Shown here one piece after another: positions 1-64,000 of a stretch of 64,000 nucleotides of DNA. How positions within the stretch are numbered: position 1 is the first letter of the stretch; every line of letters begins with the position of its first letter. Source of the stretch: Bordetella genomosp. 5 (GTDB lineage Bacteria; Pseudomonadota; Gammaproteobacteria; Burkholderiales; Burkholderiaceae_B); contig NZ_NEVN01000006.1 in NCBI RefSeq assembly GCF_002261475.1, positions 1 to 64,000 of the forward strand, read 5' to 3'. The notes beneath the pieces are model-generated. The model had not been told where the DNA came from. It was given only the letters and a program-made list of their open reading frames with translations, and ran no database searches. A program made the position numbers and the translations under genes.

Positions 1-92
1 TTGCCGCGCCGCGCAGGCCGCGCCGCGCAGGCCGCGCCCCGCAGGCCGCGCCCCGCAGGCCGGGCCGCGTCAGGCCGGGCCGCGCCAGGCGG
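1..92. repeat. GC-rich degenerate tandem repeat at the window edge
   Basis: The first ~90 bases are imperfect copies of a 12-15 base unit close to GCAGGCCGCGCCCC, repeated about six times. The array drifts toward the variant CAGGCCGGGCCGCG and runs into the 3' end of the DUF423 gene on the minus strand. It is cut off by the window start, so its true length is unknown. It is probably a slippage-prone repeat downstream of that gene. Confidence 0.6.
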
Positions 93-447
93 CCCAGGCC
101 ACGAGCGCCCACGCGGCCAGGAACGCCGTGCCGCCGAGCGGCGTGATCACGCCGAGAATCCGGGTGCCGGTCAGCGTGAGGGCGTAGAGGCTGCCGGAGA
201 ACAGAATGATGCCGATGAACATCAACCAGCCGGCCGCGGTGAGCTGCGGCGAGGCGAAGCGGGTGCCGAGAAACGCGATGACGAACAGGCCGAGCGCGTG
301 GATGAGGTGGTAGAGCACGCCGGTCTGCCAGACCGCCAGCATGTCGGGCGTGATCATGCGCTTGAGCCCGTGCGCGCCGAAGGCCCCTGCGCCCACGGCC
401 ACGATCATGTTGATGGCGGCGAGGATGATCAGGTGGCGGTCGGTCAT
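70..447 (-). CDS. DUF423 family inner-membrane protein
   Basis: A 125-residue, almost entirely hydrophobic protein with about four membrane spans. The conserved DUF423 (YgdD-like) features are visible: a GAFGAHG stretch near residue 20, a TGVLYHLIHALGL stretch near residue 42, and a glycine-rich third span. Length matches the family (about 120-130). The biochemical role of DUF423 proteins is not established; it should sit in the cytoplasmic membrane. It is transcribed away from the GNAT gene. Its C-terminal codons lie in the GC-rich repeat at the window edge, which may explain the run of Ala-Trp-Arg at the end. Confidence 0.85.
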   Translation of the reverse strand: MTDRHLIILAAINMIVAVGAGAFGAHGLKRMITPDMLAVWQTGVLYHLIHALGLFVIAFLGTRFASPQLTAAGWLMFIGIILFSGSLYALTLTGTRILGVITPLGGTAFLAAWALVAWAAWRGPA

Positions 448-607
448 GGTGGCTCCGGAGCGGGCGGGATTGAGGAGCGCCTATGATAGCTCGCCTGTGC
501 GGGTTTGCCCTGAGTCACGCTGGCGAATTCGGGCCAGTTGCTCTACGATCCGCGCCTCGGACCCGGCATTCGACCGGGTTCGCCTCGCGCCGGAATCGTT
601 CGTCCTC

Positions 608-1174
608 ATGCCTCCCACGCTCACCACGCCGCGCCTGCTGCTGCGACCCTGGCGCGACGCCGATCTGCCGGCCTTCGCCGAGCTCAATGCCGACCCGCGC
701 GTGATGGCGCACTTTCCGAACGTGCTCGATCGCGCGGCCAGCGATGCGCTGGCCGCGCGGATCCGTGCCGCGATGGACGAGCAGGGCTACGGTCTCTGGG
801 CGGTCGAGGTGCGCGGCGGGTCGCCGTTCATCGGCTTCGTCGGCCTGGCCCGGCCGCGCTTTTGCGCCGCGTTCACGCCCTGCGTGGAGATCGGCTGGCG
901 GCTCGCGCAGCCGTTCTGGGGGCATGGGTTCGCCAGCGAGGGCGCGCGTGCCGCGCTGGCCTATGGCTTTCAGGAGGCGGGGCTGGACGAGATCGTGTCG
1001 TTCACCGCGCGTGGCAATCTGCGCTCACAGGCCGTGATGCGGCGTATCGGAATGCGGCGCGACGTGACGGGCGACTTCCTCCACCCGCAACTGCCCGCGG
1101 ACGATGCGCTCGCCCCGCATGTGCTGTACCGGATGCGCGAACGCGACTTGTCCTTGCCCGCCGCACGGGAATGA
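608..1174 (+). CDS. GNAT family N-acetyltransferase (RimJ/RimL type)
   Basis: A 188-residue protein starting at the ATG at 608, where the family's usual opening TPRLLLRPWRDADL begins. The longer open frame upstream overlaps the DUF423 gene and has no family features. The acetyl-CoA-binding part is visible as EIGWRLAQPFWGHGFASEG (about residues 97-115), followed by the usual helix and the late N.RSQAVMRRIGM segment that closes GNAT folds of the RimJ/RimL/Acetyltransf_3 type. It should transfer an acetyl group from acetyl-CoA to an amine on a protein terminus or small molecule; the substrate cannot be told. It lies about 75 bp upstream of the MetQ-like gene and may be co-transcribed with it. 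Confidence 0.85.
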   Translation: MPPTLTTPRLLLRPWRDADLPAFAELNADPRVMAHFPNVLDRAASDALAARIRAAMDEQGYGLWAVEVRGGSPFIGFVGLARPRFCAAFTPCVEIGWRLAQPFWGHGFASEGARAALAYGFQEAGLDEIVSFTARGNLRSQAVMRRIGMRRDVTGDFLHPQLPADDALAPHVLYRMRERDLSLPAARE

Positions 1175-1248
1175 GGGCGCGCCCGCCCGGCTCGGGCACA
1201 ATGCGGGATTGCCCCGCATCCGCCGGGGCGCATGTTCGTGGATTCGTC

Positions 1249-2079
1249 ATGTCCTTTTCGTATCGCCGTCAGTTTTTGCGCAGCGCCGCGGCGCTGGTCC
1301 TGGCCGCCGTGGCCGCCCCGCCCGCGATGGCCGCCGACCCGGGCGCCGCGAAGCCGCTCACCATCGGCGTGATCCCGAGCGTGGCCAACGAGGCCACCGA
1401 GATCGCGATCGCGCAGGCGCGCAAAGAGGGCCTGGCGGTCAAGCTGGTCGAGTTCAACGACTGGGTGCTGCCGAACATCGCGGTGGCCGATGGCTCCATC
1501 GACGCCAACTTCTTCCAGCACGAGCCGTTTCTGGCCTTGTTCAACCAGCGTCGCGGCACCTCGCTCACCCCGATCGCCTACGGCTACTCGACCACGATCG
1601 GCCTGTTCAGCAAGAAGCTGAAGAAGGGCGACGAGATTCCGCAGGGCGCCACCATCGCGGTGCCGAACGATCCGGTCAACACCGGCCGCGCCTTGCTGCT
1701 GCTGCAGCGCATCGGCCTGATCGGTCTGAAGCCCGGCGTGGGTCATCAGGCCCGCCTCGACGACATCACCGACAATCCGCGCAAGATCAAGCTGGTGCAG
1801 ATCGAAGGCTCGCAGTCGGCGCGCACCTTCGACGACGTGACGGCGTCGGTCACGTACACGACCTTCGCCAAACACGCCGGCATCGACGAGAAAGACGGTC
1901 TGGCGTTCGACAACAAAGATCCCGAGGCGGTGCGCCGCTACGCGATTCGCTGGGTCACCACGCCCCAGAAGGCGCAAGACCCGCGTCTGCTGCGCTTCAT
2001 CGAGATCTACCAGCAGTCGCCCGAGGTCAAGAGCACGCTGCGCCGCCTGTACGGCGAGCTGATCGACTTCCCCTGGTGA
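1249..2079 (+). CDS. MetQ/NlpA family ABC transporter substrate-binding protein
   Basis: A 276-residue periplasmic binding protein of the NlpA/MetQ family (D-/L-methionine type receptors). The N-terminus is an export signal of about 28 residues, with paired arginines before a hydrophobic stretch (YRRQFLRSAA), ending in AMA. The double arginine resembles a weak Tat signal, and there is no lipobox cysteine, unlike classic MetQ. Family markers follow: NIAVADGSIDANFFQHEPFL, the PNDPVN motif, and the C-terminal SPEVK...RRLYGE. The ATG at 1249 is chosen because it begins the signal peptide. No MetN ATPase or MetI permease lies nearby, so the receptor is an orphan here. Substrate assignment to methionine is by family only. 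Confidence 0.87.
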   Translation: MSFSYRRQFLRSAAALVLAAVAAPPAMAADPGAAKPLTIGVIPSVANEATEIAIAQARKEGLAVKLVEFNDWVLPNIAVADGSIDANFFQHEPFLALFNQRRGTSLTPIAYGYSTTIGLFSKKLKKGDEIPQGATIAVPNDPVNTGRALLLLQRIGLIGLKPGVGHQARLDDITDNPRKIKLVQIEGSQSARTFDDVTASVTYTTFAKHAGIDEKDGLAFDNKDPEAVRRYAIRWVTTPQKAQDPRLLRFIEIYQQSPEVKSTLRRLYGELIDFPW

Positions 2080-2086
2080 TCGCGCC

Positions 2087-2110
2087 GGCCCGGCGTCAGC
2101 GCGCCGGGCC
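2087..2110. terminator. Hairpin between convergent genes
   Basis: GGCCCGGCG (2087-2095) and CGCCGGGCC (2102-2110) form a perfect 9-bp stem with a 6-base loop. It lies between the stop of the MetQ-like gene and the convergent hydroxy-acid dehydrogenase, and it contains that gene's stop codon. No T-tract follows, so termination is only plausible. Confidence 0.4.
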
Positions 2111-3430
2111 CATCGCCCGCAGCAGGCGGCGGTTGACCTCTTCGCACGACAGCACGCCCAGCATGGCCATGTTGCGATCGACCTCGTCGCGCAGCAGCCG
2201 GATGCCGTGCGCCACACCCGCCTCGCCGCCCACGGCGGCGGCGTAGTTCATCGGCCGGCCCACGAACACGTAGCGCGCGCCCAGCGCCAGTGCCTTGAGC
2301 ACGTCGCTGCCGCGGCGGATGCCGCTGTCCATCATCACGACCATGTCGCCCGCCTCGTGCGCCACATCGGGCAGCACGCGCAGCGGCGACACCGTGCCGT
2401 CCAGCTGGCGCCCGCCGTGGTTCGACACGATGACGCCGTCCACGCCGTGGCGGCGCGCGACGGCCGCGTCGGCGGGATTCATGATGCCCTTGATCACCAG
2501 CTGGCCCTTCCAGGCGGCGCGGATGCGGGCCACGTGGGCCCAGTTGAGGTGATCGCGGGCGCTGAAGTCACGCAGCACGTTGGCCGACAGAATGGGCGCG
2601 CCACGGGTGGCGAACGAATTCTCGAAATGCGGCATGCCGTGGCGGACCAGCGTGCGCAGGAAGGTGCCCGCCAGCCAGCGCGGATGCGTGAGCCCGTCCC
2701 AGGCCAGCCGCAGGCTCGGCCGCAACGGGGTCGAGAAGCCGGTACGAACGTTGTTTTCGCGGTTGGCGGACACCGGAATGTCCACGGTCAGGACCAGCGT
2801 CTCGTAGCCGGCGCGGGCCACCCGTTCGACGAGCGCATCGATGCGTGCGGGGTCGCCGGGCAGGTAGGCCTGGAACCAGGTGCCGGGCGCCGCCGAGTGC
2901 ACGTCTTCGAGCGGGATGAGCGACGATCCGCTCATGATGGCGACCACGCCGGCCGCGTGCGCGGCACGGGCCAGCGCGATGTCGCCGCGATACGCGGACA
3001 GCGCGCTGATGCCCATCGGCGCCAGACCGAAGGGCGCCGCGTAGCGCCGGCCGAACAGCTCGACCGAGGTGTCCCGCGCCGACACGTCCACCAGCACGCG
3101 GGGCGCGAAGCCGTGTTCGGCGAAGGCCGCGCGGTTGTCGTCGCGGCTCTGGTTGTTCTCGGCGGCGCCGGCAACGTAGCCGAAGATCGGCCGCGGCAGG
3201 CGGCGGCGCGCGGCGGCCTCGAAGTCGTCCAGGCTCAGAATGCCGCGCAGCGCGCGCGGCAGCGGTGTGGCGACCGGGGCGGCCTGCGGCACGGCGCCGC
3301 GCTGCGCCGGTGCGGCGCCAGGGCCGGGGTTCGCCCGCGCGACGTCGTCATGCGTTCGGCCGGAGGCAGCCGGCGCGCCGGCGGTGACGGAGACCGCGGA
3401 CAGGACCGCGGACGGGGGCAGGGTGGACAT
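2096..3430 (-). CDS. FMN-dependent alpha-hydroxy acid dehydrogenase (LldD-like)
   Basis: A 444-residue member of the FMN-dependent lactate/mandelate/glycolate oxidase family, oxidising a 2-hydroxy acid to a 2-keto acid, usually feeding electrons to the respiratory chain. Visible active-site features: the FMN-phosphate lysine in VIKGI (Lys314), the catalytic histidine in SNHGGRQLD (His338) with substrate arginine Arg341, and the late FVGRP motif. Residues 1-60 are an Ala/Pro-rich extension absent from typical members (about 380 residues). The start at 3430 is nevertheless supported by a GGAG about 9 bases upstream, although an internal start is possible. Substrate is not determinable. Two inverted repeats lie in its upstream region. 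Confidence 0.88.
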   Translation of the reverse strand: MSTLPPSAVLSAVSVTAGAPAASGRTHDDVARANPGPGAAPAQRGAVPQAAPVATPLPRALRGILSLDDFEAAARRRLPRPIFGYVAGAAENNQSRDDNRAAFAEHGFAPRVLVDVSARDTSVELFGRRYAAPFGLAPMGISALSAYRGDIALARAAHAAGVVAIMSGSSLIPLEDVHSAAPGTWFQAYLPGDPARIDALVERVARAGYETLVLTVDIPVSANRENNVRTGFSTPLRPSLRLAWDGLTHPRWLAGTFLRTLVRHGMPHFENSFATRGAPILSANVLRDFSARDHLNWAHVARIRAAWKGQLVIKGIMNPADAAVARRHGVDGVIVSNHGGRQLDGTVSPLRVLPDVAHEAGDMVVMMDSGIRRGSDVLKALALGARYVFVGRPMNYAAAVGGEAGVAHGIRLLRDEVDRNMAMLGVLSCEEVNRRLLRAMGPAR

Positions 3431-3456
3431 AGGGCAACTCCGCGCAATAGGTTCGA

Positions 3457-3481
3457 GGCGGGCCGCTCGAGGTGGCCCGCC
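3457..3481. promoter_or_regulatory. Inverted repeat in the leader of the hydroxy-acid dehydrogenase
   Basis: GGCGGGCC (3457-3464) and GGCCCGCC (3474-3481) are perfect 8-base inverted arms separated by 9 bases, 27-51 bases upstream of the dehydrogenase start. It could be an operator or a 5' UTR hairpin. No regulator gene is adjacent. Confidence 0.35.
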
Positions 3482-3516
3482 AATTCAAATCTACCGCGGG
3501 GTAGTTACGCCTGATA

Positions 3517-3544
3517 GCGAATAAAACAGAAGACGTTTATTCGC
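3517..3544. promoter_or_regulatory. AT-rich inverted repeat between psd and the dehydrogenase
   Basis: GCGAATAAA (3517-3525) and TTTATTCGC (3536-3544) are perfect 9-base arms with a 10-base spacer, in an otherwise GC-rich genome. The site lies 26 bases after the psd stop and about 90 bases before the dehydrogenase start, both read on the minus strand. It could be an operator for the dehydrogenase or a processing hairpin for psd. The core ATAAA-N10-TTTAT recurs upstream of gadB at 22580-22599. Confidence 0.45.
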
Positions 3545-3569
3545 TTATCTTCGCTATGTGCCGGTGCGC

Positions 3570-4475
3570 TTAGAGCGCCGGCAGGGTGTCGAGGCCGTGC
3601 GAGGGCACCTGATCGGCCGGTTGCGCGAGCGTCTCGCCCATCCGGATCGGACCACGCACCGACGGCGTGTCGAGCCAGCGGATGCGATCGCGGCCAAACA
3701 GCACGATGACCGTGGATCCCAGCAGGAAGCGGCCCATTTCGGCGCCTTTGGCGAGATGAATGGGACCACGCGCCGACTCGTCGTAGCGCGTGGTGCGCAC
3801 CTGACGCTTGTGCGGCGTCACCAGACCGGCCCAGACGGTTTCGACCGAGGCCACGATCATGGCGCCGACCAGGACCAGCGCCATCGGACCATGCTCGGTG
3901 TCGAAAATGCAGACCACGCGTTCGTTGCGGGCGAACAGCGCGGGCACGTGGCCGGCGGTCAGCGGGTTGACCGAAAACAGCCGCCCGGGCACATGCACCA
4001 TCTCGCGCAACGTGCCGGCGACCGGCATGTGAACGCGGTGATAGTCGCGCGGCGAGAGGTAGATGGTGGCGAAGTCGCCGCCCATGAAGGGCTCGGCGCG
4101 CGCGGCGTCGCCGCCCAGCAATTCATTCAGGCCGTAGCTGTGGCCTTTGGCCTGGAAAATCCGGCCGTGCTCGATCGGGCCCAACTGGCTGATGGCGCCA
4201 TCGGCCGGCGACAGCACCGCGCCGTGCGCCTGATCGAGCGGGCGCGCATCGGGCTTGAGCGCGCGGGTGAAAAACTCGTTGAACGACCCGTAGGCCAGCG
4301 GATCCTCGACCAATGCCTCGCGCATGTCGACCTGGTAGCGCTTCACGAAGCGCGAAATCATCCAGTTTTTGACCTCGGGCGCCCGGCAATCGGCGAAGCG
4401 GCCCATGGCGCGCGACACGAGATGGTGGGGCGCCGCGTATTGGCTGGCGAGGAAGAGTCGTTCTTTTAATGTCAT
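3570..4475 (-). CDS. psd: Phosphatidylserine decarboxylase proenzyme
   Basis: A 301-residue protein that converts phosphatidylserine to phosphatidylethanolamine, the last step of the main bacterial membrane lipid pathway, at the inner membrane. The self-cleavage site LGST is at residues 252-255 (pyruvoyl serine Ser254). Asp92 (in SPADG) and His147 (in DYHRVHMP) complete the Asp-His-Ser maturation triad. The start at 4475 gives [13 protein letters not shown], which aligns with the usual N-terminus; the frame extends 11 codons further but without family similarity. Length matches the family (about 285-320). It appears monocistronic, separated from both neighbours by >90 bp. Confidence 0.96.
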
Positions 4476-4622
4476 AGGTGGCCGGCAGGCGGGGCGCGTT
4501 GAGCACACGATAACCGTGCGCGGCGGCGCGCCCTCGGATGGGTCGCAACGCGGGAGTGTAACTGCTTATCGCGCCCCGGCCCTACGTCTGATGTAAGCGC
4601 GTGTGCGAGACGGGGCGGCAGG

Positions 4623-5153
4623 TCAGAGCGCGGGAGGCGGCGCGGCGTCGTCGGCGCCGGCCGCGGCGCGTGCCAGGGCGGCTGCGCGCGCTTGCGCCAG
4701 GGTCTCGACCGCGGTGCCCGCGGGCACCTTGGTGATGCGATCGCGCTGAATGCGGATCACGCTGAAACGCGCGCTGCGGGCGGCGGCGTTTTGCAGCAGC
4801 ACCGACAGCACGGCGCCCTTGTCCTGAATCCAGGTCGTTTTGCCGCGCAACAGCTTGAACGCGGACTCGGCGGTGCCGAGCTTGTAGTTCATGCCGTTGA
4901 TCAGCGTGCTGTTCTTGCCGTTGAATTTCGCGGCATCCAGGTCCGTGATGGCGGCGGCATCCAGATTGGTGACGTCGTGTTCGACGCGATACACGAACTT
5001 GATCCCGCTGGCGGGATCCTTGACCACGATGAGCTTGTCCGCGCCCGAGATGTCGGAAAACATGCCGATCACTTCGGATTCGACGAGCTGGTTACCCCGC
5101 TGTTCTTCGGTGTAAAGGTAAATCGTGGGGTAGGAAGACGGAGTTTGCGACAT
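4623..5153 (-). CDS. Conserved-looking hypothetical protein
   Basis: A 176-residue protein I do not recognise. It starts at the ATG at 5153 (MSQTPSSYPTIYLYTEEQRG); an 11-codon upstream extension is possible. The body looks like a compact alpha/beta fold with alternating hydrophobic residues (KLIVVKDPASGIKFVYRVEH; VLSVLLQNAAARSARFSVI) and ends in an Ala-rich tail with Pro at the end (residues about 150-176). No signal peptide, membrane span or catalytic motif is evident, so it is probably cytoplasmic. Codon use is GC3-rich like its neighbours, which supports real coding. No function is proposed. Confidence 0.7.
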   Translation of the reverse strand: MSQTPSSYPTIYLYTEEQRGNQLVESEVIGMFSDISGADKLIVVKDPASGIKFVYRVEHDVTNLDAAAITDLDAAKFNGKNSTLINGMNYKLGTAESAFKLLRGKTTWIQDKGAVLSVLLQNAAARSARFSVIRIQRDRITKVPAGTAVETLAQARAAALARAAAGADDAAPPPAL

Positions 5154-5236
5154 GCCTGGATGGGTCGTGCGATTCGTAGGACGCACGCATTCTACCGTGT
5201 CGCGGCGCGCTTTGAAATACTTGGTAATGAAATGGC

Positions 5237-5277
5237 AAAAACCGGGAAAAAGACGAGATTCGTGTCTTATTTCCCGG
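5237..5277 (-). terminator. Rho-independent terminator of the TRAP/ThDP operon
   Basis: Read on the minus strand, CCGGGAAA (5277-5270) pairs with TTTCCCGG (5249-5242). An inner AAGAC/GTCTT extension is interrupted by one A/T mismatch, and TTTTT follows at 5241-5237. It lies about 50 bases after the stop of the ThDP enzyme, the last gene of the minus-strand unit. Confidence 0.75.
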
Positions 5278-5326
5278 CTTCGGCGCGTATATGACAGCGC
5301 GGCGGTCTGCTGCCTTCAGTCCGGCG

Positions 5327-7033
5327 TCAGGTGCCGAGTCGGGCCAGCGCGTCGGCCCGGATCGCCGACAGGGTCTGACCGGGGGCGATGCCATCCGCGT
5401 CGTAGCGGATTTCGAGCAGCGCGGGGAGGTTTTCGCGCTGCGCGAAGGCGAGCGCGCGCTCGAAGGCCGGACCGAAGTCCGCCGTCCGCTCGACCGCCTC
5501 GCCATGACCGCCGTAGCTCTTGATCAGCTGCGTGAAGTCGGGGTTCTGGAAGGTGAGCGCGATCGTGCGGGCCGGGAACTCGCGTTCCTGGTGCGCGCGG
5601 ATCGTGCCCCACATGCCGTTGTTGAACACCAGCACCACGATGCCGAGCCGGTACTGCAGTGCCACGCCGAGCTCCTGCAGATTCATCTGGAAGCAGCCGT
5701 CGCCGGCGTAGCAGACTGCGGCACGATCGGGGTGCTCGAGCTTGGCCGAGATCGCGGCGGGCAGGCCGTAGCCCATCGAACCGACCGTGGGCGCGAGACT
5801 GGTGCCCAGGCCCGCGAACCGCCGGTAGCGATGCGGGTACAGCGCGTAATTGCCCGCGCCCACCGTAATGCAGGCATCCTGCGGCAGATGCGCATCCACA
5901 TACGACGCGGCCTCGTCCAGGCACAGCGGCCCGGGCGAGGGCAGCGGCCGCAGGCTTTCCTCGTATTCGCGCCGCGCCTGGATCACGGCCTCGCCGCGCG
6001 GTACCGCGTGACCGGGCTTGAGCTGTGCCGCGGCCGCCGCGAAGCTCGCCACGTCGGCCACGATGCCCTGGGTCGGGGCGAACACGCGGCCCAGTTCATT
6101 GGCGTCGGGATACACATGAATCAGGCGCTGGCGCGGCCGCGGGCTTTCGATCAGGGTGTAGCCCTCGGTCGTGGCTTCGCCCATCCGGGTGCCCACCGCC
6201 AGCACCAGATCGGCGTCGCGGATGCGGTCGCGCAGCGCCGGCGTCATGGCCCAGCCCACGTGGCCGGCCGCGTTCGGATGACGCTGGTCGAAGCACTCCA
6301 GACGGCGCCAGGCGGTCCCCACCGGCAGTTCGAAGCGCTTGGCGAAGCCGGCGATCTGGTCGATGGCGTTGGACGTCCAGCCGCTGCCGCCCACGAGCAG
6401 GAAGGGCCGCTCGGCCTGGTCGAGCAGCTGCACCATGCGCGCCAGGTCGGTCGCGCCCGGGTGGCTGTGCGTGCGCTGGTAGCGCGGCAGGTCGGCCACG
6501 GTGGCGCGGCCCCACAGGGTGTCCTCGGGCAGCGCCAGCACCACCGGGCCCGGGCGGCCGCTGGTGGCGACCGCGTAGGCGCGCGCGATGAACTCGGGGA
6601 TCCGGTCCGTGCGGTCGATCTGCGCCACCCACTTGGCCATCTGGCCGAACATGCGGCGGTAGTCGATTTCCTGGAATGCCTCGCGCTCGATGAAGTCGTT
6701 GCCGACCTGACCCACGAACAGAATCATGGGCGTCGAGTCCTGAAACGCCGTGTGCACGCCGATGCTGGCGTTGGTGGCGCCGGGGCCACGCGTGACGAAA
6801 CAGATGCCCGGCTCGCCGGTCAGCTTGCCATAGGCCTCGGCCATGTACGCGGCGCCGCTTTCCTGGCGGCACACGATGGGCTCGATGGCGCCCACGTGCT
6901 CGTTGAGCGCATCGATGCAGGGCAGGTAGCTTTCGCCGGGGATCATGAAGATGCGGCGCGCGCCGTGAATGCGCAGCTGCTGCATGAGGATCTGGCCGCC
7001 GTTGCGTTCGGCCGGAGTCGGAGTGGCGGTCAT
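5327..7033 (-). CDS. Thiamine-diphosphate-dependent enzyme (acetolactate synthase-like)
   Basis: A 568-residue ThDP enzyme of the acetolactate synthase/benzoylformate decarboxylase superfamily, with the usual order of PYR domain (about 10-180), central Rossmann-like domain (about 205-335) and PP domain (about 385-560). The activating glutamate is in CRQESGAAYMAE (Glu58). The Mg/ThDP motif is GDG...MNLQELG at about residue 455. It is unlikely to be the biosynthetic ilvB: no small subunit gene follows, and it is the last gene of a unit with a CitE-like lyase and a TRAP carboxylate transporter (ATGA overlap with the lyase). A role decarboxylating or ligating a 2-keto or oxalyl-type intermediate of an imported carboxylate is inferred, not shown. 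Confidence 0.85.
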   Translation of the reverse strand: MTATPTPAERNGGQILMQQLRIHGARRIFMIPGESYLPCIDALNEHVGAIEPIVCRQESGAAYMAEAYGKLTGEPGICFVTRGPGATNASIGVHTAFQDSTPMILFVGQVGNDFIEREAFQEIDYRRMFGQMAKWVAQIDRTDRIPEFIARAYAVATSGRPGPVVLALPEDTLWGRATVADLPRYQRTHSHPGATDLARMVQLLDQAERPFLLVGGSGWTSNAIDQIAGFAKRFELPVGTAWRRLECFDQRHPNAAGHVGWAMTPALRDRIRDADLVLAVGTRMGEATTEGYTLIESPRPRQRLIHVYPDANELGRVFAPTQGIVADVASFAAAAAQLKPGHAVPRGEAVIQARREYEESLRPLPSPGPLCLDEAASYVDAHLPQDACITVGAGNYALYPHRYRRFAGLGTSLAPTVGSMGYGLPAAISAKLEHPDRAAVCYAGDGCFQMNLQELGVALQYRLGIVVLVFNNGMWGTIRAHQEREFPARTIALTFQNPDFTQLIKSYGGHGEAVERTADFGPAFERALAFAQRENLPALLEIRYDADGIAPGQTLSAIRADALARLGT

Positions 7034-7950
7034 GCGGCGTCTCCCTTGAGGGTGCGGACGGGCGCTTGCGCCGTCCATTGTTCGAATGCCGCGTGGCGCG
7101 CCAGCAGGCGCCGCGCGGTGTTGTACACGGGCGGGTCGATGGGGGCGGCGCCGGCGGCGGGCGCCTCGCCGCGCCGTTCGGCCTCGTAGCCCGCCACCGT
7201 CGCGGTGGCCCGCGCCACCTCGTCGGGAGCGGGTGTGAACACGGCGTGGATGGTTTCGATCTGGCCGGCGAAGGTGGCGCACTTCGATTTCAGGCCCAGG
7301 CGCCGGGCCCAGCGCAGGTCTGCTTCGAGGGCGGCGCTATCGCGGAAGTTGAACGGGCAGTCGATCGCCACGCAATCGGCGGCCACGCAGTCCACCAGGA
7401 AGCGGGCGCGCAGCGCGTGCAGCTCGATGCCGTCGGGCGCGCGCTCGGCGCCGAGGTTCGCGCTCAGGTCTTCGGCGGCCAGCAGGCAGGACGAGACCCG
7501 GGGGCTGGCGCTCAGGATGGCGAGCGCGCGCACCACGCCCAGCGCCGATTCCAGCGTGGGCACGATCTCGGTGCTGCCCAGGGGCAGGCCGAGCGCGGTT
7601 TCGTGCGCCGTGATGGCGCGGTCCAGCGCGGCGATCTGCTCGGCGCTCTCGGCGTGCGGCAGGAACACCGCGTCCGGGGCGCCGGGCATCACGCCGGCCA
7701 GGTCTTCGAGGCCGCAGTCTTCGAGTTTGTTGATGCGCGTGGCAGCCACCACGCCCTGAGCGCGGCATTCGTCGAACAGCGCCACGATGCGCTCGCGCGC
7801 CGCGGGCCGGTCGGCGGGCGCGGTGAATTCCTCGAGATCGGCCACCAGGGCATCGGGGCCCGCGGCGAGGGCGGCGCGTTGGGCTTCGGCGTTCAGCCCG
7901 GGCACGAACATCCAGCTGCGGCGCAGCGCGGGGGGACGGCGGGCGCTCAT
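7030..7950 (-). CDS. HpcH/HpaI aldolase - citrate lyase beta-like (CitE) protein
   Basis: A 306-residue protein of the CitE/malyl-CoA lyase family, which cleaves or forms (3S)-malyl-CoA-type thioesters or beta-hydroxyacyl-CoA. Family features in order: RSWMFVPGLN near the start, VADLEEFTAPADR (metal site), IVPTLESALGVV (Glu of the metal site) and LLAAEDLSANLG. The start at 7950 overlaps the DctM stop by 4 bases, and its own stop overlaps the ThDP enzyme start (ATGA at 7033-7030). Translational coupling of all three is therefore likely. No CitF, CitD or CitC is present, so this is not citrate lyase. A stand-alone lyase acting on the TRAP substrate is the best reading. Confidence 0.87.
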   Translation of the reverse strand: MSARRPPALRRSWMFVPGLNAEAQRAALAAGPDALVADLEEFTAPADRPAARERIVALFDECRAQGVVAATRINKLEDCGLEDLAGVMPGAPDAVFLPHAESAEQIAALDRAITAHETALGLPLGSTEIVPTLESALGVVRALAILSASPRVSSCLLAAEDLSANLGAERAPDGIELHALRARFLVDCVAADCVAIDCPFNFRDSAALEADLRWARRLGLKSKCATFAGQIETIHAVFTPAPDEVARATATVAGYEAERRGEAPAAGAAPIDPPVYNTARRLLARHAAFEQWTAQAPVRTLKGDAA

Positions 7951-9230
7951 TGGACGTGCCTCGGTAGGAACAGCACCAGTTCGGGCACGAACGTGAGCAG
8001 CAGCATGACCGCGGTCATGGCCAGCATCATCCAGCTGAGCGGACGCAGGGTCTGCATCATGTTGATGCCGCCGATCTTGCACGCGGCCATCAAGTCCACC
8101 CCCACGGGCGGCGTATTGGCCCCGATCGCCATGTTGATCGACAGCAGGATGCCGAAGTGCACCGGGTCGATGTTGTAGTGCGCGAGCACGGGCATCACCA
8201 CGGGCGCCACGATGATGATCACCGGGATCGCTTCCATGAAGGTGCCGAGGAGCAGCAACACCACCGTGAGCACCAGCAGCACGGCCGTCTTGCTGTCGGT
8301 CCAGTTGACCAGCAGGCTGGACAGAGCCTGCGGCACCTGTTCGGCCACCAGCACCCAGGCGAAGAGGCCGGACGCGCCGATGATCAGCAGGATGGAGGCG
8401 CTGCCTTCGCCGGTCGACTTGAGGCTGTCCCAGATCGCGCGCAGGCTGAGCGTGCGGTACCAGAAGAAGCCGATCAGCAGGGCGTAGACGATGGCGCTCG
8501 AGGCCGCCTCGGTGGCGGTGAAGATGCCGAAGCGGATGCCGCCGATGATGAGCACCGGCACCATCAGCGCGGGCAGTGCATCGATCGCGGCGGCGCGCAG
8601 CTCTGCCCAGGAGAAGGGTTGTCCGCCCGACCAGCCATGCTTGCGCGACTGCCAGATAGCCACGGCGATGAGCGCGGCGCCCAGCAGAATGCCCGGGATG
8701 ATCCCGGCCAGAAACAGCTTGCCCACCGAGGTGTCGGTGATCGTGCCGTACACGATCAGGACGATGCTGGGCGGGATGATGGTGGAGGTGGCGCCGGCAC
8801 TGCCGACCAGGGCGCACGAAAAGCCCTTGTCGTAGCCGGCGCGCGCCATGGCCGGAAGCAGCAGGCTGCCGATGGCGACCACGTCGGCCACCCCGGAGCC
8901 CGACAGCGCGCCGAACATCAGGCAGGCCAGCACGGCCACCACCGCCAGGCCGCCCTTGATGTCGCCGACGATGGCGGCGCACAGGCGCACGATGCGCTGG
9001 GTCAGGCCGGCGCCGTTCATGAGCTGCGCGGCGAGGATGAACAGAGGAATGGCCAGCAGCGTGAAGCTGTCCAGACCCACCACGTACTGCTGCGCCGCGA
9101 CCATCATGGGCGCGGCGTCGTAGATCGCCAGGTAGGCCAGGCAGGACAGCACCAGACCGAAGGCGATGGGCATGTCGATCAACACCGTGATCGTGAACAC
9201 GCCCATCAGGAAGAGGGCACCCGAAGACAT
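7947..9230 (-). CDS. dctM: TRAP transporter large permease subunit DctM
   Basis: A 427-residue membrane protein with about 12 spans, the Na+-coupled translocation subunit of a TRAP transporter. The DctM pattern is clear: hydrophobic opening, PLFILAAQLMNGAG, GALSGSGVADVVAIGS, GSAGATSTIIPPSI and, in the second half, NMAIGANTPPVGVDL. Length matches the family (about 425). It follows the small subunit by 3 bases and overlaps the CitE-like gene. It should import the substrate delivered by the DctP protein upstream, most likely a C4-type or aromatic carboxylate. Confidence 0.95.
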   Translation of the reverse strand: MSSGALFLMGVFTITVLIDMPIAFGLVLSCLAYLAIYDAAPMMVAAQQYVVGLDSFTLLAIPLFILAAQLMNGAGLTQRIVRLCAAIVGDIKGGLAVVAVLACLMFGALSGSGVADVVAIGSLLLPAMARAGYDKGFSCALVGSAGATSTIIPPSIVLIVYGTITDTSVGKLFLAGIIPGILLGAALIAVAIWQSRKHGWSGGQPFSWAELRAAAIDALPALMVPVLIIGGIRFGIFTATEAASSAIVYALLIGFFWYRTLSLRAIWDSLKSTGEGSASILLIIGASGLFAWVLVAEQVPQALSSLLVNWTDSKTAVLLVLTVVLLLLGTFMEAIPVIIIVAPVVMPVLAHYNIDPVHFGILLSINMAIGANTPPVGVDLMAACKIGGINMMQTLRPLSWMMLAMTAVMLLLTFVPELVLFLPRHVQ

Positions 9231-9233
9231 CGA

Positions 9234-9710
9234 TTAATCCTTTGCGGCGCTCGGCTCGAACAGTTGGGCCACGTGCACGATGGCCGTGATGACGCAGGCG
9301 AACGGCAGGGCCAGGTAGACGGTGCCGGCCGACACGTCGAGCGCGGGCAGGGTCTGGTCCATGGTGAGCTCGGCGAGTTGCCAGCCGGCGTAACCCAGGG
9401 CGAGCAGGCCGATGATGATGAGGACGTGGTTGGCGCGTTCGACGAAGGCGAGCACGCGGGCGTTGCGCACGAAGAACGGCAGCAGGCCTGCCATCAGGTG
9501 CGAGCGCTCGAAGCTGCAGACGACGCCGCCGATGAAGGCGGACCACACCAGCACGAGCCGCGGCAGTTCCTCGGCCCAGTGCGGCGTGGTGTGCGTGACG
9601 AAACGGGCAAAAACCACGTAGGTGATCAGGATCGCCAGCAAGGCCACCGCCAGGGCGGCGAAGGCCTTGCTGATGCCCGACAGAATGGCGGACACGCGGC
9701 TGAGCATCAC
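9234..9710 (-). CDS. dctQ: TRAP transporter small permease subunit DctQ
   Basis: A 158-residue protein with four membrane spans, matching the DctQ small subunit that pairs with DctM. The DctQ signature is visible in HWAEELPRLVLVWSAFIGG followed by RSHLMAGLLP. It overlaps the end of dctP (ATGA at 9710-9707) and precedes dctM by 3 bases. This tight P-Q-M order is standard for TRAP operons. It helps assemble the permease; no catalytic function of its own is known. Confidence 0.93.
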   Translation of the reverse strand: MMLSRVSAILSGISKAFAALAVALLAILITYVVFARFVTHTTPHWAEELPRLVLVWSAFIGGVVCSFERSHLMAGLLPFFVRNARVLAFVERANHVLIIIGLLALGYAGWQLAELTMDQTLPALDVSAGTVYLALPFACVITAIVHVAQLFEPSAAKD

Positions 9711-10693
9711 TTGGCCTCGCGGTACTTCTGAACGAGGTTCATCAGCTCGGCGCCGTACACGGGCTCGTAGGTCTTCCAGACGGGCGCGACGGCGGCGGCG
9801 AAGGCGGCCTTGTCGACCTCGTTGACCTGCATGCCCTTGGCCTTGAGCTGCTCGACGAACTGCTGGTCGCCGTCGGTGATCATCTTGCGCTGTTCATCGC
9901 GCCACTTGTCGGCGGCCGCCTGCACCACCTTGCGGTCCTCGGCGGACAGCTTGTTCCAGACCGGCTTGGAGATGATCAGGTTGGCCGGACCCCAGACATG
10001 GCCGGTGAGCGACAGGTACTTCTGCACTTCGAAGAACGACGAGGTGTAGATGATGGACAGGGGATTTTCCTGGGCATCGAACACCTTCTGCTGGAGCGCG
10101 GAGTACAGCTCGCCGAAGGCCAGCGGCGCGGGGTTCGCGCCCAGCGCCGTGAAGGTGTCCAGGCGCATCTTGTCGGGCGTGACGCGGGTCTTCAGGCCGG
10201 CGAGGTCGGCCGGCTTGTTGACCGGGCCGCGATTGTTGGTCACGTGGCGAAAGCCGTTCTCCCACCACGAGATGACCATCAGATTCTTCTTCTCGGCCAG
10301 CTTGGCGAGCGCCTGGCCCAGTTCGCCGTCGTAGGCCTTGTAGGCCTGTGCCGACGAGGTCCAGGTGTAGGGCAGTTCGACCACGCCGAACTTGGGCTCG
10401 AGCGGTTGCAGCGAGCCCGAGCCGATGATGGCGGCGCCCTGGCTGCCGATCTGCAGGCCTTCGAGCATGGTCTTCTCGTTGCCGAGCTGGCCGCTCGGGA
10501 ACAGGATGAAGTTCACGCGGCCGGCGGTCTTTTCCTTGACCTCCGCCGCGAAGCCTTCGGCGGCCTTGTTCCAGCTGTGGCTGGGCGCGAGCACGTGGCC
10601 CAGCTTGATGTCGAGCGCGTGGGCGGCGGGCGCCAGCGCGAGCGTGAAGCCCGCGGCGGCGAGCAGGCGGGTGAGCGTACGGTTGAGCTGCAT
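9707..10693 (-). CDS. dctP: TRAP transporter solute-binding protein DctP
   Basis: A 328-residue periplasmic receptor. The first ~26 residues are a Sec signal peptide ending AHA. The DctP fold markers follow: LGHVLAPSHSWNKAAEGFA, a central FRHVTNNRGPVNKPADLAGLK with the arginine that usually salt-bridges a substrate carboxylate, and a helical C-terminus. The start at 10693 has AAGGGG 6 bases upstream. It is the first transporter gene after the GntR regulator (173-bp gap). The ligand cannot be named; most DctP proteins bind organic acids. An inverted repeat in front of it (10730-10746) could be an operator. Confidence 0.94.
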   Translation of the reverse strand: MQLNRTLTRLLAAAGFTLALAPAAHALDIKLGHVLAPSHSWNKAAEGFAAEVKEKTAGRVNFILFPSGQLGNEKTMLEGLQIGSQGAAIIGSGSLQPLEPKFGVVELPYTWTSSAQAYKAYDGELGQALAKLAEKKNLMVISWWENGFRHVTNNRGPVNKPADLAGLKTRVTPDKMRLDTFTALGANPAPLAFGELYSALQQKVFDAQENPLSIIYTSSFFEVQKYLSLTGHVWGPANLIISKPVWNKLSAEDRKVVQAAADKWRDEQRKMITDGDQQFVEQLKAKGMQVNEVDKAAFAAAVAPVWKTYEPVYGAELMNLVQKYREAK

Positions 10694-10729
10694 TGTTTTC
10701 CCCTTGGGCAACTGTTCGTGCCTGTCTTG

Positions 10730-10746
10730 CACCGAGTCCGTCGGTG
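10730..10746. promoter_or_regulatory. Inverted repeat upstream of dctP
   Basis: CACCGA (10730-10735) and TCGGTG (10741-10746) are perfect 6-base arms with a 5-base spacer, 37-53 bases upstream of the dctP start. This is a possible operator or attenuation hairpin. It does not resemble the palindrome in front of the GntR gene. Confidence 0.3.
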
Positions 10747-10866
10747 TCACGGCACGCCGGAACCGCGGCATGAACGGGCCCCGGCCGGGCGCGCGCGGCG
10801 CCAGCCTGAAGGGCATTGGAATCGGGAAAGGCCGGCGCGCAGCCGGGTCAGCGCGGCATCAGGAGC

Positions 10867-11601
10867 TCATCGGATGCCACCGCTGCCGAAGTCTTCGCGC
10901 AGGCGCGCCATGATGCCGACCAGGTGGTCGTGCATCGCATGGCGCGCGCGGATCGGGTCGCGGTCGGTAATGGCCGCGAGAATGCGTTCGTGTTCCTTTT
11001 GAGCTTCGACCCAGACGTTGGTCGTGACGAAGTGCTCTTCCAGGCGGTGAAACACCGGGCTGGTCGAGGACAGCTGCCAGATGTGCGAGATCGCGGCCGC
11101 CAGCGCCGCGTTGCCGCAGCCGTTGGCAATGGCGCTGTGGAAGGCGCGGTCGTGTTCGGCCGGGCCATCGGTGAGCGACATCGCTTCGTGCGCGGCGCGG
11201 ATCGCGCCGATCTGCGCGGGCGAGGCCTTCTGGGCGGCCAGCGCGGCGCACTCGGGCTCCATCAGCAGGCGCGTCTCGAGCAGATCGAAGGGGCCGATGT
11301 CGGTGGCTTCGGCGCCACCCGCCGGCGCGGCGGGCAGGGCGGGTGCGCCGTATTGGCCATCGTCGCGCGGCGCGCAGACGAACACGCCGGTGCCCACGCG
11401 CACCTCGACATAGCCTTCGATTTCCAGGGCGATCAGGGCCTCGCGCACGGAGGCACGGCTCACCTGAAGCTGTTCGGCCAGCTCCCGCTCGGCCGGCAGG
11501 CGTCCGCCGGCCGGAAAGTCGCCGGCACGGATGCGCCCGGCAATCTGGTCCGCGATCATGCGGTACAGACGGGTGGAGGCGACTGCCTGGAAAGCGGCCA
11601 T
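10867..11601 (-). CDS. GntR family regulator, FadR subfamily (FCD domain)
   Basis: A 244-residue regulator. The winged helix-turn-helix is residues about 5-75 (REL..QLQVSRASVREALIALE is the recognition region), and the all-helical FCD ligand domain is about 95-230. That domain has the acidic/histidine metal-binding positions typical of FadR-C proteins (HDRAFHSAI; HERILAAI; HAMHDHL). Such proteins usually repress a catabolic operon and are released by its substrate. The ATG at 11601 has AGGA at -12 to -9. It sits immediately upstream of, and in the same direction as, the TRAP/CitE/ThDP genes, so it probably controls them and itself. A palindrome at 11644-11659 is the best operator candidate. 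Confidence 0.9.
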   Translation of the reverse strand: MAAFQAVASTRLYRMIADQIAGRIRAGDFPAGGRLPAERELAEQLQVSRASVREALIALEIEGYVEVRVGTGVFVCAPRDDGQYGAPALPAAPAGGAEATDIGPFDLLETRLLMEPECAALAAQKASPAQIGAIRAAHEAMSLTDGPAEHDRAFHSAIANGCGNAALAAAISHIWQLSSTSPVFHRLEEHFVTTNVWVEAQKEHERILAAITDRDPIRARHAMHDHLVGIMARLREDFGSGGIR

Positions 11602-11643
11602 GCGAGGTCCTGTAAAAACTGTCTGGTGTTCTGGTGGCTCAGT

Positions 11644-11659
11644 GGTCAGGCCACTGACC
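11644..11659. promoter_or_regulatory. Candidate operator of the GntR/FCD regulator
   Basis: GGTCAG (11644-11649), spacer GCCA and CTGACC (11654-11659) form a perfect 6-base inverted repeat, 43-58 bases upstream of the regulator start. Size, position and half-site spacing suit an autoregulatory operator. The assignment is inference. Confidence 0.5.
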
Positions 11660-12050
11660 GAAATATACCGGACGGCCGGCTGCCTCGGAATGGGCTGAGC
11701 GCCGACCAAGGCGCTTTCAAGGGAAAACCACTAGGGCGTCGGCGCGGTCGTGTGACAGCTTGTGAGTCCGGGCACGAGACTTGCTGAGGGCGCCGCCGTC
11801 GCGGGTAAGTGGTCCGTGGCAGCGCCGCGAGAGCGGCCGGCACGGCGGTCAAACGCCTCCAAACATGACAATTTGTCGCCATAGAACGGAACAAACGGTG
11901 ATCTCTGCGCGCGATATGCAACAAAACCGGTATAGTCCATGGGCCTCTCTCACGTATTCTTACTATAGGCAGAGAGGTCATTCCTACCTTTCAACGAATC
12001 ACGCCAACGCTGGTGCGCCCTCCGCGTGCCTCCGCCGGGAATCCTGACGC
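11660..12050. other. Intergenic region between the GntR gene and the hybrid kinase
   Basis: No coding region is supported here. It must hold the divergent promoters of the GntR and hybrid-kinase genes. The part from about 11860 to 12000 is less GC-rich. It contains an inverted repeat CCTCTCT...AGAGAGG (about 11943-11977) enclosing TACTATAGG, about 75-110 bases upstream of the kinase start. No promoter is convincing enough to place. Confidence 0.4.
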
Positions 12051-15515
<3,465 letters not shown>

Positions 15516-15547
15516 GTCCCGAGCCTGCATAGCCGTTGAAGCACACC

Positions 15548-16387
15548 ATGTCCCAGCCCGCCAAGATCCGTACCGCCGACATCGAGCAGCGCTTGCTGAT
15601 CGATGCCATTTTTCATCGGTACCACTACGATTTCCGGGGGTATGCGCAGGCCTCGCTCAAGCGGCGCCTGCATACCGCCCTCAGTCAGTTCGGATGCAAG
15701 ACCTTGTCGCAGCTGCAGGATAGAGTGCTGCACGAGCCCTCGGTGTTCACCGCGCTGCTTCAGTACCTCACGGTGCAGGTCAGCGACATGTTTCGCGATC
15801 CGAGCTACTTCCTGTCGTTGCGCCAGGAGGTGATCCCGATCCTGCGCACCTATCCCTCGATCAAGGTCTGGGTGGCGGGCTGCAGCGCAGGCGAAGAGGT
15901 GTACTCGCTCGCCATCCTGCTGCACGAGGAAGGGCTGCTGGATCGCACGCTGATCTATGCCACCGACATCAACCCGCATGCCTTGCGCGCGGCGGAGCAG
16001 GGCGTGTTCGACCTGGATCGGGCGGCCGCATTCACCGAAAACCATGCCCGCGCCGGCGGACGCAGCTCCCTGTCGGATTACTACACGGCCCGCTACGGCC
16101 GCGTGATGTTCGACAAGGGCCTGCGCGAACACATGGTGTTCTCGGATCACAGCCTCGCCACCGACAGCGTGTTCGCCGAGATGCATCTGATCTCGTGCCG
16201 CAACGTGCTGATCTATTTCGAGCGCGACCTCCAGGACCGCGCGCTGGGCCTGTTTCACGATGCCCTGTGCCATCGCGGCTTTCTGGGCCTGGGTGCGAAG
16301 GAGTCGTTGCGCTTCTCGGGCCAGGCCAACGCCTTCGACGATTTCGTGCTCGAAGACCGCATCTACCGCAAGAAGGCGGGCCGTTGA
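15548..16387 (+). CDS. CheR-type protein glutamate methyltransferase
   Basis: A 279-residue SAM-dependent methyltransferase of the CheR family. N-terminal helical domain (about 10-80, with FRGYAQASLKRRL), then the SAM-binding motif VWVAGCSAGEEVYSLAI (about 104-120), the acidic TDINPHALR strand, and the ISCRNVLIYF motif that defines CheR. CheR methylates glutamates of chemoreceptors, but no receptor, cheA or cheW gene is in this window, so the target is unknown. Two in-frame ATGs (15536 and 15548) are possible; I use 15548. It is 32 bases after the hybrid kinase stop and its stop overlaps the cheB start by one base (TGATG), so it is translationally coupled. Confidence 0.92.
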   Translation: MSQPAKIRTADIEQRLLIDAIFHRYHYDFRGYAQASLKRRLHTALSQFGCKTLSQLQDRVLHEPSVFTALLQYLTVQVSDMFRDPSYFLSLRQEVIPILRTYPSIKVWVAGCSAGEEVYSLAILLHEEGLLDRTLIYATDINPHALRAAEQGVFDLDRAAAFTENHARAGGRSSLSDYYTARYGRVMFDKGLREHMVFSDHSLATDSVFAEMHLISCRNVLIYFERDLQDRALGLFHDALCHRGFLGLGAKESLRFSGQANAFDDFVLEDRIYRKKAGR

Positions 16388-16989
16388 TGCCGCGTACCGA
16401 CACGCCCGCCGCCAACGCCCACGACGCCATCGTGATGGGCGGCTCCTCGGGGGCCATCGACGCGTTGATGGATATCCTGCCGGCGCTGCCGGCGGGGCTG
16501 CGGGCCGCCGTGCTGGTGGTGCTGCATCTGCCGCGCCACCGGCGCAGCCTGCTGGTCGAGATCTTTGGCCAGCGCTGCGCCTTGCCCGCCGTCGAGGCCG
16601 AGGACCAGATGCCGATCGAGCCGGGGCATGTGTATTTCGCCGCGCCCGATTACCACCTGCTGGTCGACGCCGGCCCGCGCCTGTCGCTGTCCATCGATCC
16701 GCCGGTGCACTTTTCGCGCCCCTCGATCGACGTGCTGTTCGAGACCGCGGCCGAATGCTATGGCGACCGCCTGATCGGCATTCTGTTGTCCGGCGCCAAT
16801 GAAGACGGCGCCCGCGGTCTGGCCGCCATCGACGCGGCGGGCGGTCTCACCGTGGTGCAGACCCCGGCGAGCGCTTCGATGCCCGCCATGCCCGACGCCG
16901 CGCTGGCCCGCCTGCGTGCGCACCATGTGCTGCCTCCCCCCGACATCGCCACGCTGCTCGCGCAACGCCATGCGCAGCGTTTGCTGTGA
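16387..16989 (+). CDS. CheB-type protein-glutamate methylesterase without receiver domain
   Basis: A 200-residue stand-alone CheB catalytic domain that hydrolyses glutamyl methyl esters or deamidates glutamine. The Ser-His-Asp triad is visible: Ser20 in GGSSGA, His47 in LHLPRH and Asp140 in SGANEDGARG. Classic CheB proteins carry an N-terminal receiver domain that gates the esterase. It is absent here, so control must come from expression, partner binding or the neighbouring kinases. It is coupled to cheR upstream (TGATG), and its stop overlaps a possible GTG start of the next gene. Together with CheR it forms a methylation/demethylation pair lacking a visible substrate receptor. Confidence 0.92.
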   Translation: MPRTDTPAANAHDAIVMGGSSGAIDALMDILPALPAGLRAAVLVVLHLPRHRRSLLVEIFGQRCALPAVEAEDQMPIEPGHVYFAAPDYHLLVDAGPRLSLSIDPPVHFSRPSIDVLFETAAECYGDRLIGILLSGANEDGARGLAAIDAAGGLTVVQTPASASMPAMPDAALARLRAHHVLPPPDIATLLAQRHAQRLL

Positions 16990-17009
16990 ACCCACGCTTA
17001 ACCGGAACC

Positions 17010-18158
17010 ATGATCTCTTCGCCCGACACGACCACCGACGACCGCATCAAGTGCCTGCTGGTCGACGACGTCCCGGAAAACCTGGTCGCGCTGCAGGCCC
17101 TGCTCGAGAACGACCGGGTGCAGGTGCTGAAGGCGCAGTCGGGATCCGAAGCGCTCGAGCTGCTGCTCAACCACGGTGATGTGGCGCTGGCGCTGCTCGA
17201 TGTGCAGATGCCCGAGATGAACGGCTTCGAGCTGGCCGAGCTGATCCGCGGCAGCGAGCGCACCCGTCATATCCCGCTCATTTTCATGACGGCGGGTTCG
17301 CGCGAGCACAACTGGCAGTTCCGCGGTTACGAGACCGGCGCGGTGGACTTTCTGTACAAGCCCATCGATCCGTACATGTTGAGCACCAAGGCGAACGTGT
17401 TTTTCGAGCTGCACGAGCGCAAGCGCGCCCTGGCGCAGCAACTGCAGGAGCGCACCGAGGCGCTGCGGGTCAATGAAATGTTCATGGCCGTGCTGAGTCA
17501 CGACCTGCGCACGCCGCTGCAGTCCATCACGATCGCGGCGACGCTGCTGCAGCGCCAGATCGACGCGGCGCGCGTGAGCAGCATCGCCGGACGCATGCTT
17601 CAGAGCAGCGAACGCATGGCGCGCATGATCGAGGACCTGCTGGACGTGACCCGCATCCGCCAGACCGGTGGCCTGACGGTCACCCCCACGCGCCTGAGCA
17701 TGCAGACGCTGGTGCAGCGCACCCTCGATGAAGTCCAGACCGGGCATCCGGACCGGCTCATCGAAATGCACCTCGACGGCAATCCGCTCGGTACCTGGGA
17801 CGGCGAGCGCATGTGCCAGGTGCTGGCGAATCTGGTGGGCAACGCGATCCATCACGGCGATCCGGCCGTGCCTGTACGGGTGCAGATCGATGGCGGCGCG
17901 ATCGACCGGGTCACGGTGACGGTCAGCAACGGCGGCACCATCCCGCCCGACCTGCTGCCACACCTGTTCAACCCGTTCCGCGGCGGCGAGCGCCGCCCGG
18001 GCGAGCATCAGGGTCTGGGATTGGGTCTGTTCATCGCGCAGCAGATCGTGATCACGCACGGGGGCTGCATCGAAGCGGGCTCGCGCGACGGCATCACGTC
18101 GTTCCGCGTGGAGCTGCCGCGCGAGGTGGCGCCGGGCACGCGCAAGGCGGTGCTTTAA
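17010..18158 (+). CDS. Receiver domain - histidine kinase fusion
   Basis: A 382-residue soluble protein with an N-terminal receiver domain (about 13-130, Asp64 in LLDVQMPEMNG, Lys117 in YKP), a short coiled linker, a HisKA dimerisation domain with His164 in LSHDLRTPL, and a HATPase_c domain (NLVGNAIHHG, then GLGLGLFIAQQI). It has no membrane span or sensor domain, so its activity is probably set by phosphorylation of its own receiver by the hybrid kinase encoded at the start of the operon. The G1 box is weak (VSNGGTI instead of D.G.G), which could lower ATPase activity. The ATG at 17010 is preferred over a GTG at 16986 that overlaps the cheB stop. Confidence 0.9.
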   Translation: MISSPDTTTDDRIKCLLVDDVPENLVALQALLENDRVQVLKAQSGSEALELLLNHGDVALALLDVQMPEMNGFELAELIRGSERTRHIPLIFMTAGSREHNWQFRGYETGAVDFLYKPIDPYMLSTKANVFFELHERKRALAQQLQERTEALRVNEMFMAVLSHDLRTPLQSITIAATLLQRQIDAARVSSIAGRMLQSSERMARMIEDLLDVTRIRQTGGLTVTPTRLSMQTLVQRTLDEVQTGHPDRLIEMHLDGNPLGTWDGERMCQVLANLVGNAIHHGDPAVPVRVQIDGGAIDRVTVTVSNGGTIPPDLLPHLFNPFRGGERRPGEHQGLGLGLFIAQQIVITHGGCIEAGSRDGITSFRVELPREVAPGTRKAVL

Positions 18159-18237
18159 AGAACCGCCGCCGACGCGGGGTCGCAGGCAAGGCGCCTTGGC
18201 AGAAAGGGACGGCCCGTTGGACCGCCCCTCGCCAGGT

Positions 18238-18705
18238 TCAGGACGGACGAATGCGGCGGGCGCGCAGCGGCTCGGCCTGGCCGCTCTCGGCGGCGAGCAC
18301 GTGGTAGAAGAACGAGAGATTGTCTTCGGCGCCATTGGCGAGCTGGCTGTAGGCCTTCGCGATGGGGCTGATCCAGGTGCCGCCCGGCATCTGCAGCACC
18401 AGCGGCACGCCGCCGCTGGCCTCGCCCTTGCCCAGCGGCGAGGTGGACGCGTGGGCCCAGCGCGCATGCAGATGGCGCACGATCACTTCGCCGGCATAAC
18501 AGCCGAACAAAAACACCGTATTGCGCACGGCCGCGGCGCTATTGCCGCTCGCATGAAAATCCTGGATCAGGCCGTCGATCACGCGCAGCGAGGCCGGCGT
18601 GAAATCCAGGGTCACGCCTTCGATATTCCGGACCACGTTGACGACCACGCCCGCGAGATCGGGGGCGTGTTCGGGAGTGGGCGGATAGGGCAGTTTCAGT
18701 TCCAT
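18238..18705 (-). CDS. Hypothetical protein
   Basis: A 155-residue protein starting at the ATG at 18705 (MELKLPYPPTPEHAPDLAG). I do not recognise a family with confidence. It has a mixed alpha/beta look with a conserved-looking central helix VRNTVFLFGCYAGEVIVRHL (about residues 61-80) and a later FFYHVLAAESGQAEPLRARR end. There is no signal peptide or membrane span, so it is probably cytoplasmic. It converges on the signalling operon with about 80 bp between stops. Codon use is GC3-rich and consistent with real coding. Confidence 0.65.
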   Translation of the reverse strand: MELKLPYPPTPEHAPDLAGVVVNVVRNIEGVTLDFTPASLRVIDGLIQDFHASGNSAAAVRNTVFLFGCYAGEVIVRHLHARWAHASTSPLGKGEASGGVPLVLQMPGGTWISPIAKAYSQLANGAEDNLSFFYHVLAAESGQAEPLRARRIRPS

Positions 18706-18794
18706 GCCGGGCCTGCTTAGAGATGCCGCGTGGGCGGCGGGTGTTCGGAAGCGGTGATCGGGGGGTTCGATCGGTGGCACGCTGCGTCGTCGCG

Positions 18795-18990
18795 CGTCGC
18801 GCCGATGCGCCGTTGCGCCGGTGCGCCGGTGCGCCGTTGCGCCGGTGTGCCGGTCCGCACGGTAACACAGCCTGATCTTAGCGGGTCGCGGCGACGGACG
18901 GGAAATGGCAGAAGCGGCGAGGATCGTGATCGGCGCAGGGAGGGGGGCGGAAGCAGCGCGGATCGTGGTCGGCGCAGGGGGGGGGCGGGC
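18795..18990. repeat. Short tandem and direct repeats upstream of the hypothetical gene
   Basis: Between about 18800 and 18856 a GCGCCGGT/GCGCCGTT octamer-like unit recurs about six times. Between about 18912 and 18990 a unit near GGATCGTGATCGGCGCAGGG, followed by a G-tract and GCGGAAGC, occurs twice in direct repeat with few differences. These lie in the ~390-bp gap 18706-19098, where no gene is supported. Confidence 0.6.
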
Positions 18991-19098
18991 GCTGGCGCGG
19001 TGGTACGACAGTGCCCTGGCGCGGATCGCGCCGGGGGTTGCCGGCTCGATCGTGCCGCGGGCCGGGGTGGCACGTCGCGCGCCGCCCCGGCCGGCCGC

Positions 19099-20799
19099 TC
19101 AGTGCGACAGCATCATGGCGAAGTAGCCGAACACGGTCAGCAGCACGCCCGAGACGGCATAGCCGACCGGGAAGCTCAACCACGGCACGCTCGAGCCCAC
19201 TTCCTTGGCGGCCTCGCGCGCCGGGCCCGAATGGCTGCGCGCGCCGGCCGTGGCGCCCATCAGCAGGGCCGGGTTGATCTTCATGATGTGAAAGCCGATG
19301 GCCCACACGATGATGGGCGGAATGGTCGACGCCAGGAAGCCCACCACGAAGATCTTCAGCGCGATCATGCCGGTCAGCTGGGTGAGCAGCTCGGCGCCGG
19401 CGTTGATGCCCACGATGGCCACGAAGCCGATCAGCCCGAGGTCTTCGAGGATGTTGCGGGCCGCGTTCGGCGTGTTGCCGAAGAAGCGCAGCCGCGAGGA
19501 CAGCGACGACACGATGATGCCCGAGAGCAGCAGACCGCCCGCGTTGCCCAGGCCCACCATCGCGCCGAAGGCGGGGAACTCGATCAGGCCGATCAGGAAG
19601 CCCAGGATCATGCCGGCCGACAGCGTGAGCAGGTCGGTGGCCGTGCTGTGCCGCGCGATCACGCCGAACATCGAACCCGCCTTGTCCACCGCGGGCTTGA
19701 GGCCATTGACGAACAGCACGTCGCGCTTGTGCAGCGTGGTCTCCAGGCCGATCGGCAACGGCACGCCGCCGCGCTCGATGCGCTGCAGCTGGATCTGGCC
19801 GGCCAGCGGTCCGTTGCGGAAGTTCTTCAGCGGCACGTCGATCACCGCCTTGTTCATGACCAGGATTTCGGCCTGGTCGAGCGGGATGTTGAGCGCGCGC
19901 GCCTCCGGCACTTCGGGGCCGACCACGCCCATATTCGCCGTCATCGACTCGAGCCGGCCGCCCAGCGCGATGATGTCGCCCGTCTGCAGCACGAGCGTTT
20001 CGTCGGCGCCCAGCAGGGCCTCGCCGCGCTCCACGTTGATCACTTGGTATTCCGGAAAGCGTGCGCGGAACGCCTTGATCGTCTTGCCCGCCGTCTCCGG
20101 GTTGGTGACGCGGTAGGCGCGCACGTCGAAGGGGTGAAAGGCCGTCAGGCCGGCATCGTCGACGTTGGGCACGCCATGCGATTTCTCGAACTCGATGGCG
20201 GCCTTGCGGGCGTCCACGCCCCAGATGCGCGGCAGGTATTTGCACAGCAGAATGATGCCGACCGTGCCCCAGATGTAGGTGATGCCGTAGGAGAGGGCGA
20301 TCATCGCGTCGACCTGCTCGCGCGTCATGCCCTGCTGCAGCGCCAGCGCGCCGGACGTGATGGCCTGTTCGGCGGACCCGATCGCCGCCGACATGGTCTG
20401 CGACCCGGCCAGCATGCCGCCGGCCGCGCCCTGCGGCAGACCGAAGAAGCCCGCGCCCCAGACGACGATGCCCAGGCCCAGCACCGGGGCGATCACGGCC
20501 AGGATCACGTAGTTGATCGAATCCTTGTTGAGGGCATTGAGAAACGACGGTCCCACGCGCAGACCCACGCCATACATGAAGAGGTAGTAGAGCAGCGACT
20601 TGGCGAAGTCATCGAGGTGAAACTTCACGCCGTACGTGGAGCCGACGGTGGCCAGCAGGCAGCCCACGATGATGGCCGCGGCCACCGAGCCGAGGCCATA
20701 GCCCTTGAAAGAAAACTTGCCGACCCAGACCGACAGGCCGATCGTGAAGAAGAGCAGGATGTAGGGGTTGTTCCCCAGGAATTGCATGAACCCTGTCAT
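19099..20799 (-). CDS. AspT/YidE family amino-acid:product antiporter (AAEx family)
   Basis: A 566-residue membrane protein of the aspartate:alanine exchanger (AAE) family. Each half has an Asp-Al_Ex permease domain of about five spans (about 1-180 and 385-566), separated by a soluble region with two TrkA-C-like segments (about 205-290 and 290-375). Markers include GAAGGMLAGSQTMSAAIGSAEQA in the first half and the mirrored GLGNAGGLLLSGI in the second. AspT exchanges aspartate for alanine and so generates proton motive force. Here the next gene upstream is glutamate decarboxylase, so exchange of glutamate for gamma-aminobutyrate is inferred. The start at 20799 has a strong AAGGAG 6 bases upstream. 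About 140 bp separate it from gadB. Confidence 0.9.
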   Translation of the reverse strand: MTGFMQFLGNNPYILLFFTIGLSVWVGKFSFKGYGLGSVAAAIIVGCLLATVGSTYGVKFHLDDFAKSLLYYLFMYGVGLRVGPSFLNALNKDSINYVILAVIAPVLGLGIVVWGAGFFGLPQGAAGGMLAGSQTMSAAIGSAEQAITSGALALQQGMTREQVDAMIALSYGITYIWGTVGIILLCKYLPRIWGVDARKAAIEFEKSHGVPNVDDAGLTAFHPFDVRAYRVTNPETAGKTIKAFRARFPEYQVINVERGEALLGADETLVLQTGDIIALGGRLESMTANMGVVGPEVPEARALNIPLDQAEILVMNKAVIDVPLKNFRNGPLAGQIQLQRIERGGVPLPIGLETTLHKRDVLFVNGLKPAVDKAGSMFGVIARHSTATDLLTLSAGMILGFLIGLIEFPAFGAMVGLGNAGGLLLSGIIVSSLSSRLRFFGNTPNAARNILEDLGLIGFVAIVGINAGAELLTQLTGMIALKIFVVGFLASTIPPIIVWAIGFHIMKINPALLMGATAGARSHSGPAREAAKEVGSSVPWLSFPVGYAVSGVLLTVFGYFAMMLSH

Positions 20800-20939
20800 G
20801 AAAACTCCTTGCGTCGAGGGTCGAGCGGCGTTCGCCTGAAGGCCGCCACGCGGAACCGGCGATGCGCAAGCGGGCGCGCGCATGCCGGCGCGCCCGCTTG
20901 CTCATCGATCGCGGCACGCGGGTGCCACGTCGTACGGAC

Positions 20940-22328
20940 TCAGCACTTGGCCGGGCTGGTCTTGAGTTCGTCGTGGTGCCCGTGCAGCTCGGGCGGCGTG
21001 GCCGAGCCCCCGTGTTGCTCGAGGTACTGGCAGGCCTTGATGATGTCGTTGGCCAGCAGCATCGACACGTTGTAGTTGATGTGCGGACGCAGTACCACGC
21101 GCAGGCTGCGCACCTCCTCGGCGTCGGGCGGCATGCTGTAGGCCGAGATCACCCAGCCTTTTTCGCGCACCTTGGCCGACACGTCGAACTCGTTGAAATT
21201 CTTGTACTTGTCGTGCAGCGTCACCGCCACCACCGGGATGCGCTGCGTGTCGTTCATGATGGTGAAGTAGCCGCTGTCCACCAGCTTTTGCCGCAGCGCC
21301 ACCGCGTTGTCCAGCGTGCGCTGCATCACGCGCCGGAACCCATCGAAGCCCAGCCGCAGGAACTGGTAGTACTGCACCGCCACCTGGAATGAATTGCGGC
21401 TGAAGTTGAGCGTGGCCGTGGGCATCTCGCCCCCGAGGTAGTTCACGTAGAACACCAGATCCTCGTTGAAGATCTTGCGCTCGCGGAACACCACCCAGCC
21501 CAGCCCCGGCGGCGTCAGTCCATATTTATGGCCCGACGCGTTGATCGACATCACGCGCGGCAGGCGGAAATCCCACTTGTAGTCGGGGTACAGGAAGGGG
21601 TTCACGAAGCCGCCCGAGGCGCCATCGATGTGCATCGGAATCGAAATCCCGGTACGGGCTTCGTAGGCGTCGAGCCAGTCGTGGATGCCCTGGATGTCGT
21701 CGTCCTCGCCGGTGAAGGTCTGGCCCGCGATGGCCACCACCGCGATCGTGTTCTCGTCCACGTATTCGTCGAGCTGCTCGGCGGTGAGCGTGTATTGGCC
21801 GGGCTTGAGCGGCACGATGCGCGGCTCGACGTCGAAGTACCGCAGGAACTTCTTCCAGACGATCTGCACGTTGCCGCCCGTCACCATATTGGGGCGGGTC
21901 GCGTCCTTGCCCGCCTTCTCGCGCGCCTGACGCCAGTTCCATTTGTGCGCGAGGCCCGCCAGCATGCACGCCTCCGACGAGCCCACGGTGGCCGTGCCGT
22001 AGGGTTCCACGCTTTTCGGGCCGTTCCAGAGCTCGTGCAGCCAGCGCACCATGCGCTGCTCCATGGCGAAGAGCTGCGGGTACATGTCGTGGTCGATGTA
22101 GTTCTTGAACATGTTCTTGTGCGCCACCGCCTGCGCCTCGGGCTCGGCGAAGGTGGTGACGAACGACGACATGTTGAGCATCGGATTGGTGTCGGTCCAC
22201 TCGTCGCTCAGCACCAGGGCCTGCGCGGCCCGCGCGCTGATGCCATTGCGCGGGAACTCGTTCTCCGGCACGTGGATATTGAACTGGTCGTAGGGCGTCT
22301 GGAGCTGAACATCGTGCGGCTGGCTCAT
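20940..22328 (-). CDS. gadB: Glutamate decarboxylase
   Basis: A 462-residue PLP enzyme of the GadA/GadB type, close to the E. coli length of 466. It decarboxylates glutamate to gamma-aminobutyrate, consuming a proton. PLP-lysine is Lys268 in SINASGHKYG; the PLP-binding Asp is in PMHIDGASGG; YGTATVGSSEACML binds the phosphate. The N-terminal (DVQLQTPYDQF) and C-terminal (CQYLEQHGG... HHDELKTSPAKC) segments match enzymes whose ends order or block the active site by pH. The start at 22328 has GGAG upstream (GGAGAAGCAAGC). Together with the antiporter downstream it forms an acid-resistance unit. Induction by acid is expected, but no specific regulator site is identifiable. Confidence 0.95.
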   Translation of the reverse strand: MSQPHDVQLQTPYDQFNIHVPENEFPRNGISARAAQALVLSDEWTDTNPMLNMSSFVTTFAEPEAQAVAHKNMFKNYIDHDMYPQLFAMEQRMVRWLHELWNGPKSVEPYGTATVGSSEACMLAGLAHKWNWRQAREKAGKDATRPNMVTGGNVQIVWKKFLRYFDVEPRIVPLKPGQYTLTAEQLDEYVDENTIAVVAIAGQTFTGEDDDIQGIHDWLDAYEARTGISIPMHIDGASGGFVNPFLYPDYKWDFRLPRVMSINASGHKYGLTPPGLGWVVFRERKIFNEDLVFYVNYLGGEMPTATLNFSRNSFQVAVQYYQFLRLGFDGFRRVMQRTLDNAVALRQKLVDSGYFTIMNDTQRIPVVAVTLHDKYKNFNEFDVSAKVREKGWVISAYSMPPDAEEVRSLRVVLRPHINYNVSMLLANDIIKACQYLEQHGGSATPPELHGHHDELKTSPAKC

Positions 22329-22913
22329 GCTTGCTTCTCCGAAAGGGCATGCTTGCAACGGCGGACGCGCGCGCCGGTGGCGCGGGATCCACGAACGGAT
22401 GCGCGGCCGCGGTGGCCGCGCGCACACGGACCGGCGCCCGCGAGGAGGGCGCCGGCGGGAAAACGCGGTCAGCGAACGGGTGCGACGGACGTGCGAGGGC
22501 GGCCGCGGCGAACGCGGCGAGCGGCACAAACGGGCAGGGGGGCAAAGCGCAACAGAATGCAGGCCATCTTGGTGCTCACATAAAAACCGAAGGATTTATG
22601 CAATCCGAAACCCGTATCGCGGGGGCGGACAAACCGACCAAACCTGAACATCTGGACGCGGGAGACGCGTCGTCTTGCGGGCGTGGGCACGGCGGAAAAG
22701 ACGCGGGCCAACGAATGCCGATCATGCATGATGTTCGATAAATCGGCAATACTTCATCGCAAAAGTGCGATTGCCGTGAGCGCCCGGCGCGAGTAAGTGA
22801 GAGCGCGCCACTAGCCGTGCGCCACTAGCCGTGCGCCACTAGCCGCGCGCCGCGCGGCACGGCCTCCGGCCTTGCGCGGTAGCCAGCCTCGAGGCGGGGG
22901 CAGCCCGCCGGCG
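22329..22913. other. Gene-free region upstream of gadB
   Basis: 585 bases without a supportable gene. It should contain the gadB promoter. Notable are CATAAA-N10-TTTATG at 22579-22600 (same core ATAAA-N10-TTTAT as at 3521-3540), an AT-richer patch around 22725-22765, and three near-perfect copies of a 14-base unit GCGCCACTAGCCGT at about 22806-22848 beyond the MFS gene end. Open frames here have atypical composition. Confidence 0.45.
22806..22848. repeat. Three tandem copies of a 14-bp unit
   Basis: GCGCCACTAGCCGT is repeated three times head to tail, the last copy with one change, about 65 bases past the stop of the MFS exporter. Each unit carries a CTAG, a tetranucleotide that is normally rare in such genomes. 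Confidence 0.7.
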
Positions 22914-24854
22914 TCAGACGCCCGCGGGTCGGGGCTGGGCCGGCGTGCCGTCGTCCGGGGTCTCCGGCCCCGGCGGCGGCGAGTCGGTCAGCGGGCTGCC
23001 GGTGTGTGTCGGTATCGAGCCGCCTTCCGCATCCACCGGGATCGGCGTGGCGCGCAGGCCGGCCTGCGGCATGGCCGCCAGGGCCAGATAGCTCACCCCA
23101 TGGGTCACGCGCGGAGGCTGCGGCCCGGCATGGAAAGCCTGCGCCGCATCGAGCACCATGCGGTCGGCCAGGGTCATGCGGTCGTTCATGCGCAGATACT
23201 GGATCCACGAGCCGATCACGAACACCTCGCGCCAGACGCCGGCTTGTTCGAGGTCGCGAAACAGCTGCCATTGGTCGGCGCCATTGCGCAGCCGCATCAG
23301 CCGCAGCGAACGTGCCGCGGCGACGAAGCCCGGCACGCGTCCGGGCTCGACCTGATACTCGATGGTGAGCAGCACCGCGCCGTGATGCGGGTCGAAGTCG
23401 GCGGGGGCGTCGGGGCGCGTCGAGGGCAGAGTGGTCAGGGTGCGCGCGTCGGCCTGGTCGGGCAGACGCGAGCGATACAGCAGCAGCACGGTCACCAGCA
23501 GGGCGATGCCGGCGGCCCCCATGGCGCCCTGCACCCCCATCGTGCCGGCGAAGTGGCCCCAGGCAAACGAGCCCAGCGCCAGGCCGCCGAAGATGGCGGT
23601 CTGATAGAGGGCCAGGGCGCGCGCCTTGACCCAATCGGGCACCAGCAGCTGCACGGTCGTGTTGTAGGTGGCCAGCACCGCGATCCAGCAGCTGCCGCTC
23701 GCCAGCAGGGCCGGAAACACCAGGGCCAGGTTGTCGGTCAGGCCCATCAGCATCAGACACAGCGCGAACAGCGCGGCCGCGCCGCTCACCAGCCGCGACA
23801 CGCCGACGCGGCGTTGCACCCGTCCGATGAGCACGCTGCCGCCGATGGCGCCCACGCCCAGGGCGCCCAGCATGTAGCCATACAGCGATGCGCTGCCGTC
23901 GGGGTGCGCATGCGCCAGCAGGGGCAGCAACGCCCATAGCGCGCTGGCCGAGATCCCGAACATGAAGGCCCGCATCATGACCAGGCGCGTCACCGTGGAG
24001 AACTCGGTGAAACGCAGCGCGGCGACCACGCCCTCGACGATGCGTTCGGGCGGCAGCGAGCGGCGCGGCAGCTCACGGCGCCAGCGCCAGATCGCCCAGA
24101 TCAGCGCCGCGTAGCAGATGCAGTTGAACAGAAACACCCAGGGGGCGCCCAAGGTGCCCAGCATCACGCCGCCGAGGGCCGGGCCCAGGGCGCGGGCCAC
24201 GTTGTAGTTGACGCTGTTGAGCAGGACGGCGCGTCCGACGAACGACTTGGGCACCTGCTCGCCCACGGCCGCCTGCCAGGCCGGCGTGACGACCGCGCCA
24301 CCAATGGAGACGATGAAGGTGGCCACGATCAGCGTCACGGGCTCGAGACGGCCGAGGAAGGCCAGCACGGTGATGGACAGACCGATCACCAGTTCCACGC
24401 TCATGCCGAGCAGCATGATGCGGCGCCGGTCGTAGTTGTCGGCCAGCACGCCCGTCACGATCGAGAGCACGACCAGCGGCACGGCGGCCGCGACCTGAAT
24501 CATCGCCACCAGCACGGCGCTGGTATCGGGGGCGTCGGTGATCACCCAGGCGGCCGCCACCGATTGGGCCCAGACGCCGAAGTTGGCGAACAGATTGGCG
24601 ATCCAGATCATCCGGAACGCGGCGAACTGGAATGGCCCCATCACGCCGCCCGGGTCGGAACCGCCCGACGACGTGCTGCCAGGGGGCATGTCGGTGGGAG
24701 GAACGCCGCCCGGGCCCGCGCCGCCGGCCTGGGCGGCGGCGGCCGCTTCCTGGGCGCCGCCGGGCGCTCGCGCCGCGGTGCCGGCCTGGGGATCGGGCGC
24801 GGACGACGCGCTCGAGACGGGAGGGACGGGCGGGGCGACAGGCGCTTGCAGCAT
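22914..24854 (-). CDS. MFS exporter of the MFS_3 / transmembrane secretion effector type
   Basis: A 646-residue major facilitator. The first ~70 residues are a Pro/Ala/Gly-rich cytoplasmic extension. About 12 spans follow (80-480), beginning FQFAAFRMIWIANLFANFGVWAQ and containing the loop VTGVLADNYDRRRIMLLG, the MFS motif A equivalent. Residues about 505-600 form a soluble domain resembling the C-terminal part of PF05977 proteins (VLLTIEYQVEPGRVPGFVAA ... FVIGSWIQYLRM), and the tail is again Pro-rich. EntS-like efflux of a siderophore or drug is the usual family role; the substrate is unknown. The ATG at 24854 is used; a TTG 20 codons upstream and later starts are possible, so the N-terminus is uncertain. 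It is divergent from the sigma-factor operon. Confidence 0.87.
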   Translation of the reverse strand: MLQAPVAPPVPPVSSASSAPDPQAGTAARAPGGAQEAAAAAQAGGAGPGGVPPTDMPPGSTSSGGSDPGGVMGPFQFAAFRMIWIANLFANFGVWAQSVAAAWVITDAPDTSAVLVAMIQVAAAVPLVVLSIVTGVLADNYDRRRIMLLGMSVELVIGLSITVLAFLGRLEPVTLIVATFIVSIGGAVVTPAWQAAVGEQVPKSFVGRAVLLNSVNYNVARALGPALGGVMLGTLGAPWVFLFNCICYAALIWAIWRWRRELPRRSLPPERIVEGVVAALRFTEFSTVTRLVMMRAFMFGISASALWALLPLLAHAHPDGSASLYGYMLGALGVGAIGGSVLIGRVQRRVGVSRLVSGAAALFALCLMLMGLTDNLALVFPALLASGSCWIAVLATYNTTVQLLVPDWVKARALALYQTAIFGGLALGSFAWGHFAGTMGVQGAMGAAGIALLVTVLLLYRSRLPDQADARTLTTLPSTRPDAPADFDPHHGAVLLTIEYQVEPGRVPGFVAAARSLRLMRLRNGADQWQLFRDLEQAGVWREVFVIGSWIQYLRMNDRMTLADRMVLDAAQAFHAGPQPPRVTHGVSYLALAAMPQAGLRATPIPVDAEGGSIPTHTGSPLTDSPPPGPETPDDGTPAQPRPAGV

Positions 24855-24977
24855 GGCGGCAGGGGCGGGGATTGGGGGAGACCCTACCTTGGTCCGAGCG
24901 GGCCGGCCTGTCAAGCCGACGGTGGCCGGGCCGCCAAGCTTTCAACCGACGGGCCTGACGCGGGTCGATTCACGCCG

Positions 24978-25000
24978 AAATGCACCAAAGTGGTGCATTT
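24978..25000. promoter_or_regulatory. NtrC-type enhancer/operator palindrome
   Basis: AAATGCACC (24978-24986), spacer AAAGT, GGTGCATTT (24992-25000): perfect 9-base arms. The core TGCACC-N5-GGTGCA (24981-24997) matches the classical NtrC (nitrogen regulator I) binding consensus. It lies 124 bases upstream of the MFS start and 111 bases upstream of the ECF sigma start. I see no convincing sigma-54 promoter next to it (only a GG-N10-GC at about 25014-25027), so it may act as an operator or from a distance. Confidence 0.55.
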
Positions 25001-25110
25001 TAGGGCCTTCGTCGGACGACTTCCCGCTCTGAAGTCAGCTAGAATTCAGAAAATTGTAAGAAAGGCGATTGAAAGCGGATTAAAGCCGTTTGCCAGGCGT
25101 CTACGACTAT

Positions 25111-25653
25111 ATGACCGCGCCCCAGACCGAATTCTCCGTGTCCGCCCAACTGCCCGCCCTGCGGGCGTATGCGCGCACGCTGACCCGCAATCCGCACGAT
25201 GCCGATGACCTCGTGCAGGAGGCGCTGGCCCGCGCTTACGAGCGGCGGCACACCTGGCGCGCCGAGGGCAACGGCAATCCGCGCGCGTGGCTCATGTCGA
25301 TTCTGCACAACGTGTTCGTGAGCGAATGGCGGCGGGCCCGCAACGCGGCCGCGCACGTCGAGTCCTGGAGCGGCGAGGAAAGCGAGAGCGCCGCCGTGGC
25401 CGCGCCGCAGGAGCATCACGTTCGCCTGCAGCAGATCCGCCGCGCCTTCGATCAGTTGCCGCTGGATCAGCGCGAGGCGCTGCACCTGGTCACGCTCGAA
25501 GGCCTGTCGTATCAGGAAGCGGCGCGCGTGCTGGATGTGCCGGTCGGCACCTTGATGTCCCGGCTGGGCCGGGCGCGTGCCGCCTTGCGCGAGTTCGAGG
25601 CCACGGGCCAGACCGCCCGCCGCCTGCGCGTCGTGGGAGGGACCGATGTCTGA
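25111..25653 (+). CDS. ECF-type RNA polymerase sigma factor
   Basis: A 180-residue sigma-70 family protein of the ECF class. Region 2 spans about 12-80 (ARTLTRNPHDADDLVQEALARAY with the DADDLVQE core-binding motif; WLMSILHNVFVSEWRR). Region 4 spans about 108-165 (LPLDQREALHLVTLEGLSYQEAARVLDVPVGTLMSRLGRARAAL). There is no region 3. It directs RNA polymerase to a small regulon when released by the anti-sigma factor encoded next. The ATG at 25111 has no clear Shine-Dalgarno, and a TTG at 25090 is a possible alternative. The stop overlaps the anti-sigma start by 8 bases. An NtrC-like site lies upstream. Confidence 0.92.
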   Translation: MTAPQTEFSVSAQLPALRAYARTLTRNPHDADDLVQEALARAYERRHTWRAEGNGNPRAWLMSILHNVFVSEWRRARNAAAHVESWSGEESESAAVAAPQEHHVRLQQIRRAFDQLPLDQREALHLVTLEGLSYQEAARVLDVPVGTLMSRLGRARAALREFEATGQTARRLRVVGGTDV

Positions 25654-26437
25654 AACCTTGCCGATCACCGATCTGGATCTCGACGCCTACGTCGACGACC
25701 AGCTCGATCCGGTACGCCGGATCGAGGTCGAGGAATTTCTGTCGCACAACCCGGAAGAGGCCATGCGCGTGATGGCCGACCTGCGCGTGCGTGACGCGCT
25801 GCGCTGCGCCTTGCCGCCGCCCGCCGACACGCCGATGCGCTGCGAGCGCACCGCCCTCGACCTGCAACAGGGGCTGGACCGCCTGGCCTGGGTCGAGCGG
25901 CTGCGTTATATCGCGGTGGCCGCGATCCTGCTCGCGATCGGCTGGGCCGGCCACATGGCCTATGGGGCGTGGCATCCGGACATGCGGTTCGCGGTGGCGC
26001 AGAACGTGCCCACTTTCGTCGAAGACGCACTGATCGCGCATCGCACGGCGCAGATGCGCGCCACCATGCATTCGCAGCCGCGCATCACCTATCTGGATGC
26101 CGACGAGATTCTGCGCACCACGGGCATTCGCCTGCCGGCGCTGCCGCACGACTGGCAAGTGCGCGACGTGCAGGTGTTTCCGTCGCGCAGCGGCCCCGGC
26201 GTGGAAGTCGCGCTCGAGGCCGGCGGCCTGGGCGTGCTGTCGATTTTTGCCGGCAAGGCGGCCGAGGTCCGCGAGGACCAGCCGCCCGTCGTGTCGCGGG
26301 TGACGGAGGCCGGTGTGGCCGGCGTCGCCTATTGGCAGCAGGGCGAATGGGCCTATGCCGTCACCACCGATCAACCCCAGACCGATCTTGCGCAGGTCGC
26401 CGGGCAGCTTTCGCTTGCCTTGGTGCGTCCGATGTAG
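25646..26437 (+). CDS. Anti-sigma factor, single-pass membrane protein
   Basis: A 263-residue protein. The cytoplasmic N-terminus (about 1-85) has the anti-sigma look (ITDLDLDAYVDDQLDPVRRIEVEEFLSHNPE). It lacks the HxxxCxxC zinc motif, so it belongs to the non-zinc class. One membrane span is at about 88-108 (YIAVAAILLAIGWAGHMAYG). The periplasmic part (110-263) ends in a beta-rich domain (VEVALEAGGLGVLSIFAG...). It should hold the ECF sigma factor at the membrane until an envelope signal releases it. Start at 25646 with GGGAGG upstream; the 8-base overlap with the sigma gene indicates coupled translation. Confidence 0.88.
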   Translation: MSETLPITDLDLDAYVDDQLDPVRRIEVEEFLSHNPEEAMRVMADLRVRDALRCALPPPADTPMRCERTALDLQQGLDRLAWVERLRYIAVAAILLAIGWAGHMAYGAWHPDMRFAVAQNVPTFVEDALIAHRTAQMRATMHSQPRITYLDADEILRTTGIRLPALPHDWQVRDVQVFPSRSGPGVEVALEAGGLGVLSIFAGKAAEVREDQPPVVSRVTEAGVAGVAYWQQGEWAYAVTTDQPQTDLAQVAGQLSLALVRPM

Positions 26438-26454
26438 GCAACCCCGCCCGCTGC

Positions 26455-26520
26455 CCCGACGGGGTTGAAACGCGCGTTTCGCGGGGCGGTTTCCCGCCGG
26501 GCGTGTCGGGTTTTTGTTTT
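26455..26520 (+). terminator. Structured leader / terminator-like element before terC
   Basis: After the anti-sigma stop, CCCGAC (26455-26460) can close with GTCGGG (26505-26510), followed by a T-rich tract TTTTTGTTTT (26511-26520). Inside lie a perfect palindrome GAAACGCGCGTTTC (26467-26480) and the stem GGCGG/CCGCC (about 26485-26498). The terC Shine-Dalgarno begins about 15 bases after the T-tract. It could simply terminate the sigma operon or be an attenuator for terC. I could not match it to the yybP-ykoY manganese riboswitch. Confidence 0.45.
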
Positions 26521-26546
26521 TGTTCTCTGTTCACAGGAGTTTTCAC

Positions 26547-27275
26547 GTGCTTGAGTTTTTGCAAACGCTCAGTTGGGCGGCTGTTTTCCAGATCATCCTG
26601 ATCGATATCCTGCTGGGCGGCGACAACGCGGTGGTGATCGCGCTGGCCTGCCGCAACCTCGAACCCAAGCAACGCATGAAGGGGATCCTGTGGGGCACCG
26701 CCGGCGCCATCGGCCTGCGCGTGCTGCTGATCGGCTTCGCTCTCACGCTGCTGACCATTCCGTTCCTCAAGGTCGTGGGCGCGCTGCTGCTGCTGTGGGT
26801 CGGTGTGAAGCTGCTGATTCCCGAGGGTGATGCGCATAGCAACATCAAGGGCGGCACCTCGGTGCTGGCCGCGGTCAAGACCATCATCGTGGCCGACTTC
26901 GTGATGAGCCTGGACAACGTGATCGCCATTGCCGGCGCCGCGCAGGGCGCCGACGAAGCCCACCAGCTCGGCCTGGTGATCTTCGGTCTGGTCGTGAGCG
27001 TGCCCATCATCATCTGGGGCAGCACCATCGTGCTGAAGCTGATCGATCGCTTCCCGATGGTCGTGACGATCGGCGCCGGTCTGCTGGGCTGGATTGCCGG
27101 CGGCATGCTGGTCACCGACGTGGTCATCACCAACCGCTTCGGCGAAATCCCGACCATGGCCAAGCTGGCCGCCGAAGTGGCCGGTGTCATCATCGTGATC
27201 GGCCTGGGCAAGTGGTTTGCCTCGCGCAAGCTGGCGCGTCAGGCGCAGGCCGTGCCGGCCCGCGAAGGCGTCTGA
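26547..27275 (+). CDS. TerC family membrane protein (YjbE type)
   Basis: A 242-residue integral membrane protein with about seven spans, TerC family. The two acidic motifs that form the presumed metal site are present: DILLGGDNAVVIALA (about residues 19-33) and ADFVMSLDNVIAIAGAA (about 116-132). TerC relatives are linked to metal (manganese, tellurite) export and membrane-metal homeostasis. The start is the GTG at 26547 with CAGGAG 7 bases upstream; the frame extends 11 codons further without a better start. It is monocistronic, with a structured leader before it and a strong terminator after it. A second, larger TerC protein is encoded at 36.4 kb. Confidence 0.9.
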   Translation: MLEFLQTLSWAAVFQIILIDILLGGDNAVVIALACRNLEPKQRMKGILWGTAGAIGLRVLLIGFALTLLTIPFLKVVGALLLLWVGVKLLIPEGDAHSNIKGGTSVLAAVKTIIVADFVMSLDNVIAIAGAAQGADEAHQLGLVIFGLVVSVPIIIWGSTIVLKLIDRFPMVVTIGAGLLGWIAGGMLVTDVVITNRFGEIPTMAKLAAEVAGVIIVIGLGKWFASRKLARQAQAVPAREGV

Positions 27276-27326
27276 TGATCTGAGACACGCCCCGGCACGG
27301 TGCCGGGGCGCACGGATCGACGATGA

Positions 27327-27363
27327 AGAGAGGCGGTGCGCACAGCACCGCCTCTCTTTTTTT
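27327..27363 (+). terminator. Strong rho-independent terminator after terC
   Basis: AGAGAGGCGGTGC (27327-27339) pairs perfectly over 13 bases with GCACCGCCTCTCT (27345-27357), loop GCACA, followed by a run of T to 27363. A second GC palindrome (27288-27310) precedes it. Confidence 0.92.
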
Positions 27364-27462
27364 GTGGGTCGGCGCCGCGCGAGCGGCGGGGTTAGAGCGG
27401 CGCGATGTGAGCGATGGGGCGCTGGCGGCGTGCGGACGGCGGCAATGCCCGCGCGGCGCGGC

Positions 27463-27828
27463 CTAGCGTAAGGACGCGAGCCACGCCAGCAAGGCGCGCT
27501 CGAGCTCGAGGATGCGACGCGCGAGGCGCCAGGCGGCGCGGCCGCTGCGGGCGTCGAGCCCGTGGGCTTCGAGGTGGGATTCCAGCACCAGGGCCTGGGC
27601 CGCGACCCGGCCCGCGCCGACGATGGAGCAGCCTCCCCGGATCCGGTGCGCGCGCGCGGCCACCGCCGGGGCGGACCCCGCGGCGTGCGAGGCGAGCAGT
27701 GCGCGGATGTCGGACCGGTTGGTCTGCATCAGGCGCGTGAGCAGGGTGCGCGTGAACGCCTTGTCGCCGTCGCTCAAGGACAGTATCTGGCGGCGGTCGA
27801 AGACGAGGGGGACCGGTGCGGCGCGCAT
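27463..27828 (-). CDS. Free-standing histidine phosphotransfer (Hpt) protein
   Basis: A 121-residue single-domain Hpt protein. The phosphorylatable histidine is His61 in ARAHRIRGGCSIVGA, matching the H-x-x-K/R-G-x-x-x-x-x-G pattern. The rest is helical, as expected for a four-helix bundle. It shuttles phosphate from a receiver of a hybrid kinase to the receiver of an output regulator. It is the gene after a NarL-type response regulator (2-base gap), the obvious output partner. No kinase is in this small cluster, so the donor is encoded elsewhere; the triple-receiver hybrid kinase at 12.0 kb is one candidate. Confidence 0.85.
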   Translation of the reverse strand: MRAAPVPLVFDRRQILSLSDGDKAFTRTLLTRLMQTNRSDIRALLASHAAGSAPAVAARAHRIRGGCSIVGAGRVAAQALVLESHLEAHGLDARSGRAAWRLARRILELERALLAWLASLR

Positions 27829-27830
27829 GC

Positions 27831-28454
27831 TCAGCTCACCCCGGTGCGTTGCGCGAATTCCATCAGCTCGAAGGCCGTGCTGGCGTTGAGCTTGGCCAGC
27901 AGCCGCGCCTTGTAGGTGCTGACGGTCTTGTTGCTCAGGCACAGGGCTTCGGCGATGGTTTTGTTGGAGGCGCCCTGGGCGATCTGCTTGAGCACGGCCA
28001 GCTCGCGGTTGGACAACTGGGCGAGCAGACTGGCGTCGTCGGGGACCGGGTCGAGGGTGGCGGCGGACAGTGCCTCGGACGGGAAAAAGCAGTACCCGCA
28101 AAGAATGGCCTGGACCGCGGCGATCAGGTCGCGGGTGTCGGCTTCTTTGGAGACGAAGCCGTGCGCGCCCGCCTGCAGGCAGCGGCGCGCGTAAGTGGCG
28201 GCGGGCAGCGAGCTCAGCACCAGGATGCGGGGCGTGGCGCCGTGGGCCCGCAGCCGGGCGATCACTTCGAGGCCGTCGAGCCCCGGCAGGCCGAGATCGA
28301 CGAGAACCAGATCGGGCTTGAGCTCGTGGGCGAGTTGCAGACCGTGGCGGCCCTCGGCGGCTTCGCCGGCGACGAGATAGCCTTCGCGGGCAAGGAGGGC
28401 GCCCAGCGCGTAACGCGTGACGGGGTGGTCATCGATGATGAGGATGTTGTGCAT
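27831..28454 (-). CDS. NarL/BvgA-type response regulator (REC-LuxR HTH)
   Basis: A 207-residue two-domain regulator. The receiver domain (1-120) has the acidic pair at residues 8-9, phospho-accepting Asp53 in LVDLGLPGLDG and Lys103 in VSKEA. The LuxR-type HTH (about 143-205) reads LSNRELAVLKQIAQGASNKTIAEALCLSNKTVSTYKARLL. The sequence style is that of BvgA/EvgA regulators, which receive phosphate through an Hpt step, consistent with the Hpt gene directly downstream. Targets are unknown. It lies downstream of the REC-EAL gene (163-bp gap) on the same strand. Confidence 0.92.
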   Translation of the reverse strand: MHNILIIDDHPVTRYALGALLAREGYLVAGEAAEGRHGLQLAHELKPDLVLVDLGLPGLDGLEVIARLRAHGATPRILVLSSLPAATYARRCLQAGAHGFVSKEADTRDLIAAVQAILCGYCFFPSEALSAATLDPVPDDASLLAQLSNRELAVLKQIAQGASNKTIAEALCLSNKTVSTYKARLLAKLNASTAFELMEFAQRTGVS

Positions 28455-28617
28455 GCCGGGGGGAGGGGCGGATCGGATACGCCGGCGCGCGAAGCGCGGG
28501 CAACACGTAACGATAGCGCCGAGCGGTGGCCCGTCACGAGCAATGTCAGAGAGATGTTTGACTTTTCACCCCCCAGTAGCGCGGGCCGCCGGCGTCGGCC
28601 GGCGGCCCGTATGCCGA

Positions 28618-29817
28618 TCAGGTCCAGGCGGCCATGGGATTGAACAGCCAGGACTCATAGTCGGCGCTGGACATCGGCCGGGCATACCAATAGCCCTGAC
28701 CCAGCGCGCAACGCATGTCGAGCAGGGCATGGCGCTGCTCCGCGGTTTCGATGCCCTCGGCGACCACATCGATGCCCAGGCTTTCGGCCAGCGACAGCGT
28801 CGCCGCGATCACGCTCTCGCTGCGCGAGTCGCCGGGCAGCCGGCGCACGAACGAGGCGTCGATCTTGAGCTGATTGAAGGGCAGGTTGCAGAGCCGCTCC
28901 ATCGAGGAGAAGCCCGTACCGAAATCGTCGATCGCCACGGTGCAACCCAGCAGGCGCAGCCGCACGAGGGTCTCGAGCGTCGTGGCCTGCGCGGCTAGCA
29001 GGCCCGTCTCGGTCACTTCGATCGTGAGCGCGGTGGCCGGCAGGGCATGGCGCAACAGCGAGTCTTCGAGCGTGGGCAGCAGCGTGGTCGAGGCCAGCTG
29101 ACTGGTCTCGACGTTGATGGCCAGGCTGGCGGGGCGGCCCTTCATCACCGCGCGCGCCGCCAGGGCCATGGCGGACTCGCTCAGCGCCCAGGTCAGGCGG
29201 TCGAGCTCGTCGCACTCCTTGACCTGATTGAGAAAGACGCCCGGGCCCAGAATGCCGTGTTCGGGGTGGTTCCAGCGCGCCAACACCTCGGCGCCCGCGG
29301 GCTGGAGCGTGCGGATGTCGAATTTGGGCTGGAAGTAGGGGATGAACTCGCCCCGACCGAGGCCGCCCTGAATGTCGGCGGCGGTGGGGACGAACACCGG
29401 CGCGGCGGGGGCCTGGCCGGGCAGCTGGTCCGCGTCGGACTCGTAGCGACGCAGCAGCGTTTCGAGGCGGGTGAGCTTGAGCGGCTTGCCGAGGTCGCCC
29501 AGCACGCGGATGCCGAACAGGCTGGCCATGTGCAGCACGGCGGCCGTGAGGTCGCTGCTGACGTCGCTGCTCAGAATCACCGATTTGACCAGGCCGCGCT
29601 TGCTGGACTCGCGCAGAAAGGCGGTGCCGTCCATGCCGGGCAGCTTGATGTCACAGATGACGATGTCGACGGGGCCGTGTTCGGCGAGGCGGGCGAGCGC
29701 CTGTTCGCCTTCCGTGGCCTGGAGAATGCGCGAGTGTCCGAGCGTCTCGAGGGCGCGCACCATGACCAGCCGCTGCACGGGATGGTCTTCGAGAACGAGG
29801 ATGGCGGGCCGGTTCAT
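28618..29817 (-). CDS. Receiver-EAL domain c-di-GMP phosphodiesterase
   Basis: A 399-residue protein with an N-terminal receiver domain (1-125, Asp56 in VICDIKLPGMDG) and a C-terminal EAL domain (about 145-393). The motif reads EVL rather than EAL (Glu177), which is common in active enzymes. The other catalytic positions are present: Asn235, Glu267, Asp297-Asp298 in IDDFGTGFSS, Lys318, Glu354 in VVAEGIET and Gln374. Hydrolysis of cyclic di-GMP is therefore likely, controlled by phosphorylation. With the downstream NarL-type regulator and Hpt protein it forms a phosphorelay output set resembling, in composition, the regulator genes around Bordetella bvg, but without a BvgS-type kinase. Confidence 0.92.
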   Translation of the reverse strand: MNRPAILVLEDHPVQRLVMVRALETLGHSRILQATEGEQALARLAEHGPVDIVICDIKLPGMDGTAFLRESSKRGLVKSVILSSDVSSDLTAAVLHMASLFGIRVLGDLGKPLKLTRLETLLRRYESDADQLPGQAPAAPVFVPTAADIQGGLGRGEFIPYFQPKFDIRTLQPAGAEVLARWNHPEHGILGPGVFLNQVKECDELDRLTWALSESAMALAARAVMKGRPASLAINVETSQLASTTLLPTLEDSLLRHALPATALTIEVTETGLLAAQATTLETLVRLRLLGCTVAIDDFGTGFSSMERLCNLPFNQLKIDASFVRRLPGDSRSESVIAATLSLAESLGIDVVAEGIETAEQRHALLDMRCALGQGYWYARPMSSADYESWLFNPMAAWT

Positions 29818-30618
29818 GTGTTGTCGCCGAGTGCGATACGGTGACCGCGATAGGCCGGCCAGCGGCAGGATCGCGCCTGAGCCAGGGCGGAAACCGGGCT
29901 GGAATGGCGTGGCGCCTGGCTGGGCGCGGCTTTTGCCAGATTTATATCCGGTCGGGCGCGAATCTCCAAGCGCGCGAACCAGTCGAATATCAGCGACTGG
30001 ATGCGTTCACGCAGGCGTGCAAGAAAGGTACAGAGAAACTTTGCCAATCCGAGCGACCCGGGGGCCGCGGCGATGGCATGCACCGCAGTCAAATTAAGCG
30101 CAACTATTTTCATGTCGGGATCTGCGCGCGAGGCTGGCGTGTGGAGTCAGGACAGCGCGTGGCGTGTCAGGGCGCGCGCGGGCGCGGGCAGGACTGAAAG
30201 ACGGCTGAATGCCGCAGGCCGCGAGGCCGGTTTCCCGGCCGCACGGGGCAACGCATACCTTCTCACAACGCTTTCCTCGCAAACTACACAGGGCTGGGCG
30301 CCAGAGGGCCTGGCGTCCCGGGTCAACGGATGGGGCAGGCCCGGCCGGCCCGCTCGGCCCGGTCGCAAAGCGGCGGGCGGCAGGCACGGTATATCGATAT
30401 GACGATAATCGGGCGACCCTGGGCAGGAATGGCTGCCATGGTTTGGCATACTGTCAGGATCGCGCCGCCGGACAGCGCTGGCCTGAATATAAGGGCCGGG
30501 CTTTGGGATTAATGCTCGAATAAGAGCCATTTTTCCGGGGTCATTCCAGTTTTTTTACGGGACAGACCTGGTTCGGACGGTTTTTTCTCACCGAATTCCA
30601 CTCTCTCTAGCTCCAGAT
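29818..30618. other. 800-bp gene-free region between divergent genes
   Basis: No gene is convincingly supported. It contains the promoters of the REC-EAL gene (minus) and the dioxygenase-rhodanese gene (plus). G+C drops toward 30500-30600, with T-tracts (30535, 30553, 30582). A 99-codon minus-strand frame (29814-30113) ends with an ATGA overlap on the REC-EAL start but has weak third-position GC bias. Confidence 0.4.
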
Positions 30619-32865
30619 ATGTCAGCGAACCCCACCGAAGGCGCCGCCGCGCCGGCCCCGCGCCTGGACCGCCTGCGCGATTTCGTCTCCGACCTCTCGG
30701 ATCTGCTTGCCGGGGGCGCGGACCGCGACGCCGCCCTGACGCAGGGCGCCGCGCTGCTGCGCGACCTGGTGCGCCACGACGACTGGTTGCCCGACGCCTA
30801 CGCCCAACCGCAGCCCGATCGCTACGCGCAATATCTGCTGTATGCCGATCCGGGCGGGCGCTTTTCGGTGGTGAGCTTCGTCTGGGGCCCGGGGCAGGCC
30901 ACGCCGGTCCACGATCACACGGTCTGGGGCCTGATCGGCATGCTGCGCGGCGCCGAGCGCTCGCAACGCTATGCGCGCGACGCGCAAGGCAACTGGATCG
31001 CGGACGGCGCGCCCGTGGTGCTCGTGCCCGGTCAGGTCGAGGCCGTCTGGCCGCCCGGGCACGACGTGCACCGCGTGAGCAATGTGCACAACGACCAGGT
31101 CTCGATCAGCATCCATGTGTACGGCGCCGATATCGGCAGCATCCGGCGCTCGGTCTATACCGAGTCCGGCGAGATCAAGCCGTTCATCTCGGGCTACAGC
31201 GATGCCCCGCTGCCCAATCTCTGGGGCGCGGCGCAGCCGGGGGCGTTCCCGCAGCGCGCCACCCAGGCGGTGCGGGCCGATCTGATCGCGGGCCGCGAGG
31301 TCGCGCTGCTCGACGTGCGCGAAGAGGCGCCGTTCGCGGTGTCGCATCCGCTGTTCGCGGCCAACCTGCCGTACTCGCAGATCGAGCTGCAGGCCTGGCG
31401 CCGCATTCCGCGTCGGGACACGCCCGTGGTGGTCTACGACAACGGCGAGGGCCTGGCCCGCCGCGCCGCCCGGCGTCTGCGCGAGCTGGGCTACACCGAA
31501 GTCAGTCTGCTGGCGGGCGGCCTGGCCGGCTGGGCGGCGGACGGCGGCGAGCTGTTCTGCGACGTCAACGTGCCGAGCAAGTCGTTCGGCGAACTGGTCG
31601 AGGCGCACCGGCACACGCCTTCGTTGCCCGCGCCGGAGGTCCACGCGCTGCTCGAGCGCGGCGCCGACGTGGTGGTGGTCGACGCGCGCCGCTACGACGA
31701 ATATCACACGATGAACATTCCGGGCAGCACCAGCGTGCCGGGCGCCGAGCTCGTGCTGCGCGTGCGCGAGCTCGCGCCGGATCCGGCCACCACGGTGATC
31801 GTGAATTGCGCGGGCCGCACCCGCAGCATCATCGGCACCCAGTCGCTGGTGAATGCCGGTCTGCCCAATCCGGTGTTCGCGCTGCGCAACGGCACGATCG
31901 GCTGGACGCTGGCCGGGCTCACGCTCGAGCACGGCCAATCGCGCCGTCATCCCGCCGAGGTCGATGCGGGCCACCGCAACACGGCGCGCCTGCGCGCGCG
32001 CGAGGTGGCCGACCGCGCCGGCGTGAAGCGCGTGACCTGGGCGGAGCTCGACACCCTGCGCGACCCGGCCCGCGGCCTTTATTTACTCGACGTGCGCCAG
32101 CCCGAGCTGTACGAAGCCGGCCATCTGCCCGGCTTCGCGAACGCGCCGGGCGGTCAGCTCGTGCAGGAAACCGATCACGTGGTGCCCGTCCGCGGCGCCC
32201 GCATCGTGCTGACGGACGGCATCGACGAAGACGCGGGCGTGCGCGCCGACATGACGGCATCGTGGCTCGCGCAGATGGGTTGGGATGTCTATGTGCTCGA
32301 CGCGGCCGACGCGCAGCGCGCGGGCGTGACGCTCGCGGTGGGCGCGCCGGCGCAGACGCTGCCGCCCGAGCCCGAGGGCGCCACGCGGGCGCGCATCGCG
32401 CCGGATCAATTGCGCGACTGGCTGATGCAGCCGGGCACCGTCCTGCTCGATCTCGCGCCCAGCCTGACGTATCGCAAGGGGCATATCGCCCAGGCCGAGT
32501 TCGCGCTGCGTTCGGGCTTCGACGCGCTCGCGCCGGGGCTGGCGCAAGCCACGCGCGTCGTGCTGACCTCCGGCGACGGCCGGTTGGCGGCCTATGCCTG
32601 GGCCGATCTCACGGCCGCGCTGGCGCGCCATGCCATCGATGTGCCGGTGGCGATCCTCGAGGGCGGCACCGATGCGTGGACCGCCCAGGGGGGCGCGCTG
32701 GTCAGCGAACCGCAGGTCTGGCGCTCGCCGGCCGACGATCGCTATCGCCGGCCGTACGAAGGCACCGACAACCCGGTCGAAGCCATGCAAGGCTATCTCG
32801 ATTGGGAATACGGGCTGGTCGACCAGCTCGCGCGCGACGCCACGCACGGGTTCCGGGTGGTGTAA
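30619..32865 (+). CDS. Fused thiol dioxygenase and tetra-rhodanese protein
   Basis: A 748-residue fusion. Residues about 1-200 are a cupin thiol dioxygenase: iron ligands His98 and His100 (PVHDHTVWG) and His151 (DVHRVSN), and the catalytic triad Ser164-His166-Tyr168 (SISIHVYG). The position of cysteine dioxygenase Arg60 is a glutamine (Gln71 in YAQYLL), the pattern of the Gln-type (3-mercaptopropionate dioxygenase-like) enzymes. Four rhodanese-like domains follow (about 213-315, 335-440, 470-570, 590-695). Only the second has the catalytic cysteine (Cys397, VNCAGRTRS); the others show VYDNGEG, LTDGIDED and LTSGDGR at that place. It likely oxidises a thiol to a sulfinate and handles the released sulfur in one chain. 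Cytoplasmic; monocistronic. Confidence 0.92.
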   Translation: MSANPTEGAAAPAPRLDRLRDFVSDLSDLLAGGADRDAALTQGAALLRDLVRHDDWLPDAYAQPQPDRYAQYLLYADPGGRFSVVSFVWGPGQATPVHDHTVWGLIGMLRGAERSQRYARDAQGNWIADGAPVVLVPGQVEAVWPPGHDVHRVSNVHNDQVSISIHVYGADIGSIRRSVYTESGEIKPFISGYSDAPLPNLWGAAQPGAFPQRATQAVRADLIAGREVALLDVREEAPFAVSHPLFAANLPYSQIELQAWRRIPRRDTPVVVYDNGEGLARRAARRLRELGYTEVSLLAGGLAGWAADGGELFCDVNVPSKSFGELVEAHRHTPSLPAPEVHALLERGADVVVVDARRYDEYHTMNIPGSTSVPGAELVLRVRELAPDPATTVIVNCAGRTRSIIGTQSLVNAGLPNPVFALRNGTIGWTLAGLTLEHGQSRRHPAEVDAGHRNTARLRAREVADRAGVKRVTWAELDTLRDPARGLYLLDVRQPELYEAGHLPGFANAPGGQLVQETDHVVPVRGARIVLTDGIDEDAGVRADMTASWLAQMGWDVYVLDAADAQRAGVTLAVGAPAQTLPPEPEGATRARIAPDQLRDWLMQPGTVLLDLAPSLTYRKGHIAQAEFALRSGFDALAPGLAQATRVVLTSGDGRLAAYAWADLTAALARHAIDVPVAILEGGTDAWTAQGGALVSEPQVWRSPADDRYRRPYEGTDNPVEAMQGYLDWEYGLVDQLARDATHGFRVV

Positions 32866-32902
32866 ATAAAAGGCGGCCCCGGCCACGAGGGCAGGGGCCG
32901 CC
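32864..32902 (-). terminator. Terminator of the hsp20-lon operon
   Basis: Read on the minus strand, GGCGGCCCC (32902-32894) pairs perfectly with GGGGCCGCC (32880-32872), followed by TTTTATTTA (32871-32863). It overlaps the stop codon of the convergent dioxygenase-rhodanese gene and probably serves both directions, although only the minus side has a T-tract. Confidence 0.75.
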
Positions 32903-32930
32903 ATGCTGGCGGGCCGCGGCGCCGCGCGCT

Positions 32931-35333
32931 TCAGTGCGGCTTGGGCGCCTGGGCCTCGGCGGGCTCGGGCTGACGCGCCGCCGCCGCCGCGCCGTCCGGT
33001 GCCGTGCCCGGCGCCGGCGCGCACTCGCCATCGATGGCGCAGCGCAAGGCGTCCTCGACCCGATCCAGCAACACGAAGCGCAGCTTGGCGCGGGCTTCGG
33101 CGGGCACGTCGTCCAGATCCTTGGCGTTGCGCCGCGGCAGCATCACGGTCGTGATGCCGGCCCGCAGTGCGGCCAGGGTCTTTTCCTTGACGCCGCCGAT
33201 CGGCAGGACGAGGCCGCGCAGACTGACCTCGCCCGTCATGGCCACGTTGGCGCTCACGGGCCGATCCGACAGCAGCGAAGCGAGCGCGACGAACATCGCC
33301 ACCCCGGCGCTCGGACCGTCCTTGGGCGTGGCGCCCGCCGGCACGTGGATGTGGACGTCGATCTTGTCCATCGCGTCGCCGCTCCAGGTCTTGGCCAGCG
33401 TGAGCGCGGCCTGGGCGGATTCCTTCATCACGTCGCCCAACTGGCCCGTCAGAATCAATCGGCCATTGCCGGGCGTCTTGCTCGCTTCGATGAAGAGGAT
33501 GTCGCCACCCACCGGCGTCCAGGCCAGTCCCGTCGCCACGCCGGGCACGGCGGTGCGCAGCGCGACTTCATTTTCGAAGCGCTGCGGGCCCAGAATGGCG
33601 GGCAGGTCCGGCGCGTCGATGGTGACCTCGGTGGCCTTGCCTTCGGCGATCTCCACGGCAGCGTGGCGCAACACGGCGCCCAGCTCGCGTTCGAGATTGC
33701 GCACGCCGGCCTCGCGGGTGTAATCGCCCACGATGCCGGCCAGGGCCGCCTCGGTCACCGTGGCCTGCTCGGGCTTCAGGCCGTTGGCCTCGCGCTGCCG
33801 CGCCACCAGATAGCGGCGTGCGATCTGGATCTTCTCTTCTTCGGTATAGCCCGGCAGCTGGATGATCTCCATGCGGTCGCGCAGCGGCCCCGGAATGGTG
33901 TCGAGCGCATTGGCCGTGCAGATGAACATCACCTGCGAGAGGTCGTAGTCCACGCCGAGGTAGTTGTCGCGGAACTTGTGGTTCTGCTCGGGATCGAGCA
34001 CCTCCAGCAACGCGCTGCCCGGGTCGCCATGAAAGCCGCCCGCGCCGAGCTTGTCGATTTCGTCGAGCATCAGCACGACATTGCGCGTGCCGGCGCGCCG
34101 CATCGCCTGGATGATGTTGCCGGGCAGGGCGCCGAGATAGGTGCGACGATGGCCGCGGATCTCGGCTTCGTCGTGCACGCCGCCCAGCGCCACGCGCTGG
34201 AACTCGCGTCCGGTTGCGCGCGCAATCGATTGACCCAGCGAGGTCTTGCCCACGCCCGGCGGGCCCGCGAAGCACAGGATCGGGCTGCGGCCCGAGGGAT
34301 TGAGCTTGCGCACCGCCAGATACTCCACGATGCGCCGCTTGATCTTGTCGAGGCCGAAGTGGTCTTTATCGAGCACGGCACGCGCCTGCGCCAGATCGAT
34401 GGGCTCCTGCGGCGCGGGCTTCCAGGGCACCTCGGTCAGCCACTCGAGATAAGTGCGCAGCATCGCGTACTCGCCGCTCGTGTCGCCCATGCGCTGCAGG
34501 CGCGCGAGCTCCTTGCGCGTGTGCTTGAGCACGTCTTCGGGCATGCCGGCCTTGTCGATGGCCTCCTGGAGCTGCTCGAGCTCCGCGCTGTTGTCGCCCG
34601 CGTCGCCCAGCTCCTTCTGGATCTGGCGCAGCTGTTCGCGCAGCACCGTCTCGCGCTGACGTTCGTCGAACTGCGCGCGCGTGCGCTCGCCGATCTCTTT
34701 GGACAGCCGCAGCACCTCGAGGCGGGCGCCGAGCTGCGTGATCACCTTGTCGAGGCGGCGCGCGAGATCGAAGGTCTCGAGGATGTCTTGCTTGATGTCC
34801 GACTTGATGTCGATCAGATTGGTGACCATGTCGGCCAGCAGGGCGGGCGATTCGATGCCCTGCACCACGGCCGCGAGCTCGTCGGGCACATTGGGCAGCA
34901 GGGCGATCGCATCGGCCGCCTGGCGCTTGAGCTGCAGGAAGCGCGCCTCGATCTCGCTGTCGCTGTCGGCGGCCGCCTCGATGAGCGCCACGCGCGCCAC
35001 CATGAAGGGCCAGCCTTCGAGGAACTCGAGCACGCGAAAGCGCGCCTGCCCTTGCACGAGCAGATGATGCGCGCCGTCCTGGCCCGTGATGTAGCGGGCG
35101 ATCGGCCCCTCGGTGCCGACCCAATAGAGGTCGTCGGGCGTCACCACGTCTTTCTGAGGATCGCGTTGCAGCAGGAAGCCGACCGGGCGCTCGGCCTTTA
35201 CGGCTTCCTGGGCCGCGGCCACGGAGATGCCGCGGCTCACGGTAACGGGCGACAGCACGCCGGGAAACAACACGGCGTCGCGCAACGGAATGATGATGCG
35301 GGCATCGTCGGGCAGGGTACGCAGGTCCGTCAT
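32931..35333 (-). CDS. lon: ATP-dependent Lon protease
   Basis: An 800-residue LonA protease. N-terminal substrate domain (about 10-200), coiled region, AAA+ domain with Walker A GPPGVGKTS (near 357) and Walker B VVLMLDEIDK, sensor region, then the protease domain with Ser-Lys dyad: Ser in PKDGPSAGV (near 680) and Lys in GGVKEKTLAAL. A Pro/Ala tail of about 30 residues ends the protein. It degrades misfolded and regulatory proteins in the cytosol. Its start overlaps the hsp20 stop (ATGA at 35333-35330), and both should run from the heat-shock promoter upstream. It may be a second Lon in addition to the clpX-linked one usual in this group, which lies outside the window. Confidence 0.95.
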   Translation of the reverse strand: MTDLRTLPDDARIIIPLRDAVLFPGVLSPVTVSRGISVAAAQEAVKAERPVGFLLQRDPQKDVVTPDDLYWVGTEGPIARYITGQDGAHHLLVQGQARFRVLEFLEGWPFMVARVALIEAAADSDSEIEARFLQLKRQAADAIALLPNVPDELAAVVQGIESPALLADMVTNLIDIKSDIKQDILETFDLARRLDKVITQLGARLEVLRLSKEIGERTRAQFDERQRETVLREQLRQIQKELGDAGDNSAELEQLQEAIDKAGMPEDVLKHTRKELARLQRMGDTSGEYAMLRTYLEWLTEVPWKPAPQEPIDLAQARAVLDKDHFGLDKIKRRIVEYLAVRKLNPSGRSPILCFAGPPGVGKTSLGQSIARATGREFQRVALGGVHDEAEIRGHRRTYLGALPGNIIQAMRRAGTRNVVLMLDEIDKLGAGGFHGDPGSALLEVLDPEQNHKFRDNYLGVDYDLSQVMFICTANALDTIPGPLRDRMEIIQLPGYTEEEKIQIARRYLVARQREANGLKPEQATVTEAALAGIVGDYTREAGVRNLERELGAVLRHAAVEIAEGKATEVTIDAPDLPAILGPQRFENEVALRTAVPGVATGLAWTPVGGDILFIEASKTPGNGRLILTGQLGDVMKESAQAALTLAKTWSGDAMDKIDVHIHVPAGATPKDGPSAGVAMFVALASLLSDRPVSANVAMTGEVSLRGLVLPIGGVKEKTLAALRAGITTVMLPRRNAKDLDDVPAEARAKLRFVLLDRVEDALRCAIDGECAPAPGTAPDGAAAAARQPEPAEAQAPKPH

Positions 35334-35734
35334 GGGGCCTCCCTCAGTTTGTTCAGGGTAAGGATCAGGCAGCCGTCCCGCAGTTGCGGGGTGACTGGCT
35401 CGAGCGCATGCAGCGAGAGCCGGATACGGCGCGCGAAGCGGCCATACGGAATCTCCAGACGATGGATGCGGGAGCGGTAGGCGGCCGGAAAGGGCCGCAG
35501 GCCGGAAATGGTGATGCCGTCCGGGTCGAACCGAACGACGATGTTGTCGCTCGACACACCCGGCACGGCCAGGATGACCGTGATGTCGGTGTCGGTTTCG
35601 ATGATGTCCACTGCGGGTTCCCAGCAGTGCGCATCATCGGTGCAGCGAAGCAGTTGACGCTGCATTCGCTCCGCATGCTGAAGCAGCGCCAGCGCGTCGC
35701 CCCAGACCCAGGTAGAAAAATCGCGCGATCTCAT
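35330..35734 (-). CDS. Small heat-shock protein (Hsp20/alpha-crystallin family)
   Basis: A 134-residue small heat-shock protein. The alpha-crystallin domain runs from about 40 to 128: WEPAVDIIETDTDITVILAVPGV, then the strand pair DNIVVRFDPDGITISGLR and the FARRIRLSLHALEP strand. The C-terminal IxI/V tail motif is only weakly present (LILTLNK). It should bind unfolding proteins without ATP and pass them to ATP-dependent systems. It is translationally coupled to lon (4-base overlap), so holding and degradation are co-expressed. The ATG at 35734 has GAGGGCGAG upstream; a consensus sigma-32 promoter begins 28 bases before it. Confidence 0.9.
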   Translation of the reverse strand: MRSRDFSTWVWGDALALLQHAERMQRQLLRCTDDAHCWEPAVDIIETDTDITVILAVPGVSSDNIVVRFDPDGITISGLRPFPAAYRSRIHRLEIPYGRFARRIRLSLHALEPVTPQLRDGCLILTLNKLREAP

Positions 35735-35761
35735 GAACTCGCCCTCTTGACCATGGGAGGT

Positions 35762-35789
35762 AGATGGTGGTGTGGACACCGATTTCAAG
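35762..35789 (-). promoter_or_regulatory. Sigma-32 (RpoH) heat-shock promoter of hsp20-lon
   Basis: On the minus strand, CTTGAAA (35789-35783), 13 bases, CACCATCT (35769-35762). The -35 element matches the RpoH consensus exactly, the -10 element matches CCCCATNT at 7 of 8 places, and the spacing is canonical. The start of transcription would fall near 35755, giving a ~20-base leader with the Shine-Dalgarno of hsp20. Confidence 0.8.
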
Positions 35790-36431
35790 CGCGAGGCGCC
35801 CGCATCCGCCATGCCTGATGTTCGCACCGCCGGCCGCGATGCGTAAGGGGCGGGGCGGATGGCGGCGGGCCGCGCGTGCGCGCTGCCATGGACCTGCAGG
35901 ATTTTTGAGGTAATATTCAGAGTCCTGTAAGAAAGAGAGTACTGCGGGAATCCGTCCAGTCCCATGCCGGCACGGCGCCTATGCGCGGTGCGGCCCGGGC
36001 AGGCCCCGGTCAGATGCGTCGCCCTCATGGCGTGCGTCTTGCCAGCACAAGCCGCCATCCTGATGATGGCGGTTTCGCCCTCCGCGGCGTGGCCTGATCC
36101 AGACGGTAAACCGCCTTTATGAAAGACGAGCCTCCTAGTAGGGTCGGCGCCGTGAAAGCCACGCCGCCGGCCAACCCGATCATGCCGTGCGCAGCGTTCG
36201 CTGCGCCATCCGCCCACGTCTCGCGCCGCCCCCGCGGCCGCGCCTTCGCACGTCGGCTTCCGACCCCCGGCCCCGCCTCGCGTGCGGCCACGTCGCCCCG
36301 CTTCACGCCTATACGCCATGCCGCGCCCCGCGCGCGTGGCGCTTCGCTTTGCTTCCCCTGTCTACGCGCCGAGCGCACGCCCATCGTGGCGTGCGCCGCG
36401 CATTCCTGCTTCTTGTTCCTGAGGACCTCAG
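35790..36431. other. Gene-free region upstream of the second terC
   Basis: About 640 bases with no supportable gene. It contains an AT-richer stretch (35900-35945, TTTTTGAGGTAATATTCAG) that may hold the promoter. This is followed by a long GC-rich, potentially structured leader for the TerC-CorC gene, including the hairpin CCGCCATC-CTGAT-GATGGCGG (about 36053-36073). I found no match to a known metal riboswitch. A plus-strand frame at 36119-36442 looks non-coding. Confidence 0.4.
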
Positions 36432-38015
36432 ATGATATTTGACTGGATGGCCGACCCCACTGCGTGGTTGGGCCTGGCGACACTGATCGTGCTGGAGATC
36501 GTGCTCGGCATCGATAACCTGGTGTTTATCGCGATCCTGGCGGACAAACTGCCGCCGCATCAGCGCAACCAGGCTCGCCTGGTCGGTCTGTCGCTCGCGC
36601 TCATCATGCGCCTGGGCCTGCTGGCCAGTATCGCGTGGGTGGTGACGCTCACCGCGCCGCTCTTCACGGTGTTCGGCGCGGAGATCTCCGGCCGTGACCT
36701 GATCCTGATCCTGGGCGGTATGTTCCTGCTGTTCAAGGGCACCATGGAGCTGCACGAGCGCGTCGAAGGGCGCGCGCATGGCGGCGGTGGCAAGCGCGCG
36801 CAGCACGCCGTGTTCTGGCAGGTGATCCTGCAGATCGTGGTGCTGGACGCCGTGTTCTCGCTCGACTCGGTGATCACCGCCGTGGGTATGGTGCAGGAAC
36901 TGAGCATCATGATGACGGCCGTGATCGTGGCCATGATCGTGATGATGCTGGCCAGCCGTCCGTTGATGTCCTTCGTGGGCCGTCACCCGACCGTGGTCAT
37001 CCTGTGTCTGGGCCTGCTGCTGATGATCGGTTTCAGCCTGGTGGCCGAAGGCCTGGGCTTCGACATCCCCAAGGGTTATCTGTACGCGGCCATCGGTTTC
37101 TCGATCCTGATCGAGCTGTTCAACCAGCTGGCCCGCCGCAACACCACGCGTGATGTGCACGGCCTGGGCCGTCGCGAACGTACGGCGCGCGCCGTGCTGC
37201 GCCTCCTGCGTGCCGATCGCCACGACGGCGATGCGCATGGCGCGCCCGAACCCGCGCATGCCGGCGATCCGGACTCGGAAGAGCCCGCCTTCGCGCCGGA
37301 AGAGAGCTCCATGATCGAGCGCGTGCTGTCCATGGGTAGCCGCGACATGCGCGCCATCATGGTGCCGCGTGGCGAGATGGTCTGGCTCGACGTCAAGGAC
37401 AGCGCCGACGTGGTGCTGGAGAAGTTCGCGCGCGGTCACTCGCGTCTGCCCCTGTGCAACGGCGACCCTTCCAACGTGATCGGCGTGCTGCACTTCAAGG
37501 ATGTGATGGAGCCGCTGCGCGCGCCGGGCCCGGTCGATCTGATCGAGTTGGCGCACGAGCCGCACTACGTTGCGGAAACGATGCCGGTGCTCAAGCTGGT
37601 CGAAGCCATGCGCGAGTCGCGCGAACACCTGCTGATCGTGGTCGACGAGCACGGCGTGTGCGAAGGCCTCGTGACGCCGATGGATCTGCTGACCGCCGTG
37701 GCCGGCGATCTGCCCGACCACGCCGACGATGCCACGCCGGGCGCTGCCCGCATGGCCGATGGCGCGTGGGTGTTCGACGGCCGCCTGGAGACCACCGAGG
37801 TCGCCCGCATGCTCGATGCCTACGAGCTGGCCAGCGACTATCCCGACGACGCGACGCTGGCAGGCTGCCTGCTGCGCGCCTCGGGCACCTTGCCCGCGGT
37901 CGGCACGGTGGTGTCGTGGCGCGACTGGCGCTTCGAGGTCATGCGCGTCGAAGGCCGCCGCATCGCCCAGGTTCGTGCGGTGCACATGGTGCCGCAGGAG
38001 GCCGACGAGGCCTGA
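36432..38015 (+). CDS. TerC - CBS - CorC/HlyC domain membrane protein (YegH/YoaE-like)
   Basis: A 527-residue protein. TerC transmembrane domain (about 1-235) with the two acidic motifs [17 protein letters not shown] and [17 protein letters not shown], then a charged linker (about 245-290) and a CBS pair (about 300-425, [16 protein letters not shown] ... [22 protein letters not shown]). A CorC/HlyC C-terminal domain follows (about 435-520). This is the YegH/YoaE architecture, linked by family to metal ion efflux, with CBS modules sensing nucleotides or ions. The ATG at 36432 has GAGG upstream (TGAGGACCTCAG). It is followed by a strong terminator and convergent to the PF06684 gene. Confidence 0.92.
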
Positions 38016-38041
38016 TCGGTCCGCGCATCGCGCGCACCATG

Positions 38042-38080
38042 AAAACGGCCGCGGGGAGCGATCCCCGCGGCCGTTTTTTT
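38042..38080 (+). terminator. Rho-independent terminator
   Basis: AAAACGGCCGCGGGGA (38042-38057) pairs with TCCCCGCGGCCGTTTT (38062-38077), loop GCGA, 16 bp, then T to 38080. It ends the TerC-CorC transcript and, given the A-tract on the other side, may also stop the convergent PF06684 operon. Confidence 0.92.
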
Positions 38081-38093
38081 GGCGATGCCGGTC

Positions 38094-38675
38094 TCAGCGC
38101 TGGCCGTCGTGCACCTTGACCGCTTCCTTGGTGAGCCCGCCCAGGCGCGAATGGACGCGGCCGCCCGTGCCCATCACCAGCGCGAACAGGATCTCGCGCG
38201 GACGCGGCGCGTCCTGGATGCCGATCTCGATGCTGTTGAAATGGCTGCGCACGTACGAGGCATGGATGTAGTGCACCGGCACCATGACGCGATAGCCCGC
38301 GCTGGCCACCGCCTTCACGGCGGGCACCATGGCCTTGGGTTCGCCCAGCACGGTACGCATGGCCCAGCCGCCGGCCTCGTGCCAGACGGCGCCATGCTCC
38401 ATCTCGCCATCGATCCCGACGATCGCGGCCTTGCTGTAGACCTCGACGTTGTCCTTGCCGCCGAGCGTATCGACCAGCTCGGTGGCGAGCTCGGTGCCGA
38501 GCGTGCGCAGTTCCGCCATGAAGGGCATCAGGTCCGGCTCGTAGCGGCCTGCGTAGGGGTTACGAATCACGGCGCACGCGGCTGCGAGGATCAGCGGCTG
38601 GTCCGGCGCGGGGCCGTTCTCGTGATACGTGGTCTCTTTCAGCAGCGCGCGTTTGCGGATTTCGATCAATGACAT
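38094..38675 (-). CDS. PF06684 'amino acid synthesis' family protein
   Basis: A 193-residue protein of the AA_synth family (PF06684), whose exact reaction is not established. Family features include KTRK-like start (IEIRKRALLKETTYHENG), AAACAVIRNPYAGRYEPDL and GGKDNVEVYSKAAIVGIDGEMEHGA. Length is typical (about 190). It is the last gene of a minus-strand unit with a Bug receptor and a beta-hydroxyacid dehydrogenase (18-bp gap to the Bug gene). This suggests a role in catabolism of the Bug ligand rather than amino acid biosynthesis. No membrane or export signal is seen. Confidence 0.85.
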   Translation of the reverse strand: MSLIEIRKRALLKETTYHENGPAPDQPLILAAACAVIRNPYAGRYEPDLMPFMAELRTLGTELATELVDTLGGKDNVEVYSKAAIVGIDGEMEHGAVWHEAGGWAMRTVLGEPKAMVPAVKAVASAGYRVMVPVHYIHASYVRSHFNSIEIGIQDAPRPREILFALVMGTGGRVHSRLGGLTKEAVKVHDGQR

Positions 38676-38693
38676 ACGAATCTCCCTGTTGGT

Positions 38694-39659
38694 TTATTGC
38701 GGCGGGATGCCGGTTTCCTTGACGATGGCGGCCCACTTGTCGATCTCGCTCGAGACATACGCGCCGAACTGGGCGGGGCCCTGTCGCAGCGGCGACAGAC
38801 CCTGGCGCGCGTAGGTTTCCTGGAGCTCGGGGCGGGCGAGCGCCTGCGTGAGCGAGCGCGACAGCCGCTGCGTGAGGTCGGCCGGCAGATTGGCCGGCCC
38901 CATCAGCCCGAACCACACGGTGAGGTCGAAGCCGGGCGCGCCGGTCTCGTTCAGGGTGGGAACGTCGGGCGTCAGCGCGAAACGTTGCGGCGTGCTCACG
39001 CCATACACCTTCACCTTGCCGGCGCGCGCCTGCTGCAGGCCGTTGGCGAGATCGGTGAAGGTCATGTCCACGGTACCGCCGATCACGTCGGTGAGGGCCT
39101 GCGGGCCGCCGCGGTAGGGCACCGGCGTGACGTTGATGCCGCCCATGGTGGCCAGCTTCGCGCCGAACACCTGCGCGCTGCCCGAGCCATAGGCATAGGT
39201 GAGCTTGCCGGGATTCTTCTTGCCGTAGGCGAACAGGTCGGCGACCGTCGTGCCGGGCATGTCGTGCGAGCCCACCAGCAGATAGGGCGTCTCGGCGATC
39301 GCGCCGATGGCGGTGAGGTCGCGCGCCGGGTGGTAGGGCAGATCCTTGAAGAGGCTCACGCCGCTGGCGGCGGTGGACACCCCCACGATCACGAGCGTGT
39401 AGCCGTCCGGCTTGGCCCGCGCCACGTCGTGCGTGCCGATGATGCCGTTGGCGCCGGGCTTGTTTTCCACCACGATGGGCTGGCCCAGGTCGTCGGCCAT
39501 GTCCTTGGCCAGCGTGCGCGCCACCACATCGGTGATGCTGCCGGGCGGGAAGGGCACGACCAGGCGGATCGGGCGGTCGGGATAGGCGGCGAGCGCGCTG
39601 CCGGCGGCAAACGCGCAGACGGCGCCGGCCAGCGCGAGGCGGCGAAGAAGGGGCTGCAT
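38694..39659 (-). CDS. Tripartite tricarboxylate transporter receptor (Bug family)
   Basis: A 321-residue periplasmic binding protein of the Bug/TctC family, greatly expanded in Burkholderiales. A Sec signal peptide of about 24 residues (ends ALA) is followed by AYPDRPIRLVVPFPPGSITDVVAR, the classic Bug opening, where the loop binds a carboxylate. Further markers are ENKPGANGIIGTHDVARAKPDG and PYRGGPQALTDVIGG. No TctA/TctB membrane genes are nearby, as is common for Bug genes, so it may serve a distant permease or a sensing role. Start at 39659. It lies between the hydroxyacid dehydrogenase and PF06684 genes. Confidence 0.95.
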   Translation of the reverse strand: MQPLLRRLALAGAVCAFAAGSALAAYPDRPIRLVVPFPPGSITDVVARTLAKDMADDLGQPIVVENKPGANGIIGTHDVARAKPDGYTLVIVGVSTAASGVSLFKDLPYHPARDLTAIGAIAETPYLLVGSHDMPGTTVADLFAYGKKNPGKLTYAYGSGSAQVFGAKLATMGGINVTPVPYRGGPQALTDVIGGTVDMTFTDLANGLQQARAGKVKVYGVSTPQRFALTPDVPTLNETGAPGFDLTVWFGLMGPANLPADLTQRLSRSLTQALARPELQETYARQGLSPLRQGPAQFGAYVSSEIDKWAAIVKETGIPPQ

Positions 39660-39727
39660 GGATTGTCTCCTGTTGTCGGTGTCGGCGGCGCCGTCGTGCG
39701 GTGCCGTCCGTCTTGCGTGGGCGTGCG

Positions 39728-40636
39728 TCAGGCCGGGGCGTTCTCGCTGGCCCGTTCGCGCAGATAGCGATAGATCTCGGTGTTGTCGGCGGTGGCGGGC
39801 AGTTGCTCGCGCGCCTCGCGCCACAGGCGCGTGCAGAGCGCCAACTGCTCGGTCTGGACGCCGGCCAGCGCCTGCAGGCTGTCGGCCGTGCCGAGGTCTT
39901 TGGCCATCAGGCCGAGCGCGAAGCCGCCGTTGAACGTGCCGGGCACGATGAACTGGCGCAGCTTGGTTTCGGTGGCCACGTTGCGCCCGCTGGAGGCGTT
40001 CAGCACTTCGGTGAAGATGCCGAGGTCCAGGTCCATGCGCTCGGCGATGAGCAGGGCTTCCGACGCGGCGAGCAGCCCTGCCGCGTACACGTAATTGTTG
40101 AGCGCCTTCATGGCGTGGGCCGACGACACCGCGCCGGTATGGATGATGGTGGTGCCCATGTGTGCGAGCACCGGCCGCACGCGCTCGAGATCGGGCGCCG
40201 CGGCGCCCACCATGATCGCGAGCGTGCCGGTGGCGGCCTTGGCGACCGCGCCGGAGACGGGCGCGTCGATCAGGCCGATGCCGCGTTCGGCCAGCTGCGC
40301 GGCGAGCTGCCGGGTGTCGGCCGGATTGGAGGAGCCCATGTCGACGACGGTGGCGCCGCGCGCAAGGCGTTCGGCCAGGCCGCCCGGCCCCGCGATCACC
40401 GCGTTGGTGATCGTGCTGTTGGGCAGCATCGTGATGATGAGCTCGCGGTCGGCCAGCGCGGCCAGATCGGATGCCCGGTGTAGCGAACGCTGCCAGGCCG
40501 GATGGCGCGCCAGGCGTTCGAACGGCGCCTCGGCACGATCGTGCGCGAGGATGTCCAGGCCCTCGGCGCGGGCCAGATTTTCGAGCATGGGCAGGCCCAT
40601 CATGCCCAGGCCCACGAATCCCAGTTTCAGCGTCAT
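39728..40636 (-). CDS. NAD(P)-dependent beta-hydroxyacid dehydrogenase (3-hydroxyisobutyrate dehydrogenase family)
   Basis: A 302-residue dehydrogenase. N-terminal Rossmann domain with GFVGLGMMGLPM (residues 6-17), the DxxxxPVSG substrate motif as IDAPVSGAVAKAATG (about 124-138), catalytic lysine in MKALNNYVYAAG (about 174-185), and an all-helical C-terminal domain with KDLGTADSLQ. It oxidises a beta-hydroxy acid such as 3-hydroxyisobutyrate, tartronate semialdehyde (in reverse) or a relative; the substrate is open. First gene of the minus-strand unit with the Bug and PF06684 genes, divergent from a LysR regulator with a LysR box in the shared 150-bp promoter region. Confidence 0.92.
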   Translation of the reverse strand: MTLKLGFVGLGMMGLPMLENLARAEGLDILAHDRAEAPFERLARHPAWQRSLHRASDLAALADRELIITMLPNSTITNAVIAGPGGLAERLARGATVVDMGSSNPADTRQLAAQLAERGIGLIDAPVSGAVAKAATGTLAIMVGAAAPDLERVRPVLAHMGTTIIHTGAVSSAHAMKALNNYVYAAGLLAASEALLIAERMDLDLGIFTEVLNASSGRNVATETKLRQFIVPGTFNGGFALGLMAKDLGTADSLQALAGVQTEQLALCTRLWREAREQLPATADNTEIYRYLRERASENAPA

Positions 40637-40745
40637 GCAGAATCCTTATCGAATCAACTTCGGAAGGCCGGCTTGGCAGAGCCCGCCTGCGGAAAATCCT
40701 ACCGAAAACCCGCGGATTCGCCTTATGCGCAGTTGGCAGGGGGGT

Positions 40746-40760
40746 ATAACATTCGATTAT
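40746..40760. promoter_or_regulatory. LysR box in the divergent promoter
   Basis: ATAA (40746-40749), seven bases, TTAT (40757-40760): an inverted repeat with the T-N11-A core (40747-40759) expected for LysR-type regulators. It lies 27 bases upstream of the LysR start and about 110 bases upstream of the divergent dehydrogenase. Confidence 0.6.
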
Positions 40761-40786
40761 CGGAAGAGTGCCGCCGGGAGGGGGCG

Positions 40787-41695
40787 ATGCGATTCAAGCT
40801 GCGACAGATGGAAGTGTTCCGGGCGGTGATGCTCACGGGCTCGATGAATGGCGCGGCCAAGCTGCTGTTCGTCTCGCAGCCCGCGGTGAGCCGCCTGATC
40901 GCGCACACCGAGCAATCGCTGGGGCTCGCGCTGTTCGAGCGCGATCGCGGCAAGCTCACGCCCACGGCCGAGGCGCTGCGGCTGTTCGAGGAAGTCGGGC
41001 CGCTGTTCGACGAGGCGGTGCGCATCGACGAGCTGGCGCGCGACCTGGCGCTGCGCCCGGACGGCGCGCTCGCGCTGTGCTCGAGCCCCAGCCTCGCGCT
41101 GAACTTCGTGCCGACCGTGGTCGCGCGCTTTCTCGCGCAGTATCCGAACGTCCGGCTCAAGTACCACACCACCTTGCTGTCCGACATGGCGCACGAGCTG
41201 CTGGGCCGCAAGGCGGAGCTGGCGGTGTCCGTGCTGCCGATCGATCATCCCAATCTGGTCGTGGAGCCCTTCGCCACGGGGCAGATGGTCTGCATCATGC
41301 CGACCGGTCACGCGCTGACGTCGCGCCGGGCGGTCAGCCTCGCCGAGCTGGCCGCGTATCCGCTCGTGCTGTACAGCCGTTCGATTCCGTTCGGTCAGCT
41401 GGTGGCGGCGGCCTTTCAGCGCGCCGACGTGAGCTGGCACGCCACGGCCGACATCGTGCGCGCCGAGCTCGCCTGCGCGCTGGTGCGCGCGGGCGTCGGC
41501 GTGGCCATCGTGGATGAATTTTCGGTCCAGCAGGCCGGTTGGCCCGGCATCGAAGTGCGGCCGCTGCAGGAGTCGATTCCGCTGCAACTCAGCCTGGTGC
41601 GCTCCGGCTTCGAGCGCCCGAGCCGTCATGTGCAGCGCTTCATGCGGCTCTTGAAGGACTACGCGCGGGCGCGCGAGTCGGGGGGCGTGCGCTGA
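40787..41695 (+). CDS. LysR family transcriptional regulator
   Basis: A 302-residue LysR regulator. N-terminal winged HTH (1-65: QMEVFRAVMLTGSMNGAAKLLFVSQPAVSRLIAHTEQSLGLALFER), then the type-2 periplasmic-binding-like effector domain (about 92-295). Start at 40787 with GGGAGGGGG upstream. Divergent from the dehydrogenase-Bug-PF06684 unit, which it probably activates in response to a pathway compound. The box at 40746-40760 is the probable site of autoregulation. It converges on the hydratase gene. Confidence 0.93.
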   Translation: MRFKLRQMEVFRAVMLTGSMNGAAKLLFVSQPAVSRLIAHTEQSLGLALFERDRGKLTPTAEALRLFEEVGPLFDEAVRIDELARDLALRPDGALALCSSPSLALNFVPTVVARFLAQYPNVRLKYHTTLLSDMAHELLGRKAELAVSVLPIDHPNLVVEPFATGQMVCIMPTGHALTSRRAVSLAELAAYPLVLYSRSIPFGQLVAAAFQRADVSWHATADIVRAELACALVRAGVGVAIVDEFSVQQAGWPGIEVRPLQESIPLQLSLVRSGFERPSRHVQRFMRLLKDYARARESGGVR

Positions 41696-41733
41696 GGGCC
41701 GTGGCTGCACGGCGCCCGTCGCGCGGCGTGGTG

Positions 41734-41755
41734 GGGCGGCGCGCGTGCGCCGCCC
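41734..41755. terminator. Hairpin between convergent LysR and hydratase genes
   Basis: GGGCGGCGC (41734-41742) and GCGCCGCCC (41747-41755) form a 9-bp stem with a 4-base loop, 7 bases after the hydratase stop codon and 39 bases after the LysR stop. There is no T-tract, so rho-independent termination is uncertain. Confidence 0.4.
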
Positions 41756-41762
41756 GATCTCG

Positions 41763-42539
41763 TCAGCGCACGAAGCGCAGCGCCATCTCGCCCAGGTCGC
41801 CGAAGCCCACGCGCACGGCGCGGTTGGCGGGCACGTCGATGTAGCCGGCATATGAGCCGGTGATGACGTGCTGGCCGGCGCGCAGGCCCAGGCCTTGTGC
41901 GCGCAGGAACTCGGCCAGCCAATACAGGCCGGCGCGCGGTTCGTCGTTGGGGTGCACGCCGTCGTGATCTTCCTGCAGCGCGTCGTCCACATGCACCGTG
42001 ATCGGCAGGCGCGCGGGCGCGTCCTGGTGGATCTCGGGCCCGAGCACGAGGCCCTGGTTGAACATGTGGTCGGCCAGCAGCTCGGGCAGGCTGGCGTGCT
42101 GCGGCGCGCTGTAGCGGCAGCCCAGCACTTCGAGCGCGAGCCGGCTTCGGCCGACCGCGGCGTCGACATCGGCACGGGTGTAGCGGGCGGCGCGTGGCGG
42201 CAGATCGCGCGCGAGTTCGAAGGCGATCTCCGGCTCGATGCGCACCAGCGCGTCGGCGGCCGGCGCGCTGCCGTGTTCGCTCAGATGCACCGCCGGTGCG
42301 TAGATGGGGGCGACCGCGAACTTCTCCGGCGTGGGCACCGCGCTTTTCCAGGCGGCGATCGGCGCGCCCTGGGCCTGCTGCAGTTCGGCGGTGCGCATCT
42401 GTACGGCGAAGGCCTGCCCCAGGGTGGCGGGACGGCAGTGGTCGGGCAGCCGCGGGCCGGGCTCGCCGCGTTGACGCGCGGCGAGCAGATAATGCGCGGC
42501 CTCGTCGCAGCCGGGATAAGGTTCGATACGGACTTCCAT
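41763..42539 (-). CDS. 2-keto-4-pentenoate hydratase-like protein (FAH/MhpD superfamily)
   Basis: A 258-residue protein of the MhpD/HpaH/DmpE hydratase-decarboxylase type, which act on 2-hydroxypentadienoate-like products of aromatic meta-cleavage. Visible: TLGQAFAVQMRTAELQQAQGAPIAAWK near the N-terminus, RIEPEIAFELARDLPPRA with the metal-binding glutamates, VLGCRY and the end ITGSYAGYIDVPANRAVRVGFGDLG. The ATG at 42539 has GGAG 8 bases upstream, better than a TTG further up. It stands alone among different neighbours; substrate is unknown. Confidence 0.85.
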   Translation of the reverse strand: MEVRIEPYPGCDEAAHYLLAARQRGEPGPRLPDHCRPATLGQAFAVQMRTAELQQAQGAPIAAWKSAVPTPEKFAVAPIYAPAVHLSEHGSAPAADALVRIEPEIAFELARDLPPRAARYTRADVDAAVGRSRLALEVLGCRYSAPQHASLPELLADHMFNQGLVLGPEIHQDAPARLPITVHVDDALQEDHDGVHPNDEPRAGLYWLAEFLRAQGLGLRAGQHVITGSYAGYIDVPANRAVRVGFGDLGEMALRFVR

Positions 42540-42842
42540 GATGCAGACTCCAACATGCAACGGCCTGGTGGCGCTTCAGCGATGCGCGAGACCGGGCCGG
42601 CGGGAGCCATAGTGTATGTAAAGTCGAAAGGGCTCGTGTTCAGCCGATCGCAAGGTTTGACGCGTGCCGGCGGACGTTGCGCAGGGCTTTGCAAACCCGC
42701 GCGGGGGCAAGCGCCATGCCTGGCGCGGCCTCACGCGCAATGGTTGTCGCGCGGCGCGCGCCCCGCTAAGCTGTGTAAAAAAATAGGGGAGGCTGCCATT
42801 CGCCGGCGTGAACGCGCCGGCCGTTGTCCTAAGGAGACAGGC
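42540..42842. other. Divergent promoter region between hydratase and SDR genes
   Basis: About 300 bases, no gene supported. It should hold promoters for both sides. An AT-rich run (TGTGTAAAAAAATAGGGGAGG, about 42772-42792) lies about 50-70 bases upstream of the SDR start. No operator stands out. Confidence 0.35.
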
Positions 42843-43657
<815 letters not shown>

Positions 43658-43658
<1 letters not shown>

Positions 43659-45496
43659 TGCGCAGTGCCAGCACCTACCCCAAGCCGATCGAGGATTACG
43701 GGCTGATCGGCAACATGCTGTCGGCGGCACTCGTGGCGCGCGACGGCTCGATCGACTGGCTCTGCCTTCCGCATTTCGACTCGCCGGCCTGCTTCGCCGC
43801 GCTGCTGGGCGACGCCTCGCACGGCCGCTGGCGGCTGAGCGGCGCCGACCCCGAGGCCCGCGTCACGCGCAGCTATGTGCCCGACACCGCGGTGCTCGAG
43901 ACGCGCATCGACACCAGCACCGGCACGGTCCTCGTGCATGACTTCATGCCGCTCTCGGAAGACGAGGAGAAGGTCGATCTGGTGCGCGTGGTGCGCGGCC
44001 TGCATGGCAGCGTCGACATGAACATGGAGCTCGTGCTGCGCTTCAATTATGGTCAGGCCGTGCCGTGGGTCAGGCGGCGGGATTACGGCCTGAGTGCGAT
44101 CGCCGGCCCCGACGCCGTGGAGCTGCACACGCCGGTCGCGCTCGACGGGCACGACATGATCAGCACCGCCGAATTCACGGTGCGGCAGGGCGAAGTCGTG
44201 CCGTTCACGCTCTCGTACCATCGCTCGCACAAGACGCCGCACTTCGTGGCCGACCGCCTGGAGAGCCTGGAACGCACGATCAGCTGGTGGCAACAATGGG
44301 CGCATCGTTGCCACTGGGAGGGGCCCGACGGCCCGCGCCGCCAGGCCGTGGTGCGTTCGCTCATCACGCTGAAGCTGCTGACGTTTTCGCCGACGGGCGG
44401 TATCGTCGCCGCGCCCACCACCTCCTTGCCCGAGCACGTGGGCGGCGAGCGCAACTGGGACTACCGCTATTGCTGGCTGCGGGATTCGGCGCTCACCCTC
44501 TATGCGCTGCTCAACGCCGGTTATCGCGAAGAGGCCGAGGCGTGGCGCCAGTGGCTGCTGCGCGCCACCGCCGGGCATCCCGATCAATTGCACATCATGT
44601 ACGGCATTGCGGGCGAGCGCTGGCTGCCGGAACACGACGTGCCCTGGCTGCCCGGTTACGCCGGCAGCAAGCCGGTGCGGGTGGGCAATGGCGCCTTCGG
44701 CCAGATCCAGCTCGACGTCTATGGCGAGCTGATCGAAACGCTGCACGCGGCACGGGCGGCCGGCCTGGCGCCGATGGCCGAGGCGTGGCGCCTGCAGAAC
44801 GTGTTTCTCAAGCCCCTGGAGGAGATCTGGGATTCGCTCGACCACGGCATCTGGGAAGTGCGCGGGCCCAAGCAGGCCTTTACGCATTCGCGCCTGATGT
44901 GCTGGGTGGCGTTCGATCGCGCGATCAAGTCATGCGAACAGTTCGGTCTGGCCGGGCCGCTGGATCGCTGGCGCGCGCTGCGCGAGCGCATCCGCGACGA
45001 CATCCTCACGCACGGCTACGACGCGCAGCGCAATACCTTCGTGCAGTATTACGGCGGGACGGCGCTCGATGCGAGCCTGCTGTTGATTCCGCAGGTGGGC
45101 TTTCTGCCGCCGGACGATGAGCGGGTGCACGGCACGATCCGCGCCATCGAGGAAGACCTGTTGCAGGGCGGGCTGCTGCGGCGCTACAGCATGGCCAAGA
45201 CCGACGATGGCCTCGAAGGCGAGGAGGGCGCGTTTCTCGCGTGCAGCTTCTGGCTGGCCGATGCCTACGCGATGCAGGGGCGGCTGGAAGATGCCAATCG
45301 GCTGTTCGACAAGCTGCTCGGCCTGCGCAACGACCTCGGGCTGCTGGCCGAGGAGTACGACGTGGTGCACGGCCGCCTGGTCGGGAATTTCCCGCAGGGC
45401 TTCTCGCACATCGGATTGGTCAACACTGCCTACAACCTCAACCAGGCCGAGGGGCCGGCGAAGCAGCGCGCCAGCCGCGAAGCGCCGCAGGACTGA
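43658..45496 (+). CDS. Glycoside hydrolase family 15 protein (glucoamylase/trehalase-like)
   Basis: A 612-residue GH15 enzyme. N-terminal beta-sandwich domain (about 1-235, starting YPKPIEDYGLIGNMLSAALV and DGSIDWLCLPHFDSPACFAALLG), then the (alpha/alpha)6 barrel (about 250-600). Family markers: GGERNWDYRYCWLRDSALTLYAL (about 265-287), HGIWEVRGPKQAFTHSRLMCWVAFDRA with the general acid glutamate (near 402), and the second catalytic glutamate region in LAEEYDVVHGRLVGNFPQGFSHIGLVN near the end. No signal peptide, so it acts in the cytosol on trehalose, maltodextrin or glycogen-derived sugars. Translationally coupled to the SDR upstream. Confidence 0.92.
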
Positions 45497-45502
45497 GCCG
45501 GC

Positions 45503-45760
45503 TCAGTGAAAACGCCAGCGGGCCGCGCTCTCCGGGGCGCGGCCGTCGGCCACGGCCTTGGCGCGCGCGGCTTCGACGCGCTCGTGCATCTCCGCCAGAA
45601 ACGGCTCGATATGGAAAGAAATGCCGAGGTCTTCGGCCAGGCGCACCACGCGCGCGGCGGAGCCGATGGTGTTGCCATCGCACAGGCGTTCCACGCGTTC
45701 GCGCAGCTCCGTGTCGCCGGCGGTCATCGAGAGGAGTTTGCGGACGTTCTCTCTGCTCAT
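45503..45760 (-). CDS. Small Nif11-like domain protein
   Basis: An 85-residue protein. Residues 1-58 have the pattern of the Nif11-type domain: MSRENVRKLLSM, an acidic Asp followed by ELRERV, then a second helix AARVVRLAEDLGISFHIEPF. A charged Ala-rich tail follows. Nif11 domains occur in nitrogen-fixation islands and as leaders of modified peptides. This one has no double-Gly cleavage site or Cys/Ser/Thr-rich core, and no modifying enzyme or transporter is near, so a peptide natural product is unlikely. The start has AGGAAATGAC before the ATG. It converges on the GH15 gene with 6 bases between stops. Confidence 0.6.
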   Translation of the reverse strand: MSRENVRKLLSMTAGDTELRERVERLCDGNTIGSAARVVRLAEDLGISFHIEPFLAEMHERVEAARAKAVADGRAPESAARWRFH

Positions 45761-46061
45761 GTCATTTCCTGATTTACCTGAGACCGGGCTGAAAGCTTAC
45801 CCGCAAGCCTGCGTCGGCGGCGTGAAAATAACGCGGAAAAACAGGGCTTTTTGTGGCGTGTACGGCACACACGGAGGCGCTCGCGGCGGGCGACTCGCAG
45901 GTCGATTAATCGTTGCGTGCGCAAATGGCGCGATCTTGACGTGATCCGGCACTAAATTTCGGAAAACGCGTGTCAAGCCGCGGTCGGCGGGCGCACGAGG
46001 AGCACGGGCGGCCGGCCGCAGCGGCGGCAGGCCGGGGCGCGCGGCCAGGGCTGCTATGATG
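45761..46061. other. Intergenic region before the repair operon
   Basis: About 300 bases without a gene. It contains the promoter of the Nif11-like gene (minus), an A/T-enriched stretch at 45820-45860, and the upstream side of the repair operon promoter. TATGAT (46055-46060) is a plausible -10 for the latter, directly before the LexA-like palindrome. Confidence 0.4.
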
Positions 46062-46077
46062 CTGGATGGATATCCAG
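46062..46077. promoter_or_regulatory. LexA-like SOS operator candidate
   Basis: CTGGAT-GGAT-ATCCAG (46062-46077) is a perfect 6-base inverted repeat with the CTG-N10-CAG spacing of LexA boxes. The preferred LexA half-site is CTGT, so one base per half differs. It overlaps the expected transcription start (TATGAT at 46055-46060) and lies 29 bases before the nuclease ATG, an operator position suitable for repression of a DNA repair operon. Confidence 0.5.
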
Positions 46078-46105
46078 TCAGGGGCCGGTGTGGCGCCCGC
46101 CATGG

Positions 46106-47887
46106 ATGGATGCCCCGGATCCCGTTGCCCGCATGTTCGCCCCGCACCGTTACTACTATCTGCACAATTTTCAGCAGGCGCTGGACTGGCTGGCCGCGCG
46201 CTACGACGATCTGTTCGCGCCGGCCGAGCGGGCCTTCGTGCACGACTTCGCCCGCTTGCCGCAGGCCTCGCGCGCGCTCGCGGTGCGCCTGCTGATGCGC
46301 ACGCGCCGTGTCTATCGAGCCGAGTGTCTGCACTACGAAGAAATCGGCTGCATCCCCACCGCGGCCGCGCCGTTGCTGGCCTTGGGCTGGTTGCAGGCCG
46401 ATCCGGCGCTCGACTGGACCGAGTGGGCCGCGCTGCATACCAAAGACGAACTCGCGCGGCGCTATCCGCAGGCCGGCGCGCGCGCGTCGTGGCGCAAGGC
46501 GGAGCTCCTGGCCACGCTGCGTGAGCACCTGGGCGGCGCGGACGTACGTGCCTGCAGCGCGTGGGGCGCGGGGCCGGACGAGGCCATCTGGTCCGTCGAG
46601 ATCGGCGCGCTCGCCGAGCGCCTGCGCCTGATGTTCTTCGGCAATCTGCATCAGAGCTGGTCGGAGTTCGTGCTCGCCGACCTCGGTGTTTTTCAGTATG
46701 AACCGGTGGCGCTCGACAGCCATACACGCGCCTTTCCGCATGCGCGCGCCATCGATACCTACCTGGCCCTGCACGCCGTACGCGAGCGGCTGGACAGCGC
46801 GACGCCCGATGAGGCGCCGGCCCTGCACGCGGAGATCGAAGCCTGCGCCAGCGAGGTGCCGTGGCTCGCGCGCCGCCAGGCCAAGGTGTGGTTCCGCCTG
46901 GGGCAGTGGTGCGAACGGGCAGGGGCCTGGGACGCCGCCGAGGCGGCCTATCGCGCGTCGCGCCATCCGGGCGCACGCCAGCGCCTGATACGCGTGATCG
47001 AGCGGCAGGCGCGTTATGAAGACGCGCATGCGCTCGCCCGCGACACCCTCTCCGCGCCCGGCAGCGAAGCCGAGCTGCAGCTGGTAGCGCGCATGTTGCC
47101 GCGGCTGGCCCGCCATGCCGGCCTGCCCGCGCCGGCGCCCACGCGACGCGCCACGACGGCGCCATTCGAGCTGGTGTTGCCGCGCCCGGAGCCGGCACGG
47201 CGTGTCGAGTTCGTGGTGCGCGATCACCTCGGCACCAGCGAAGCGCCGGCGTATTACGTCGAAAACGGCCTGATCAATTCGCTGTTCGGGCTGTTGTGCT
47301 GGCGCGCGATCTTCGAGCCGGTGTCCGGCGCGTTCTTCCATCCGTTTCAGCGCGGCCCGGCCGATCTGCACGATGCCGGCTTTCGCGCGCGCCGCGCGGC
47401 CGCCTTCGATGCCTGCCTGGGCGCACTGGCCGACGGCACGCACCGCGAGCGCATTCTCGCGTGCTACGAAGCCAAGGCCGGGGTGCAGTCGCCGTTCGTT
47501 TTCTGGGGCATGCTGAGCCGCGACCTGCTCGAGGCCGCGCTCGCGTGCATCGCACCCGAGCATCTCGCGCTGTGGTTCGCGCGCCTGCTCGACGACATCG
47601 AGACCAATCGTTCCGGCCTGCCGGATCTGGTGCGGTTCTGGCCCGCCGAGGCGCGCTACGAACTGATCGAGGTGAAAGGCCCGGGCGACCGCCTGCAGGA
47701 CAACCAGGTGCGCTGGCTGGCCTATGCGGCGCGGCATGGCTTGCCGGTGCGGGTGTGTCATGTGCGCTGGGACGAAACGCTGGCGAGCGCGCAGGCGAGC
47801 GGCACGATCTCGCCCACGGCCGTGGCGCTGGTCGCCACCCCGCCGGACGGCACGCCACCAAACGAGCCTCTGCAGGAGGCCGCATGA
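46106..47887 (+). CDS. FAN1-like VRR-NUC domain nuclease
   Basis: A 593-residue protein with the bacterial FAN1 layout. An N-terminal SAP/helical region opens with RYYYLHNFQQALDWLAARYDDLF, a TPR-like helical middle follows (about 180-370, WFRLGQWCERAGAWDAAEAAYRAS), and the C-terminal VRR-NUC nuclease domain is about 460-570. The PD-(D/E)XK site is visible as GLPDLVRF (Asp507) and LIEVKGPGDRLQDNQ (Glu522, Lys524). FAN1 is a structure-specific nuclease for interstrand crosslink repair. GTG 46088, ATG 46106 and ATG 46133 are all possible starts, none with a good Shine-Dalgarno. Its stop overlaps the helicase start (ATGA), so the two are expressed together. Confidence 0.92.
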   Translation: MDAPDPVARMFAPHRYYYLHNFQQALDWLAARYDDLFAPAERAFVHDFARLPQASRALAVRLLMRTRRVYRAECLHYEEIGCIPTAAAPLLALGWLQADPALDWTEWAALHTKDELARRYPQAGARASWRKAELLATLREHLGGADVRACSAWGAGPDEAIWSVEIGALAERLRLMFFGNLHQSWSEFVLADLGVFQYEPVALDSHTRAFPHARAIDTYLALHAVRERLDSATPDEAPALHAEIEACASEVPWLARRQAKVWFRLGQWCERAGAWDAAEAAYRASRHPGARQRLIRVIERQARYEDAHALARDTLSAPGSEAELQLVARMLPRLARHAGLPAPAPTRRATTAPFELVLPRPEPARRVEFVVRDHLGTSEAPAYYVENGLINSLFGLLCWRAIFEPVSGAFFHPFQRGPADLHDAGFRARRAAAFDACLGALADGTHRERILACYEAKAGVQSPFVFWGMLSRDLLEAALACIAPEHLALWFARLLDDIETNRSGLPDLVRFWPAEARYELIEVKGPGDRLQDNQVRWLAYAARHGLPVRVCHVRWDETLASAQASGTISPTAVALVATPPDGTPPNEPLQEAA

Positions 47888-50175
47888 ATCTCGACGTGGC
47901 GGTGCGCACGCTGTGCGATTTCACCGCGCGCGCGGGCGATCTGGATTCCCGCTTCACGCCGGCGCCCACCGCGCTCGAAGGCATGGCGGGCCACGCCGTC
48001 ATCGCGGCGCGGCGGGGAGCGGCGTTCGAACATGAGGTCCGGCTCGGCGCCACCCATGCCGGCCTGACGGTGCGCGGCCGCGCCGATGGCTTCGATGCCG
48101 AGGCCCGGCGCGTCGAAGAAGTGAAGACCTATCGCGGCGATCTGGCCAGCCTGCGGGCCAATCAGCGCGCCCTGCATCGAGCTCAGGCCCGGGTCTACGG
48201 TCATATGCTGTGCGAGTCGCGCGGGCTGGAGCGGATCACCGTCGCGGTGGTGTATTTCAATCTCGATACCGAGCTCGAGACGGCCGAGGCCGAGACCCTC
48301 ACGGCCGCCGAGCTGCAGGCGGTGTTTGCCGATCTCTGCACCCGCTATGCCGAGTGGGCCGCGCGCGAACGGGCCCACCGGCTCGCCCGCGACGCGGCCT
48401 TCGAGTCTCTGGCGTTTCCGTACGGCGCGATGCGGGCGGGGCAGCGTCAGCTCGCCGTGGCCGTGTATCGCGCGGCGCGCGACGGGCATCCGGTGATGGC
48501 GCAGGCGCCCACCGGGGTCGGCAAGACCCTCGGCACGCTGTTTCCGCTGCTCAAGGCCTGCGCGGCGCAGGGGCTGGACAAGGTGTTTTTCCTGTCGGCC
48601 AAGGGGCCCGGTCATGCGCTCGCGCTCGATGCGCTGGCGCAACTGCGCGCGGGCCGCGACGCGCCCTTGCCGCTGCGCGTGGTCGAGCTGGTGGCGCGCG
48701 ACAAGGCCTGCGTGCATCCCGACCGCGCCTGTCACGGCGACGCGTGCCCGCGCGCCCGCGGCTTCTACGACCGCCTGCCGGGTGCGCGCGCGCAGGCCCT
48801 CGCGGCGCCCGACGCCACGCTGGACCGCGCCGCGGTGCGCGCGGCGGCCGACGCGCACGAGGTGTGTCCGTACTACCTGGCGCAGGAGCTCGCGCGCTGG
48901 GCCGATGTGGTCGTGGGCGACTACAACTACTGGTTCGATTCGAGCGCCATGTTGTATGCCCTCACGCAGGTGCATCAATGGCGCGTGGCCGTGGCGGTCG
49001 ACGAGGCGCACAATCTGCTCGAGCGGGCCCGCCGCATGTACAGCGCGTCGCTGTCGATGGGCGCCGTGCGGGCGGCCCGCGGCCTGGCGCCGGCGGCGCT
49101 GCGCAAGCCGCTCGACGGCCTGCTGCGTTCGTGGCGCGCGGTGCTCAAGAAGCAGGAGGGCGATTACGCGGCGCACGAGATGGTGCCGGGCAATCTGCGC
49201 GAGGCGGTCCAGCGCGCGGCGACGGCCTTCGCCGATCACTACGCCAGCGGCCCCGCCGCGCCCGACGACCCGCTGCTGGGCCTGTACTTCGCGCTGCTGC
49301 AATTCGGCCGGCTGGCGGAAAGCTTCGGCAGTCATGCCCTGTTCGACATGACGCGCCACACGCGCGGCCTGGAGTACGGCAAGCCGGATTCGGACGCCTG
49401 CATCCGCAACGTCGTGCCGGCCCCGTACCTCGCGGCCCGTCACGCGGCGGCGCGCAGCACGGTGCTGTTTTCGGGCACGTTCAGCCCGGCCGGCTTCTAT
49501 CTCGATACGCTGGGCCTGCCGCCCGCCACCACCTGGCTCGATGTGGAGGCGCCGTTTTCCGCCGAGCAACTGCGCGTGCGTGTCGTGGGCGACGTGTCGA
49601 CGCGCTGGCGCGACCGGGCCGGCTCGCTCGAGCCGATCGCCGATCTCATCGCCGCGCAGTATGCCGAGCAGCCGGGCAACTATCTCGGTTTTCTGAGCAG
49701 CTTCGATTATCTGGCGCAGGTCACGGCGCTGATGCGCCAGCGTCATCCGCAGGTGCCCGTGTGGGAGCAGTCGCCCGGCATGGACGAGGCCGCGCGCGCG
49801 GCATTCCTCGCGCGCTTCACCGAGTCGGGGCGGGGCGTGGGATTCGCCGTGCTGGGCGGCGCCTTTGCCGAGGGGGTCGACCTGCCGGGCCGCAGGCTCA
49901 TCGGCGCCTTCGTCGCCACGCTGGGCCTGCCGCAGGTCAACCCGGTCAACGAGCAGATCATGGCCACGATGCGTGCGCGCTTCGGCGACGACGCGGCCTA
50001 CGACTACACCTATCTCTATCCGGGCCTGCAGAAGGTGGTGCAGGCGGCCGGCCGCGTGATCCGCAGCGAGACCGATACCGGCACCGTGCATCTGATCGAC
50101 GATCGCTTCCGCCGGCACAAGGTGCGCGCGCTCCTGCCGGGCTGGTGGCGCGTGACCGAGATGCGGGCGCGCTAG
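47884..50175 (+). CDS. PD-(D/E)XK nuclease fused to an XPD/DinG-type iron-sulfur helicase
   Basis: A 763-residue fusion. Residues about 1-165 form a RecB/Cas4-like PD-(D/E)XK nuclease (Asp68 in GRADGFD, Glu79 and Lys81 in EEVKTY). The superfamily 2 helicase follows: Walker A QAPTGVGKT (Lys213), the iron-sulfur cluster cysteines Cys275, Cys282, Cys287 and Cys327, the DEAH box at 372-375 (VDEAHNLLERARRMY), and helicase motifs V-VI near the end (GGAFAEGVDLPG; QAAGRVIRSETDTG). It should unwind DNA 5'-3' with an attached exonuclease activity. Translationally coupled to the FAN1-like nuclease, suggesting joint processing of crosslinks or stalled forks. Its stop codon overlaps that of the convergent LysR gene. 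Confidence 0.93.
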   Translation: MNLDVAVRTLCDFTARAGDLDSRFTPAPTALEGMAGHAVIAARRGAAFEHEVRLGATHAGLTVRGRADGFDAEARRVEEVKTYRGDLASLRANQRALHRAQARVYGHMLCESRGLERITVAVVYFNLDTELETAEAETLTAAELQAVFADLCTRYAEWAARERAHRLARDAAFESLAFPYGAMRAGQRQLAVAVYRAARDGHPVMAQAPTGVGKTLGTLFPLLKACAAQGLDKVFFLSAKGPGHALALDALAQLRAGRDAPLPLRVVELVARDKACVHPDRACHGDACPRARGFYDRLPGARAQALAAPDATLDRAAVRAAADAHEVCPYYLAQELARWADVVVGDYNYWFDSSAMLYALTQVHQWRVAVAVDEAHNLLERARRMYSASLSMGAVRAARGLAPAALRKPLDGLLRSWRAVLKKQEGDYAAHEMVPGNLREAVQRAATAFADHYASGPAAPDDPLLGLYFALLQFGRLAESFGSHALFDMTRHTRGLEYGKPDSDACIRNVVPAPYLAARHAAARSTVLFSGTFSPAGFYLDTLGLPPATTWLDVEAPFSAEQLRVRVVGDVSTRWRDRAGSLEPIADLIAAQYAEQPGNYLGFLSSFDYLAQVTALMRQRHPQVPVWEQSPGMDEAARAAFLARFTESGRGVGFAVLGGAFAEGVDLPGRRLIGAFVATLGLPQVNPVNEQIMATMRARFGDDAAYDYTYLYPGLQKVVQAAGRVIRSETDTGTVHLIDDRFRRHKVRALLPGWWRVTEMRAR

Positions 50176-51032
50176 ACCGTCGTCCAGTCGCCGCGCAATT
50201 CGCTGTCGATCAGGATCTGCAGCAGCGTTTCGGCGGGGCGGCTCAGGTGGGGCGCACCGACCGCCACGTAGTCCACGTCGGGCAGCGCGGGCAGGGCAGC
50301 GGCGTTCACCGGCGGCGCCAGTCCGCGGCCGGTCATGAACTGCGGCCTGACGGTCAGGCCCAGGCCGCCGCGCGCGGCAGCGCTGCTGCCGGCCAGCGAG
50401 CTGCTGGTACAGACGATGCGCCAGCTCGCGCCCGCGACGGCCAGCGCGTCGAGCACCACGGCGCGCGTGATGCTGGGCTCGGCGGCGAGCACCAGCGGCA
50501 GCGGCTGACGCAGATCGACCTCGGTGCCGGCCCGCGCGATCCATTGCAGATGGCTCGTGAAGAGCCGCGTGCCGCGCGCCTCGCCTTTGCGCCGCTTGCA
50601 GACCAGCAGATCGATGGCGCCGCCATCGAGCAGCTCGTGCAGCCGGCCGGTCATCGCGATGGTGATCTGCAGCTCCACGTCGGGGTGGGCGTTACGAAAG
50701 GCCGCGAGAATCGCGGGCAGCGGGCCCAGCGCGATGTCGTCCGAGCAGCCCAGCCTGACGCGGCCGCGCAGCCGCGGCGAGCGGAACTGCGATTCGGCAT
50801 GCGCCATGGCCTCGAGAATATGGCGGGCATGCGCCAGCATGGCCTCGCCGTCGGACGTGAGCGCAACGGCATGCGTGTCGCGCGTGAGCAGGCGACGCCC
50901 GACCGTTTCTTCGAGGCGCCGGATGTGTTCGCTGACGGTGGACTGGGTCAGCCCCAGCTCGCGGCCCGCCTGAGAAAAGCCCTGGACGGACGCGACGGTG
51001 GCGAAGGTATGAAGCCAGACGGGATTGAGCAT
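50172..51032 (-). CDS. LysR family transcriptional regulator
   Basis: A 286-residue LysR regulator. HTH at 1-65 (WLHTFATVASVQGFSQAGRELGLTQSTVSEHIRRLEETVGRRLLTRD), effector domain from about 92 (VRLGCSDDIALGPLPAILAAFRNAHPDVEL). Divergent from an MFS drug exporter, with a clear LysR box 19 bases upstream of its own start, so it probably controls itself and the exporter. Its TAG stop (50174-50172) and the helicase TAG (50173-50175) interlock in a single CTAG. Confidence 0.93.
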   Translation of the reverse strand: MLNPVWLHTFATVASVQGFSQAGRELGLTQSTVSEHIRRLEETVGRRLLTRDTHAVALTSDGEAMLAHARHILEAMAHAESQFRSPRLRGRVRLGCSDDIALGPLPAILAAFRNAHPDVELQITIAMTGRLHELLDGGAIDLLVCKRRKGEARGTRLFTSHLQWIARAGTEVDLRQPLPLVLAAEPSITRAVVLDALAVAGASWRIVCTSSSLAGSSAAARGGLGLTVRPQFMTGRGLAPPVNAAALPALPDVDYVAVGAPHLSRPAETLLQILIDSELRGDWTTV

Positions 51033-51050
51033 GGGCAGGCCGGCCGTGCT

Positions 51051-51067
51051 TATCGAAAAAATCGATA
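51051..51067. promoter_or_regulatory. LysR box between lysR and the MFS exporter
   Basis: TATCGA (51051-51056), AAAAA, TCGATA (51062-51067): a perfect inverted repeat containing T-N11-A (51053-51065). It is 19 bases from the LysR start and 172 bases from the MFS start. It is the only AT-rich palindrome in this region and the best binding site candidate. Confidence 0.7.
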
Positions 51068-51238
51068 GCAGTGAGCGCGCTGAGTGGGGTTCACGATAGG
51101 CACCAGCTTACTAGAATGCTTCCATCGTGTCCCGAACCAGGCCGGTCCGCCCCGGATGAAGCGATTTCATGCGGCGCGCGGCGGGCAGGCCGGCTTGTCG
51201 GGCACCTCCCGCAAAGCCCTGAAAGAAAAGCCGTTTTT

Positions 51239-52612
51239 ATGCCGAAGTCATCCGCCCACACCGCCATGCTATGGACCGTAGCCGGCGGTTTTTTCATGCA
51301 GGCGCTCGATACCACCATCGTCAACACCGCCTTGCCTTCGATTGCCCGCAGTCTGGGCGTGTCGGCGCTCGAGATGCATCCGGTGGTGGTTGCCTACACC
51401 CTCACGATGGCGCTGCTGACGCCCGCGTCGGGTTGGCTCTCCGACCGTTTCGGATCGCGCCGCGTCTACTTCGTTTCCATCCTGCTGTTCGTGCTCGGCT
51501 CGATCTTCTGTGCCGCCGCGCAGTCGCTGCCGCAACTGGTGGCCGCGCGCGTGGTGCAGGGCGTGGGCGGCGCGATGCTGCTGCCGGTGGGGCGTCTGGC
51601 GGTGTTGCGCACGGTGCGCGGCGAGGCCTACGTGGCGGCGCTCGCGATGATCTCGATCGCGGGGCAGGTGGGTCCGATTCTGGGGCCCACGCTGGGCGGC
51701 TGGTTCGTGCAGTCGATGACCTGGCACGCCATCTTCCTGATCAACGTGCCGGTCGGCATCCTCGGTCTGATCGGCGTCTGGAAGTTCATGCCCGACGACA
51801 GCCTGCCCGAAGCCCCGCGCTTCGACTGGGTGGGCGGCGGTCTGCTGTCGCTCTGCATGGTGTCGTTCTCGCTGGCCCTCGAGAGCCCGGTCCAGTCGAA
51901 TCGCCTGCTGGTCTCGGGCACGCTGGTCGCCGTCAGCATCCTCGCGGTGTGCGCCTACGTGGCGCATGCCCGCCGCCGCCCCGATCCGCTGTTCCGCCTG
52001 AGTCTGTTCCAGACGCCCAACTTCAGCGTGGGCCTGCTCGGCAACCTGGTCTGTCGCGTGGGCTCGAGCGCGGTGCCGTTTCTGCTGCCGCTCTTGATGC
52101 AGCTGCAGCTGGGCTACAGCCCGCTGCATTCGGGCCTGATGCTGTTGCCGGCGGCGATCGCGGGCACCTTCGCCAAGGGCTGGATCGCGCCGCTGCTGCG
52201 CCGCCACGGCTACAGCGCGTTCCTGGTCTGGAACACGGTGATCGTCGGTGCATCGATCGTGGCGTTCGCCACGTTCTCGGCCGTGACGCCGCTGTGGATC
52301 GAGATCCTGGTGATGTGTGTGTTCGGCGCCAGCAACTCGATGCAGTTCGCCGCCATGAACGGCGTCACGCTCAAGGAGCTCTCGCCGCGCGACGCGGGCA
52401 GCGGCAACAGCCTGTTCTCGATGGTGCAGATGCTGGCCATGGGCCTGGGCGTGTCGATCGGCGGCGGCCTCGTGTCGCTCTTTGCCGCCGGCGGCGACGC
52501 GGGCCACGCCTTCCGCATCGCGTTCGTGGTGGTCGGGATGGTCACGCTGGCCTCGGCCCTGGTGTTCCGCCGCATCGATGTGCCGGGCGCCCCGCAGCCC
52601 CAGCCCGCCTGA
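51239..52612 (+). CDS. MFS drug exporter of the DHA2 (EmrB/QacA) type
   Basis: A 457-residue major facilitator with 12-14 spans. Motif D1-like start (GGFFMQALDTTIVNTALPSIARSLG, the DHA2 signature LDxTIVNVALP), motif A GWLSDRFGSRRVYFVS, and motif C GQVGPILGPTLGGWFVQS characteristic of drug:H+ antiporters. Sequence style is close to MdtD. Expected to expel toxic organic compounds across the inner membrane. The ATG at 51239 is taken because the membrane domain begins directly after it. Divergent from a LysR regulator, which probably governs it. No membrane-fusion partner (EmrA) is adjacent. Confidence 0.92.
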   Translation: MPKSSAHTAMLWTVAGGFFMQALDTTIVNTALPSIARSLGVSALEMHPVVVAYTLTMALLTPASGWLSDRFGSRRVYFVSILLFVLGSIFCAAAQSLPQLVAARVVQGVGGAMLLPVGRLAVLRTVRGEAYVAALAMISIAGQVGPILGPTLGGWFVQSMTWHAIFLINVPVGILGLIGVWKFMPDDSLPEAPRFDWVGGGLLSLCMVSFSLALESPVQSNRLLVSGTLVAVSILAVCAYVAHARRRPDPLFRLSLFQTPNFSVGLLGNLVCRVGSSAVPFLLPLLMQLQLGYSPLHSGLMLLPAAIAGTFAKGWIAPLLRRHGYSAFLVWNTVIVGASIVAFATFSAVTPLWIEILVMCVFGASNSMQFAAMNGVTLKELSPRDAGSGNSLFSMVQMLAMGLGVSIGGGLVSLFAAGGDAGHAFRIAFVVVGMVTLASALVFRRIDVPGAPQPQPA

Positions 52613-52623
52613 GCGCGGGCCGC

Positions 52624-53238
52624 TCAGCCCAGATCGGTCGGCAGGTCCACGTCGCGCAGCACGCCGGGATCGCCGACCTCGATCTCATGCGCGCGGTGGC
52701 GCGCCAGCACGCCACGGGCGCCGGTATCGCCGCTCAGCGCGGCAAGCTCCGGCCACAGCGACCTGGCGAAGCGCACCGGATGGCCCCTGCGTCCGGCGTG
52801 AACGGGCGCGACGATGAGGTGGGCCGCGTCGGCGCGGGCCACGCTCAGCAGGGTCTGCGGCGCAATCCAGGGCATGTCCGCGAGCGCGACCACGGCGTGG
52901 CTCGCCTGCGGCGCATGGGCCAGCAGCCACGCCGCCGCCGCGGCCAATGTGGCGCCCATGCCGGCTTCGACCGGCGGCGCCGCGGCGACGGTGCAGCCCG
53001 ACGCGGCCAACTGAGCCGACAGCAGCGCGTCGTCGGCGGCTACCATCGCCAACACCTGCCCGGTGGCCTCGCGCAGGCGCAGGGCGCTCTGCACGGCGAC
53101 CGTCTGCCCGCTGGGCAGCGGGGCCTGCAATTTATGGGTGGCCCCGCCGGCCTGGCGATAGCGCGAGCCCGCACCGGCGGCAAGCAGTATGCCAACACAG
53201 GCGGAGAGGTCTGGGGTATACACAGGGTTGGAAGGCAT
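52624..53238 (-). CDS. MobA-like NTP transferase (MocA-type molybdenum cofactor cytidylyltransferase)
   Basis: A 204-residue nucleotidyltransferase. The nucleotide-binding signature ILLAAGAGSRYRQAGGATHKL is at about 17-37, VALADMPWIAP carries the metal-binding aspartate (near 118), and APVHAGRRGHPVRFARSLWPELAALSGDTGARGVL is typical of MocA/MobA-related enzymes. MocA adds CMP to molybdopterin-Mo to make the cytosine dinucleotide form used by xanthine-oxidase-family hydroxylases. It is divergent from xdhC, and a molybdenum hydroxylase pair lies 8-11 kb away in this window. Length (about 200) matches the family. Confidence 0.88.
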   Translation of the reverse strand: MPSNPVYTPDLSACVGILLAAGAGSRYRQAGGATHKLQAPLPSGQTVAVQSALRLREATGQVLAMVAADDALLSAQLAASGCTVAAAPPVEAGMGATLAAAAAWLLAHAPQASHAVVALADMPWIAPQTLLSVARADAAHLIVAPVHAGRRGHPVRFARSLWPELAALSGDTGARGVLARHRAHEIEVGDPGVLRDVDLPTDLG

Positions 53239-53361
53239 GGCGTGCCGGATCGCGGGGCAGGGGCCTCAGTATAGAGAGGCGGCGCGGGCGCGCGGCTTGC
53301 TCATGCGGGTCTTGCCTGCCTCTGGCCTGCCTTTCGCCTGGTTATTTACTGCTGATCGCTC

Positions 53362-54372
53362 ATGAATGCTCTCGACCTCGATGTATTGCGTCACGCCCGT
53401 GACTGGCTCGCCGCCGGCCACACGGTGCACCTCCTCACCGTTGCGCAGACCTGGGGCTCCGCGCCGCGCCAGGCGGGCGCCACGCTGGTGGTGCGCGGCG
53501 ATGGCGTCGCCTGTGGCTCGGTGTCGGGCGGATGCATCGAAGACGATGTGATGCAGCGCGCGCGCGAGGGCCGTCTGCCGGCGGTGCCGGAGCGTCTGAC
53601 CTACGGCGTCACGAGCGACGAGGCCGCGCAGTTCGGCTTGCCGTGCGGCGGCACCTTGCGGCTGGTGGTCGAACCGCTCGCCGACGGCGCGTGGATCGAG
53701 CACGTGCTCGCGGAGGTGGCCGAGCATCGACTCGTGCGGCGCACGCTGGACCTGCGCACCGGCGCGATGACGCTGGCGCCGGCCGAGCCGATCGACGGTC
53801 CCGATTTCGACGGCACGGTGCTGCGCGCGGTGTATGGGCCGCGCTGGCGCCTGCTCATCATCGGCGCCAATGCCACGGCGCAGGTGCTCGCGCCCCTGGC
53901 AGCGACGCTGGATTTCGATGTGCTGGTCTGTGATCCGCGGCCCGAGGCGCGCGCCGTCTGGCACTGCGACGCGGCGCGCTATGTCGACGGCATGCCGGAC
54001 GACGCGGTGCTCGAGATCGGCACCGACGCGCGCACGGCGATCGTCGCGGTCACCCACGATCCCAAGCTGGACGACATGGCGTTGATGGAGGCGCTGCGCT
54101 CGCCCGCGTTCTATGTGGGTGCGTTGGGCTCGCGTGGCAATCAGGCCAAGCGCCGCGAACGCCTGCGCCTGCTCGATCTCACCGACCCCCAGATCGCGCG
54201 GCTGCACGGTCCGATCGGCCTGGATATCGCGAGCCGCACCCCGGCCGAGATCGCGGTGGCGATCGCCGCCGAGCTGGTCTGGGTGCGCAACACGCTCGGC
54301 GCCGAACGCCTGCCGGCGGCGGGCGGGCAGGGCCGCGAGACCCTGACGGCGGGGCGCAAAGCCTGCGACTGA
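53362..54372 (+). CDS. XdhC family molybdenum cofactor insertion/sulfuration chaperone
   Basis: A 336-residue XdhC/CoxI family protein. The N-terminal XdhC_CoxI domain (about 10-110) has VAQTWGSAPRQAGATLVV and GSVSGGCIEDDV, followed by LPCGGTLRLVVE. The C-terminal Rossmann domain (about 175-320) has RLLIIGANATAQVLAPLAATLDFDVLVCDPR and FYVGALGSRGNQAKRRERL. XdhC binds molybdenum cofactor, promotes its sulfuration and delivers it to xanthine-dehydrogenase-family enzymes. Its neighbour MocA makes the cofactor form, so both point to a molybdenum hydroxylase in the same region, the NicB-like pair at 60.5-64 kb being the visible candidate. It is followed by the MarR regulator gene in the same direction. 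Confidence 0.92.
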   Translation: MNALDLDVLRHARDWLAAGHTVHLLTVAQTWGSAPRQAGATLVVRGDGVACGSVSGGCIEDDVMQRAREGRLPAVPERLTYGVTSDEAAQFGLPCGGTLRLVVEPLADGAWIEHVLAEVAEHRLVRRTLDLRTGAMTLAPAEPIDGPDFDGTVLRAVYGPRWRLLIIGANATAQVLAPLAATLDFDVLVCDPRPEARAVWHCDAARYVDGMPDDAVLEIGTDARTAIVAVTHDPKLDDMALMEALRSPAFYVGALGSRGNQAKRRERLRLLDLTDPQIARLHGPIGLDIASRTPAEIAVAIAAELVWVRNTLGAERLPAAGGQGRETLTAGRKACD

Positions 54373-54452
54373 CGCGGAGGGGGTCGGTATACTGCGGCCA
54401 TGTATCGCGCCCATCGTTCCGATGCCCCCATCCCCGCAGGCACAGGCTCATC

Positions 54453-54923
54453 GTGAAAGACCCGAAGCAACCCTATCAATTCTCGGAGCAGGTCGGCCAC
54501 CTGCTGCGCCGCGCCTATCAGCGCCATGTGGCGCTCTTCCAGCAAACCATTCCCGATTCGCAGCTGACGGCGGCGCAGTTCGTCGTGCTGTGCGCCGTGC
54601 GCGACCAGGGGGCGTGCTCGCTGATCGAGATCGTCAAGCACACGGCCATCGATCAGGCGACGGTGCGGGGCGTGATCGATCGCCTCAAGGCCCGCGAACT
54701 CATTACGGTCTCGCATGATCCGGCGGATCGCCGCAAGGTGCTGGTCTCGCTGACCGAGGCCGGCGCGGCGCTGGTGGGCGAAATGGTGCCGTTCGCGCGC
54801 GACATCACCGAGGCGACGTTCGGCGAGCTGAACCCCGCCGAACGGGTGGCGGTGGTGTATCTGCTGCGCAAGATGTGTGAGTTCGACGATGCCGACGCCG
54901 AGGCGACTACGGGAAAGTCCTAG
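54453..54923 (+). CDS. MarR family transcriptional regulator, NicR/BpsR-like
   Basis: A 156-residue MarR protein with GTG start. Winged helix region about 55-105 (CSLIEIVKHTAIDQATVRGVIDRLKARELITVSHDPADRRKVLVSLTEAG, with the DRR wing motif). The opening YQFSEQVGHLLRRAYQRHVALFQQ resembles NicR/BpsR-type regulators of nicotinate catabolism, as I remember that family. MarR proteins usually repress until an aromatic ligand binds. It sits between xdhC and the liv-type transporter operon, so it is well placed to control uptake and the molybdenum hydroxylase. A near-perfect palindrome in the gap downstream (55021-55034) is a candidate site. Confidence 0.9.
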   Translation: MKDPKQPYQFSEQVGHLLRRAYQRHVALFQQTIPDSQLTAAQFVVLCAVRDQGACSLIEIVKHTAIDQATVRGVIDRLKARELITVSHDPADRRKVLVSLTEAGAALVGEMVPFARDITEATFGELNPAERVAVVYLLRKMCEFDDADAEATTGKS

Positions 54924-55247
54924 GTCAATTCAAGCGATGACGCTCGATATTCTGAGCCGGCCCAGAGGGCAGTCCGCCACGTGAATCGAGCTCATGCGCG
55001 CACTTCTGGTGCCTGGAGTGGTGCGTTAATGCACTGATTTTGTGACGTTATTCGGGTATTCCCTGGGGGTTTTGGAATATCCATTCTTAAATTGTGGTTA
55101 TACCGTGCGGGTGCGCGGTTTGCGTGCAGACTTCGAGTGTGTACGCTTTAAAAAGAATGCGAGTCCGACGAGGCTCGCCGAGGTTCCACGAATTCGCATG
55201 GCAGGACTCACCCGCAGTGACCATCATCGACTATGCAAGGGGAAAAC
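54924..55247. other. Intergenic region upstream of the liv-type operon
   Basis: 324 bases without a gene, AT-richer than the surroundings (especially 55020-55170), so probably a true promoter/regulatory region. It contains GTGCGTTAATGCAC (55021-55034) and an imperfect inverted repeat GGTATTCC...GGAATATCC (about 55057-55081). Short frames in it have atypical codon use. Confidence 0.45.
55021..55034. promoter_or_regulatory. Candidate MarR operator
   Basis: GTGCGTTAATGCAC is palindromic at 12 of 14 positions and lies about 100 bases after the MarR stop, 214 bases before the LivK-type gene. Size fits a MarR dimer site; no experimental basis. Confidence 0.35.
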
Positions 55248-56453
55248 ATGAACGGTCGCATTCGCTATACCCAGTGGCTCGGCGCGGCATGCGCGGCGCT
55301 GGTTTCCGCTTCCGCCTGGGCGCAGGGCACCATCAAGATCGGCGAGATCAATAGCTACAAGGCGCAGCCCGCGTTTCTCGAGCCGTACAAGAAGGGCATG
55401 CAGCTCGCGCTCGACGAGGTCAACGCCGCCGGCGGCGTGAACGGCAAGAAGCTCGAGCTCGTGATCCGCGACGACAACGCCAACCCGGGCGACGCCGTGC
55501 GCGCGGCCGAAGAGCTGATCTCGCGCGAACGCGTCGACATGCTGACGGGCTCGTTCCTGTCGCACATCGGCCTGGCCCTTACCGACTACGCCAAGCAGAA
55601 GAAGGTGTTCTTCCTGGCGAGCGAGCCGCTCACCGACAAGATCGTCTGGCAGGATGGCAATCGCTACACGTATCGCCTGCGCACCTCGACCTATATGCAG
55701 GTGGCGATGCTGGTGCCCGAGGCGGTCAAGCTCAACAAGAAGCGTTGGGCCATCGTGTATCCCAACTACGAGTACGGCCAGTCGGCGGTCTCGACCTTCA
55801 AGACGCTGATGAAGGCGGCGCAACCCGACGTCGAGTTCGTGACCGAGCAGGCCGCGCCGCTCGGCAAGGTCGATGCCGGCAGCGTGGTGCAGGCGCTGGC
55901 CGATTCCAAGCCCGATGCCATCTTCAACGTGCTGTTCGCGGCCGACGTGACCAAGTTCGTGCGCGAAGGCAATACCCGCGGCCTGTTCAAGAGCACGCCG
56001 GTGGTGAGCGTCTTAACCGGCGAGCCGGAGTATCTCGACACCTTCCGCGACGAGACCCCCGAAGGCTGGATCGTCACGGGCTATCCGTGGCAGTTCATCG
56101 ACACGCCCGAGCATCAGGCCTTCCTGAAGGCGTACCAGGGCAAGTTCAACGACTACCCGCGCCTGGGCTCGGTGGTGGGCTACAGCGCGATCAAGTCGCT
56201 CGCCGAGGGCATCAAGAAGGCCGGCTCGACCGATACCGAGGCGATGATCAAGGCCTTCTCGGGCCTCAAGCTCACGATCCCGTTCGGCGACATCGAGTAC
56301 CGCGCCATCGACAATCAGTCGACCATGGGCGCGTATGTCGGCAAGCTGGGCTCCAAGGATGGCAAGGGCATCATGACCGACATCCGCTACGTGGATGGCG
56401 CCAAGGCCCAGCCCAGCGACGACGAAGTCCGCAAGCTGCGCCGGGCGCAGTGA
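55248..56453 (+). CDS. ABC transporter substrate-binding protein (LivK/Peripla_BP_6 type)
   Basis: A 401-residue periplasmic receptor of the branched-chain amino acid/amide/aromatic type. Signal peptide of about 25 residues ending AWA-QG, then TIKIGEINSYKAQPAFLEPYKKGMQLALDEVNAAGGVNGKKLELVIRDD, the standard family opening. Shine-Dalgarno AAGGGG is 6 bases upstream of the ATG at 55248. It begins a complete transporter operon (receptor, fused permease, two ATPases). Given the NicR-like regulator before it and the molybdenum hydroxylase genes after it, an aromatic or N-heterocyclic ligand is more likely than leucine; this is inference. Confidence 0.94.
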   Translation: MNGRIRYTQWLGAACAALVSASAWAQGTIKIGEINSYKAQPAFLEPYKKGMQLALDEVNAAGGVNGKKLELVIRDDNANPGDAVRAAEELISRERVDMLTGSFLSHIGLALTDYAKQKKVFFLASEPLTDKIVWQDGNRYTYRLRTSTYMQVAMLVPEAVKLNKKRWAIVYPNYEYGQSAVSTFKTLMKAAQPDVEFVTEQAAPLGKVDAGSVVQALADSKPDAIFNVLFAADVTKFVREGNTRGLFKSTPVVSVLTGEPEYLDTFRDETPEGWIVTGYPWQFIDTPEHQAFLKAYQGKFNDYPRLGSVVGYSAIKSLAEGIKKAGSTDTEAMIKAFSGLKLTIPFGDIEYRAIDNQSTMGAYVGKLGSKDGKGIMTDIRYVDGAKAQPSDDEVRKLRRAQ

Positions 56454-56550
56454 GTCTGGCCGGCCCGCCGCGCGGGCCGGATCTGCTGCTTGCATGAGCC
56501 GCGCTCGATCGCGGTCATGGCGGCGCGCGTTCATCACAGGTGTCGGTGTC

Positions 56551-58506
56551 ATGGATCTCACGGGTTTTCTGGCGCAGTTGCTCAACGGCCTGGCCGAAGC
56601 GTCGTCGCTGTTTCTGGTCGCGGCGGGTCTGTCGCTGATCTTCGGCGTAACGCGCATCGTCAACTTCGCCCACGGGTCGCTCTATATGCTGGGCGTCTAT
56701 GTGGCGTATTCGGTGGTCGAGCGGGTGGGGGGTACCGCGCTCGGCTTCTGGTTCGGCCTGATGGCGTCGGCGCTGGCCGTGGGCGCGATCGGCGCGGCCA
56801 TCGAGGTGGTGCTGCTGCGGCGCATCTACAAGGCGCCCGAGCTGTTCCAGCTGCTCGCCACCTTCGCCCTGGTGCTGGTGATCAACGACGCGGCGCTCTG
56901 GATCTGGGGCGCCGAAGACCTGTTGGGCCGGCGTGCCCCGGGCCTCACGGGCGCCATCAGCCTGTTCGGCCGGCAATACCCCGTCTATAACCTCGTGCTG
57001 ATCGTGATCGGGCCGGTGGTGCTGGGGCTGCTCTGGCTCATGCTCACTCGCACGCGCTGGGGCACGCTGGTGCGTGCCGCCACGCAAGACCGCGAGATGC
57101 TCGGCGCGCTGGGCGTGAACCAGGCCTGGCTCTTCACCGGCGTGTTCGCGCTCGGCGCGATGCTGGCGGGCCTCGGCGGCGCGCTGCAATTGCCACGCGA
57201 ACCGGCCAGTCTGGGGCTCGATCTGCGCGTCATCGGCGATGCCTTCGTCATCGTGGTGGTGGGCGGCATGGGCTCGATACCGGGAGCCTATGTCGCGGCG
57301 CTGATCGTGGCCGAGATCAAGGCCTTGTGCATTTTCATCGGCACGGTGTCGATCTTCGGCATCACCATTTCGTTCTCCAAGCTCACGCTGGTGGTCGAGT
57401 TCCTCTTCATGGCGCTGGTGCTGGTGTTCCGGCCGTGGGGCCTGTTCGGACGGCCGCAGGGCGCGAGCCGCAACTCCGCGCCGGTCGAGGCGCCGCTGCG
57501 GCCCGCGGGCCGCGGTCTGCGCGGCTGGGCCGTGGCGCTGCTGATCGCGCTGGCGGTATTGCCGCTGCTGGACCACGTGCTGCCCTATGCCGTGGTGCTT
57601 ACGCAAGACATCCTGATCGCCGTGCTGTTTGCCGTGAGCCTGCATTTCCTGATGGGGCCGGGCGGCATGCATTCCTTCGGGCACGCGGCGTATTTCGGGC
57701 TGGGCGCCTATGGCGCGGCGCTGCTGCTGAAGGCCGCGTCCCTGCCCATGGAGGCCGCGCTGCTGTTCGCGCCGCTCGCCGCCGGGCTGGGGGCGCTGGT
57801 GTTCGGCTGGTTCTGCGTGCGGCTCTCCGGCGTGTATCTGGCCATGCTCACGCTCGCGTTTTCGCAGATCGTGTGGTCGGTCGTGTTCCAGTGGGACGAC
57901 TTCACCGGTGGCTCGAACGGCATCATCGGCGTCTGGCCGGCCGAATGGCTGTCGGGCAACGCGTTCTATTACGCGGCGCTGGTGCTGGTGGCGCTGGCGG
58001 TCGTGGCGATCCGGCGCGTGCTGTTTTCTCCATTCGGCTATGCCTTGCGTGCCGGCCGCGACTCGGCCCTGCGCGCGGATGCGATCGGTATCGACGTCAA
58101 GCGCGTGCAATGGATGGCCTTCGTGATGTCGGGGCTCTTCGCCGGGCTGGCCGGGGCGCTGTTCGTGTTCTCGAAGGGCAGCATTTCGCCGGATGCGATG
58201 GCGGTGAGCAAGTCCGTCGATGGTCTGGTGATGGTGCTGCTCGGCGGCATCCAGACCCTGGTCGGTCCGATCGTGGGCGCGGCGACCTTCAATCTGCTGC
58301 AAGACTACGTGATGCGCGCCACCGAATACTGGCGTGCGCTCTTTGGCGGCGTAATCCTGCTGCTGGTGCTGGTGTTCCCGCAAGGCATCGCGGGCTTCTG
58401 CCGCCAGGTGGCGCAGGCGTGGGACGCGCGCCGTGCCCCGCGCGGCGATTCGGGCAAGGGCAAGGGCGGCGCGTTCGTCGGTGGTCCGCGGGAGAAGCAG
58501 GCATGA
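56551..58506 (+). CDS. Fused LivH-LivM ABC transporter permease
   Basis: A 651-residue membrane protein combining two permeases that are usually separate. The first half (about 1-305) is LivH-like (LFLVAAGLSLIFGVTRIVNFAHGSLYMLG; VIGDAFVIVVVGGMGSIPGAYVAALIV). After a ~25-residue linker the second half (about 320-630) is LivM-like (LHFLMGPGGMHSFGHAAYFGLGAYGAALL; VDGLVMVLLGGIQTLVGPIVGAATF). About 16-18 spans in total. Both EAA-like cytoplasmic loops for ATPase contact can be recognised. The single chain fixes a 1:1 permease pair. The ATG at 56551 starts the first span. It overlaps livG by 4 bases (ATGA). Confidence 0.93.
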   Translation: MDLTGFLAQLLNGLAEASSLFLVAAGLSLIFGVTRIVNFAHGSLYMLGVYVAYSVVERVGGTALGFWFGLMASALAVGAIGAAIEVVLLRRIYKAPELFQLLATFALVLVINDAALWIWGAEDLLGRRAPGLTGAISLFGRQYPVYNLVLIVIGPVVLGLLWLMLTRTRWGTLVRAATQDREMLGALGVNQAWLFTGVFALGAMLAGLGGALQLPREPASLGLDLRVIGDAFVIVVVGGMGSIPGAYVAALIVAEIKALCIFIGTVSIFGITISFSKLTLVVEFLFMALVLVFRPWGLFGRPQGASRNSAPVEAPLRPAGRGLRGWAVALLIALAVLPLLDHVLPYAVVLTQDILIAVLFAVSLHFLMGPGGMHSFGHAAYFGLGAYGAALLLKAASLPMEAALLFAPLAAGLGALVFGWFCVRLSGVYLAMLTLAFSQIVWSVVFQWDDFTGGSNGIIGVWPAEWLSGNAFYYAALVLVALAVVAIRRVLFSPFGYALRAGRDSALRADAIGIDVKRVQWMAFVMSGLFAGLAGALFVFSKGSISPDAMAVSKSVDGLVMVLLGGIQTLVGPIVGAATFNLLQDYVMRATEYWRALFGGVILLLVLVFPQGIAGFCRQVAQAWDARRAPRGDSGKGKGGAFVGGPREKQA

Positions 58507-59279
58507 GTCTTTTGCAAGTCAGAAACCTGAGCAAGGCCTTCGGCGGCGTCAAGGCCGTGGACGACATCAGCTTCGATCTGGCCGCCGGCGAGCTGCTGGC
58601 ACTGATCGGGCCGAACGGCGCCGGCAAGTCGACCACCTTCAATATGGTGGGCGGCCAATTGCCCGCCACCGCCGGTTCGGTGCGCCTGGGCGGCCATGAG
58701 CTCGTGGGCATGAAGCCGCGCGACATCTGGCGGCTGGGCGTGGGCCGCACCTTCCAGATCGCGGCCACGTTCGCCTCGTTGACGGTGGTCGAGAATGTGC
58801 AGATGGCGTTGCTGTCGCATCATCGCCGCGTGTTTTCGATCGGCAGCAGCGCCGGGCGGCAGTATCGCGACGAGGCGCTCGACCTGCTGGCGCAGGTGGG
58901 CATGCGCGACCAGGCCGAGCGGCCGTGCAGCGAGCTGGCCTACGGCGACGTCAAACGCGTCGAGCTGGCGATGGGTCTGGCCAACGATCCCAAGCTGCTG
59001 CTGATGGACGAGCCCACGGCCGGCATGGCGCCGAAGGAGCGCAACGAACTGATGGCGCTGACCAAGCAGCTGGTGGTCGATCGCGGCATGGCCGTGCTCT
59101 TCACCGAACACAGCATGGATGTGGTGTTCGCCTATGCCGATCGCATGATCGTACTGGCGCGCGGCCGGCTGATCGCCGAGGGCGGGGCCCAGGAGATCCG
59201 CAATCATCCCAAGGTGCAGGAAGTGTATTTCGGCACCGGCAAGACCTTCGAGAAAACCGCCGCAGGAGCCGCCGCATGA
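58503..59279 (+). CDS. livG: ABC transporter ATP-binding protein, LivG type
   Basis: A 258-residue ATPase. Walker A GPNGAGKST (about 37-45), Q-loop near GRTFQIAATF, signature LAYGDVKRVELAMGLA (LSGGQ variant usual in LivG), Walker B LLLMDEPTAGMAP, H-loop TEHSMDVVF. The C-terminal EVYFGTG is typical of LivG. It powers import together with LivF and the fused permease. ATGA overlaps at both ends show translational coupling. Confidence 0.93.
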   Translation: MSLLQVRNLSKAFGGVKAVDDISFDLAAGELLALIGPNGAGKSTTFNMVGGQLPATAGSVRLGGHELVGMKPRDIWRLGVGRTFQIAATFASLTVVENVQMALLSHHRRVFSIGSSAGRQYRDEALDLLAQVGMRDQAERPCSELAYGDVKRVELAMGLANDPKLLLMDEPTAGMAPKERNELMALTKQLVVDRGMAVLFTEHSMDVVFAYADRMIVLARGRLIAEGGAQEIRNHPKVQEVYFGTGKTFEKTAAGAAA

Positions 59280-60097
59280 GTGCCGTCGCCGAATCCCCGC
59301 AAGCCGTGTCCGCGCCCGTGGCAGGGGCGGTCGCCACCGCGGCGGTCGATACCGCGGCTGTCGCCACCGCGGCCGAACCGCTGCTGTCCGTGCGTGGTCT
59401 GAACGCGTGGTACGGCGCCGCCCACATCCTGTTCGACGTCGATCTCGACGTGCGCCGTGGCGAGGTCGTCGCGCTCATGGGCCGCAACGGGGCGGGCAAG
59501 TCCACCTCGTTCAAGGCCATCATGGGCCTGCTGGCGCGCCGGCGCGGCGAGGTCACGTTCATGGGCCGCGACATCGCCGGCCTGCAGCCTTACGAAATCG
59601 CGCGGCTCGGGCTGGGCTTCGTGCCCGAAGACCGCCGCATCTTCACCGACCTGAGCGTGACCGAAAACCTCGAGGTCGGGCGGCAACCGCCGCGCACCTG
59701 GCCCGACGGCTCGCCCGCGCGGCACTGGCAGCCCGAGGCGCTTTACACGCTGTTCCCGAACCTGGGCGCGATGCAGGACCGGCCGGGCGGGCAGATGAGC
59801 GGGGGCGAGCAGCAGATGCTGACCGTCGCGCGCACGCTGATGGGCAATCCGTTCCTGGTGCTGCTCGACGAGCCGTCCGAGGGGGTGGCGCCGGTGATCG
59901 TGGAGCAGATGGCGCAGATGATTCTGGAGCTCAAGGCGCAGGGCGCGAGCATTCTGCTGTCCGAGCAGAACGTGCACTTCGCCGAGCTCGTGTCCGACCG
60001 CGTCTATGTGCTCGAGAAAGGCCAGATCCGGTACACCGGCTCCATGGCCGAGCTCGCCGACAACGAACAGGTCCGGCGCGCCTACCTCACGGTCTGA
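59276..60097 (+). CDS. livF: ABC transporter ATP-binding protein, LivF type
   Basis: A 273-residue ATPase. Walker A GRNGAGKST (about 68-76), signature MSGGEQQMLTVARTL, Walker B FLVLLDEPSEGVAP, H-loop SEQNVHFA. The LivF-specific FVPEDRRIFTDLSVTENL is present. Residues 1-35 are an unusual Ala/Val/Thr-rich extension (AVATAAVDTAAVATAAE), encoded by imperfect GCGGTCGCCACC-type repeats; LivF normally begins at the LLSVRGL equivalent (residue 36). The start at 59276 overlaps livG by 4 bases and is retained for that reason. It ends the transporter operon 63 bases before the VOC gene. Confidence 0.93.
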   Translation: MSAVAESPQAVSAPVAGAVATAAVDTAAVATAAEPLLSVRGLNAWYGAAHILFDVDLDVRRGEVVALMGRNGAGKSTSFKAIMGLLARRRGEVTFMGRDIAGLQPYEIARLGLGFVPEDRRIFTDLSVTENLEVGRQPPRTWPDGSPARHWQPEALYTLFPNLGAMQDRPGGQMSGGEQQMLTVARTLMGNPFLVLLDEPSEGVAPVIVEQMAQMILELKAQGASILLSEQNVHFAELVSDRVYVLEKGQIRYTGSMAELADNEQVRRAYLTV

Positions 60098-60109
60098 GGT
60101 TACGATGGT

Positions 60110-60151
60110 CCGTAGGCGCGCCGGCGCGGAGCAGGCGCGCATTCCCTACGG
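60110..60151 (+). promoter_or_regulatory. Hairpin overlapping the VOC gene ribosome-binding site
   Basis: CCGTAGG (60110-60116) pairs with CCTACGG (60145-60151) and CGCGCC (60117-60122) with GGCGCG (60134-60139), leaving a 5-base bulge. The downstream arm runs into the CGGAG Shine-Dalgarno (60149-60153) of the VOC gene, so folding could hide it. Alternatively it is a weak terminator of the liv operon; there is no T-tract. Confidence 0.45.
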
Positions 60152-60160
60152 AGACCGACC

Positions 60161-60595
60161 ATGGAAACCCTCTCGTTGCATCGCGGCCGTCTGATCGACC
60201 ACATCCAGCTCGTGGTGCGAGATCTGGCGGCCAGCCGAGCCTTCTACGAAGCCGTGTTTCAGGCGCTCGAGGTGCCCTGGGGCGGCGAGGGCGACGACTA
60301 TTTCTGGGTCGACGAGCTATTCGTCTCCAGCGCCGACAGTCAGGCCGCCTGCGGCCAGCTCACCGGCCGCCATCATCTGGCCTTTCAGGCGCGTGACGAA
60401 GCCATGGTGCAGGCCTTTCACCAGGCGGCGCTTGCCGCCGGCGGCAAAGACAACGGCGCGCCCGGCGAGCGGCCCTACCACCCGGGCTACTACGGCGCCT
60501 TCGTGCTCGATCCCGACGGCAACAATATCGAAGCCGTGTTTCACGGGCCCGCGCGCCGCAGCGCCGCGTCCGTCGAGGTGACGTTCGACGCCTGA
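60161..60595 (+). CDS. VOC family protein (glyoxalase/dioxygenase fold)
   Basis: A 144-residue single-module pair of beta-alpha-beta-beta-beta units. Likely metal ligands are His14 (IDHIQLVV), His72 (RHHLAFQA) and Glu124 (NNIEAVFHG), with Tyr110-Tyr111 in the HPGYYGAFVLDPDGNNIE motif common to this subgroup. Members include glyoxalase I, fosfomycin-resistance proteins and extradiol dioxygenases; the true substrate is unknown. Start at 60161 with CGGAG 7 bases upstream. It follows the liv operon on the same strand, and its last ~55 bases overlap the 3' end of the convergent NicB-like gene. Confidence 0.9.
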   Translation: METLSLHRGRLIDHIQLVVRDLAASRAFYEAVFQALEVPWGGEGDDYFWVDELFVSSADSQAACGQLTGRHHLAFQARDEAMVQAFHQAALAAGGKDNGAPGERPYHPGYYGAFVLDPDGNNIEAVFHGPARRSAASVEVTFDA

Positions 60596-63465
60596 GCCGC
60601 CGCGCCGTCGTGCGTGGCGCGCAGCCGCCGGCTGGTGGCGGCCACGTCTTCCCAGGCCGGCTGATCGGGCGCGTGGCGCGCACGCAGATAGGCCACCAGA
60701 TCGGCCACCTGCGCATCATCGAGGCTGTCGCGAAAGCCCGGCATCGTGCCCAGCGCCGCATCGGCCGGCTCGGCGATGCCGTTCAGAATCACCTGCACCA
60801 GATTGTCCGGCCGTGCGCTGTGCAGATTGGTATTGAGCGTGAGCGAGGGGCGGGCGCCGAACAGGGCGGGCGCATCGCGGGTCTCGTGGCAGGCCGCGCA
60901 GGCGCCCTGATACAGACGTTCGCCGTTCTCCGGAAACATGCGCGCGTCGGCGGCGCTCGCCTGCTCGAGGCGCGCGATCCGCTGCGCGGCATCGGGCAAG
61001 GCCGCCGCCTCGGCGGGTGCCTGCAGCGAGGCCAGGTACACCGAGATCGCCCGCACGTCGCTGTCGGGCAGGGCCGACAGGCCATGGATCACCGGCGCCA
61101 TCGGGCCCGCGGCGACGCCATGCTCGGCCGAGGCGCCCGTGCGCAGATAGGCATACAGCGATTGTTCGTTCCAGGGCACCGGCGCCCGTGACAAGGCATT
61201 GAGCGCGGGCGCCTCCCAGCCTTCGGCGACGCCACCCGAGAGGTAGGCCGCGCCGGTGCGTTCGGCGCCGAGCGCGTTGCGCGGCGTGTGGCAGGCGCCG
61301 CAATGGCCCGCGCCCTGCACCAGGTAGGCGCCCCGATTCCATTGCAGGGTCTGGGTCGGATCGGGCTGATACACGCCCGCGTCGTGATACAGGGCGTTCC
61401 AGCCCGCCACCAGCGGACGCAGGTTGTACGGAAACGCCAGTTCGGTGGGCGGCGGGACGTGCGCCACCGGCGGCTGCGACATCAGATAGGCGTAGAGCGC
61501 CTGCATGTCGCCGTCGGTGAGGCGCGCGAACGCGGTGTAGGGAAAGGCCGGATAAAGCTGGCGGCCGTCGCGGTGCACCCCCTGGCGCATGGCCCGCTCG
61601 AACGCCGCATACGACCAGGCGCCGATGCCGGTCTCGCGGTCGGGCGTGATGTTGGTGGTGTAGATCGTGCCGAACGGCGTATCGAGGGCCAGCCCGCCCG
61701 TGTTGGGCTGACCGCCCGGGGCGGTGTGGCACACGATGCAGTCGCCGGCGGCGGCAACCAGCCGGCCGCGCTCGATGGCGGCCGACGAATAGAGCGAGAG
61801 GTCGGGGGCGTCGACCGGCGCGATGGCGGCCTTCCAGGGCCACGCCATCGCCACCAGGCCGCATGCTGCCGCGGCGATGCCGCCCAGCCAGGCCGTGGTG
61901 GCGCGGCGCGCCGAACGCGATGCGTGGGGCGCCGCGAGCTGGGCGCGTGCGGCCGGCCCGTTGAAGGGCGGTTCACGCAGCCGCACGCCGGTGGCGGCAT
62001 ACACCGCATTGGCCACCGCGGCGGCGGCGGGCAGGGCGGCCGCGTCGGACCACTGCAGGTCGCGCGGCGGCGCCAGCGTGCCGGCGCCGCCGACCAGATC
62101 GATGCGCGGCGCGGCCAGCGCGTGCGCCTTCGGGTCGACGGATGCCAACGGGCTCGCGCCCTCGGGCTGGTCGAATCCCGCGGGCGCGCGCAGTAGCCGC
62201 TGCGTCTGGTCGTGGATGTCGGTGGTGATGCGGTCGGCGGCGACGGCCGGGACGTGCAGCGTGTCGGTGTCGTGGCCCACAACGACGCGCGTGAGGGCCA
62301 CGGCGCCGTCGCTGGGATCGACGGTCACGTCGGCGACCCAGGCCGCCCAGTTGCGCGTGGGCGGTTCGGTACTGTCGTCGATGACGCTGGCATAGGCGAA
62401 GCCACGGCCCTGCCGCGGACCGGCTGCCCACGCACGCGGCTGGCCGCCTTGCCATCCGGCGCGTTCGGCCACGCTGCGGATCAGCGCGGCGCCGCGCGGG
62501 TCGTCGAGCTGTGCCAGCCGCCAGGCCACCGGGTCGGCACGAGACGCGTCCGCCGCTTCATCCTGCAGCGACTCCTGCGCGAACACCTGCGCGGCCCGCA
62601 AGGCGCCGCGGGCATCGGCAAGACTGCCGAGCGACACCGGCCCGGTGAGCGGCGCGACGCCGCCGCCGCGGTAGGGCGGCGCGTCGCCGGGCGGCGCGCC
62701 CGCGATATCGTGGGCGAGCAGGCGCGCCAGCGAGGGCCGCGGCGTCGCCGCGCCGTCGGTGTGCAGAATCAGCGGGCCCGGCGCGTCGCCCGCGCCGCGC
62801 TCGAGCCGTGCGCTCACGCCGACGGCGCTCGCGTGCGGCAGCCACAGGTCCGCGCCGTCCACGCGCACCGGCTGTTGCGCATGCAACGACAGCAGGGCGG
62901 CCACGGCGGCGGCGTCGAGCGCCACGCTGTCGTTGGCACCGGGATCCTGGCGGACGCCATTGGGGAGCAGGCGCAGGCGGGTGGCGGGCAGGTCGAGCAG
63001 GGCCGTCAGCTCGGTGCGCAAGCGGTCGGCCGGGCAGGAGGACCACACCGTCAGGCCCTCGGGGCCGGGGCACGCGATGGCCCAGCAGGCGGCGTGGTCC
63101 GCGCCGGCCAGCGGCCAGCGGTAGTGCGCTTCGGCAAGCGGCGCCGGCCCCTCGCGGACGTCGTCCTCGGCTCGCGCTCGCTGCGGCGCGGCGCCGGGCG
63201 TGCGCCACGGCACCGCGAGCCGCGCGGCCGCCGCGCGCGCGTGGTTGGGCCGCGTGGCGATCACGGCCACCAGATTGTGATGCTGTATGAGCCGGGGCAT
63301 GCCCGGCAGGCCTCGCAGCGCACTGGCATCGGGGTCGCCCGCACGCGGTCCGGTGTAGCGTCTGGCGTCCCAGGTGGGGTGGGGCGGCAGCAGCAGCACG
63401 CCGTGCGCGAGCGCGGGTCCGTCGGGCGGCGCGAGGTCCGTCGTGGACGTGAGGCGCAGGCTCAT
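60541..63465 (-). CDS. NicB-like molybdenum-hydroxylase / triheme cytochrome c fusion with a reduced Mo domain
   Basis: A 974-residue protein. Residues about 1-515 resemble the later part of the xanthine-oxidase-type large subunit of nicotinate/isoquinoline dehydrogenases (WPLAGADHAACWAIACPGPEGLTVWSS; GANDSVALDAAAVAALL; AVANAVYAATGVRLREPPF). A membrane span lies at about 523-545, then three cytochrome c modules with CIVCH (Cys576), CGACH (Cys722) and CAACH (Cys856). NicB relatives are near 1180 residues and start about 200 residues earlier; that N-terminal segment is absent. The GAGE-type motif with the catalytic glutamate is replaced by WSDAA. It is coupled to the 2Fe-2S subunit (ATGA). It may be degenerate, or work mainly as an electron conduit to the respiratory chain. 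Confidence 0.82.
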   Translation of the reverse strand: MSLRLTSTTDLAPPDGPALAHGVLLLPPHPTWDARRYTGPRAGDPDASALRGLPGMPRLIQHHNLVAVIATRPNHARAAAARLAVPWRTPGAAPQRARAEDDVREGPAPLAEAHYRWPLAGADHAACWAIACPGPEGLTVWSSCPADRLRTELTALLDLPATRLRLLPNGVRQDPGANDSVALDAAAVAALLSLHAQQPVRVDGADLWLPHASAVGVSARLERGAGDAPGPLILHTDGAATPRPSLARLLAHDIAGAPPGDAPPYRGGGVAPLTGPVSLGSLADARGALRAAQVFAQESLQDEAADASRADPVAWRLAQLDDPRGAALIRSVAERAGWQGGQPRAWAAGPRQGRGFAYASVIDDSTEPPTRNWAAWVADVTVDPSDGAVALTRVVVGHDTDTLHVPAVAADRITTDIHDQTQRLLRAPAGFDQPEGASPLASVDPKAHALAAPRIDLVGGAGTLAPPRDLQWSDAAALPAAAAVANAVYAATGVRLREPPFNGPAARAQLAAPHASRSARRATTAWLGGIAAAACGLVAMAWPWKAAIAPVDAPDLSLYSSAAIERGRLVAAAGDCIVCHTAPGGQPNTGGLALDTPFGTIYTTNITPDRETGIGAWSYAAFERAMRQGVHRDGRQLYPAFPYTAFARLTDGDMQALYAYLMSQPPVAHVPPPTELAFPYNLRPLVAGWNALYHDAGVYQPDPTQTLQWNRGAYLVQGAGHCGACHTPRNALGAERTGAAYLSGGVAEGWEAPALNALSRAPVPWNEQSLYAYLRTGASAEHGVAAGPMAPVIHGLSALPDSDVRAISVYLASLQAPAEAAALPDAAQRIARLEQASAADARMFPENGERLYQGACAACHETRDAPALFGARPSLTLNTNLHSARPDNLVQVILNGIAEPADAALGTMPGFRDSLDDAQVADLVAYLRARHAPDQPAWEDVAATSRRLRATHDGAAAQASNVTSTDAALRRAGP

Positions 63466-63965
63466 GCGGACGTCCTCGCCGCGGCATCCTCGGCCCAGTA
63501 GCGCACCGCCAGATGCGCCGCCTGCAGGATCTCGAGATGCGTGCCGCAGCGGCAGAGGTTGTGGCGCAGCTCGCGGCGGATGTCGGCGTCGGTGGGCGCC
63601 GGGTTGCGCAGCAGCAGCGCATGGATGGTCAGGATCATGCCGTTCATGCAATAGCCGCACTGCGCGGCCTGGGCATCGATGAATGCGCGCTGCACTGGGC
63701 CGGGCGCGTCCGGCGTGCCGAGTCCTTCGAGCGTCGTCACGTGATGGTGGCGTACCGCGGCCACCGGCACCACGCAGCTGCGCGCCGCCACGCCGTCGAT
63801 CAGCACGGTACAGGCGCCGCACTCGCCGAGGCCGCAGCCGAACTTGGGCCCGTTCAGGCACAGGTCGTTGCGCAGCACGTACAGCAGCGGCGTGTCGGGC
63901 GTCGCCTCCGTCGTGCAGGCGGAGGCGTTGATGGCGAGATCCAGGGCGGGGGTGGGATCGGTCAC
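63462..63965 (-). CDS. 2Fe-2S subunit of a molybdenum hydroxylase (NicA/IorA-like)
   Basis: A 167-residue small subunit with two [2Fe-2S] clusters. The plant-ferredoxin-type cluster uses Cys44, Cys49, Cys52 (CGLGECGAC) and Cys64. The helical-domain cluster uses Cys103, Cys106 (QCGYC), Cys138 and Cys140 (LCRC). All eight cysteines are present, so electron transfer from the molybdenum site should be intact. The start is a GTG at 63965, close to the window edge; a farther start outside the clear frame cannot be excluded. It overlaps the NicB-like gene by 4 bases. NicA-type subunits act with NicB-type subunits in hydroxylation of N-heteroaromatics. Confidence 0.93.
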   Translation of the reverse strand: MTDPTPALDLAINASACTTEATPDTPLLYVLRNDLCLNGPKFGCGLGECGACTVLIDGVAARSCVVPVAAVRHHHVTTLEGLGTPDAPGPVQRAFIDAQAAQCGYCMNGMILTIHALLLRNPAPTDADIRRELRHNLCRCGTHLEILQAAHLAVRYWAEDAAARTSA

Positions 63966-64000
63966 GGCGTGGAAGACGGGCTGCTCGGGTGGCGGGCGCG

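Follow-up and report, generated by a model that had tools for sequence, protein, structure and literature searches.

A single gene of the window, the 64,000-nucleotide stretch of DNA analysed here, encodes a thiol dioxygenase of the CDO_I cupin type and four rhodanese domains in one 748-residue chain. We tentatively read its product as a mercaptocarboxylate dioxygenase with an in-chain sulfurtransferase, in which Cys397 would pass sulfane sulfur on, most likely to sulfite. This architecture is widespread and represents a variant of a gene pair already known, in which the two halves are encoded by adjacent genes, and not a new kind. The preliminary description of this DNA had identified a cupin dioxygenase joined to four rhodanese domains with a cysteine only in the second of them (Cys397), and this is confirmed in both sequence and fold. 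Of its overall reading, the single chain, the Gln-type thiol dioxygenase and the one competent-looking rhodanese site stand; the notions of a singular machine and of three equal domains without cysteine had to be given up.

The fusion is not a product of chance or of a frameshift, since the same fusion occurs in separate assemblies. The rhodanese part agrees with the tetra-rhodanese structure 1yt8, with four domains in register over the full length, and the alignment shows the CAGRTR loop of domain 2 in 1yt8 as well. The gene is flanked by an EAL response regulator gene on one side and by lon on the other, both on the opposite strand. A 1224-aa open frame (31806-35480, +) spans the fused gene and lon; it is dropped by the codon-position gene call and reads as spurious. 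The features of the gene are listed in the table.

Features of the fused gene. The bounds of all four rhodanese domains are our reading of the predicted structure, and the loop residue is the residue that follows the loop-bearing strand, with strands taken from the model.
Feature	Position	Strand	Remarks
Fused gene	30619..32865	+	748 aa plus stop
Gln-type thiol dioxygenase (cupin) domain	30661..31233	+	about residues 15-205; 6xb9 E 3.2e-73, 3uss/4tlf E 6.1e-69
Gln71	30829..30831	+	Gln63 of Av3MDO, rat Arg60 position; Gln in 198/202 rows
His98-Asp99-His100, both His iron ligands	30910..30918	+	each His in 201/202 rows, 1 gap
His151, third iron ligand	31069..31071	+	202/202 rows
SHY motif Ser164, His166, Tyr168	31108..31122	+	Ser 192, His 202, Tyr 202 of 202 rows
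Arg177, substrate-carboxylate binder	31147..31149	+	Arg168 of Av3MDO; 200/202 rows, 2 gaps
Linker, dioxygenase to rhodanese module	31225..31239	+	residues 203-207, pLDDT <50
Rhodanese domain 1	31261..31554	+	loop residue Asp274
Rhodanese domain 2, sole domain with loop Cys	31555..31953	+	loop residue Cys397
Active loop Cys397-Ala-Gly-Arg-Thr-Arg402	31807..31824	+	CAGRTR identical in 133/133 rows; Cys397 in 203/203 rows
Rhodanese domain 3	31954..32343	+	loop residue Asp533
Rhodanese domain 4, least conserved	32344..32736	+	loop residue Ser651
Ser651, domain 4 loop	32569..32571	+	3MDO-linked rows: Cys 84/92, Ser 8/92
C-terminal tail, Y726-L-x-W-E730 motif	32737..32862	+	retained where domain 4 is lost

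The dioxygenase half displays the features of a 3-mercaptopropionate dioxygenase (3MDO), namely an iron site of three histidines with the Ser-His-Tyr motif, a glutamine at the position of rat Arg60 and a carboxylate-binding arginine moved to position 168. In the alignment with the Azotobacter vinelandii enzyme (Av3MDO), Gln63, His90, His92, His142, Ser155, His157, Tyr159 and Arg168 correspond to Gln71, His98, His100, His151, Ser164, His166, Tyr168 and Arg177, respectively. The 202 rows used for the residue counts consist of the query, 81 fetched loci (including two paralogues from the same genome) and 120 database proteins, one of which is a 99% copy of the present protein. Sections of PMC8050391 describe Gln63 of Av3MDO as the residue that distinguishes the Gln type and Arg168 as the one to which the substrate carboxylate binds. 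The placement of Gln71 at the Arg60 position, on which the earlier functional reading depended, is thus borne out by the alignment, and the arginine of an Arg-type cysteine dioxygenase is replaced there. Arg177 was overlooked in the earlier work; it strengthens the Gln-type, 3-mercaptopropionate-like reading because it is the counterpart of Arg168. The mercaptosuccinate dioxygenase (MSDO) 8vni is matched at E 1.1e-10 versus E 3.2e-73 for 6xb9, and 10 of the 11 MSDO-like rows have an Arg in place of Gln71. From these residues, the first half is predicted to oxidise 3-mercaptopropionate or a close mercaptocarboxylate.

We propose that the cupin half would convert 3-mercaptopropionate or a close mercaptocarboxylate into the sulfinate. 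This step is deduced from the complete active site and from the finding that a P. protegens 3mdo mutant accumulates 3-MPA. Sulfite would arise downstream of the sulfinate, Cys397 of the rhodanese half would carry sulfane sulfur, and the reaction of this sulfur with sulfite would give thiosulfate. The loop with the invariant cysteine is doubly basic, which suggests an anionic sulfur donor or acceptor, and sulfite is chosen as the acceptor because it is the product common to the partners. SsuD releases sulfite, and the SsuD-like monooxygenases encoded near many split pairs are expected to act alike. The product of mercaptosuccinate dioxygenase falls apart to sulfite, according to passages of PMC5373536, and in Variovorax a CoA-dependent desulfinase takes 3-sulfinopropionate to sulfite, as stated in part of PMC6370202. 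We infer the exact thiol, the catalytic role of Cys397, the sulfane donor and the role of sulfite as acceptor. In P. protegens, deletion of tst caused no significant change of extracellular 3-MPA (1716 versus 1457 at 4 h and 1968 versus 1750 pg/OD at 8 h), which gives no evidence that the rhodanese takes part in the first step in that organism. This null result fits a downstream role of the rhodanese and speaks against an essential upstream role, without demonstrating any activity. The literature searched yielded no assay of the rhodanese half, and no paper naming 1YT8, a structure released in 2005, was found in the open-licence literature searched.

Neighbouring genes were counted at loci flanked by 4 kb or more on either side, in clusters from our own gene calls and with no random-region baseline; cluster names come from one representative each, and most lie below curated cut-offs. 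Counted in this way, SsuD-like, acyl-CoA-dehydrogenase-like (DszC/SfnB type) or SsuA-like genes are located near 33 of the 44 split 3MDO-type loci (10 of 17 at one per genus label), near 1 of 14 fused loci and near 1 of 8 MSDO-type loci. The SsuD-like cluster is nearest to alkanesulfonate monooxygenase structures (E 1e-61) and lies below the NCBIfam cut-off. The acyl-CoA-dehydrogenase-like cluster has its nearest models, both far below their cut-offs, in the 3-sulfinopropanoyl-CoA desulfinase (102 bits, cut-off 600) and SfnB (90 bits, cut-off 431), and one of the two SsuA-like clusters is above its family cut-off. A search of the same genome and of 19 relatives for 3-sulfinopropionyl-CoA desulfinase (NF042439) gave no match above the curated cut-off, which all 14 controls likewise failed to reach. 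The regions of six stand-alone 3MDO loci (L167-L172) contain CoA-transferase family III genes in three cases and no desulfinase among the 11 genes scanned.

That most fused loci are without sulfonate-type neighbours speaks against the proposed reading. Such genes are also absent from the seven scanned neighbours of the fused gene, which comprise lon, the genes for EAL and LuxR-type response regulators, two TerC genes, an AA_synth gene and a TctC receptor gene. The two TerC-family membrane protein genes are found within about 12 kb (26514-27275, +, and 36432-38015, +, the second with CBS and CorC domains). The TctC-type receptor gene (38694-39824, -) follows the fused gene at a distance of 5.8 kb. 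According to part of PMC5373536, TctC genes adjoin the catabolic 3MDO of Advenella.

The tetra-rhodanese module accompanies two kinds of mercaptocarboxylate-type dioxygenase, because the dioxygenases encoded with it on contigs C12 and C7 of the same genome are nearest to MSDO 8vni. The first of these is a second fusion (C12:187797-189995; L148, 6696-9011, +), which shares 41% identity with the present protein; its dioxygenase part is nearest to 8vni (E 1.3e-32) and its rhodanese part to 1yt8 (E 7.5e-111). Genes for AhpC, a DsbA-like and a ferritin-like protein adjoin it. The second is a split pair (C7:386636-389200; L147, 6592-9333, -) whose dioxygenase matches 8vni with E 2.5e-75. This pair is situated between tuf/nusG and the parAB region, and a divergent LysR gene is present. 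Two further dioxygenase-like matches are found in the genome, on C10 and C12. Judged by genome content, the pairing of module and dioxygenase is not obligate, which also weighs against the proposed reading: 8 of the 21 genomes with the module have no dioxygenase match, including all six genomes of one genus; three have only distant matches (31-38% identity) and ten have matches of at least 50% identity.

The rhodanese half might instead act upstream of the oxidation, stripping sulfane sulfur from R-SSH or from the products of a C-S lyase and thereby giving the dioxygenase free thiol. Cystathionine beta-lyase-type enzymes can form persulfides from disulfides, and a gene of this type is present in four of the eight MSDO-type loci with flanks of at least 4 kb. 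According to passages of PMC5373536, MSDO genes in Variovorax B4 and Advenella share their cluster with genes for a rhodanese and a cystathionine beta-lyase, so that the same pair occurs in the Advenella Msdo cluster. For the Advenella deletion, which had a wild-type phenotype, the strain table of that source gives MIM_c37450-37480 and a figure legend gives 37430-37480; the rhodanese gene is 37440 (PMC5373536, in part). However, no such lyase gene occurs among the seven scanned neighbours of the fused gene or in any of the 3MDO-type loci with such flanks, 44 of them split and 14 fused, and 3-MPA was not significantly changed in the P. protegens tst deletion. An upstream role is therefore regarded as unlikely.

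The database search yielded at least 7604 of 7998 scored candidates that pass E 1e-3. A search for the same architecture had been recommended earlier and has now been carried out: all 120 matches listed are 682-772 aa long and align with the dioxygenase half as well as with the rhodanese half, one of them being the 99% copy of this protein. Among the 80 best named loci, out of 418 loci found, 28 are fused, 51 are split into adjacent genes and one is cut by a contig edge. The fusion is thus not unique, and in place of the singular machine first supposed there is a large family, in which the halves are frequently separate genes. A possible ATG or GTG start lies -12 to +30 nt from the dioxygenase stop in 48 of 62 split pairs, and a 4-nt overlap is allowed in 23 of the 62. 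Locus L159 (6040-10498, -) has a pair of neighbouring 733-aa ORFs, one of which encodes an MSDO-type fusion.

The distribution of fused and split forms was followed on two trees of a quick kind, whose change counts do not tell gains from losses. The first contains 130 rows, without L057, L159 and L166 (module cut to less than 380 aa) and without L005-L007 and L139-L146 (duplicate or weak single-rhodanese matches). On it the fused label of the 3MDO-type rows needs seven changes, at least six of them forced by strongly supported branches, although an assembly error could account for isolated fused rows such as L025 or L021. This protein clusters there with three other fused proteins (support 97). 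The second tree, of 76 rows thinned from 91 3MDO-linked rows, shows six fused/split changes, all of them forced. A single fused clade is rejected by the AU test (p 0.0005), and with it a single origin of the fusion.

A simple joining of adjacent genes, which brings no advantage from coupling except equal dosage, would agree with the many split pairs that are already closely spaced or overlapping. It is nevertheless improbable in view of the six or more fused/split changes and of the second fusion with another dioxygenase type. Because of these repeated changes, and because the same module is found beside two kinds of mercaptocarboxylate-type dioxygenase, the results suggest that the two halves act on one pathway.

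The conservation of the rhodanese module is uneven. Domains 1, 2, 3 and 4 have 12, 39, 16 and 1 columns that are at least 97% identical and the 42-residue tail has 6, and the mean column identity is 0.675, 0.780, 0.619 and 0.500 for the domains and 0.739 for the tail, calculated for the 127 rows with all four domains and leaving out six rows without domain 4. Within the 92 3MDO-linked rows, the corresponding numbers of columns are 24, 65, 34 and 8, with 24 in the tail. The three domains without cysteine had been treated alike in the preliminary description. They are not equals, since domain 4 has a single such column against 12 and 16 in domains 1 and 3, is missing in one lineage and possesses a loop cysteine in most of the 3MDO-linked rows. 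Six fetched proteins of one genus (g124; L157, L158 and kin) have 410 aa and three rhodanese domains, with domain 4 absent and the tail kept. No thiol dioxygenase match was detected in the six genomes of this genus, and L158 lies beside TonB-receptor, PepSY and tannase-like genes.

The cysteine in the loop of domain 4 occurs in 1 of 17 MSDO-type rows and in 1 of the 18 rows with domain 4 for which no partner was seen. It is a variable and not a defining trait of proteins of the 1YT8 kind, and Ser651 takes its place here. On the tree of 76 3MDO-linked rows, the Cys/Ser difference requires two changes, and the placement of the eight Ser rows in one group is not rejected (AU p 0.416). A loss of the cysteine in the present lineage is not favoured. 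Its gain in the main 3MDO-linked clade is simpler and probably took place, because the MSDO-type rows are also without it, two changes suffice and a single Ser group is not rejected. Together with the tail, domains 1 and 3 probably form a fixed frame that surrounds domain 2. Domain 4 is probably a dispensable addition, which acquired a loop cysteine of its own in most 3MDO-linked relatives.

The absence of the cysteine from three of the four domains, together with the lack of a significant 3-MPA change after tst deletion, would be expected if the rhodanese module were not a working sulfurtransferase but served the dioxygenase as a scaffold, sensor or regulator. This is very unlikely, as CAGRTR including its cysteine is identical in all 133 rows, which are the distinct rhodanese modules of a set broader than the 202-row one, while domain 4 drifted; the module also persists in genomes without a detected dioxygenase.

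We also see little likelihood in a cycle analogous to PRF and CstB, in which thiosulfate would supply sulfane sulfur that the rhodanese half transfers to a mercaptocarboxylate, whose terminal sulfur would then be oxidised to sulfite by the cupin. The order of dioxygenase followed by rhodanese is that of PRF and CstB, according to sections of PMC6060420, and the entry title of 5ezw describes thiosulfate bound in crystals of rat CDO Y157H. However, the cupin carries the residues of a known thiol dioxygenase, and P. aeruginosa has a separate persulfide dioxygenase, as stated in part of PMC12856154. The boldest extension, to which we give the least credence, would make the protein a second and unrelated way of building a persulfide dioxygenase-rhodanese machine, with the mercaptocarboxylate as a sulfur carrier loaded by domain 2, the cupin burning the loaded sulfur to sulfite, repeated wiring with 3-mercaptopropionate- and mercaptosuccinate-type enzymes, and a second relay cysteine added later in domain 4 by most of the 3MDO line.

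On the preferred reading, the protein would connect the oxidation of thiols with the handling of sulfane sulfur in Burkholderiales and Pseudomonas. 3-Mercaptopropionate has recently been reported as an antifungal and anti-oomycete product there (PMC12947264). One chain with two active sites and a single cysteine to exchange would allow the two halves to be tested directly. No title or abstract describing a 3MDO/CDO-tetra-rhodanese fusion was found in the open-licence literature searched. New relative to the literature searched are the recurrent fusion and splitting, the one module common to two dioxygenase kinds and the conservation pattern, with one universal cysteine and a drifting, droppable domain 4 whose cysteine is probably derived in most 3MDO-linked relatives.

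The closest known system is found in P. aeruginosa, where the adjacent genes PA2602 and PA2603 encode a 3-mercaptopropionate dioxygenase (3uss/4tlf) and a tetra-rhodanese (1yt8), respectively. There, as in the 3mdo-tst pair of P. protegens, two genes are present in place of the single chain described here. The loop of domain 4 contains a cysteine in 1yt8 and Ser651 in this protein. The A. vinelandii 3MDO (6xb9) has the same residues at the compared active-site positions, including Gln63 and Arg168, but is a stand-alone dioxygenase chain. The mercaptosuccinate dioxygenase (8vni), which has a rhodanese neighbour in Variovorax B4 and Advenella, is a thiol dioxygenase likewise paired with a rhodanese gene; the paralogues in the same genome are of this type, whereas the present dioxygenase is far nearer to 3MDO. 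PRF and CstB have fewer rhodanese domains than the four-domain module. Both combine an iron dioxygenase with a C-terminal rhodanese in one chain (PMC6060420), as is the case here, but their dioxygenase has a metallo-beta-lactamase fold, iron bound by two His and one Asp and a persulfide substrate, whereas the present protein uses a CDO_I cupin.
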